Origin: Promethearchaeota archaeon
Lineage (GTDB): Archaea > Asgardarchaeota > Lokiarchaeia > Sigyniarchaeales > SOKP01
NCBI GenBank assembly: GCA_016840545.1
Contig: JAEOSD010000005.1
Span: forward strand, 1-42,729
Direction of reading: 5' to 3'
Length of the DNA stretch: 42,729 bases
Part shown: piece by piece, positions 1 to 42,729 of the stretch
Layout of the letters: every line of letters starts with the position of its first letter
How positions within the stretch are numbered: the stretch's first letter is position 1
Notes under the pieces: model-generated
What the model was told of the DNA's origin: nothing
What the model saw: only the letters and a program-made list of their open reading frames with translations
Database searches by the model: none
Position numbers and translations under genes: made by a program

Positions 1-664
1 TGGTTATTAAAAATCCAAAAAAAGATACCCAGGTTATTATCCATAAAGAGCTTGGTTGATAAGAATTTGGATTGCTTTGGGTTTTATTCAAAAAATGACG
101 TGAAGTTACCGTATATACAGCGTAAGCAAATGCGGCTACCAATATTAATATATCTCCAAGAATACGATTCGAGGCATCTTCATTCGGGGAAAATACTGCT
201 ACAATAATGACTGCCATGAATGCTAAAAGAGTTCCAATCACTTTTTTCCAAGTAAAAAATTCTGTTTTTAAGAATTTACTGGAAATAATTACAACCCAAA
301 TAGCGTTTGTTGCGACCATTATACTAGCATCGCTAGCGGCAGTAAAAATTTCTCCAATAAGATAGCCTGCTTGATAAATAGTTACTGACAATAGCCCCAT
401 TAAAGTTAAAATTCTCCAATTTTCCTTAGCAAATTTCCAATTTAAAGTTCCTTCTTTATATTTAAGAATAAGAAAAAAGCAAATAATAGCCAAAAAATAA
501 CGGATTACTGCGATCATCATTGGGGGAATGGTAGCTCCTCCAACCTCTTCAGATACTAACCATCGGCCTAAGGGCCAAGTACCCCCCCAGATAATAGCAG
601 TTAGGATTAATAAGATATATGCTATGATTTCCTGTTTTCGATTAGGACTTGAATTCGAGTTCAA
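1..664 (-). CDS. EamA/DMT-superfamily transporter (partial, runs off left edge; probable TTG start)
   Basis: Reverse-strand translation reads LNSNSSPNRKQEIIAYILLILTAIIWGGTWPLGRWLVSEE...YQAGYLIGEIFTAASDASIMVATNAIWVVIISSKFLKTEFFTWKKVIGTLLAFMAVIIV..., typical of DMT/EamA repeats; open to the window edge, so absent from the ORF track. Confidence 0.8.
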   Translation of the reverse strand, partial: MNSNSSPNRKQEIIAYILLILTAIIWGGTWPLGRWLVSEEVGGATIPPMMIAVIRYFLAIICFFLILKYKEGTLNWKFAKENWRILTLMGLLSVTIYQAGYLIGEIFTAASDASIMVATNAIWVVIISSKFLKTEFFTWKKVIGTLLAFMAVIIVAVFSPNEDASNRILGDILILVAAFAYAVYTVTSRHFLNKTQSNPNSYQPSSLWIITWVSFFGFLIT

Positions 665-764
665 TACGGCTTCTCCTACCCAAAATTTAGACTGATACTA
701 AAATAAGCTTTTAAATTATAATTATGCTAAATTTTTGGTTAAATAAATATATTCAAATTTTTTA

Positions 765-1112
765 TTAAATATACATTCCTTCAGGAGGAGGTTTATAATA
801 TGGAGTTCTATATCCATACATCTCTCGTAGTATTTCTCTAATAGTTCTAAAATCTGTTGTTCTAAAAATATCGTTCCAATCTATATTTCGAGGATTGTAT
901 CCTGCTTGATCATAGATTCGACGTTTGACAGGATCGATTAATGTATCATATGCCTCCTTTATTTCGATAAATTTATCCTTTGCATAAGGATCATTCTTAT
1001 TAACATCTGGATGATATTTTTTCGCCAGTTTCCTATATGCTAGTTTAATCTCCCTTTCAGTCGCGTCTTTTTCAATCCCTAAAAGTTCATAATAATCTTT
1101 ATTCTTATTCAT
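765..1112 (-). CDS. Short J-domain (DnaJ-like) protein
   Basis: [36 protein letters not shown]...[24 protein letters not shown] with HPD motif; internal Met (1112) fits the J-domain start better than the track start 1181. Confidence 0.9.
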
Positions 1113-1329
1113 CTCTCTTTGTATTAAAAGAAAATTAGGATATATAAACATAGAGTTGATGTAATATCGAATTTTTAACACCCTTTTTTTAGTTTAGAAG
1201 TAATTTAATGAATTCCTTTTTGAGGTATAAATAAAATAATAGGAATACAAAATGAACAAATTTGTATAAGAATTGGTGGTATTTTTCAACCCTTTTTATT
1301 TTATGAAAAATATTAAAAATATTAAGAAA

Positions 1330-2793
1330 ATGAAAATATGTTTTATTAATCCAGCGCCTCGTTCATATATTACTGAAAGGGGACATGAAAAAACTGGGGC
1401 GTATCCACCCTTAGGGATTCTCTATGTTATGGGTTATCTAAAAAGAGAAGGATACGATTGTACACTCATCGATCAACACGCAACTAAAATTCCTACTACT
1501 CAGGTTCTTGAAAGAATAAAAAAAATTGATCCTGAAATTATAGGATTTAACACCTTGACAGATATAAATCATGGTATGCGTTCTACTTTTATAGCTAAAG
1601 TTATAAAGAAATGGAATCCAAACGTAAAAATTGCATTTGGTAACTGCCATGCTACCTTTAACCATAGTAGGATATTAAAGAAATATCCTTTTGTAGATAT
1701 TTGTGTTAGAGGAGAGGGAGAAATAACATTTTATGAATTGGTAAGAGCTTTAGAAAAGAATAGAGATTTGAAAAATATCTTAGGAATTACTTATCGCGAT
1801 AATGGAAAGATTATAATTAATTCAGACCGCCCTTTAATCAAAAATCTTGATGATTTACCATTTCCTGATAGAGATGCATGTAAAGATATTAATTATCTCC
1901 AAAATTATGGTGGATTCAACGCAGATTACGGAAAATTTATCACTATTCAATCAAGTCGAGGTTGCACATTTAACTGTGCATTTTGTTGTCAATCTAAATT
2001 AACTAAAAGGCAGTGGAGAGCGCGATCAATTTCACACGTTATCGATGAGCTAGAGTGGTTAGAGAGTGAAGGCTATACCAATCTCTACTGGGTAGATGAT
2101 AATTTTACTAATAATCCTCGTAGAGCTATCAAGTTATTTCGAGAAATTCAGAAGAATAAGTTCGATTTTATTTGGGTTTGTGATCAACGAGTAGATCTTG
2201 TAAGTGATTTATTACTTTATGAAATGCGAAAAGCAGGATGTCGCTCACTCGCTTTTGGCATAGAAAGCGCAAACCAAAGAATACTTAATTACTTTAATAA
2301 AGGAATCACTCCAAAAATGGCGATTGAAGCAACTAAAAAGGCTAAAAAAAGAAATATTGACTTTATTTTAGGCACTTTTATTGTTGGAGCGCCGACTGAA
2401 ACTTTGGAAGAAATTAAAAAAACATTAGTCTATGCCCAAAAATTAGAGATTGATTTTCCACAATTTCATATTTATGGCGCTATTCCTGGAACAGAAGTCT
2501 GGGATAATTTAGTTCGTGAAGGCAAAATTGATCCTGAGAAATATTGGGAAAATGGTGTTAAAACCTTAGTCCCACCTCTAGAAATGGTAGAAAAAGAAGT
2601 AAAGAATGCTTATTTTAAATTTCTAATGCGCCCAAAATACATTTTAAACCAAAATTTGCGAACACTAAGGAGTATTTATAGATGGAGAATTATACTATCA
2701 AATCTCAAATATATTTCCCATTACAGAAACTTTAAAATGATTTATGATTTTATCAGTGGTGAAACATGGACTCATGGAGACAAACCAGAATAA
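1330..2793 (+). CDS. B12-binding domain / radical SAM protein
   Basis: N-terminal MKICFINPAPRS...PPLGILYVMGYLKREGYDCTLID (cobalamin-binding-like), then SRGCTFNCAFCCQSK (CxxxCxxC radical SAM motif). Track start is 1273; MKICF start preferred. Confidence 0.9.
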   Translation: MKICFINPAPRSYITERGHEKTGAYPPLGILYVMGYLKREGYDCTLIDQHATKIPTTQVLERIKKIDPEIIGFNTLTDINHGMRSTFIAKVIKKWNPNVKIAFGNCHATFNHSRILKKYPFVDICVRGEGEITFYELVRALEKNRDLKNILGITYRDNGKIIINSDRPLIKNLDDLPFPDRDACKDINYLQNYGGFNADYGKFITIQSSRGCTFNCAFCCQSKLTKRQWRARSISHVIDELEWLESEGYTNLYWVDDNFTNNPRRAIKLFREIQKNKFDFIWVCDQRVDLVSDLLLYEMRKAGCRSLAFGIESANQRILNYFNKGITPKMAIEATKKAKKRNIDFILGTFIVGAPTETLEEIKKTLVYAQKLEIDFPQFHIYGAIPGTEVWDNLVREGKIDPEKYWENGVKTLVPPLEMVEKEVKNAYFKFLMRPKYILNQNLRTLRSIYRWRIILSNLKYISHYRNFKMIYDFISGETWTHGDKPE

Positions 2794-2816
2794 TTATCAA
2801 AATTTCAAAATTTAGT

Positions 2817-3911
2817 TTACTTTTTATTCTTTCTTAATTTGGTTGCTAAAATAAAGCTCATTGCGCTAATACCCGTCTTTATAGAAGCTTTTGCACCTAA
2901 TTTTAGATACATTGCTCTAAATAGAAATCCAAATAGTATACTTCCACCTATTATAGGAATCCATATGGTAATAACATTTAATTTATCTACAAAAAGAATA
3001 TATAAGACATTATGCGCTAAATATATTGTAAATGAATAATATGAATAGAAGAATAGATATCTATAACTTTTTTTTGTTTTAATCAGCCCAAATATCTGAA
3101 TTGCCGTAAAAAGCGATAAGGCAATTAGAATAATTCCTAATGAATAAGCAAATGCTGAAATTGTATTAAAAAACAAAAAATCTGGAAAGAAATTTATAAT
3201 TCCAAAAAGCAATATTACTGTTCCGATAATTGAAGTAGGGATTATGAATTTATTCTTAAAAATTATTTTCCTTTCATTTTGATCTTCTATAGTGTTTATC
3301 TCAGAAATTTTATCTCCTACTGCAGTTCCTATAAGAAAAACACTAAAATACATTAAAATAGGATATTGAGTTAAGGGATTATAAAGTAAATGAAATAAAC
3401 TCCCCCCAAAATTGGGCTGCTCTTGATAAGGTAATAAAATTCCTAAAAGGAAATAATTTAATACAAAGATTAAAATTCCAGTAAATATTCTGAAAGTTCT
3501 ACTTGTTCTCATAAACGGCCAAGTTAATATTAAAGAAAAACCTATTGTTTGTAAAACAAGCCAACTCCAAATATCTGTAATATCACCCCCCCATAAAACA
3601 GCCACAAAAAAGTTATAGATGAATCCGATTAATAATATAAGAAAGGCTCTTAAAAAGTACACATCTCTTACTGTGAGCTTATTAAAATCGTTTAAAGCTT
3701 TAAGTTTTAATTCGTTGCTTCTAAAAGCTAAAGCAGCACTTACTCCTGAAATGAATAGAAATCCTGTAGCCCCAACTGATTCTAAAAAACCAAATAACCA
3801 CTGACGAAACCAGTCATCGCTTTGTATTAGCCACCAATCAATCATATGTCCATATATCATAATCCACATGCAAAATCCGCGAATAGTATCAAGACCCTTA
3901 ATTCTTTCCAT
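2817..3911 (-). CDS. Membrane acyltransferase, HGSNAT_cat/DUF1624-like (paralog of the next gene)
   Basis: MERIKGLDTIRGFCMWIMIYGHMIDWW...GATGFLFISGVSAAL; multiple TM segments; closely similar to the 4087-5208 product. Confidence 0.75.
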   Translation of the reverse strand: MERIKGLDTIRGFCMWIMIYGHMIDWWLIQSDDWFRQWLFGFLESVGATGFLFISGVSAALAFRSNELKLKALNDFNKLTVRDVYFLRAFLILLIGFIYNFFVAVLWGGDITDIWSWLVLQTIGFSLILTWPFMRTSRTFRIFTGILIFVLNYFLLGILLPYQEQPNFGGSLFHLLYNPLTQYPILMYFSVFLIGTAVGDKISEINTIEDQNERKIIFKNKFIIPTSIIGTVILLFGIINFFPDFLFFNTISAFAYSLGIILIALSLFTAIQIFGLIKTKKSYRYLFFYSYYSFTIYLAHNVLYILFVDKLNVITIWIPIIGGSILFGFLFRAMYLKLGAKASIKTGISAMSFILATKLRKNKK

Positions 3912-4086
3912 TATTATCATCAATCATCAGAATTATCAGTTGAAATTCTGAAATTTTATTAAGATTTAATAAGAAATAGTATTCAACTTTTTAAAGTTTT
4001 AAGAAAAACTCTTTTCTAATTTACAATTTTGTAGAAACCTACATTTTTGTAAAAGATTTTATAAGAATTGACAAAACTGAAACAAT

Positions 4087-5184
4087 CTAAGTCTTTTTAT
4101 TTCTATTAATTTTAGTTGCGATTATAAAACTTAATGCGGTTATTCCCATTTTTAAAGAAAATTTGGGTCCTACTTTTATAAACATGGTTCTGAGTAAAAT
4201 GGTTAAAATGCTCATTGTTATAATTATGGGAATCCAAAGACTCACTACGTTTAATCGATCGAAAAACAGAAAATATAGTAAATTATGTCCTAAATAAATG
4301 GTAAATGAGTAATATGAGTAAAAGAACATAATATTATAATTTTTTTTGGTTCTAATTAGTTGAAATTCCTCTATTGAAATTAACAAAGAAAATATAGCTA
4401 AAATTACTCCAATCGAATAAATAAATGAAGGAAATGTATTACGTGAAATAAAATTAGGAAACTGAAATAATACTCCAATTGGTACTAAACTGCTACCGAG
4501 TATTAATATTCCAATTAAAAAATTTTTCTTAACCATGATTCTCCTTTCCTTCTCATCATCGAGGAGAGTGATGTGGAAAACGATATCTCCAACAACAGTG
4601 CCAAATAAAAACATAGTAAAAAATGATATGATTGTATATTGATTTAGAGGATTATATAAAATATGAAATAAAATACCATATAAATTAAGATCTCCTTCAA
4701 AAACTCTTAAAAATGGTAAGAGTAATTCATTAATTAGTAATAATGTACCCCCAACAAAAATTCTAAAAATTTTCGAGGTTTTTAAAAATGGCCACACCAA
4801 AATGAGAGAGATTGCAATGGTTTGTAAAACATTCCAACTCCATATATCTGAAATATCACCGAATCTAAAAACCAAGAAAATATTATATAATAAAGCAATC
4901 AGTAGAAGTATAAACGCTCTTAAAAAGTAAATATTTTTTATACTTTTCCAATTTAATTTATTTGAATTTTTGAGCTTTAACTGATTGCTTTTATACGATA
5001 AAGCAGCACTAACACCCGAAATAAATAAAAAACCTGTAGCACCAATGGGTTCAAAAATAATATGTATTAAATGTTTAAACCAATAAGCTTCAAAACCTAA
5101 CCACCAATCACATAAATGAAGAAAAACCATCAAAAAAATATGCAATCCGCGTAGAAAGTCTATACTCTTAAATCTTTTCGTCAT
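4087..5184 (-). CDS. Membrane acyltransferase, HGSNAT_cat/DUF1624-like (tandem paralog)
   Basis: MTKRFKSIDFLRGLHIFLMVFLHLCDWW...GATGFLFISGVSAALSYKSNQLKLK; same architecture as the 2817-3911 gene. The track start 5208 is a GTG; the ATG at 5184 aligns with the paralog. Confidence 0.75.
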   Translation of the reverse strand: MTKRFKSIDFLRGLHIFLMVFLHLCDWWLGFEAYWFKHLIHIIFEPIGATGFLFISGVSAALSYKSNQLKLKNSNKLNWKSIKNIYFLRAFILLLIALLYNIFLVFRFGDISDIWSWNVLQTIAISLILVWPFLKTSKIFRIFVGGTLLLINELLLPFLRVFEGDLNLYGILFHILYNPLNQYTIISFFTMFLFGTVVGDIVFHITLLDDEKERRIMVKKNFLIGILILGSSLVPIGVLFQFPNFISRNTFPSFIYSIGVILAIFSLLISIEEFQLIRTKKNYNIMFFYSYYSFTIYLGHNLLYFLFFDRLNVVSLWIPIIITMSILTILLRTMFIKVGPKFSLKMGITALSFIIATKINRNKKT

Positions 5185-5261
5185 GAATTTAGTTTCTAAA
5201 AAAACCACATTTTTGTATAGAAATACGTTCTTTAATAATAATAATTTTATGGAAATCTAAG

Positions 5262-6107
5262 TTATAATAATAAAAAAAGCTCAAGCAAAAAAGTATCTAA
5301 TTTTAAATCTTTTAATAATTTCAAATTATTAAAGAGGTAAGCATACATATTTTCTTCACTGAAATATTTCATACATAAATTATTACCTTTCACATCCTTT
5401 AAAATGTTAATAATATCAGTAAGTAATAATTTCAAATATTTTATAACTAAAACTATATCACATTTAATTAATTTCTCATCGATAATGTTAAACCAAGATT
5501 TTTTAGAAAAAGTTATATTTTTCATCTCAACCTGATTTTTAAACACTTCTTGATTTTTTAAGGATTTAAATTTTTCTTCAATCCCGTTTAGAATTAAATT
5601 CTTAGATTTTGTATACATTTTATTTTCAATTATATTTCTAACTATAATTAATATTTGCTGAAATATTCCAAGAATATCGAAAAAATCAGCTACCTGAGCT
5701 AAAGTCTCTACTTTCTCCCATTGATTGTAATAATCTTCAATAACATTAATAAAAGGCGCAAAAACCCCGATATTTCCGTCCCAGAATTTTATCCTCTTTA
5801 ATAGAATTAGTTCAAATTCTTTGATGAAGGCTTCTTTTATAGCTTTTAATCTTCCCATTAAAATCTCTGTTTTAATAAGTTTTGTCCCTGCTGCTACAAA
5901 AAGTAAATTATAATCTTGTGCTAATGTATATACCCATTTAAGTCCCCCCATTTCTATAGATTCTAGCGATTGGTGAAATTCTTCCATAGAAAAATGGTGA
6001 AAGGCGGTCAAAAAACCAGAAACTATATCTTCATCTGCATCAGTTTTCAAAAATGATTTATATAATAATTTTACTCCTGAATCACTATCAAGAATCCAAA
6101 TAATCAT
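5262..6107 (-). CDS. Protein with N-terminal longin-like domain and helical C-terminal region
   Basis: MIIWILDSDSGVKLLYKSF...DEDIVSGFLTAFHHFSMEEFHQSLESIEMGGLKWVYTLAQDYNLLFVAAG matches the pattern shared with 12707-13459 and the C-terminus of 17082-17978. Confidence 0.5.
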   Translation of the reverse strand: MIIWILDSDSGVKLLYKSFLKTDADEDIVSGFLTAFHHFSMEEFHQSLESIEMGGLKWVYTLAQDYNLLFVAAGTKLIKTEILMGRLKAIKEAFIKEFELILLKRIKFWDGNIGVFAPFINVIEDYYNQWEKVETLAQVADFFDILGIFQQILIIVRNIIENKMYTKSKNLILNGIEEKFKSLKNQEVFKNQVEMKNITFSKKSWFNIIDEKLIKCDIVLVIKYLKLLLTDIINILKDVKGNNLCMKYFSEENMYAYLFNNLKLLKDLKLDTFLLELFLLL

Positions 6108-6317
6108 GATTAACTAGTTACTTTTATTATTGCTTAAAATTCTTATACTCTTAGATTTAAAATAAATATTTCTTTCTATTTAGGTTATTAGATTAGTTAT
6201 TAATAACAAAATCATTCTCGCGGAATTATTTTGCTGTTATCTTCTCTTAGTTAGTAAAAGAATAGATCTTAAAATATTTAAACTTAAGATAATAAATTTC
6301 GAATCTAACAGTAATGG

Positions 6318-6959
6318 TTAAATTTGTCTTAAAGGTAATAAATTTCCACATTTATGACATTTAGTGTAAAATCTTTTAATTTTTACTCCGCAATGAATAC
6401 ATTTTAGGATATTTGAATCCTGATTTATTTCATAGAATTCCTTCCCATATTTTTCCTGATAATATCCCTCATACGTAATCTCTCTTATCCATTCTAGATA
6501 TGGAATCCAAACTAGTGAATTTTCTGGCTTTATGTAAATAACTTCATTTTTCGAGTAATAAATATATTTTTTTGGGTAAAATTCCATTTTCTTCTGATAT
6601 TTTCGACTTTGAAAATTATAGTTTATTAAAATTCCAATAATTAAAATAAGTAGAGAAAAATTAACCCAAAAGTTTTCAATCATAACCCATATTAAAGAAA
6701 AAGTTGTAATTATATAAACAAGTGATTCAATATTTTTCCTTTTGTAATTTTTATTAAATCTCTTCCATCTTTGGAACTCTAGACTACATTTTAAACAAAT
6801 AGGTATAAAGACATTTAATTTATTTTTTCTAAATTTCTTAATCTTACTTTTATGAATCTCATCAATAGGATAAGGAATTAAATTCCTATTAACCTCACAT
6901 TTAAAACACTTTAAAAATTTTAAAGTGCTTTCAATTTCAATTTTATTATTGGAGAGCAA
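6318..6959 (-). CDS. Membrane protein with N- and C-terminal zinc-ribbon-like CxxC pairs
   Basis: CFKC...CLKC at the N-terminus, two TM segments (IESLVYIITTFSLIWVM, VNFSLLILIIGILI), then CIHCGVKIKRFYTKCHKCGNLLPL. Confidence 0.6.
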   Translation of the reverse strand: MLSNNKIEIESTLKFLKCFKCEVNRNLIPYPIDEIHKSKIKKFRKNKLNVFIPICLKCSLEFQRWKRFNKNYKRKNIESLVYIITTFSLIWVMIENFWVNFSLLILIIGILINYNFQSRKYQKKMEFYPKKYIYYSKNEVIYIKPENSLVWIPYLEWIREITYEGYYQEKYGKEFYEINQDSNILKCIHCGVKIKRFYTKCHKCGNLLPLRQI

Positions 6960-7297
6960 TTTTCTTTCTAAATTTATATTTGTATAAAACTTTTTTCATT
7001 AACAAACATTAATTGGAAATTTAATAATGTTATGATCTTATTTAATTATACTTCATTATTTTCATTTTCAAGGAAAATGATCCTGTAAATTATTGTACTT
7101 GATTTAGGGAGAACGCTTTCATTTAGTAATTAAATTAATATAAAAATTTTTTCATTTTTTTTTGTCCTTTTTTGCTATCACGTATAATTAAATTTCCGAA
7201 CTTTCTTTAATAATAAAATTATCATTAATAAGTTACCATTTAATTCTCCTAATAGGTCAATTTGAGATTAATTAGGAGTGCTTTAAATGATTAATTT

Positions 7298-7319
7298 TAG
7301 ACATTACAAATAATGTCTA
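7298..7319. repeat. Perfect 9-bp inverted repeat TAGACATTA-caaa-TAATGTCTA
   Basis: Read directly; lies ~25 bp upstream of the 7344 TTG start and ~10 bp downstream of a TATA-like CTTTAAAT (7281-7288). Confidence 0.85.
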
Positions 7320-7343
7320 TAATAGAATAACAGGGGTATTTAA

Positions 7344-9116
7344 TTGGAACAGCCATCAATTATCAAAATAGATTACAAATTTAAAAGTACAAGAATATTA
7401 GTCGAAAATCTTGTAGCTTTTCTTACTATTAAAAGGATTAGTCATCTTTCTGTACTCTTAAATCCAATTTGCATTATTTGTGGTATTTCATATTTGATAC
7501 TGCCTATTTATACAATTTTTTGGGATGTATTTGGAATACTTATAATTCTTACGTTATTTATAGATGGTTTACTCGTTTACCTTAGCTCTATTAAAGTGAA
7601 TAAAGCAACTAAATTAGGTAAGAAGTTAAATTTGATTTGCTATGTGTATTTAGTATTCATGATTCTTGCATTAATGGGTATTATCGGAGGAAATTTACTT
7701 ATTTATGCAAATTACACAAATTCAATACTCAATAGTCTCGGTGGATATTTCTTAGTTTACTTTTGTTATATCAGCTTATTTGCATTCAGTTTATTAATTG
7801 CCTTGTTTGATATTAAACATATCAACAATAGAATATTATGGAATTCAGAAAATAATATCGATAAAGGTGTTTCTAATAGGCGTTTAAAAAGAGTCTTAAA
7901 AAGAATTCTGACAATTCTCAGTAGTATTACCTTTATTATTGGGGGTTTATGCGCATTTGTTACATTGTTTGGCTCATTTGAAATAGTCACTACTATTTTT
8001 GCCTTGTTTTCTTCTCAATTTGGAGCGTTTTTTTCTTTAATTTTTCTTGCTAATATGCTTTTACTGTTCAAGCTAAAAAGACACAAATGGAAGCCTAAAA
8101 AGATTAAAAGAAAAACCATAGTAGGGCTTGTTATCTCATTTATAATGCTTTTACCTTTATTTTTAACACATCTCACTATTTTTGTTGCAAATAAAAACTT
8201 TTCAAATGCCTTTGGCAATGATTGGCAAAGTAGAATCCCTATCAATGTAAATAATTACTTATTGAAAACTCCGTTTACAACCCCAGGATATTTTTTAGGA
8301 ATTCCTCCCAAAAATTGCTTGGTCGAAGAACATACATTATTTTATGATGAAGAGGGGATTAATCTTTATTTTGATGCTTATATGCCCTTAAAAAAAGGAG
8401 TGGGGCTTCCAGGACAGAACTCAACGATTTTAAGCATCCATGGTGGCGGCTGGATATTGGGGGATAAGGGGGGCTCATCCAGAATCCCATTTAATAAATA
8501 TTTAGCAGCTCAAGGATATATTGTATTTGATATCCAATATGGCTTATGTGATTCATTTCTAACGCCAATAGATCCAGTTACACCAAGATATACTAAAGGA
8601 GATTTTAATATTGATGATATGGTACGACATATAGGCATTTTCACAAATTATCTTGTTAAAAATGCACAGAGATATGGTGCTAACTTGGATTCTGTTTTTG
8701 TTACTGGAGGTTCTTCAGGGGGACATCTTACGTGCGCTACTGCTTTAGCTATAGCAAACGGTAATTATTCAGACATTCTCAATTCCACCCTTATAATAAG
8801 AGGAATTATACCTTATTATCCGGCAAATGGGATGGCATCATGGTTTGGGATTGATGGTAGAGAAGAATTTAAAAATCCTGAGATTTTAATTGAAGAAAGT
8901 AGTCCTCCTTGTTTAATTTTCCAAGGAACTCATGATATTTTAAATTATTTTGGTATAGCAACTAATATCAGAGACATCTATTTATCCCACAATAATGAAC
9001 AATGTGCTATTATTTGGATGCCTTTAGGAGGACATGGATGCGATTTTTATTATCCCGGATATTATACACAAATATTCTTGTATTATATGGAACGGTTTTT
9101 ATATCTCTATCATTAA
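7344..9116 (+). CDS. Multi-TM N-terminal domain fused to alpha/beta hydrolase (HSL/esterase-like)
   Basis: Several TM segments in the first ~270 aa, then HGGGWILGDKGG (oxyanion HGGG), GGSSGGHL (GxSxG), terminal GGHGCDFYYPGY (catalytic His region). TTG start. Confidence 0.85.
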   Translation: MEQPSIIKIDYKFKSTRILVENLVAFLTIKRISHLSVLLNPICIICGISYLILPIYTIFWDVFGILIILTLFIDGLLVYLSSIKVNKATKLGKKLNLICYVYLVFMILALMGIIGGNLLIYANYTNSILNSLGGYFLVYFCYISLFAFSLLIALFDIKHINNRILWNSENNIDKGVSNRRLKRVLKRILTILSSITFIIGGLCAFVTLFGSFEIVTTIFALFSSQFGAFFSLIFLANMLLLFKLKRHKWKPKKIKRKTIVGLVISFIMLLPLFLTHLTIFVANKNFSNAFGNDWQSRIPINVNNYLLKTPFTTPGYFLGIPPKNCLVEEHTLFYDEEGINLYFDAYMPLKKGVGLPGQNSTILSIHGGGWILGDKGGSSRIPFNKYLAAQGYIVFDIQYGLCDSFLTPIDPVTPRYTKGDFNIDDMVRHIGIFTNYLVKNAQRYGANLDSVFVTGGSSGGHLTCATALAIANGNYSDILNSTLIIRGIIPYYPANGMASWFGIDGREEFKNPEILIEESSPPCLIFQGTHDILNYFGIATNIRDIYLSHNNEQCAIIWMPLGGHGCDFYYPGYYTQIFLYYMERFLYLYH

Positions 9117-9123
9117 AATATTC

Positions 9124-9942
9124 TTAATTTCTTACATAACTATTCGGATTCTTTTTATTATTTTGATAAAAAAATAATAATGCAAGACCATTTGTAGTCA
9201 AATGTAATATCCAAGGGTATAATAATCCCAATTGAATTAAAGCAAAGAAGTATATAATGGATGATAATAACGTAGAGAGAAAATGAACCCAATTTTTCGA
9301 AGAGGAGTAATGAAGAATTCCAAATATTAATGATATAACGAGAATGGCTGTAAAGAGATTCCAATTCAAATAATTCACAATAACCGTTAATAATAAACTT
9401 CTAAAAATGAGTTCTTCGACGAAGGCAGCCATAGGAAGTAAAAGAATTAAAATAATCAACTTTCTTTTATTAAAATCCTCAACAAAATATCCAATATAAT
9501 TATCCAGTTGAGGTTCTTTAATTAAATTAGGAAGTTTTTTATAAAAAAATCTAATTGGTAATAGTTTTAAGATTGTTAACGATAAATAGAAAAAAAATAA
9601 GAGAATATCTGGATTGAGCTTTATTCCAATTAAACTATCATATGAAATAAAAATTGCAGGTAAAAAGGTTTTATAGAAAAAGAGAACTTCTATTATAAAA
9701 AATATTGAAATTAGAATAAGGATTAAATGAATAAATTTTACAGAAAAGTTGTTGTCTATTTTCTTATTGTAAATAAATGAGTAAAGTAACAATATAATGA
9801 TTGAAAAACATATTAAGATTGCTCCAATAACACTATCATAAGAAGAGTGAAAAAACCAGAAGAAAAAGAACAAAAAAATTATAAAATTGTAAAGGATTGT
9901 CCTTATAATCTTCTGTTCTGTTTTTATCATATTAATCGACAT
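9124..9942 (-). CDS. CPBP-family intramembrane metalloprotease (Abi/CAAX protease-like)
   Basis: EELIFR (EExxxR), LIFGILHYSSSKNW and PWILHLTTNGLALLFF motifs in a multi-TM protein. Confidence 0.85.
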   Translation of the reverse strand: MSINMIKTEQKIIRTILYNFIIFLFFFFWFFHSSYDSVIGAILICFSIIILLLYSFIYNKKIDNNFSVKFIHLILILISIFFIIEVLFFYKTFLPAIFISYDSLIGIKLNPDILLFFFYLSLTILKLLPIRFFYKKLPNLIKEPQLDNYIGYFVEDFNKRKLIILILLLPMAAFVEELIFRSLLLTVIVNYLNWNLFTAILVISLIFGILHYSSSKNWVHFLSTLLSSIIYFFALIQLGLLYPWILHLTTNGLALLFFYQNNKKNPNSYVRN

Positions 9943-10020
9943 TATAAAAAATTTAGAAAAGGGTACATTTTTTTATTTGTTTTTTGACTAGAAATTTAAA
10001 AATAAAACAATATAGAGGAA

Positions 10021-10377
10021 TTGAAAATGGGTGATGAATACAATCTTAATAAAGAAGAACTTGAATTAATTTATGATGTTCTTTTTAAAAAGATAATGGA
10101 GTTGATGAAACAACCCGGAATTGACATAGACCCTTTTGGAGAGATGATAGCAATCTTGAGTACGTTAAGTGGAATATTTAGCTTTAAAACCATGATTTCA
10201 ATAATACCCGAATTAGTGGCTTTTGCAATTAGATATGGAATGATGGTCGAAAAGTCTTATGAAGACGAACGCATGAGCTCAACTGAAGATCTGCAAGGAT
10301 TAGACGAAGAAGAGAAACAGATAAAACGTATTTCTAAACTAAAAGATGATATCGATAAATTAAGCATTTATTTATAA
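10021..10377 (+). CDS. Conserved-looking hypothetical helical protein
   Basis: Intact 118-aa ORF in an otherwise non-coding interval; TTG start or ATG at 10027; no family recognised. Confidence 0.55.
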   Translation: MKMGDEYNLNKEELELIYDVLFKKIMELMKQPGIDIDPFGEMIAILSTLSGIFSFKTMISIIPELVAFAIRYGMMVEKSYEDERMSSTEDLQGLDEEEKQIKRISKLKDDIDKLSIYL

Positions 10378-10411
10378 TAAAAAGAAATAATACATTTTTT
10401 AATTATTAATT

Positions 10412-10864
10412 TTATTCACGTTTTTTTAGTATTCCCTGAATACCAGCAAAAATTCCAAACCAAGCTGCTATGAAAGGCAAAATAAGTGATGAACTAACAG
10501 TGTAATATTGCCAGATGCTAGAATATTCTACTGCACTTCCTGCTAAATAAATTATTGGACTAATAGCCGATAAAATACCCCCAACAATCCATATAATATT
10601 AAAATTCCTATCTTTTAATCTACTTAATATAGCAGTTACTAGTAGAGAAACAAATCCAATAACTAGGAAAATAGTGCTGACAAGTCCTAAGTAAAATATA
10701 ACCTCCTCCGTATCAATAAAACCAGTACCATACGGACCAGTATACAAATTCCACAACCACACATTCGAGCCCGCAAATGTCCATGCTGGAGTAAAAAATG
10801 CGATAATTCCAATTACTCCGCCTACTAAAGCAAAAATCCATAAATTTTCTTTGATATTTACCAT
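10412..10864 (-). CDS. Four-TM hypothetical membrane protein
   Basis: Four hydrophobic segments with short loops; ATTTACC ATG context at 10864. Confidence 0.6.
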   Translation of the reverse strand: MVNIKENLWIFALVGGVIGIIAFFTPAWTFAGSNVWLWNLYTGPYGTGFIDTEEVIFYLGLVSTIFLVIGFVSLLVTAILSRLKDRNFNIIWIVGGILSAISPIIYLAGSAVEYSSIWQYYTVSSSLILPFIAAWFGIFAGIQGILKKRE

Positions 10865-11022
10865 CCTTTTTCATTTTTTAGTTATTTTAATAATGAATTA
10901 TGTCATTTTCTTTTAAAAGTATTATTATCTTCTATTGAAATTTTGTTAATAATCGTTAAATTAAAAAACAAAAATATTAATTCATACTTTAAATTAGTCA
11001 TTACTAAAACGAAAATAAAGAA

Positions 11023-11436
11023 GTGATTAATGAAATGATATTTCAAATTTTTAATGAGGATTGGCTTGAATCTTTAGACACTTTCGAAGAAATAATGTGG
11101 TTCTTAGTGATATATTTGATTATTCTGGTACTAATGGCAATTTTTCTTAAGCTTGCTTTAAGTTTTTTCAGTAAAGCTCGTCACACTGAATTTGGTAGTG
11201 TATTTCTTACTTCATTTATAATAACTCTTTTCTTTGCGATTATCTTCCTTTTTTTGGGGGGGTTGGTAGCGTGGATTGTAGCTTTGATTATAACTTGGAT
11301 AATTATTGCTGCTAGACATAATATTGGGTTTCTTTATGCTATTATCGTCACAATCCTTGCATTTTTGCTCTATATAATCGTAGCTTTAATAATTGGAGCA
11401 TTATTACACATAACTATTGTAGTTTTACCATTTTAA
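11023..11436 (+). CDS. Small multi-TM hypothetical membrane protein (GTG start)
   Basis: Hydrophobic 137-aa ORF: WFLVIYLIILVLMAIFLKLAL, FLTSFIITLFFAIIFLFLGGLVAWIVALIITWIII, LYAIIVTILAFLLYIIVALIIGALL. Confidence 0.55.
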   Translation: MINEMIFQIFNEDWLESLDTFEEIMWFLVIYLIILVLMAIFLKLALSFFSKARHTEFGSVFLTSFIITLFFAIIFLFLGGLVAWIVALIITWIIIAARHNIGFLYAIIVTILAFLLYIIVALIIGALLHITIVVLPF

Positions 11437-11482
11437 ACTACATTCTTTTCTTTTAAAAAAGTGAATATTCTTTCGCTAGAAA

Positions 11483-11929
11483 CTAACAGAGTTCTCCATT
11501 TTTTTCATAACAGTCAAATAAACTGTCTAAATTGTCAATATAATTGACCATAGAGCTATACCACTTATCCAGTAAATCTCTAAATTGAACTTTAACCTTA
11601 TTCAAATCTTTTGCTTTATACACATATAAATATCCTCTTTTATTATTATCCTCTATTCCTTTAAGTTCACAATATTCTTTTAATGAAAGAGAATACCTTT
11701 TAATAACTCTTAAATCGAGTAACTCTTGTAAGGCTCTTTGAATTGAACTTCTGTCTTTATCTAAAATCTGGGTTAATTCCATGGTAATTACATTATCATT
11801 TTTAAGTAAATACGTAAATACATTGGATTCAATCTCGTTAAGACCAAGAATACACCGAAATAAATTCCCACTTTTAAATATCTTCTTTTCCTTTAAAATA
11901 ACTTTTAACTGTTCAGAAATACTTTCCAC
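11483..11929 (-). CDS. Winged helix-turn-helix transcriptional regulator (TrmB/MarR-like)
   Basis: GLNEIESNVFTYLLKNDNVITMELTQILDKDRSSIQRALQELLDLRVIKRYSLS...RGYLYVYKA: helix-turn-helix plus wing pattern. Confidence 0.75.
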   Translation of the reverse strand: MESISEQLKVILKEKKIFKSGNLFRCILGLNEIESNVFTYLLKNDNVITMELTQILDKDRSSIQRALQELLDLRVIKRYSLSLKEYCELKGIEDNNKRGYLYVYKAKDLNKVKVQFRDLLDKWYSSMVNYIDNLDSLFDCYEKNGELC

Positions 11930-11990
11930 GGTTTTTGTAACACTCTATTAAATTAATTAAAGATATACAAAAAAAATTTAAAAAATAAAA

Positions 11991-12401
11991 CTATTTTGAA
12001 AACGATTTTAATTTCTCTAAAACACGTTCCATATATTCAGCATTTACAGCTCCAACAACCTTATGTACTACTTTATCACCTTTAACAAATAATGTTGTTG
12101 GAATGCCTGTAATTCTATATCTCTGTGCAATAGAAGGATTTTCATCCACATTCAGTTTTACAAATATGAATTCCTCGCCATGAACTTGTTGTAACTTCTC
12201 AAAAATTGGTGCAAACATCACACATGGTCCACACCAAACTGCCCAAAAATCTATTATTATTACTTTATTAGGGAATTTTTTTAATAAATTATCAAATTCT
12301 TCTGCTGAATGAATCTTTACGATCTGTTTTGGCATAGTTTGCACATTTAATAAAAGCTCAGCTTTTTTCATTCGAATCTTTTCTATTTCTTCATCAGACA
12401 T
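11991..12401 (-). CDS. Thioredoxin
   Basis: VIIIDFWAVWCGPCVMFAPIFEKL...FVKLNVDENPSIAQRYRITGIPTTLFVKG; WCGPC active site and cis-Pro region. Confidence 0.95.
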   Translation of the reverse strand: MSDEEIEKIRMKKAELLLNVQTMPKQIVKIHSAEEFDNLLKKFPNKVIIIDFWAVWCGPCVMFAPIFEKLQQVHGEEFIFVKLNVDENPSIAQRYRITGIPTTLFVKGDKVVHKVVGAVNAEYMERVLEKLKSFSK

Positions 12402-12511
12402 TTTTCTTCTCGATTTTCTAATGGGTTTGAGGTTGTGATATTACTTATCACATCCTTATTTAATTGAAAAAAATAACAGAATCTATTTAAATGTCTTTAT
12501 TGTGTAGTAAA

Positions 12512-12530
12512 AATCACGACTTAATCACGA
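12512..12530. promoter_or_regulatory. Direct repeat AATCACGA x2 at 11-bp spacing, possible regulator site
   Basis: 12512-12519 and 12523-12530 identical 8-mers, in the divergent intergenic region between thioredoxin and 12707. Confidence 0.35.
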
Positions 12531-12706
12531 AATATATGAAATTTAAATATCCTATTAATTAATAAACAAAAATATAGCCTTTTTGAGAGCCTAATAATTA
12601 ATAAGTGTAAGAAATCAAAATATTATGAAAAATAAATTTAAATAATACTTAAAAAACTATATTTCTATAGAGAAATAGTTAATAGACTTCTAGAGTATAA
12701 ACTTAA

Positions 12707-13459
12707 ATGAAAATTCATTCATTATTCATATTGACTAAGAGCGGAGTTTGCATTTATAGTAGGAATTTCACGGATGATTTTAAAAATCTTGAACCTAATT
12801 TGATAACTCCTTTTTTTTCTGCAATATTTTCCTTTTCAGAGAATGTTATATCTAAGAAAACCCCTGAAGTTCTTGAAATGGGTGGTTTTAGATTTGTGTT
12901 TAAACTTGGAATAGAACATATTTTTGCTATTTTAGCAGATTCTAGCTCTAGTTTATTGTTCATAACTTCACGATTAACTGGTATAGCCAAAGTATTTGAT
13001 GATTTTTTAGATGTAAATGAAATTGAAGAATACGAACAGATTGATAATGCTGAATTTGATGCCAAAATAGATTCAATGATAGCTGGAGAAGAAGAGATTA
13101 CTGCAAGCCACGCACTATTTCGAAAAATAGTTGAATTAATAAAAAATTTAGTATTTGAAAATGAAATTCTTGGAGCTGCTCTTTTTGACATAAATGGAAC
13201 AACAATCTATTCTTCTCTTCCCCACGAAATATTATTATCCTCCCTAAAAGAATTAGAAATTCGTTATAGGGTAGCAACTGAATTTAATACGACATTTTAT
13301 AGTTTAGATAACGAGCAAAAAATTTTTTCCAAAATGATAAAAATTCCTTGGAAATTGGATCCTTTATTAATAGTAGTGCTATTTGAATCTTCTGTTTCGC
13401 TTGGAATGGCAGAAGTAAATTTATATAAAATGTCAAGGACAATTGAAAATATTATTTAG
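12707..13459 (+). CDS. Longin-like domain protein with possible C-terminal roadblock-like domain
   Basis: LFILTKSGVCIYSRNFTDDF..LEPNLITPFFSAIFSFSENVIS....EVLEMGGFRFVFKLG; second half ILGAALFDINGTTIYSSLPHEILLSSLKELEI. Confidence 0.5.
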   Translation: MKIHSLFILTKSGVCIYSRNFTDDFKNLEPNLITPFFSAIFSFSENVISKKTPEVLEMGGFRFVFKLGIEHIFAILADSSSSLLFITSRLTGIAKVFDDFLDVNEIEEYEQIDNAEFDAKIDSMIAGEEEITASHALFRKIVELIKNLVFENEILGAALFDINGTTIYSSLPHEILLSSLKELEIRYRVATEFNTTFYSLDNEQKIFSKMIKIPWKLDPLLIVVLFESSVSLGMAEVNLYKMSRTIENII

Positions 13460-13546
13460 ATCGATTTTTTAACAAATATTCTTCTTAATTTATAAATTCA
13501 ATATAAAAATAATCTTTTTTTATGGTTAAGAATTAAAACTCTTAAT

Positions 13547-14812
13547 ATGTATGATGTAATTATCATAGGAGCTGGGGTGGCTGGCGCATCCTTTGCTAAT
13601 AAAATCTCTAGATTTGCAGAAACACTACTTATAGAAGCTCAGGATTATAACAAAGAAATTCCAGTTAGAACCAACATATTTGCAGAGCATAACAAACCCT
13701 ATATAGAAGAAAAATTTTGGAATGATCAAACTATTTTTCCACGAACATTTCTACAACTTAATTATAAGAGTGATAAATATGATGGACTTTTAAATTCAGA
13801 AGAGTTCGGTGCGCCTTTAGGAAAAATTTCTCATACTGAGGTTTTCCTTAAAAAACTTTTGAATAATTTTGACAATCAAGGTGGTATTGCACATTATAAT
13901 GAAAGAATTATTAAAGTAAATAAACATAAGGATTACATCGAAATTATTAATGATAAAGGAGAAGCATATAAAAGTAAACTGCTAGCATTAGCTACAGGTT
14001 CACGTGGATTTGATCTCCAAAGATCTCTGGGGTTTGAGATCCCAGATTCCTATATGGGGATCTATACAAATATTTTTGCAGATGAGGAATTATTGGATAG
14101 AAATTTTAATTTTCAATATATGTTTCACTTGAATCCTAATATAAGTCCAAACGGTCCTTTCTTTTTTAATGTTGGAAAGGGAAGAATCTCTACTGGATAT
14201 TTGGGAAACAGAGAATCTCACAACGAATTATCTGATAAATTAGATCGTATCCTGCAGAATTATGAAAAGATCCGGAAATTTATGAACGGGCTTTCCTGGA
14301 ATAAAAATGAATTTGTGAGCGGTTCAATCTCAAAACACCCCATAAAATCATTTACAAAAGATAGAATGATTATTTTAGGAGAAGCGGCAGGAATAGTAAC
14401 CGCATATTTTTATGAAGGAATCCTATGTGGTTTAGTTTGTGCTGATGTGGCAAGTGACTTAATTAAAACATTATTAGAAAATAATAGTAATTTTACAAAA
14501 GCAGAATTAATCAGATATGAACAAGAAATTTCTCAGATTCTTCTAAAAGGGTATTTTAGAAATGGAGATGCGTGTGAGTATTTATTTTACGGCGGAGGGG
14601 CTTATGTAAAGTCTCTCTGGAGCACATATACAAATCTCCTTCTGACAAATGAGACTGTTAGAAAATATGTTTATGAGGCCCATACTATACAAGATCTTTC
14701 GAAATATGATACAGATCGAGATAGATACGTAGGGGAACGGTTATTTAGTGCACTTCCCACACTTTCAAAATTAACATTAGGGCCTCGATTTTTCAAGGCA
14801 ATGTTAAAATAA
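13547..14812 (+). CDS. FAD-dependent oxidoreductase (geranylgeranyl-reductase-like)
   Basis: MYDVIIIGAGVAGASFANKIS (Rossmann GxGxxG); ALATGSRG; MIILGEAAGIVTAYFYEGILCGLVCADVASDLI (GD/E..G.. FAD-binding second motif). Confidence 0.8.
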   Translation: MYDVIIIGAGVAGASFANKISRFAETLLIEAQDYNKEIPVRTNIFAEHNKPYIEEKFWNDQTIFPRTFLQLNYKSDKYDGLLNSEEFGAPLGKISHTEVFLKKLLNNFDNQGGIAHYNERIIKVNKHKDYIEIINDKGEAYKSKLLALATGSRGFDLQRSLGFEIPDSYMGIYTNIFADEELLDRNFNFQYMFHLNPNISPNGPFFFNVGKGRISTGYLGNRESHNELSDKLDRILQNYEKIRKFMNGLSWNKNEFVSGSISKHPIKSFTKDRMIILGEAAGIVTAYFYEGILCGLVCADVASDLIKTLLENNSNFTKAELIRYEQEISQILLKGYFRNGDACEYLFYGGGAYVKSLWSTYTNLLLTNETVRKYVYEAHTIQDLSKYDTDRDRYVGERLFSALPTLSKLTLGPRFFKAMLK

Positions 14813-15009
14813 TCCCTTTTTTTTACCAAAAGAAGGTAAATAACTACTTTTTTGTACAAATCTATTACGATATATGATCACTCAAAATGAAAAAAAGAAA
14901 CTAGTTTTTAAATTAACATTAGTACCATAAATTCAAATTAGATAGAAGAGTCAATAACAGGATTATATAAATTCTGGCTCTTAGTGTTAGATCAAATGAG
15001 GTTTTCTAA

Positions 15010-15507
15010 ATGACATCAGAATGGGCCATCCTTTGCAAATTAGGCGGATTTGTTAATAGTAATCCTGAGTTAATTAGTAGCTATCCTCCACTTGATCTTT
15101 CTTTAGGAGATTCTAATGAAATAATTTCGAAATGCTTTCCTATAGGTTCAAAATCAGGAGATTATATAGTTGATAGATATAAAAAGTACAATATACTATC
15201 CTATATCTTTACAATAAAACAAACAGAGGATCGAGATGATCTTTTTTCTTTTTCAGTACTTCTAGGTAAAAGGGATAAAGTCGAGATTTACAAACCGGTA
15301 TTAAAAGAATTAATTAAAATTTTAGACGTAAACGGGATATTAAGCGAGAAAATTCTATTAGATAATCAGAAGATTATATATGAAGGCATTAATGAAGAAC
15401 AAAATATTGTTATTGAAAACGTTTCAATAGAATTTTCAAAAATATTTAAAGAAATTAAATTAAGAATTTTAAAAGAAAAACCACAATTAAAAGGAAGTTT
15501 TTTCTAA
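15010..15507 (+). CDS. Small conserved-looking protein, possible longin/roadblock-superfamily member
   Basis: Intact ORF overlapping the next gene by the base shared in TAATG; ISKCFPIGSKSGDYIVDRYKKYNILSYIFTIKQTEDRDDLFSFSVLLGKRDKVEIYKPVLKEL looks like a beta-sheet plus helix domain; family call uncertain. Confidence 0.5.
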   Translation: MTSEWAILCKLGGFVNSNPELISSYPPLDLSLGDSNEIISKCFPIGSKSGDYIVDRYKKYNILSYIFTIKQTEDRDDLFSFSVLLGKRDKVEIYKPVLKELIKILDVNGILSEKILLDNQKIIYEGINEEQNIVIENVSIEFSKIFKEIKLRILKEKPQLKGSFF

Positions 15508-16151
15508 TGGTTGAAGATATTTTACTAGAAAGTTTAAGGCAAGCTGGATATTTACTTAGTACTATCCTTATTCCATTTGCAACATTAATCGTAGGAAGGA
15601 AAGTTCTTAAAGAAAAGAAATCAACAGGGCGATATAACATTGTCCGTTTGCTCACTTTTGGGATCTTTTTATGTTTTGCATTGATGAGTTTTTTAGAATT
15701 TCTTGTAGAGTTATCCTTGTCTCCACTATTAAATGAATTATTTGGGTTCAATATTGAAAGTATAAACCTATATTCAATTTTAATTGGTACAATGGTTTCA
15801 TTAGGTCTGTGCTTAGTTTTTTATGCTAATAGATGGGAACCTCTCTATTTCGTTTCTTTTTTTATCTTTGGAGGAATGGTAATATTTTACTACCTGACCG
15901 GATTTGATGCTTGGTTAGAAACATATATTCAAATAGCAGGTATTATTAGCCTTATTTTTATCTACTTTACAAGTTTTCGTGTTAGAGATAATGGAGCACT
16001 TGGTTTGGGAATTTTTTTCACGTTAGCATTTAGTACATTGGTAATAGAGATTTCATATGTTTCTCAAATCATGATTATCTCATATAATGTTTTTATTCTA
16101 ATACTTTCACTTGGATACTTTAGAATATTTAAAGAGGAGGTAATTTCTTAA
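15507..16151 (+). CDS. Predicted 7-TM membrane protein
   Basis: Seven hydrophobic segments counted by eye; start codon overlaps the upstream stop (TAATG). Confidence 0.65.
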   Translation: MVEDILLESLRQAGYLLSTILIPFATLIVGRKVLKEKKSTGRYNIVRLLTFGIFLCFALMSFLEFLVELSLSPLLNELFGFNIESINLYSILIGTMVSLGLCLVFYANRWEPLYFVSFFIFGGMVIFYYLTGFDAWLETYIQIAGIISLIFIYFTSFRVRDNGALGLGIFFTLAFSTLVIEISYVSQIMIISYNVFILILSLGYFRIFKEEVIS

Positions 16152-16152
16152 A

Positions 16153-16803
16153 ATGCCAGATTTACAATATTCAATCTTCGAAGGATTGATTATATTGTTT
16201 GGTGTTCTTTCACTAATCCCCGTTTTTAGAAATTGGAAAGAAAGTAAAAATAGAATGTATATCGCAATTTTTGTATATAATATTGGAGTTATAGGATATT
16301 CTTTCATCAATGTACTTACTTACATATTAGAAATTGATACCAATGTTTATTTAGTTGGAGGCCTTCGATTCGGTTATATCTTAGGATATATCTTATTCAC
16401 AATTCAGTTCGAATTTATGCTCTATTTAAGAGGTTTAACCAAACTTTATACCTTGCCGTTTATATTATCATTTTATCTTATGATAGGAAACATTTTAAAT
16501 ACTTCAGTAATGCCATTCATTATATACGCAGTTATTGTTAGTTATACTCCAGCATATTTTCTATTAAGGGATGGAAAGAAGAAAAGAAATGGTTTAGCTT
16601 TCGGTATGGGATTATTCTTTCTTACATGGGGTATAGGTCAAATAATTCCAGTAGAAATAGTAATGGAGATATTTAGAGTAATCGCAATATTTATGTTTTT
16701 TCTAGGAACGCGAGGCTTTTATGAAAAATATATTTTCGTAAACCAAGAAGAAGAACAAAAAATAATGGGAACTTGGATTTCAAAGTTTGTAGTAAAAGAA
16801 TAA
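16153..16803 (+). CDS. Predicted 7-TM membrane protein
   Basis: Seven hydrophobic segments counted by eye; ATG 1 nt after the preceding stop. Confidence 0.65.
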   Translation: MPDLQYSIFEGLIILFGVLSLIPVFRNWKESKNRMYIAIFVYNIGVIGYSFINVLTYILEIDTNVYLVGGLRFGYILGYILFTIQFEFMLYLRGLTKLYTLPFILSFYLMIGNILNTSVMPFIIYAVIVSYTPAYFLLRDGKKKRNGLAFGMGLFFLTWGIGQIIPVEIVMEIFRVIAIFMFFLGTRGFYEKYIFVNQEEEQKIMGTWISKFVVKE

Positions 16804-17081
16804 AAACATCTTTTTTTTCCTTAATTTTTTATTACTTTGATACGTATATGAAGAAGATACAGAATAAAAGAAATATAAACATGAAGCCGTGTCTTAATTG
16901 CACATATCTCTAATGAAATTTTAGACCTTCTATTTTAATTAACATATTTTTATTCTGTCGCAATATAACAAAAATTTGGAATCAAGTATGTATTTTTATT
17001 TAAAAATTATTATTATTTTTTAAATTAAAAATTCCTTATTCAAGGTCAATATATAATAACTAATTCAAATCTGAAAAAAAA

Positions 17082-17978
17082 ATGGGAGTTAAAAATATAT
17101 TAAAAAGGATTTTTACTAAAGAAAAGAAAGTAGTTATCACGGGATTAGATTCCTCAGGAAAAACAACTCTTGTATCATTTCTACAAAATGGAACTTTCAT
17201 TGAACATACACCAACCATGGGAAAAGAATTGACTACGATGGAAGTCCAAGGAATTCGTATTAATATTATGGATATGGGTGGTCAAAAGGATTTTCGTGAA
17301 TTATGGCTTCATGAAATGTCAGATGCAGAATGCGTAATATTTATGATTGATGCTTATGCTAGAGAAAGATTTAACGAGGCAAAAGATGAGTTGTGGAAAT
17401 TATCTTCTGTATTAAAGAAAAAAGCTTTAATTATTTTAGCTAATAAATGTGATTTACAACCCATTGCCCAGATAAGTGAAATTATTGAAGCCCTCAATTT
17501 ATCGAAAGTCTCATCATTTGAAATTTTACCAATTTCCTGTAAAACTGGTTATGGAATTGTTCCTGCATTTATGAAAATCTATTATAAATTAACTGGTAAA
17601 CAGCTAACCAAAAAACTTAATATAAGAGGTATTACTGTATTTAATCAAGGAGGTATTCCATTGACTTCTTCTGATAACCAACAAATTTTACAAGGTGGAT
17701 TATTTTCAGCTATTAATAGTTTTGTTCAAGAATCATTTAATTCTGAATTAAACCAGTTGAAAATGGGTGAGAATTTAATTATTTTCAAGCGTTCAAAACA
17801 TTTATTAGGTTCGATAATAGTAAATGAAACCGATAATGTAAATCTTAAAGAAGCAGAAGAAGGATTAAATGAATTATTATGTCATTTAGAACATATGTGT
17901 CCTGAACTCGAAGAAGAAGAATTAGATCAATTAAAAATAGAATATCTTGTTAAACAATACGCGTCTAATCTTTTATAA
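17082..17978 (+). CDS. Arf/Sar-like small GTPase with longin-like C-terminal extension
   Basis: GLDSSGKTT (G1), PTMGKE (G2), MDMGGQ (G3), NKCDL (G4), SCK (G5); residues after ~178 (GITVFNQGGIPLTSSDNQQILQGGLFSAINSFVQESFNSELNQLKMGENLIIFKR) match the longin-like pattern. Confidence 0.85.
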   Translation: MGVKNILKRIFTKEKKVVITGLDSSGKTTLVSFLQNGTFIEHTPTMGKELTTMEVQGIRINIMDMGGQKDFRELWLHEMSDAECVIFMIDAYARERFNEAKDELWKLSSVLKKKALIILANKCDLQPIAQISEIIEALNLSKVSSFEILPISCKTGYGIVPAFMKIYYKLTGKQLTKKLNIRGITVFNQGGIPLTSSDNQQILQGGLFSAINSFVQESFNSELNQLKMGENLIIFKRSKHLLGSIIVNETDNVNLKEAEEGLNELLCHLEHMCPELEEEELDQLKIEYLVKQYASNLL

Positions 17979-18084
17979 ACTTTTTTCAAATTAAATTATT
18001 TTCATTCTTTTTTCTTAACTTTTATAATTTTAGGTAATTGAAAATACAAGAAAGTAGTAAAAATTATAACTTTTTAAGAAATAT

Positions 18085-20442
18085 TTATTTATTTTCAAAT
18101 TCATGGGATAATTTTTCTTCGATTTCATCAATAGTACCTTTAAACCTTTCGAGAAGAGAAGAAAATTCTAAGCTTAAATAGTCATTCAAATCAACTGCTT
18201 TATTGATGTTTTCCATTGCAGCATAGTAATCTCTTCTATTAAGATATGTATAACCCATAAATAAGTATGCTAAGGCATAATCAGATTCTATTTCTATTGC
18301 TTTTTTGTAATTATCTATAGCTCGACTATAATCTTTTTTCAATTTGAAAGAATTTCCCATATTATAAAATGCTTCAGCATATAAAGGCTCAATTTCAACA
18401 GCTTTTTTATAAGATGCAATAGCAGTATCGTATTCTTTTTTCTTTTCATACACTAATCCCATGTGATTCCATGATTTTGTGTGTTTTTTATTTAAATCCA
18501 GAGCCTTTCTGAAATTTTGAATTGCTATCTCATATTCTTGTTTTTCTGTATTAATGATTCCTATGTAGAAATAAGCTTCTATAAAGGTACTATCTAAACT
18601 AAGAGCTTTTTTACAATCATCAATGGCTATATCATAGTTATACTCACTAATAGCTAATTTTGCTTTATCGATTAGTGTATTTTTATATTTTGTCTTAATT
18701 GGTATTTTGTCCTTGAATTCTGGTTCTTCAATTAGATTATTAATAGAGATTGCTTTTTCAAAAAACTCATATGATTCATCGAAATTACGTTCTTCTGCTA
18801 ATTGTTCCGCTTTTTCAATAAGTAATTTTATTTCAGAATGATGAACTTCATCAATTTGTTTTTTTAATTTGTTCATTTCCTCAAATCTTCGTTCAGGGTC
18901 ATCAATTGTCTTTGCATATTCCATCTTTTTGTTTAATTTTTCAAGTTCTTTTTCAAATTTCTTTTGTTCTTCAACTAAATCACCTCTTCCTACTAGATGT
19001 TTTAGCTCGGCTTGATAAATTAGACTTTTAATTTTATTTACTTCTTTTTCCATGGCTTCAGCAAGGTACATCTTATTAGTAAGATCTAGAGCTTTATTAA
19101 AAATATCTAAAGCATTATCATAATCTTTTTGTTCCAATAATGCTCTTCCTTCTCTAAGGATATCTTCAATTTGAGAGGAGTATGCATTATTTACAGCACT
19201 CTTTAAACTTTCAAGTTCTTGATTCTCTTCTTCGGGTATTGGCATTCTTTTTGCAATACTAATTGCCCCATATAATTCACTAGCCGCTCCATCAAAGTCT
19301 CTTTGAGCTGTTTTCCTTAAAGCGTTATCTCTTATTAAATCTATTCTAGCTTTGCAGGTCTTATTCATTAAATCCTCAATTTCCTTTAGTTTTAATCTAC
19401 TTTCTGTTGAATCAGCCATTCTCCGCGCAATTTCCAAGGCCTTTTCAAAATATCCCAAAGCTTCAGTAACAATTACTATATCCTCAGCATAATTCTCCTT
19501 AATAGTTAATTCTTTTCCTTTATTTAAAATGGGTTTAATTCTTTCCTCATAAATCGGATTTAAAATATCAGCAGCTACTTCATTAATTTGATTTATTTCT
19601 CTCTGCTTTTGTTCAGAGTCATACATTTTATAGGCTAAATCTAAAGCGGTTTCAAATTCTTTAACTGCATCTTCAAAATATTTCTGTTCAATGAAGTGTT
19701 TTCCCTTATCCACTAAAGGTTTAATATCATTACTATAAATTTGATTTACTGAATTTCTTAAATTAGTAATCTCTGTATTTTTAAGGTTAGATTCAAACAA
19801 CTCTTCAGTAATTTTTAAAGCATCTTCATATGATTTTATTGCCAAATCTGAATTTCCGAGTACTTTTGATTGATTACCTTGTTCAACAAGGTTGGTAATT
19901 TTTTTAGAATAAGTTTGATTAATAACATCCTTTATTCTGGAGATAATTTCATGACCTGGTTTAGTCTTATAAACCTCCACCGCTCCATCTAGTGTATCTC
20001 TTAAATAGCTAATCGCATTATCATATTTCTCTTCTTGAAGTAATTTTTCTCCTTGGTAAATTGATTCTTCTATTTTATTATAAGTGATTAATGCATTAAT
20101 ATCAGTAACTTCACTATTTTTTAAATTAAAATCCTCAATTTTTTCTGCTATTCTGAGAGCCTCATCAAAAGTGGTGAAAGCATCATTAAAATCCTTTTTA
20201 TCTATTAACACCTTAGCCTTTTCAAGAATATCAATAATTTCTACAGCATAAATTTGGTCTATTAGGGTTTTAATGTTGTTAATTTCATCCTTTTTATCTT
20301 CATCTTCTTTTATTCTCTCATCAACAAAATTAATAGATTCTAAATACTTGTCTACTGCTTTATTATATTTTTTTTCCGTTTTGAGCTTTTCAGCCTGTTC
20401 CATCATAGAATTTAATTTTTTTAGATCTGATTTTTTTACCAT
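18085..20442 (-). CDS. Large helical repeat protein: about nine to ten ~57-aa repeats plus C-terminal TPRs
   Basis: Recurring 'G..l.e.k.yd.Ai..fe.AL.ia.km......EI..i...in..Y...I..l' unit; C-terminal canonical TPRs (AEAFYNMGNSFKLKKDYSRAIDNYKKAIEIE). Confidence 0.85.
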   Translation of the reverse strand: MVKKSDLKKLNSMMEQAEKLKTEKKYNKAVDKYLESINFVDERIKEDEDKKDEINNIKTLIDQIYAVEIIDILEKAKVLIDKKDFNDAFTTFDEALRIAEKIEDFNLKNSEVTDINALITYNKIEESIYQGEKLLQEEKYDNAISYLRDTLDGAVEVYKTKPGHEIISRIKDVINQTYSKKITNLVEQGNQSKVLGNSDLAIKSYEDALKITEELFESNLKNTEITNLRNSVNQIYSNDIKPLVDKGKHFIEQKYFEDAVKEFETALDLAYKMYDSEQKQREINQINEVAADILNPIYEERIKPILNKGKELTIKENYAEDIVIVTEALGYFEKALEIARRMADSTESRLKLKEIEDLMNKTCKARIDLIRDNALRKTAQRDFDGAASELYGAISIAKRMPIPEEENQELESLKSAVNNAYSSQIEDILREGRALLEQKDYDNALDIFNKALDLTNKMYLAEAMEKEVNKIKSLIYQAELKHLVGRGDLVEEQKKFEKELEKLNKKMEYAKTIDDPERRFEEMNKLKKQIDEVHHSEIKLLIEKAEQLAEERNFDESYEFFEKAISINNLIEEPEFKDKIPIKTKYKNTLIDKAKLAISEYNYDIAIDDCKKALSLDSTFIEAYFYIGIINTEKQEYEIAIQNFRKALDLNKKHTKSWNHMGLVYEKKKEYDTAIASYKKAVEIEPLYAEAFYNMGNSFKLKKDYSRAIDNYKKAIEIESDYALAYLFMGYTYLNRRDYYAAMENINKAVDLNDYLSLEFSSLLERFKGTIDEIEEKLSHEFENK

Positions 20443-20630
20443 ATTAAACTCGCCTATTTAACAATTCTAAGAATTTATAGTAATTTATTGTTGATCCTTA
20501 GAATTAAATTTAATTTTTTAAACTTTCTTAAGAAATGTTGTTATAGATTTGAAAAATTAAAATTTAATTAAAATCTTTAATTATTTTTAGTCAAATTTAG
20601 GTTTAACACACAAATATATCTTTTAGTATT

Positions 20631-22244
20631 ATGGATTCTCAAAATTTAAGGAAGAAACTCTTTTTTGGCGGCCCTATTCTAACAGTCAATGAATTACAAC
20701 CCAAAGTCGAAGCTGTTGGTATTGAAGGGGAAAAAATAATAGCTGTTGGTTCTCTAAGTGATGTAAAAAATATTCTTAAGAAGGATTATGATATATTTAA
20801 TTTAAATGGTTTCACACTTTTACCAGGGTTTACTGATTGTCATCTTCATCCTATTTTATATACATTATATTTCTTGTTTCCTGATTTAACAAATGTTAGT
20901 AGCTTGGGGGAATTAAAATCTCTTTTAAAAGAATCTGTTCAAGGAAAAAGTAAAACTGAATTGTTATTAGGATTTAATTTAAGTGAGGAAAAATTTAAAA
21001 AACCCGTTTTACCTACCCGTTGGGACTTGGATGATGCTTGTCCTGAACATCCTGTATTTATCTTAAGATATGATAGTCATATTGGCATTGCGAATTCAAG
21101 AGCATTAGAGCTTGCTGAAATACATGAAGGAACTAAAGTTCCCGATGGTGGAGAATTTCGAAGAGATCACACAGGAAAACTTAATGGAATTATAACTGAA
21201 AAAGCAATAAATTTAATTCTATCAAAAGTAAAATTTCCAAAAGCAAAAGAAATAGAAAGCGCTGCTACTAAAGCATTTGAAAGCTTTGCCAAAAAAGGGC
21301 TCACCTCCTTACATGGCATACTCAGTGCAGATAGAAGTGGTGAATTTGGTGACGTTGGCGCTATAGAATTGCCATTGTTTAAACATTTACAAAATAAAGT
21401 ACTTCAGAACTGTTATATTTTGGTTAATATTGAGAAAGTAAGAAAATTGTTTAGAATTAAGAAATCCTTTTTTGATGGAGAGAAAGTAGGCAGTAAATTT
21501 AAAATAGGGGGATTGAAGCTCTTTCTTGATGGGTCTTTTGGAGCAAAAACCGCTTGTATGTTTGAACCTTTCTCTGATGCCCCAGATATGTGTGGATTTT
21601 GCGTCATTGAAGAGGAAGAAATATATGGAAAAATGGAACAGGCACATAACAAAGGTCTTCAGATTGTAGTTCATGCAATTGGAGATAAGGGAAATAAGGT
21701 TGCGATGAATCTATATAAAAGGCTTCTAGAAGAATTCCCCCGAGAAAATCATAGACACCGAATTGAACATGCTTCTATGTTAACCAGTGATGTTATAAAT
21801 GATATGCGAAAATATGGAATTATTGCTTCATGCCAGCCACCATTTATAAATTCAGAATATATGTGGTTAGAGAAACGTTTGGGTAAAGATCGATGTAGGT
21901 ATACTTATCCATTTAAATCTATAATTGATGCCGGAGTAATGTTAATCTCAGGTTCTGATTGTCCAATAGAAGATCCAAGCCCAATATTAGGAATTCATGC
22001 TCTAGTAACACGCAATGATTTCATACCAGAACAATGCATCAGTATAGAAGAAGCTATAAAAACGTATACAATAAATGCTGCATATGCTGCTTTTGAAGAA
22101 AATGTAAAAGGAACTATTGAAGTAGGAAAATTAGCTGATTTTGTGATATTAGATAAAAACCCAATTGAATTACCTAAAGCAAAAATAAAAGAGATTCAGG
22201 TAATGCAAACTATAATTAGAGGAAAATCAGTTTATAAAAGTTAA
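20631..22244 (+). CDS. Amidohydrolase family protein (YtcJ-like)
   Basis: GFTLLPGFTDCHLHPILY (HxH metal motif), VHAIGDKGN, HRIEHASML, SGSDCPIEDPSPILGIHALVTR. Confidence 0.9.
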   Translation: MDSQNLRKKLFFGGPILTVNELQPKVEAVGIEGEKIIAVGSLSDVKNILKKDYDIFNLNGFTLLPGFTDCHLHPILYTLYFLFPDLTNVSSLGELKSLLKESVQGKSKTELLLGFNLSEEKFKKPVLPTRWDLDDACPEHPVFILRYDSHIGIANSRALELAEIHEGTKVPDGGEFRRDHTGKLNGIITEKAINLILSKVKFPKAKEIESAATKAFESFAKKGLTSLHGILSADRSGEFGDVGAIELPLFKHLQNKVLQNCYILVNIEKVRKLFRIKKSFFDGEKVGSKFKIGGLKLFLDGSFGAKTACMFEPFSDAPDMCGFCVIEEEEIYGKMEQAHNKGLQIVVHAIGDKGNKVAMNLYKRLLEEFPRENHRHRIEHASMLTSDVINDMRKYGIIASCQPPFINSEYMWLEKRLGKDRCRYTYPFKSIIDAGVMLISGSDCPIEDPSPILGIHALVTRNDFIPEQCISIEEAIKTYTINAAYAAFEENVKGTIEVGKLADFVILDKNPIELPKAKIKEIQVMQTIIRGKSVYKS

Positions 22245-22260
22245 ATCAATTGAGTCGTTT

Positions 22261-23484
22261 CTAATCCCTAAATACGTGTTTATTAATAGAATAATATAAT
22301 AAATAGATAAACACAGCTAAAGCAACAAAAGCTATAATCCCTATAATTATAATCATCATAAAAGCATCCTTGGGTGGAGAGATATTAGTCCTCGGTATTA
22401 CATAGACCCTATTACTAGCCACTGCTGCAATATATTGCCCATTAGATGAGATTTCTACTGAATAAACAGGGCTTCCTGTATAGCATACCCATGTAGGGAT
22501 GTTGCTGATTGTGTCAAAAAAATAGACTTTATGATCTTTACTTCCTGCAACGATGTATAGCCCATCGGATGATATGGCGATAGAATGCAGGTAATCTCTT
22601 GCTTCATAGCTCCATAAAGGATTCAAGTTGGTCCTATTGAAGACATAAATTCTTTTAAGTGCCATTCCCCTCGCAACAATAAACCTCCCATCAGATGAAG
22701 TTTCAACTTGCCATACGACCTGTCCAATAGAATAGGTCCATAGTGGGGTACTGCTGGTACTATTGAAAAAATAGACTTTATGATCCCTACACCCTCCAAC
22801 AATATATCGTCCATCAGATGAGATGGCTACAGAATAAACTTCACTTCCAGTTTCGTAGCTCCATAAAGGAGTGGAGCTAGTTCTATTGAAAAGATAAATC
22901 TTTTTATCCCATCCTCCTGCTGTAATATACTGCCCATTAGATGAGATTGCTACCGAAGATATAAAATTTCCTGTAGTATAATTCCACAAAGGAGTACTGC
23001 TTGTCCTATTAAAGATAAAGAGAGCGCCTATCAAAGGATTAAGCCCTGTTCCCGCAGCGATAAATTGCCCATCAGATGAGATTGCTACTGAATATACCAT
23101 ATAGTGAGTAAAGTAATACCATAAAGGAGTGTGGTTGTATCTATCGAAAAGATTTATCCTGCCATTATCGCTCCCCTCTGCTATATAATGCCCATCAGAC
23201 GAGATCGAGATTGAATTCACCGCTGAACCTCCCTCTATAGTGAAGTCCCATAAAGGCACGTAATTGTTTTTTTTAAAAAAAAATATCTCATATCCGCTTC
23301 TTGCAACAAAATATTGCCCATCAGATGACATTACGACGCCATAAAGATCACTATCTGCAGTATAAATTTGTATTTTATCTTCTTCTCCCAAAACTCCATT
23401 TATGTTTAAAGCTATATTGAAAAGTAAAAATTCACATATGAATGCCCAAACGAGAATAATTTTATATAATTTGAGTTTTCGCAT
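22261..23484 (-). CDS. Secreted/membrane-anchored WD40/PQQ-like beta-propeller protein
   Basis: Signal-like N-terminus; repeated VYSVAISSDGRYIVGGCRDHKVYFFNSTSSTPLWTYSIG units (~41 aa); C-terminal TM MMIIIIGIIAFVALAVFIYLLYY. Confidence 0.85.
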   Translation of the reverse strand: MRKLKLYKIILVWAFICEFLLFNIALNINGVLGEEDKIQIYTADSDLYGVVMSSDGQYFVARSGYEIFFFKKNNYVPLWDFTIEGGSAVNSISISSDGHYIAEGSDNGRINLFDRYNHTPLWYYFTHYMVYSVAISSDGQFIAAGTGLNPLIGALFIFNRTSSTPLWNYTTGNFISSVAISSNGQYITAGGWDKKIYLFNRTSSTPLWSYETGSEVYSVAISSDGRYIVGGCRDHKVYFFNSTSSTPLWTYSIGQVVWQVETSSDGRFIVARGMALKRIYVFNRTNLNPLWSYEARDYLHSIAISSDGLYIVAGSKDHKVYFFDTISNIPTWVCYTGSPVYSVEISSNGQYIAAVASNRVYVIPRTNISPPKDAFMMIIIIGIIAFVALAVFIYLLYYSINKHVFRD

Positions 23485-23590
23485 TAAGATACTCTCTTTT
23501 TCGATTTTCAGATTACTATTTGGTAAATAGAAAAAATCGGATATAAATCTATGTCCTTAAATTTCTGAGAAATAATCCGGAAAAATGTAA

Positions 23591-24745
23591 TTAATCTGTA
23601 AAATAGAGGTGCTCATCAAAGCCAGTTTCGGCTATCAGATCTTGCCCTAGCTTCTGAATTGCTTTTTTCGAAGGATTTTGCAATATTTTTCGAGTTATAT
23701 TTACAACCTTAGTTAATTTATTATCCGGAAATTCTCTTATGATATTGTCATAACGGGAAAAATCAATGCCAGCAGTATATACTCCGGCACTTCCATGTCC
23801 TGCTGAAGAAGATACTTGCCAGTGTTCTACCTTTAATTCAATTTTCGAAAGAAGAAAACTTTCTGAAAACCATTCGAGATAAAGTTGCATTCGTTTTGAT
23901 TTTCGTTTCGTAGTTCTAAGCATTTTTAATGCCCGATTTAATCTATCGGGATGCATTTGTTTAAATACTTTTTTTTGCAATTCTGACATACTATCTTTGA
24001 CATGAGCTTTGATCTCTTGGAGAATTTCATCCACCTTTTGTGCTCTTTCTTCTGTAATATCTTGATGAATTGATTGGACATGACGAGCAATAACATCATT
24101 GAAACTTTGATTATTATCTACCTCTGCCTCTGAACTATTAGGAGGAGAAACCGTAGAGGACTGTTCAATTTCTGTAGGCATGCTGTAAATCTCCTTCTGG
24201 GGAAGTGTAAACAATTCTCCTAGTTTTGAAGGATGGCGCCTTACCTCATTAAATTTTTCTTGAATCTCTTCATCGGTGTACCCCATATTCATTAAATAAA
24301 ATGCTGCGCTTGAAAGCTGATTTTCCATCGCATCGGCGGCACTATAATTACCAGGAGCACCAAATTGTTCTCTCAATAAATCATCTGCCACTAAACCAAT
24401 CTTTTCTTCATTAATCTCTTCCAATTTAAGAGTTTGAATTTTTGTTAGGATAAAATCTACTTGTTCAGGCGTCAGATAGTTTAAATTTCCTGTTGGTCCA
24501 ACCATATAGGAAATTTTTTCCATTTTTTTTAACGTATCTTTAATATCATTCTGAGTCTTACCCCTTGAAATTTTTAAAAAATGTTCTAAGAAATTTTTAT
24601 TAAATCCTGCTATTACTTTTAATCCATATTCATCAAATGTATTAAGATGACCGTTTAATCCATTACCTTGAAATTCTGGTGGCAAATTTATATTAAAAAC
24701 CAGAATGTTATCAAGAATCATATAAAGGTAGTCTGTTTTATTCAT
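23591..24745 (-). CDS. Hypothetical protein with UBA-like segment
   Basis: Intact 384-aa ORF; AAFYLMNMGYTDEEIQEKFNEV resembles the UBA MGF/Y loop; rest unrecognised. Confidence 0.55.
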   Translation of the reverse strand: MNKTDYLYMILDNILVFNINLPPEFQGNGLNGHLNTFDEYGLKVIAGFNKNFLEHFLKISRGKTQNDIKDTLKKMEKISYMVGPTGNLNYLTPEQVDFILTKIQTLKLEEINEEKIGLVADDLLREQFGAPGNYSAADAMENQLSSAAFYLMNMGYTDEEIQEKFNEVRRHPSKLGELFTLPQKEIYSMPTEIEQSSTVSPPNSSEAEVDNNQSFNDVIARHVQSIHQDITEERAQKVDEILQEIKAHVKDSMSELQKKVFKQMHPDRLNRALKMLRTTKRKSKRMQLYLEWFSESFLLSKIELKVEHWQVSSSAGHGSAGVYTAGIDFSRYDNIIREFPDNKLTKVVNITRKILQNPSKKAIQKLGQDLIAETGFDEHLYFTD

Positions 24746-24850
24746 AAGCGAGCCTAAAATCTAAATTCCATTTTGCAATAATATTTTTATACCAATACAT
24801 AAATTCGGAATTTAATAAACATATAAAAGTAATGTAATATAAGCTTTTCA

Positions 24851-25348
24851 CTAATGATTTTTTTGATATGCTTTAACTAATTTTCTAGCTTGAGCCATCT
24901 GTTCTTTAGTTTCTAAACTACAAGGTCTTAATTTTCGTATCCACTTTACAGGATCTATGCTATTTGGAATATATCCATTACTAGCTGCCCACACAATAAT
25001 AAATTGGGCGGTTCGACCACATCCCGCTACGCAATGAACTACTATTGCTTCCTTTTTTTGAATATATGATTCACAAATTTGAAGAAATTTACTAATTTGC
25101 TTATTACTTGGAATTCCATAGTCAGGGACATTAATATGATAATATATAAACTCTATAGGAACATCATTGTGATTATCGAATTCAGAACAATTTACTATTA
25201 CTGAAATCCCTTCTTTTTTATAGGCTTCATATAGAGAAAGGTCTGGCCACCAGCTGGCTGCCATCTTTCCCTTAATGATCCAAGTAAATGGCTCAGTTTT
25301 TTCAGGCATCCCATTTTTAGGCCAATACCATGGCCAAATTCGGTTCAA
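24851..25348 (-). CDS. Dual-specificity/tyrosine-like protein phosphatase
   Basis: VVHCVAGCGRTAQFIIVW: HCxxGxxRT P-loop; upstream GISVIVNCSEFDNH and PDYGIPS (general-acid Asp candidate). Confidence 0.9.
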   Translation of the reverse strand: MNRIWPWYWPKNGMPEKTEPFTWIIKGKMAASWWPDLSLYEAYKKEGISVIVNCSEFDNHNDVPIEFIYYHINVPDYGIPSNKQISKFLQICESYIQKKEAIVVHCVAGCGRTAQFIIVWAASNGYIPNSIDPVKWIRKLRPCSLETKEQMAQARKLVKAYQKNH

Positions 25349-25516
25349 ATTTCTTCTGACCTTACTCTTTAGATTGAAGTGATTTTTAGATAATTTACGT
25401 TAATCTATCTAATTAACTAATAAATTTGAAATTTCATATTGCCAATATAAAATACGTTTTTAAAAGATCCAAATATCTTTTGAAAATACTTAAGTTTTAA
25501 AAATAAAAAAAAAAAA

Positions 25517-28500
25517 TTAAAAATTCTTGATTTTTTTAAATTTTACTTTTGCTGAGAGCAGTATTATTACACCTAGAGACGCAATAATAAATAGTAGGTT
25601 ATAGCCTGGGATACCATTTCCATTTTCAACCTCAAAGTAATTAGAATAAACAAGAGTAAGTGAGTAGTTACCAGTTGTCATCCCGAGCTCATAAAGAAAC
25701 GTGCTATTTAGTAGTAGACCTGAATTTTTCTCATACCACGCAATACTACCTGGAAAATCTAAATCTTCTAACACCCATACTTCTACCAATCCAAAATCAG
25801 GAAGATTATAGGTTAATTCATCTGATACGTTAAACGTATGGTCTGAACCAGCAACCGATATGGGAATTTCATCACCGAGAGAACTATCTGTAAAGATCCA
25901 TAGAGGTGTGTGTGTTCCGTAACCAAAACTAAACCCTCCAAAAGAATCAGTCATAATTCTTGTTTGACTATCTACATCCCAATAGCCCTTTTGGAGAAGA
26001 ATACTTCCGTTATACAATGAATAATCAAGATGAAAGTTTCTTTCTGAAAGAGATGAGTATACATATTGCATAAGAAAAGTTTGGCCAAATATCGCAAATG
26101 TGTAGTTATGTATCAGGCCATCAAATAGTATTATCTTATGGAGTGGTATTAATTTCAATTCAAGATTATCTACTGTAAAAGTCTCTCCAAATACTGGTGG
26201 GGCATATGCCTTAAAACTATAATCTCCATAGTCAGGCGTCCATAGATAATTAATGGTTTGGCTGGTCCCAGAAGGAAAATTTGATATATGAATAGAATCT
26301 ATCAAAATATCGTCTAAATAGAAGAAAAGATCTACGTTCGATTCGTCACTCGTTCCAGTATTAGTAATTGTAGCATTAATAGAGTAAGTATTAGAAATTG
26401 TAGGAAACTCAGGAACTTCTAATGAAACTCTTAAATCATGAGGTATAACTACTCCTGTACCCATAATCACTACGTCATCTATTAACCAACCTCTATAATA
26501 ATTATAAAGATCGTCAACAGTATCAAATCGAAACATTATTTGCACTGATGGATTCCCAGTATAAGCAGAGATATCAATAGATACTTTTTCCCATGGAAGA
26601 ACGTAAGTTTCATCAGTTTGATAAATGAGATCCCAATTAATTCCGTCAATGGATATATATACATAAGAAATATCATAACCACCTCCCTCTCCTTCTCGCC
26701 AATGGTAAAATTCTAAGAAAGCCACACCGATAGTCATTAAGTTAATAGAGGTTGATGTTAGATTTCCTATTTCTCGAAAACCTGTTTCATAGTTTCCAGT
26801 AGATTCATTACCGAACCACATAGAATGAATCGGTGAATGATATGGATTTACCCATGCACTACTATTGTCAGTTAAATGCCAAAACCCTGTTATGGATACC
26901 CACTGAGATAAGCCGCTTTCAAAGTCATCGTAAAAAATTGGACCCATTATATATAATATCTCAATAGCATAATTGTTAGATCTATACGTTTCTCCAGGCA
27001 CCGGAGGCACATATGCCGTGAAATTATAAACCTCATAATCTGTAGGTGTCCATGGATAAATAATAGTTGTATTTGTTCCACTTGGAAGGCTAGGTATAGT
27101 AATTGAATGAACTAGAATATTATTGAGCAACAAATCAAAATCTACATTAGTTTCACCACTAACACCATTATTAATTACTATAGCTTCAATCTGATAAGAA
27201 TTGTATATTTTTGGATTTGTCGGAGCCTTTAAATTTAGTTCTAATTCGTGATTAAAAATCATAAATGTTGCATTTACATATCCTGGAGTTGCTTCTGGAA
27301 CATCAGGTGATTCTTGGGAAATTTGTTGGAGAATTCCCCCTAAATATCTTTCAAGTTTAAATGATGATATTGTTCCAATAATATCAGCTGGACCAATCTC
27401 AAGATAAAAAAATACATCGTTATTTGCGTTATAAAAAGAAACAAAATCTGTAAAATCAAATGCCATAAATTCTGGAAGTAGGTTATTAACATCAGCATCA
27501 TAATGAGGAGTTATGGAATCTAATGGAGCACTATGAGGACCTACTCCTAATGTGACTATATCACTCATTCTAGTAGGCGCAGAACTAAATTTCCAAGTAG
27601 CAATTATATTAGGATTATAATCAATTCGATCCATTAGATAAAGTATAAATTGGCTAGGATGAGCTCCGAATTCGTCAAACGCATCGTAAGTTAACCAATA
27701 ATATCCATTATCCATCCAGTTAACTCCCCATGAATTAACCACTCTAAAGGCTCCAAGATCACTTCCTTCTGAAATGGAATCATCATATCCCACAATACAT
27801 TGTGCATGATTTAATCCACCTCCATTATATTCATCCGAAGATAGTATATAATCTCCTGAAGTATCATTCAATCCATTGTAAAATTGATATGCATCAATTC
27901 CAATAGTAACTGGAGTTCCACTGTCTAGTATACTTTTGATAACATCAATGGTTGAATTACCTATATAAGTAATTAGAGTATAATCAAGGGGTCTATGATA
28001 AGGGGCTTTTCGCCAGGCATCTTCATCTCCCCAACTATTAACATCCATATCATCATAAGGCATAGTACTTAAAGTTGCTACACCCCATTCTTTTATAAGT
28101 TGAGCAGTCTCTACTGGCATAGAGCCATAATCATAAGCAGCTATTTTATTATATGACCAAGCTGGACTTAATAAGTAGTTTGGATTTCCAGAACTTGCAT
28201 CCCATCCATAATCTTTTGCTTCTAAATATCCAAATGCATAATATACATTAGCCCATGAGGTGCAAGAACCTTGCAAACCTTGATCTCCAACTACCGGAAA
28301 GTATATTTCTGTTGAAATATCTGCTGTAGCTTTATAACCTCGTTTGTAATCTGATACTAATCCTATTAATGATAATTTTCCAATAAGAGAATCCAAATCC
28401 TCTGCTGAGGGTTTAGAATATCCTGTACCATGACCATCGATAATATCATTGTAACTTCTTCTTGTTTCCTCAAGCACTCCATCATTTTTCATCCCCTCAA

Positions 28501-28738
28501 CTTTTTCTTTTGTTATATACTCTGCTAAATATTGTTTACCGTTTAGTGTATAGATAAAAGTATGTCCTAAACTCTTATAGTTTAATATATCTTGACCAGT
28601 AAATTTAAAATCGTTATTAGAAGAATTATAAAAGCTAGAAGGACTATTAAATGAAAGCAATATTATTAAAGTAATGCATAGCAATAAAGAGATGCTTTTA
28701 AACTTCCTTTTTAATCTAATCATTTTTAATTTCGCCAT
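25517..28738 (-). CDS. Secreted papain-like (C1) cysteine peptidase with CARDB-like domains and C-terminal TM anchor
   Basis: VVGDQGLQGSCTSWANVYYAFGYLEA (catalytic Cys), GGLNHAQCIVGYDD (His), FRVVNSWGVNWMDNGYYWLTY (Asn); two CARDB-like units (ending PGETYRSNN / FGETFTVDN); DDFESGLSQWVSITGFWHL jelly-roll-like insert; C-terminal IPGYNLLFIIASLGVIILLSAKVKFKK. Confidence 0.9.
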   Translation of the reverse strand: MAKLKMIRLKRKFKSISLLLCITLIILLSFNSPSSFYNSSNNDFKFTGQDILNYKSLGHTFIYTLNGKQYLAEYITKEKVEGMKNDGVLEETRRSYNDIIDGHGTGYSKPSAEDLDSLIGKLSLIGLVSDYKRGYKATADISTEIYFPVVGDQGLQGSCTSWANVYYAFGYLEAKDYGWDASSGNPNYLLSPAWSYNKIAAYDYGSMPVETAQLIKEWGVATLSTMPYDDMDVNSWGDEDAWRKAPYHRPLDYTLITYIGNSTIDVIKSILDSGTPVTIGIDAYQFYNGLNDTSGDYILSSDEYNGGGLNHAQCIVGYDDSISEGSDLGAFRVVNSWGVNWMDNGYYWLTYDAFDEFGAHPSQFILYLMDRIDYNPNIIATWKFSSAPTRMSDIVTLGVGPHSAPLDSITPHYDADVNNLLPEFMAFDFTDFVSFYNANNDVFFYLEIGPADIIGTISSFKLERYLGGILQQISQESPDVPEATPGYVNATFMIFNHELELNLKAPTNPKIYNSYQIEAIVINNGVSGETNVDFDLLLNNILVHSITIPSLPSGTNTTIIYPWTPTDYEVYNFTAYVPPVPGETYRSNNYAIEILYIMGPIFYDDFESGLSQWVSITGFWHLTDNSSAWVNPYHSPIHSMWFGNESTGNYETGFREIGNLTSTSINLMTIGVAFLEFYHWREGEGGGYDISYVYISIDGINWDLIYQTDETYVLPWEKVSIDISAYTGNPSVQIMFRFDTVDDLYNYYRGWLIDDVVIMGTGVVIPHDLRVSLEVPEFPTISNTYSINATITNTGTSDESNVDLFFYLDDILIDSIHISNFPSGTSQTINYLWTPDYGDYSFKAYAPPVFGETFTVDNLELKLIPLHKIILFDGLIHNYTFAIFGQTFLMQYVYSSLSERNFHLDYSLYNGSILLQKGYWDVDSQTRIMTDSFGGFSFGYGTHTPLWIFTDSSLGDEIPISVAGSDHTFNVSDELTYNLPDFGLVEVWVLEDLDFPGSIAWYEKNSGLLLNSTFLYELGMTTGNYSLTLVYSNYFEVENGNGIPGYNLLFIIASLGVIILLSAKVKFKKIKNF

Positions 28739-29044
28739 TTATTTATAAAAATTGTGTTAAAAATTGTCAACTTAATATAAATAAAAGTATTTATATTTTG
28801 GTCAAAAAAGAACGATAACATTGATAAAAAATTAATATATTTGTGCTAAAACGCAAATTTTATTTCAATCTGGAGAAGATTTTAATTTTGAATTTATATT
28901 ATTTTTACTAATAAAAGAAATCAGGTTATAGGATATCTCGTTTGGGTCAATTATGTAAGATTTATTTTTAAGTATAAAATTTTGCGTTTTATTATTTAGA
29001 CATGAAATATAAAATTTATTACATAAAATTTATTATTACCTTCA

Positions 29045-29515
29045 ATGGTAGATAAAAAAGAGAAGGAACTCTATAAGCATCGACATTATCCCCTTTTTCC
29101 AATGATAGGGGTAGGGATTCTTCTAATTCGAAACAAATCATTATTAATAGTAAAAAGAAAATATAATCCAGATGCCGGATATTGGTCAATACCAGGTGGG
29201 CATTTAGAACTTGGTGAAAAAGTAATTGTTGCGGCTGAGAGAGAGGGTTTTGAAGAGACAGGATTTAAAGTAAAAGTTACAAAATTGGCAGGGATAATTG
29301 ATAAAATAATGTATGATAACGATGGGAAGATTGAATATCACTATGTTTTGATCAATTATTTTGTAGAACAAGTTAGTGGGGATCAAAAACAACAACCCAT
29401 TCCTGATTCTGATGCATTAGAAGCCAAATTTGTCCCATTCGAAGAATTAAAAAACTATAAATTAACTGAATCTTTAATTGAGCTTTTAAAACAGCTAAAA
29501 ATTGGGTATACTTAA
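29045..29515 (+). CDS. Nudix hydrolase
   Basis: GGHLELGEKVIVAAEREGFEETGF matches the Nudix box Gx5Ex7REUxEExGU. Confidence 0.95.
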   Translation: MVDKKEKELYKHRHYPLFPMIGVGILLIRNKSLLIVKRKYNPDAGYWSIPGGHLELGEKVIVAAEREGFEETGFKVKVTKLAGIIDKIMYDNDGKIEYHYVLINYFVEQVSGDQKQQPIPDSDALEAKFVPFEELKNYKLTESLIELLKQLKIGYT

Positions 29516-29780
29516 GTATAATTAATTTACTCTCTTTAAAATTATTAAATCGAATTAATACTATACTTAACATATATATAAAGCTTGCTTAGAAATTTAG
29601 AACTTTTAAAACAACTAAAAACTTGATTTGTTTAATTGAAATCTTATTATAAAAAAAAGAGTTTTTCTTTCATTACTTTTTTTTATTAAACGAAAGAATT
29701 TATTTCTTTAATAATTATTTTGCAATAGGTATTTTATATAAAACTACTAACTTAAATGCGTAGTTAAAAGGTCATAAATC

Positions 29781-31094
29781 TTGTCCACATTAATGAAACT
29801 TGCTAAAGAAGGAAAAGTTACCAAAGAAATGGAAATTGTTGCCAAAAATGAGCAAGTTGAATTAGAAGTCATAAGACGGGGTATAGCGAACGGTCGGATA
29901 ATTATTCCTAAATCGAATCAACGAGATACAGATCCTTTAGGAATTGGTGAAGGCTTATTAGTGAAAATTAATGCAAATATTGGTTCAAGTAAAAGAGTGT
30001 GTGATATTCAAGGAGAAGTAGAAAAAGCTAAAATCGCTGTTAAATATGGAGCAGATACAGTTATGGATTTAAGTACAGGATTGACTGAAGAAGATGTTAA
30101 AAAAATTCGAAGTTTAATACTTAGCGAAACAAAAGTTCCTATAGGTACTGTACCCATTTACCAATCAGCTTTACGAGCTATTGAAAAAAAAGGGGCAATT
30201 ATTAATTTTGATGAAGATGATTTATTTAATGTAGTTAAAGAACAAGCTAAAGAAGGAGTAGATTTTTTTACCATACATGTAGGAGTAACTAAAGAGATTG
30301 TTAATTATTTACAGGAGCATCCAAGACACATGGGAGTCGTATCTCGTGGTGGAACCTTTTTGGCTGCATGGATACTCGAAAATGATTTAGAGAACCCTTT
30401 TAATAGGAATTATGATTATTTACTTGAAATGGCAACAGAATACGATTTTACACTTTCGCTTGGAGATGGGATGCGTCCTGGCTGTATTTTTGATTCAACA
30501 GATTATGCTCAGGTTCAAGAGTTAATGGAAATATCGAAATTAGTTAAACGAGCTAAAGATAAAAACATCCAAGTTATGGTAGAAGGACCTGGTCATATTC
30601 CTGCACATGAAATTGAAAGAAATATTAAAATTATGAAATCTATATGCGATGGAGCGCCATTTTACGTATTGGGCCCATTAGTCACAGATATAGCTCCTGG
30701 TTATGATCATCTTGTCAGTGCTATTGGTGGTGTGCTTGCTGGGTTAGCGGGTGCTGATTATTTGTGTTATGTTACTCCCTCTGAACATTTAGCACTTCCA
30801 AATAAGGATGAGGTGAAAAGAGGTGTTATTGCCTCTAAAATAGCTGCTCACGCAGTAAATATTGCTAAATATGGTAAAAAGGCATCAGATTGGGATTACA
30901 AAATGGATATCGCAAGGAAAAATCTTGACTGGGAAGAAATGATAAACCAATCAATAGATCCCGAACTCTCAAGAGAGAAACATTATAGAAATGGAAATAT
31001 AGATGATGAGGTATGTAGTATGTGCGGTGAATTCTGCGCAATTAAAATTTTAAGAGATGCCTTAGAAAAGAAGGCATCTAAAAAGATATTATAA
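29781..31094 (+). CDS. thiC: Phosphomethylpyrimidine synthase
   Basis: Full-length ThiC-like sequence: VMDLSTGLTEEDVKKIR, SLGDGMRPGCIFDSTD, MVEGPGHIPAHEIE, YVLGPLVTDIAPGYDHLVSAIGG, C-terminal CSMCGEFCAIK. TTG start, or ATG at 29793. Confidence 0.97.
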   Translation: MSTLMKLAKEGKVTKEMEIVAKNEQVELEVIRRGIANGRIIIPKSNQRDTDPLGIGEGLLVKINANIGSSKRVCDIQGEVEKAKIAVKYGADTVMDLSTGLTEEDVKKIRSLILSETKVPIGTVPIYQSALRAIEKKGAIINFDEDDLFNVVKEQAKEGVDFFTIHVGVTKEIVNYLQEHPRHMGVVSRGGTFLAAWILENDLENPFNRNYDYLLEMATEYDFTLSLGDGMRPGCIFDSTDYAQVQELMEISKLVKRAKDKNIQVMVEGPGHIPAHEIERNIKIMKSICDGAPFYVLGPLVTDIAPGYDHLVSAIGGVLAGLAGADYLCYVTPSEHLALPNKDEVKRGVIASKIAAHAVNIAKYGKKASDWDYKMDIARKNLDWEEMINQSIDPELSREKHYRNGNIDDEVCSMCGEFCAIKILRDALEKKASKKIL

Positions 31095-31099
31095 AATCT

Positions 31100-32497
31100 C
31101 TAAATCGTATCAAGAATTATTTTAAGTTTTTCAATCATATCACTTGAACTTTTACCAAATAACCTCATCATAGCTTCTTTTCCTATAGACCCTTTATCCC
31201 AAATAATATCCGGTATTTTACCTGATTCGTTAATACTCTCTTTAATTAACCACTGCATAGTAGAAAATTCTTTTTCTTTTATTTCATTAGGCTGTTTTTC
31301 CCTTTTTATTTCATGTAATTTCAATTTTGTATTTTTTTGAATTAAAGATATCCATTTAGGATTATATTTTAAATTCATAACGAAATTTATGGAATTATCA
31401 AACTTTTTAGCCGCAAGGATTAATCTTGCTGTATGATCTGAGATTCCAAATTTAATTTCACCAGAAGCTTTTGGATAACTATTTACAATTGTTATTCGAC
31501 CTTCTATTCCTGCAATTTCAGATTTATTTTTTGCGTTTGGGAGAGAACATGAAATATTTAATCTTACTTCCGGGATTAATTCGGTAAATTTTCTCATGTT
31601 AGAAATATAATTATAAACTTCCTTAATTTGGTTTATAACATTTAATTCTTCATCAGAAGCAGTTAGGGCAATTACTTTACCTGTATCTGGTAATTCAATA
31701 AAGTTTTGAAACTTTTCATCAAAAAAAGCTTCTGCCATTTCAATAGCTTTTGGAAGAGAATATCCTTTGGAAAGAAATGCAGTTATAGCAGAGGAAAATA
31801 CACATCCTGTTCCGTGGATATTTCCTTCAATTGAAGTTATCTTTTTTTTAAAAATTATAAAATCTAATTTAAATTGAAATTCTACTTTTTTATTATAACT
31901 AAGAACATCATAGATTTCATTTTGATTACTTAGTCCACTCTTAATTACAACTGCTTTTTCTTCATTCTTTAATTTTTTACCAGTATATAGTTTTTCTAAA
32001 AGGATTCTCGCCATTTTCTTGAGTTCGTCTACATTTTCTAATCTAAGCTCTTTTAAATTTATATTAGAATACCACTCTGCCTCTGAAAGATTAGGTGTAA
32101 GAACTCTCACATGAGGAAATAGGTCTCGTTCAATTTCTAATTCTAATCCTTCACTCGAAAGTCTTTCTCCTACGCTAGATATTGATACAGGATCATATAC
32201 CACAAATAAATCCTCTCTTTTGATGATATCAACAATAATTTCAAGTGCTTTTCCATCCGGGATCATACCCACTTTTACATATTTAATTGGATAAACATTA
32301 AAGATAGCATCTAATTGAAAATCAAGTGTATCTGAAAGAGATTTATATCCAAGGAATTTTTTAGCAGATTGATATGTAATTGCTGTTATGACAGAAAAAG
32401 GATGAACTCCGCATCTGTCAAAAGTTCTAATATCTGCTTGAATACCAGCCCCAGAAGTTGGATCTGAACCAGCAATTGTTAAGCAAAAATTTTTCAT
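31100..32497 (-). CDS. thiD: Bifunctional HMP(-P) kinase ThiD fused to ThiN-type thiamine-phosphate synthase
   Basis: MKNFCLTIAGSDPTSGAGIQADIRTFDRCGVHPFSVITAITYQ and IHGTGCVFSSAITAFLSKG (ThiD); C-terminal IPEVRLNISCSLPNAKNKSEIAGIEGRITIVNSYPKASGEIKFGISDHTARLILAAKK (ThiN-like). Confidence 0.93.
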   Translation of the reverse strand: MKNFCLTIAGSDPTSGAGIQADIRTFDRCGVHPFSVITAITYQSAKKFLGYKSLSDTLDFQLDAIFNVYPIKYVKVGMIPDGKALEIIVDIIKREDLFVVYDPVSISSVGERLSSEGLELEIERDLFPHVRVLTPNLSEAEWYSNINLKELRLENVDELKKMARILLEKLYTGKKLKNEEKAVVIKSGLSNQNEIYDVLSYNKKVEFQFKLDFIIFKKKITSIEGNIHGTGCVFSSAITAFLSKGYSLPKAIEMAEAFFDEKFQNFIELPDTGKVIALTASDEELNVINQIKEVYNYISNMRKFTELIPEVRLNISCSLPNAKNKSEIAGIEGRITIVNSYPKASGEIKFGISDHTARLILAAKKFDNSINFVMNLKYNPKWISLIQKNTKLKLHEIKREKQPNEIKEKEFSTMQWLIKESINESGKIPDIIWDKGSIGKEAMMRLFGKSSSDMIEKLKIILDTI

Positions 32498-32523
32498 AAT
32501 CTAAGTATTATAAAATTAAAGGC

Positions 32524-33096
32524 TTATTTAACTCTTTCATAAGCCCACTGTGCCTTATCAGCTAATCCAAGCGCCTCGTATGCTTTACCAAGATAAAGAA
32601 ATCCTTCAGGATAATCAAATTTTTCCTTAACTAATTTGAACAAAAAGTTTATTGCTAAATCATATCTCCCTTTTAAATAATTTACTTTGCCTTTAAGAAA
32701 AGTAATCATCCTGCCTTTCTCGGTCGATATATTTTGTTCATTATGCATTTCTAATCTAGATAATGCATAATCATATTCTTTTTGTTCAATCAAAATTTCA
32801 ATCGATTCAATAAATTTCATAAATGCTATTTGATCAGTAACCTTTTCTATTTTTTTTACCGTTTCTTTCTTATTTTCTTGTTCAAATGCTTTCTGTTTTT
32901 CCAATTCTTTCTTGTTAATATAAGTTTTGAATTTGTCAATAATAATTTGAGGGTATGGCTCATTACACAATGGGCAGTTTGAAGAGTGGAGTAACCATTC
33001 TCGTAAACAATCACTATGAGTCGGATGACCATTTGGGCATTCTTGAAAACTGTCAACTTCATTCATCCCCAAATGACAGATAATACAATTAACCAT
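32524..33096 (-). CDS. RING-H2 zinc-finger protein with C-terminal TPR-like region
   Basis: C4-x2-C7-x12-C20-x3-H24-x2-H27-x2-C30-x10-C41-x2-C44 (NCIICHLGMNEVDSFQECPNGHPTHSDCLREWLLHSSNCPLC) is C3H2C3; C-terminal YPEGFLYLGKAYEALGLADKAQWAYERVK TPR-like. Confidence 0.8.
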   Translation of the reverse strand: MVNCIICHLGMNEVDSFQECPNGHPTHSDCLREWLLHSSNCPLCNEPYPQIIIDKFKTYINKKELEKQKAFEQENKKETVKKIEKVTDQIAFMKFIESIEILIEQKEYDYALSRLEMHNEQNISTEKGRMITFLKGKVNYLKGRYDLAINFLFKLVKEKFDYPEGFLYLGKAYEALGLADKAQWAYERVK

Positions 33097-33221
33097 TACA
33101 ATCCGAAAACGCTTTAATAAAATATAAAATTACTATTTTTAAGTTTATGTTGTTTAACATTATCCATGTTTATATTACATTCTAATATGATATTAATATT
33201 CATTACTATTGAGGATTTACG

Positions 33222-34790
33222 ATGGCAATAAATATTGACCCACTCTTCAAAGAATTATATACCAAATTCTTGGAAATTGATGATGATCTCGAAGCAGTGA
33301 TTGTTTCTGATCATGAAGGATTTGTAATTGCGGGAGAAAAGAAAGTTAGTGTAAATCTAGAATTAGTGTCGGTTCTAACTGGATTAATCCAACCTATTTT
33401 AGAACGTATGAGGAACGAATTCGCCTTTAAGAAATTTGGAACTGCAAGTTTTGATACGGAAAATTACCGTTTGTTGTTTATCTCCATTGATGAAACTACA
33501 ACTTTAAGTATAGTTCTAAATACTCTAGGTTCAATTGATAAAATTAGTCCATATGGATATTTTCTAGCAGAGAAGACCTCCCAAATATTAAATGCAAAAG
33601 ATGGAGACCTCATTCAATTAACTATACCGAATTTTGAAGTTGAAGCAAGTCTTTCTGAAAATTCTGGTAGGATAAAAGATCAAATATATCAAATGAGACT
33701 AGATTCAGGTGGTAAGTATAAATTTAAATGTATATTTATCGGTGATCATGAAGTAGGTAAAACATCAATAATTCGACAATTTGTAGAAAAGAAATTTTCT
33801 CAAGATTACCGTGCTACAATTGGGCTTAACATCTTGTCTCATTCTATCGAACTATATGAAAATGAAATAACATTTAATTTGTGGGATCTGGGTGCCCAAG
33901 AATTTTTTAAAAGGTTCCGCAAAACTTATTATACTGGTGCTCAAGCAGGATTTATTATGTTTGATGTGACAAATAGGGACTCCTTTTTGAATGTAAAAGA
34001 TTGGTATCATGAATTTAGAAATATATTAAAATATAAGCAACTCCCGATTGTCATTATTGGAAATAAGATTGATCTAACTGATCAGAGAGTTGTTGACTAT
34101 AAGGAAGCAGTGGAAGTAATAAACGACTTATCTAGTGAGCATTATGAAGGTGGGATTTCATATATAGAAACTAGTGCAAAAACAGGGGAAAATGTAGGGG
34201 ACGCATTCAGTTTAATTGCTTATCATTATATAATGAGAAGTATAGAAATAGAGGAACAACGTTTAAGGCTAGATTTGATGAATATATTAAATTCGATCTT
34301 AGATAAAAATGAAAAACTTGTAATTTCTTTTATCACTGAAAATCCTCTTTGGAGTCCTGGTTTACAAATTTTAACAGAAATTAATAAGCTTTGTGATTGT
34401 GAGAAGGTAAAAGACGATAGAGAGAGAAGATTATATGAATATTCAAATGGTTTAGTTATAAAGAATTTTCTCTTTGATGATTTTGATATTTCTGATTCTG
34501 ATGGAGTATTTATAATTTTTGATGCCCGAGAAAAGGAGCATATTGAACCAAAATGGAAAGAAACTGTAATAAAAATTATAAATAACATTACTGAGAATAA
34601 AGTAGCCCTAATAGGAATTAGAGTATCTGAAGCTATTGATTGGTCTCAACTAATGGAAGAATTTAATATAAATAAATACATAGAGAATAAAATGACTTCT
34701 TTACTATTTTTTAAATTTGGTATTGAATATCGCCTTGAAATCTATGATCAACTGGAAGTAATGTTAAACTCAATCAAAGATTTAAGTTAG
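33222..34790 (+). CDS. Roadblock-like domain + Rab/Ras-like GTPase + C-terminal domain (copy 1)
   Basis: LEAVIVSDHEGFVIAGEKK...FAFKKFGTASFDTENYRLLFISI (roadblock-like); GDHEVGKTS, WDLGAQE, GNKIDL, ETSAK (GTPase); then ~170-aa C-terminal domain. Confidence 0.88.
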   Translation: MAINIDPLFKELYTKFLEIDDDLEAVIVSDHEGFVIAGEKKVSVNLELVSVLTGLIQPILERMRNEFAFKKFGTASFDTENYRLLFISIDETTTLSIVLNTLGSIDKISPYGYFLAEKTSQILNAKDGDLIQLTIPNFEVEASLSENSGRIKDQIYQMRLDSGGKYKFKCIFIGDHEVGKTSIIRQFVEKKFSQDYRATIGLNILSHSIELYENEITFNLWDLGAQEFFKRFRKTYYTGAQAGFIMFDVTNRDSFLNVKDWYHEFRNILKYKQLPIVIIGNKIDLTDQRVVDYKEAVEVINDLSSEHYEGGISYIETSAKTGENVGDAFSLIAYHYIMRSIEIEEQRLRLDLMNILNSILDKNEKLVISFITENPLWSPGLQILTEINKLCDCEKVKDDRERRLYEYSNGLVIKNFLFDDFDISDSDGVFIIFDAREKEHIEPKWKETVIKIINNITENKVALIGIRVSEAIDWSQLMEEFNINKYIENKMTSLLFFKFGIEYRLEIYDQLEVMLNSIKDLS

Positions 34791-34928
34791 AACTATTCTT
34801 TATCCTTCATTTTCTGTAGAAAATAATGATTAATAAATAACCATTTTTAAAAATATGGGTTGCTATATTATTTGTAAGTATAATTTAAGATTAAAATTGA
34901 TCTAAATCAAAAAAAAGGGGCGCTTTAA

Positions 34929-36494
34929 TTGGTTATTAAAAGGAATAAACTTTTTCGTGAGTTATTAAGTAGTTTTTTAGATAGATTCCAGCAACTGGAA
35001 GCAGTTATTATATCTGACGTTGAAGGTTTAATTATCGCTGGAGAAAAAAGAAAAGATATTAGTAGTGACCTTGAAATTGTTTCCGTCTTGACTACTTTAA
35101 TCAATCCAGTACTTGAAAGAATAAGAAATGAGTTTGCGTTTCAGAAATTTGGTACCGCTAGTTTTGATACTGACGAATATAGATTATTATTTGTTTCAAT
35201 TGATCAAGAAAGAATTTTAAGCCTAATTTTGACAAGCATGGCCTCTATTGACGAAATATCACCTTATGCTTATTTCCTCACCGAGAAGAGTGCACAGATA
35301 TTACACGCTCAGGAAGATGATTTACTTCAATTAGCCATTCCAAATTTTGAGGAGGAAGTGGACAGACATGAAAAACTTAAACAACAAATATACCAAGTCG
35401 GTGATCTTGAAGAAAGGGGAGCATATGCATTTAAATTTGTTATTGTCGGGGATCATGAAGTTGGTAAGACCTCTATTATTCGTAGATTTGTAGAACGGAA
35501 GTTTTCTTTTGATTACCGTCCCACCATCGGTTTAAATATTTTAGCACATACGTTTACCTTTCAAGGAAATGAAATTAATTTAACTTTATGGGACATAGGA
35601 GCTCAGCAATACTTTAAAAGGTTCAGAAAGTTGTATTATTCTGGAGCTGAGGCAGCTTTTATTGTTTATGATATCACGAATCGCGAATCATTTGATAATG
35701 TTAAAAATTGGTATGATGAAATAACAGAATATATTAAAGAAGAAGAGATACCTATGGTGATTGCTGGTAATAAAACAGATTTAGAGGATCATAGAGTAGT
35801 TTCATTTCAACAGGGAGAAGATTTGGCAAATGCTCTTTCAGAAAAGGGATTATCTTATACAGAAACGAGCGCTCTAGATGGTACCAACGTTTCAGATGCT
35901 TTTAAGTTGATTGCATATCATTATATATTAAGAATAAAGCAAAAAGAAAAAGATATGATTAAAGATGAATTAGCAGATCTCATAATTTCCACCTTGAAAA
36001 AGCTTATTATTCTAGAATTATCCTTTATTACTGAAAACTTGAATTGGAGTCCTGGTTTCCATACTATAACCGAGTTAGACAAACTAGGTGAATATTCAAC
36101 AATTAAAGACAGTGCTCAAGAACAGTTATTTGCATATAAAAATGGTTTAATTATTAATAATTTTCCTTATGATAATTATAATCTTGCAAATACAGACGGT
36201 GCGTTTGTAATTTTTGATGCACGGGATAAAGAAGATATTGATCCTAAATGGAAAGATATTTTAATTGATATAATTAAAAAAATAAGAAAAAAGAGAGTTA
36301 TAATCGTTGGATTGAGAGTTATTGATGACAGTAATTTATCTCGGCTAATGGAACAATTCCATATCGAAGAAGATTTAGAGGAAAAGTTAGTTTCCATTCT
36401 ATTTCTTAAAATCGGTCTTGACTTTAGAGAACAGATGTTTGAAAATCTTAAAGTAATGCTAAATGCTATTGTAAATACCAGGGCAATAAAGTAA
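34929..36494 (+). CDS. Roadblock-like domain + Rab/Ras-like GTPase + C-terminal domain (copy 2; TTG start)
   Basis: LEAVIISDVEGLIIAGEKR...; GDHEVGKTS, WDIGAQQ, GNKTDL, ETSALDG; same length and layout as copy 1. Confidence 0.88.
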   Translation: MVIKRNKLFRELLSSFLDRFQQLEAVIISDVEGLIIAGEKRKDISSDLEIVSVLTTLINPVLERIRNEFAFQKFGTASFDTDEYRLLFVSIDQERILSLILTSMASIDEISPYAYFLTEKSAQILHAQEDDLLQLAIPNFEEEVDRHEKLKQQIYQVGDLEERGAYAFKFVIVGDHEVGKTSIIRRFVERKFSFDYRPTIGLNILAHTFTFQGNEINLTLWDIGAQQYFKRFRKLYYSGAEAAFIVYDITNRESFDNVKNWYDEITEYIKEEEIPMVIAGNKTDLEDHRVVSFQQGEDLANALSEKGLSYTETSALDGTNVSDAFKLIAYHYILRIKQKEKDMIKDELADLIISTLKKLIILELSFITENLNWSPGFHTITELDKLGEYSTIKDSAQEQLFAYKNGLIINNFPYDNYNLANTDGAFVIFDARDKEDIDPKWKDILIDIIKKIRKKRVIIVGLRVIDDSNLSRLMEQFHIEEDLEEKLVSILFLKIGLDFREQMFENLKVMLNAIVNTRAIK

Positions 36495-36634
36495 TAAATC
36501 TCTGATTATATCTAATACTTTAATCTTAATTTCATTCTCTTTGAAATTATAGTTCATAAAATTAAAACTTATCATAATAAGAATTATAAATAAATATGAT
36601 AAAAATTAAATAGTTAAGAGAAAGTGAGATTATA

Positions 36635-37198
36635 ATGGATATCATAATTAGACCTTTAACTTCAGATTTAATGGAAGATTTTTTACATTTTTTCGATAAC
36701 GTTGGATTTGTTAATAATCCCGATTGGGCTGGTTGTTATTGTCAATTTTATCATATCGAGGGTTCAAGGAAAAAGTGGGCTAAAAGAACCAAAGAACAAA
36801 ATAGAAATTCATCCAAGGCACTAATTACTTCTGGAAAGATGAAAGGCTTTTTTGCGTATTTAGATGAAAAACCGGTTGGATGGTGTAATGCTAATTCAAA
36901 AGAAAATTATTCATATGTTCTTTTTAAAGATGAGGCTGATGGTGAAAAGAAAATCGCAGGTATAGTTTGTTTTTTAATCGATCCTTCTTATCGAAAGAAA
37001 GGTGTTGCTAGATTGCTCTTAAAAGAAGTATGCGAATATTATAAAAGCAAGAAATATGATTATGTCGAATCTTATCCAGTTAAAAATGATAAATCAGATG
37101 CTCATAACTATCATGGTCCATACTCCCTATTTCTTTCGGAAGGTTTTTCCGTATTTAAAGAATTGAAGGGAATTTATGTGATGCGAAAAAAGTTATGA
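36635..37198 (+). CDS. GNAT-family N-acetyltransferase
   Basis: IAGIVCFLIDPSYRKKGVARLLLKEVCEYYKSKKYDYVESYPV: GNAT motif A (RxxGxA) and following helix. Confidence 0.85.
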   Translation: MDIIIRPLTSDLMEDFLHFFDNVGFVNNPDWAGCYCQFYHIEGSRKKWAKRTKEQNRNSSKALITSGKMKGFFAYLDEKPVGWCNANSKENYSYVLFKDEADGEKKIAGIVCFLIDPSYRKKGVARLLLKEVCEYYKSKKYDYVESYPVKNDKSDAHNYHGPYSLFLSEGFSVFKELKGIYVMRKKL

Positions 37199-37440
37199 AA
37201 TCATAATTCTTATAGGATGAATCTTAGCTAAATTTAACTTAAATTGAATAAGATTGTTAGGATAATAGAATTATTAAATTAGTAAAAAGCTATAAATCAG
37301 ATATTTGAAGATGATAATCTGATAATTTACGGCGTTCACACTTTTAGAAATTAAAAAAGATTCTTCTATACTTATAAAGCCTTTAGGATAATAGAACTCT
37401 TTTTCTTTATAAAAAAAAATAGAATTTTAACTTGAATTAT

Positions 37441-38199
37441 TTATTTCTTTAATTCTATGTGTATAATTTTTCTTATCCAATTCGGTAAAATAAATCCGAG
37501 GTAAATGAAGAATATTCCGATAATTCCTAGAATCCTGATAATGATAATTATCTCAATTATATCTGCAATCATCAAATCAATATTAACCGAAATCATAATA
37601 ATTGTCATACCGATCACTAAAAACCTACCTTTCCATTGAAGTTCACGACTCTGTCTCTTTCTCATCAATACAATACCTAAATGATAAGTGGTAATTGTAT
37701 TAATAATAAGAGAACTAAGAAAAGCTATTAATACGAAACCAGTATAATTAATTTCATAAGGAAAAATATCTGAACCAATCATTTCTAGGATAGGAGCACC
37801 AGAGGCTATAAAAAGGAAATAAATCAAATAAATGTAGAAAATAATAACATAAATAACATAACCTATCACTGTATATTTTACTTTTTTTTTAAATAACATG
37901 ACAAAGTATATGTAAAGCCAAGAAACTGTTGCAATTCCTATTCCCGCAGTGCCTATCAATAATTTTATCTGATAAGTAAAAATATTTTGAGTAAAAACCC
38001 AAAATATGTAATTAAGACCAACCTGGTAGTAACCCGCAGCTGAAAATAACATAAAAATCGAAAAGATATAAAGCATTGATTTTTTTGTTTTTATTGCTTT
38101 TGAAAGTACTAAAATACTTAGTAGAATTGTTATGAGATTATGAATAAAAGCAAGTGCTCCTGAAATTTGCATTTCTGGACTTAATTCGACAAATAACAT
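37441..38199 (-). CDS. Predicted 7-TM membrane protein
   Basis: Seven hydrophobic segments counted by eye in 252 aa with short loops; no catalytic domain attached. Confidence 0.65.
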   Translation of the reverse strand: MLFVELSPEMQISGALAFIHNLITILLSILVLSKAIKTKKSMLYIFSIFMLFSAAGYYQVGLNYIFWVFTQNIFTYQIKLLIGTAGIGIATVSWLYIYFVMLFKKKVKYTVIGYVIYVIIFYIYLIYFLFIASGAPILEMIGSDIFPYEINYTGFVLIAFLSSLIINTITTYHLGIVLMRKRQSRELQWKGRFLVIGMTIIMISVNIDLMIADIIEIIIIIRILGIIGIFFIYLGFILPNWIRKIIHIELKK

Positions 38200-38270
38200 T
38201 TGAATTTATCATTTTTAGTTATTTTGTATATAATAATCACTAAAGCTATTATTAAAAAATTTGTTTTTTT

Positions 38271-39125
38271 TTATTCTAACCACCTATCAGTATGATCCTT
38301 GATGAATTGTCTCATGGTTATGGGTTTTTTTCCTAAAATTTCTTCTACATCAGGATATATTTGATCTGCTTTCCCTAGTCTAACAATAAAATATATCATT
38401 TTCATTACTTTAACGAAATCTTTAGGAAATCCGTATGTTAACATTTTATTTACAAAAACTTTTGATTTAGGATTAGAATAGGTGATTTTTTTCCCTAATT
38501 CTTTTGTCATTAGATCAGAAATCTCATAAAAATCTAGAGCTTCGCAGCCAGACAAATTAAGTGTTTTGTTTAGAAAAGCACCTGATGTATCTCTAAATAC
38601 TTTTACTGCAACAGCGGCTATATCCCGAATATCTACAAAACTAATTTTTCCCTTACCAGCAGGAATTAAAAGATCTTTTTCTTTTCGTATAATTTCTCCA
38701 TGGACATTAATTAAATTTTGCATGAAGAAACTTGCTCTCAAAAAAGTATAATTAATGCCAGTTTTAATTAGATATTTTTCGATTTTATAATGCGGAACTC
38801 TCTTATTCACACCTATCATTGATAAAAATACAATATGTTCAATACTCGCTTCCTTAGCAGCATCAATAGCCGGAAAAATAGAATTTTTAAATTCCGTCAT
38901 ATGAGGAGGACGATTCAAAAACATTTTCTTCACATCTTTATATGCGTCATCATAAGTTTCAGGATTTTCTAGATCATAATATACATAATCTATATCATTT
39001 CCCACAACGTCCCTGACATCCTTAATATCAGCAGCTTTAAAGGAAATATTATTTTTTTTTAACGCCTTCACAATTTCAGAGCCTACATTCCCCGCTGCTG
39101 CTGTAATTAAAATCTTCCCTTCCAT
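38271..39125 (-). CDS. NmrA-like / atypical SDR NAD(P)-binding protein
   Basis: MEGKILITAAAGNVGSEIVKALKKNNISFKAADI; IEHIVFLSMIGVNKRVPHYKIEKYLIKTGINYTFLRASFFMQNL; GKISFVDIRDIAAVAVKV. Confidence 0.88.
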   Translation of the reverse strand: MEGKILITAAAGNVGSEIVKALKKNNISFKAADIKDVRDVVGNDIDYVYYDLENPETYDDAYKDVKKMFLNRPPHMTEFKNSIFPAIDAAKEASIEHIVFLSMIGVNKRVPHYKIEKYLIKTGINYTFLRASFFMQNLINVHGEIIRKEKDLLIPAGKGKISFVDIRDIAAVAVKVFRDTSGAFLNKTLNLSGCEALDFYEISDLMTKELGKKITYSNPKSKVFVNKMLTYGFPKDFVKVMKMIYFIVRLGKADQIYPDVEEILGKKPITMRQFIKDHTDRWLE

Positions 39126-39258
39126 ATAAATTAAGCCTTAGCTATTTTTAATTAATAATAATTGTTATTCATAAATTTAATATATTTAGTTTTATCAATT
39201 GAGTTAGAGTAATCTTGTTATTGGCCCTAAAATCTAAAGTAAACTTAGAAATTATTTC

Positions 39259-39284
39259 AATATTGATTGATATTAATCAATATT
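39259..39284. repeat. Perfect 10-bp inverted repeat AATATTGATT-gatatt-AATCAATATT
   Basis: Read directly; in the divergent intergenic region between the NmrA-like gene and the histone gene. Confidence 0.85.
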
Positions 39285-39535
39285 TTAAAAAACTAACAAT
39301 AATTTAGTCTAGATAATATATAAGAAGTTTTTGGTTAATTGGGACAGTTTTAAACAAATTTAGATTGAAATTAACGAGTATTACAATCGTTAAATCACAA
39401 ATTTGAAGATTGAAAAAAATCTCTGATCTAATGGCTCAGAACTATTTCTATGGCTTTTCTTCTCAGACATCGTACTTTTGTCGATCGGGTGAAATTATTA
39501 ACCAAAACATATTCTATCGGAAATTTCACGCAACT

Positions 39536-39543
39536 TTTAAATA
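39536..39543 (+). promoter_or_regulatory. Archaeal TATA-box-like element (TTTAAATA) of the histone gene
   Basis: TTTAAATA ~95 bp upstream of the histone ATG; predicted start site ~25 bp downstream (about 39566). Confidence 0.5.
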
Positions 39544-39568
39544 TTTGAAAGAAGTATTATAATATAAT

Positions 39569-39596
39569 AAAGTTCATGTTGAAAAATGTGAACTTT
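39569..39596 (+). repeat. Inverted repeat / potential hairpin in histone 5' leader (AAAGTTCA...TGAACTTT)
   Basis: 8-bp perfect arms (39569-39576 / 39589-39596), extendable to 11 pairs as RNA with two G-U pairs. Confidence 0.7.
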
Positions 39597-39636
39597 GAGA
39601 AAAATTATATGAAATTATAAAGTGGAGGAAAAAAAT

Positions 39637-39849
39637 ATGGCTAAAAAAGTATTTGCCTGGAGTCCTGTTCGGAAGTTAATGAAAGATAATGCTGCTGAGA
39701 TGGTGGCACGGGATGCAGTAGATGCTCTGATAGATTATTTGGAGAAAACTGCTAAAGGAGTCACAAATAAAGCTTTGGAAATGACTCGTCATGCTGGGAG
39801 GAAGAAGTTGACTCTCGAGGACATGGACTTGGCTATGAAATTAATGTAA
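39637..39849 (+). CDS. Archaeal histone (tail-less histone fold)
   Basis: MAKKVFAWSPVRKLMKDNAAEMVARDAVDALIDYLEKTAKGVTNKALEMTRHAGRKKLTLEDMDLAMKLM; ATG at 39637 preceded by GGAGG (track start 39622 is GTG). Confidence 0.93.
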   Translation: MAKKVFAWSPVRKLMKDNAAEMVARDAVDALIDYLEKTAKGVTNKALEMTRHAGRKKLTLEDMDLAMKLM

Positions 39850-40031
39850 ATATAATTATCAAAATTAAATTCTTCTTATCTTTTTTTTATTTTTAAAATT
39901 ATTAATTCTACACTCTCAAATCCTACTTCAATATTACTTCACATAGAGTTCTATTAATAATATGAAGAATTATCACATATTATTAGACATATACAAATTC
40001 TGAAGTTCAAATCTTATAAAAGCATAATAAA

Positions 40032-41246
40032 ATGAAATCTGAACAAGAATTGATGAGTAAAGAGCACGATAGGAGGAAATACAGACTAAACATATATAAG
40101 GCATATTTGTATCATTTCATTTTAGGAATTCATACTGTTAGAGCTGTTTATTTTATTTATATGAGTAAATGGGGGGGACTTTCATTTCCAGAACAAATGA
40201 TTTTGCAAGCATATTTTATGTTTGTGATTTTTTTATTAGAAATTCCTTCCGGAGCTATTGCAGATTACTTGGGAAGAAAAAAGGGATTAATGCTTTCTGC
40301 TTTGACAGTGATTATGGCAGCTTTTGCATATAGTATTATTCCTAACATATTCTTATTTTATATAGCAGAAACCTTATGGGCATTTAGTATTTCCTTAATC
40401 TCGGGAACCGATGAAGCATTTTTATACAGCTCATTAAAGATATCTGGTGAGGAAGATAAACTGCCAAAAGTTATGGGAAATATCCGAGTAGTGAATCTAA
40501 TTGCCTTAACTATTTCAGCACCACTAGGTCCATTTATAGCTGAATATGTATCTTTACAATTTACCATGACTTGCTTGGGGATTATTTATATTGGAGCATT
40601 TATTGTTTCCCTGACATATCATGAACCTAAGTACGATAATAAAGTTAAAACAGAAAGGTATTTATCTATCATCAAGGACGGATTTAAGGAATTAAAGAAA
40701 AATAAAATATTAAGAATTCTCAGTATTGATAGACTGTTTATTAATATCTTGATCTTCCTTCTATTTTGGACTTATCAACCTTATCTTGATGCGATTGGAG
40801 TTGATCGGTTGATATGGGGGTTCATTCTTTCTGGAATGAATTTAACAAACGCATCACTTGCATATTTGTATCCTAAAATTCTTAAGAAAATTGAAAAAAA
40901 ATTAAAATTCTTAATTGTTGTGGACATCATTAATGGAATAGCTTTTATATCCTTAGGATTAACAACAAATCCTATTCTAGGAGTTATAATTCTTTTTATT
41001 ATTGTTGGGTTTGGATATCCAAGGTTTTTAATTTATATGCATGGAATTAATAAACAAATCGAGTCCGAAAATAGAGCAACAGTTCTTAGTACAATAAATA
41101 TGTTCCAGAGCCTTTCAATGGCCCTACTTAATATAGTAACAGGATTTGTAGTCGCAACATGGAGCGTTTATTGGTTTTTTATATTCACCGGAATTGCAAT
41201 CCTAATCTTTACAATGTTTACACGAGTTAAGAGTGAATATCTTTAA
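40032..41246 (+). CDS. MFS transporter
   Basis: About 12 TM segments; LEIPSGAIADYLGRKKGLMLSAL (MFS loop 2-3 motif). Confidence 0.88.
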   Translation: MKSEQELMSKEHDRRKYRLNIYKAYLYHFILGIHTVRAVYFIYMSKWGGLSFPEQMILQAYFMFVIFLLEIPSGAIADYLGRKKGLMLSALTVIMAAFAYSIIPNIFLFYIAETLWAFSISLISGTDEAFLYSSLKISGEEDKLPKVMGNIRVVNLIALTISAPLGPFIAEYVSLQFTMTCLGIIYIGAFIVSLTYHEPKYDNKVKTERYLSIIKDGFKELKKNKILRILSIDRLFINILIFLLFWTYQPYLDAIGVDRLIWGFILSGMNLTNASLAYLYPKILKKIEKKLKFLIVVDIINGIAFISLGLTTNPILGVIILFIIVGFGYPRFLIYMHGINKQIESENRATVLSTINMFQSLSMALLNIVTGFVVATWSVYWFFIFTGIAILIFTMFTRVKSEYL

Positions 41247-41269
41247 GGTATTTAGCGTAAAAAATTAAA

Positions 41270-42729
41270 TTAATAAGAATATTCTGGAATTAGAAGAATA
41301 AATTTACTTCCTTTTGTATAATCTCCTTCAATTCTATCCTCAACCCAGATTTTACCGTTGAAACTATGCACAATTTTATAAACTAATGACAAGCCTAACC
41401 CCATCCCTTTAGTGCCCTTCTCTCTCCTATAACCTTCCTTGAATAATATCCCTTTTTTATCATTAGGGATACCCATTGCGTTATCTATAAATTCAAATTT
41501 AATGTAATTCCTGTTTTCTTTTAATTCTTTTAAAGCATTTATATCAATCTCAATCTTTTGATTCTCATTATACTTTATAGCATTAATTAAAAGATTCTCG
41601 AATACATCTTGCAATAATTCACTAGCATTTATTAAATATTTATCTTCTTTGCAATTGATACTTATGTTTATGTCTCTCTCTGAATAAGCTTTATTTATGA
41701 AATCAATAGAATTTTTTAATATTTCACATGAATCTAATAATCTAAGTTCTATATCCTTATCTTCAAGGTCAGAGAGAGTCCTGACATTTGTTATTAATTT
41801 AGATCCCCTCTGTACTTGCTTTTTTATAATTTTGGATATATTTTGGATGTCCGAAACATTTTCTACTCCATTGAGTTGATAAGAAATGAGTTCTGCGGAA
41901 GAATTAATAATTTGTAGGAGATTGTTAATATCATGGGCAAATAAATCTTTATAAAGATTCGCACGTTCAAACGCATCACGATATTTTTTCTCTGAATCTA
42001 TAATTTTTTGTTCAGCAACTTTTCTATCAGTAATATCCATTCCATAAATATTCACGTAATCAATATCTTTAACAGGCGTTATAGTTAAGGAATAGATTCT
42101 ATCTTTTAGGTTGACTTCAAAACTTTTAACTATTTTTTCATTATATGTGTTTTCCACATAATTCTTTAATATCCTAGGAAGCTTATCTTCTGAACGTATA
42201 TCAAATAAGTTCTCTGCAGCTTTATTAGCATAAATAATTTTTTCGCGATCAACACGTAATACAGCTGATGGATTTTCAGAAGGAAATTTCGCTAAATTGG
42301 CAACTTCTAATTCAGCTTTTTTACGTTTTCTAATATCTATTATCATGGATTGTGATTCAATAATCTTGTCATTTCCATCTAATATTGGTTTTACAGTCAA
42401 GCTTATCCATATATATTCACCATTTTTTTGTTTCATTTGGAGCTCCTCATCTTTAATTTGCTCTCCGTTAAGAAATGTTTGAAAACATTCTTTGGCTTTT
42501 AAGATTCCATCCTCTGTATCCGCATATAAATCAAATACAGACATTTCCAAAAGTTCTTCATTGGAATAACCAAGAAGATTAGTTACAGCCTTATTACATC
42601 TTATTATTTTTCCATCAGTTCTTATCGAAAAATAACCATTTGGAGCTTCTTCATATAGCTCACGAAAGCGTAATTCCGAATCTTTTAACATTTGTTCTGC
42701 TAATTTTCGCTCAGAAATGTCACGTGACA
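41270..42729 (-). CDS. PAS-domain sensor histidine kinase (partial, continues beyond right edge)
   Basis: PAS repeats (LRFRELYEEAPNGYFSIRTDGKIIRCNKAVTNLLGYSNEEL), FAHDINNLLQIINSSAELI (H box), HATPase (NLLINAIKYNENQ, FIDNAMGIPNDKKGILFKEGYRREKGTKGMGLGLSLVYKIVHSFNGKIWVED). Frame stays open past the track start: SRDISERKLAEQ-M. Confidence 0.92.
   Translation of the reverse strand, partial: SRDISERKLAEQMLKDSELRFRELYEEAPNGYFSIRTDGKIIRCNKAVTNLLGYSNEELLEMSVFDLYADTEDGILKAKECFQTFLNGEQIKDEELQMKQKNGEYIWISLTVKPILDGNDKIIESQSMIIDIRKRKKAELEVANLAKFPSENPSAVLRVDREKIIYANKAAENLFDIRSEDKLPRILKNYVENTYNEKIVKSFEVNLKDRIYSLTITPVKDIDYVNIYGMDITDRKVAEQKIIDSEKKYRDAFERANLYKDLFAHDINNLLQIINSSAELISYQLNGVENVSDIQNISKIIKKQVQRGSKLITNVRTLSDLEDKDIELRLLDSCEILKNSIDFINKAYSERDINISINCKEDKYLINASELLQDVFENLLINAIKYNENQKIEIDINALKELKENRNYIKFEFIDNAMGIPNDKKGILFKEGYRREKGTKGMGLGLSLVYKIVHSFNGKIWVEDRIEGDYTKGSKFILLIPEYSY

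Follow-up and report, generated by a model that had tools for sequence, protein, structure and literature searches.

Two adjacent genes in a Lokiarchaeal contig are tandem paralogs of a three-domain family, in which an N-terminal roadblock domain and a Rab-like GTPase domain are followed by a predicted GTPase fold without nucleotide motifs. In most members the G3 glycine at Ras position 60 is replaced by alanine, and in nearly all of them the switch I residue at Ras position 33 is arginine. The family, its architecture, the derived and maintained status of Ala-60 and Arg-33, and the association with a RING-TPR gene are established. For the function of the alanine, we tentatively favor a GTPase that leans toward the open "state 1." The anatomy and conservation are demonstrated, and the mechanism would be transferred from H-Ras G60A by analogy. 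Throughout, "the window" is the whole 42,729-nucleotide stretch of DNA that was analyzed.

Tandem paralogs with three domains

The two proteins are 53 to 54% identical over their whole length, and PF00071 is matched in copy 2 with an E value of 1.1e-48. The initial annotation described them as Rab-like GTPases. Rabs are indeed the closest relatives of the GTPase domain, but the roadblock and pseudo-GTPase domains on either side of it were overlooked, and the account of the proteins also missed the near-invariant switch I arginine and the neighboring RING-TPR gene. The features are collected in Table 1.

Table 1. Positions of the two GTPase genes, their domains and motifs, and the divergent neighbor in the window
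Feature	Position	Strand	Basis or remark
RING-H2 + TPR protein, divergently paired with copy 1	32524..33096	-	zf-RING_2 E 2.3e-7
GTPase gene, copy 1	33222..34790	+	522 aa: roadblock, GTPase, pseudo-GTPase; ORF and 104-homolog family
Roadblock/LC7-like domain, copy 1 (residues ~1-145)	33222..33656	+	AF2 order H-E-E-H-E-E-E-H
GTPase domain, copy 1 (residues ~165-345)	33714..34257	+	PF00071 E 3e-43
P-loop GDHEVGKT, copy 1	33741..33764	+	translation
Arg197 (Ras-33, switch I), copy 1	33810..33812	+	Arg in 103/104 members
G3 WDLGAQ, copy 1; Ala225 = Ras Gly60 / Arf Gly70	33882..33899	+	translation
Predicted motif-less GTPase-fold domain, copy 1 (residues 352-522)	34275..34787	+	AF2 pLDDT 91.9, pTM 0.88
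GTPase gene, copy 2	34929..36494	+	521 aa, TTG start; ORF; architecture as copy 1
P-loop GDHEVGKT, copy 2	35448..35471	+	translation
G3 WDIGAQ, copy 2	35589..35606	+	translation
Predicted pseudo-GTPase domain, copy 2	35970..36491	+	alignment

All named relatives come from Candidatus Lokiarchaeota/Lokiarchaeia MAGs, the nearest being YT2_053 (88% identical for copy 1 and 97% for copy 2). We found no match in the phage records searched, and promoter-like sites did not exceed the chance level. In the window's own genome (2.9 Mb), copy 1 has 48 matches, almost all of which fall in GTPase domains. The full-length AF2 model of copy 1 has a pLDDT of 75.9; Foldseek with this model was swamped by Rab matches and was uninformative on the other domains.

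The best solved relative of the GTPase domain is the Thorarchaeota Rab 7ezb (E 2.5e-32; Foldseek TMt 0.88). The PDB sequence list was topped by Thor-Rab, Rab14, Rab5, Rab1, and Rab7, and the Foldseek list was likewise topped by Rabs. The RabF motifs are matched only partially, as judged by eye, and the C termini (KDLS and RAIK), which come after the extra domain, lack the prenylatable cysteines of Rabs. Of the features that define the Ras superfamily, G1 GxxxxGK[ST], the G2 Thr, G4 NKxD, and G5 SA[KL] are present; the invariant glycine of G3 DxxG is not, being alanine in both copies. Aligned to solved Rabs, G3 reads D57-L/I58-G59-A60-Q61. GDHEVGKT and WDL/IGAQ were both found in the annotated frames of both ORFs. 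The G3 coordinates first given (33885-33899 and 35592-35606, from codon 222) are right for D-L-G-A-Q and D-I-G-A-Q but leave out the Trp, which is codon 221, so that the full WDxGAQ starts at 33882 in copy 1 and 35589 in copy 2.

The N-terminal domain of copy 1, searched alone against Pfam, gave no match. Of 25 members, 14 matched Robl_LC7, the best of them at 1.3e-5, and a profile of the N terminus matched the Roadblock/LC7 structure 7yh1 with an E value of 3.9e-4. The arrangement is that of the Asgard RB-GTPase fusions, in which an N-terminal roadblock is joined to a GTPase, and not that of the Rags, in which the roadblock follows the GTPase.

No credible Pfam family was found for the C-terminal domain of copy 1. 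Foldseek matches to this domain were mostly Rab, Arf, and Ras structures, including Arf1, with a few flavodoxin-like matches also in the list; Rab3B (E 9.8e-6) and the Asgard Arf HodArfR1 (TM scores 0.69/0.65) were the top matches. The profile of the domain matched Rnd1 over b4-a3-b5 (E 6.7e-5). GK[ST], DxxG, and NKxD were absent from the equivalent places in all 19 sequences inspected. By sequence and structural model, the domain is a GTPase fold that appears to have lost every nucleotide motif. We also considered it as an internal duplicate of the GTPase domain; hhalign gave no match, and any relation would be ancient. The domain occurs in only two copies in its own genome. Within the order it is found in f1, f2, and f4 only and is absent from f3, including the single-contig 4.4-Mb genome G088; a search of 22 other Asgard genomes located it in f2 and f4 only.

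Conservation of the G3 alanine and the switch I arginine

We assembled 104 non-redundant Lokiarchaeal homologs from the scan of named relatives, 228 genomes of the phylum, and fetched regions. At Ras-60, 95 of them have alanine, 6 glycine, and 3 serine, and the alanine is written with all four of its codons (GCA 33, GCT 32, GCC 16, GCG 14). Thr35, Asp57, the G1 Lys, and the N, K, and D of G4 are invariant in all 104 sequences, and Gly at Ras-59 and Gln61 are each present in 103. The initial annotation had proposed selection rather than decay at Ras-60, a proposal that a canonical DxxGQ norm among homologs would have undone. The norm is alanine, and the four codons, the intact residues of the other G motifs, and the glycine of the f4 outgroups described below all bear the proposal out. 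The GTP-binding residues and the catalytic Gln, whose retention it had also noted, are kept in the family.

On a tree built without the tested columns (total length 28.8), we counted 6 parsimony changes at Ala225, 1 at Arg197, 8 at His176, and 20 at Glu177, compared with 10.5 for the median column of the GTPase domain and 0 to 1 for the catalytic and most nucleotide-binding residues. Columns with an alanine majority had a median of 10 changes, versus 6 at Ala225, and by number of changes the Ras-60 column ranks at the 39th percentile among GTPase-domain columns. Ala-60 is therefore selected yet not inviolable; the catalytic residues are under tighter constraint, and Ras-60 has returned to Gly or gone to Ser several times.

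Two further oddities that had been annotated did not survive this comparison. Gly at Ras-59 belongs to DxGGQ, the ordinary Arf/Rag form, of which the window's genome alone has 20 pattern matches; therefore, the one unusual residue of G3 is Ala-60 (Arf 70). The His-Glu P-loop is far less conserved: Ras-12 is His in 83 and Ras-13 Glu in 66 of the 104. His-12 is partly conserved, changing about 8 times, whereas Glu-13 changes faster than the domain median and by this measure shows no conservation. The same two positions vary freely in other GTPases of the genome (GN, FK, PT, PG, and others). Coupling between the His-Glu pair and GAQ was also considered and rejected: in an independent-pairs test, for which the informative pairs were too few, Ala-60 showed no association with His-12 or Glu-13. 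Judged on the alignment, the stronger family signature is Arg at Ras-33, found in 103 of 104 members; seven outgroup rows read L, L, K, I, V, I, and V at this position.

Two divergent members, L100:2803-4365 and L104:2884-4467, read WDIGSQ and YDIGAH, respectively. In the latter, His stands in place of the catalytic Gln. Sar1-type GTPases likewise have His for the catalytic Gln.

Polarity of Ala-60 and Arg-33

The f4 relatives share all three domains with the family, their third domain matching by profile at an E value of about 1e-15. Full reading of three f4 genomes showed G[DE]QNVGKT, NYLPTLG, and WDFGGQ and no Arg at Ras-33. Because these three-domain relatives carry WDFGGQ without the arginine, Ala-60 and Arg-33 are derived. 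In family f2, the corresponding motifs are DYRSTIG and YDIGAH. The members with Gly or Ser at Ras-60 nest inside the family on the tree: one copy-1 subclade combines GDKAVGKS with WDLGGQ, WDVAGQ, or WDVGAQ, and three further Gly/Ser cases are scattered. From these sequences we infer that a roadblock-GTPase fusion came first and was followed by the third domain with GGQ still in place, then by Arg33 and Ala60, and last by His12.

DxGAQ outside the family

A DNA pattern for WD[LIVFM]GAQ matched about 115 times in the 228 phylum genomes, against 4 matches for the reversed pattern. The motif thus exceeds chance expectation, and most of the matches are family members. In the window's own genome, W-D-x-G-A-Q occurs only at the two sites described here, and WDxAGQ is matched 17 times. 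The matches outside the family include those in f12/g27, of which all five examined were HypB, an unrelated GTPase class.

Among small GTPases that do not belong to the family, DxGAQ turns up only sporadically: in G054, G082, G123, G126 (where the P-loop is broken), and G136, and in an Arf-like protein of f3/g13. The Arf-like GTPase carries WDLGAQ with GLDNSGKT in three genomes of this one genus (L136, L137, and G091) and may represent a second small lineage in which the same alanine is fixed. An unrelated WDIGAQ GTPase in a 430-aa frame (L142, G136:C129) has, by eye, a second degenerate GTPase-like domain with GNEEVQKF where a P-loop would be expected; its resemblance in this combination to the family is apparently convergent. 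The window itself also encodes a second kind of GTPase at 17082-17978 (+); it is Arf-like (PF00025 2.7e-35), reads DMGGQ, and has a C-terminal extension of about 130 residues.

A divergent RING-TPR gene accompanies the family

Wherever it was found, in about 38 distinct loci that include those of deep-branching g2 members, the RING-TPR gene is divergent from the first GTPase gene. Past this gene are thiD-thiN and thiC; isocitrate/isopropylmalate-dehydrogenase-like and GNAT genes are often found downstream. In genome G109, the two family genes (L105:3642-6152 and L105:11523-14213) encode proteins of 837 and 897 aa with C-terminal TPR arrays, and no RING gene adjoins them. The fusion of TPRs to the GTPase in this genome is a hint of joint action by the TPR protein and the GTPase. 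The RING-TPR protein is a likely functional partner of the GTPase, possibly an E3-like one, and their pairing suggests that small GTPases and ubiquitin-type machinery are connected in Asgard archaea.

A paralogous GTPase lineage (L049, L050, L053, L087, L088, L091, and L095-L097) has conserved neighbors of its own, of about 461 and 795 aa, which had no Pfam match in the two examples scanned. Elsewhere in the window, 25517-28738 (-) encodes a probably exported protein of 1,073 aa that combines a papain-family protease domain with CARDB repeats.

Possible mechanisms

H-Ras G60A is mostly in state 1, and its intrinsic GTPase activity is drastically impaired (PMC4867591; also PMC8848853). By this analogy, a domain with Ala-60 and bound GTP would mainly occupy the open state 1, in which affinity is low and hydrolysis slow, and closing and hydrolysis would require a partner. 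The non-standard nucleotide cycle proposed in the initial annotation would rest on the same analogy. We regard the state 1 reading as the most economical and give it a probability of about 0.4. Nucleotide binding would be retained, because Lys16, Thr17, Thr35, NKxD, and SA[KL] are intact. Closing and hydrolysis would come about only through the partner, for which the candidates are the protein's own roadblock dimer, the pseudo-GTPase domain, and the RING-TPR protein encoded next door. The roadblock dimer could be a homodimer or a heterodimer of copies 1 and 2, comparable to the MglB-MglA and Rag complexes. Arg197 might help to stabilize the transition state in cis; this role is a guess, since the residue lies one position before MglA Arg53 and Thor-Rab Arg37, the "intrinsic finger." The protein would then act as a conditional switch that does not cycle freely, and it would probably be a scaffold linked to a RING-dependent pathway. 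That the entire family is a switch of the G60A type, GTP-bound yet open by default, closing and hydrolyzing only when complexed with the roadblock and dead-GTPase domains of the same protein and perhaps with the RING-TPR protein, with the switch I arginine compensating, seems to us somewhat unlikely.

Several observations speak against the state 1 reading: the Ras-60 column is more variable than those of the catalytic residues and has changed to Gly or Ser several times, DxGAQ is sporadically present in unrelated Asgard GTPases whose other motifs are normal, and the alanine is preceded by Gly59, where Ras has Ala59, so that local backbone freedom may be restored. On present evidence, it is about as likely that Ala-60 is near-neutral beside Gly59, with the switch II hinge keeping one flexible glycine, an ordinary nucleotide cycle, and a motif that marks a lineage and no mechanism. 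The GGQ, AGQ, and GSQ members found within the family beside GAQ ones, with all else intact, are consistent with this, as are the six changes at Ras-60, which place the column outside the range of the catalytic residues. The sporadic, convergent DxGAQ motifs of other Asgard GTPases with normal P-loops also support it, since they show that proteins of other kinds can tolerate the substitution. However, a single base (GCN to GGN) would restore the glycine, yet alanine is kept in 95 of 104 members and across all f1 genera that have the gene, whereas glycine is found in the f4 outgroups and in almost every other GTPase that the genome encodes.

The impaired hydrolysis of Ras G60A (PMC4867591) would also suit a GTPase domain that does not cycle, serving as a structural module locked with GTP or GDP, or as a nucleotide sensor, in a scaffold made of the roadblock and pseudo-GTPase domains, and the chain already holds one dead GTPase domain. 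We consider this improbable because the catalytic Gln, for which a locked module would have no use, is present in 103 of 104 members, and Thr35 is kept in all 104. The idea that the motif arose by decay or misassembly in a pair of recent duplicates is refuted: nothing beyond the oddness of the motif itself speaks for it, and the ORFs are intact, about 100 homologs from independent genomes carry the motif, and the Ala codon varies synonymously.

Comparison with known systems

In the open-access literature, we found nothing relevant on a natural Gly-to-Ala change in DxxG, which is weak evidence of absence, and no description of the three-domain form, the GAQ signature, or the RING-TPR pairing, which we provisionally regard as new. 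The glycine at Ras-60 is regarded as invariant, and its replacement in Ras blocks the active switch conformation. Alanine at this position across about 100 genes of an archaeal lineage near the eukaryotes makes the usefulness of a "state-1" GTPase design testable, together with the idea that roadblock and pseudo-GTPase domains supply in cis what the switch lacks. H-Ras G60A has the identical change but is engineered, whereas that of the present family is natural and conserved and is accompanied by Gly59 instead of Ala59 and by the switch I Arg33.

The closest architectural relatives are the RB-GTPase fusions of the Asgard archaeon MK-D1, which include an operon pair predicted to heterodimerize through the roadblock domains (Tran et al. 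2024, PMC10933270). They share the N-terminal roadblock fused to a Rab/Rag/Arf-like GTPase; the family described here adds the third, motif-less domain of predicted GTPase fold and the DxGAQ form of G3. Arf and Rag proteins (WDxGGQ) have the same W-D-x-G-x-Q form of switch II, and the Rags are also roadblock-bearing and dimeric, but the roadblock is N-terminal and not C-terminal here, the sequence is nearer to Rab, and alanine replaces the second glycine. Rnd/RhoE and other pseudoGTPases resemble the C-terminal domain, whose profile matches Rnd1, in having a GTPase fold without nucleotide motifs. Rnd proteins retain nucleotide binding, whereas the C-terminal domain here is without any motif. 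MglA-MglB likewise pairs a roadblock with a Ras-like GTPase that has a switch I arginine; here the two are in a single chain, and the arginine lies one position before MglA Arg53, as aligned through Thor-Rab Arg37. The chain of roadblock, live GTPase, and putatively dead GTPase also resembles a one-polypeptide counterpart of Rag-Ragulator or MglA-MglB.
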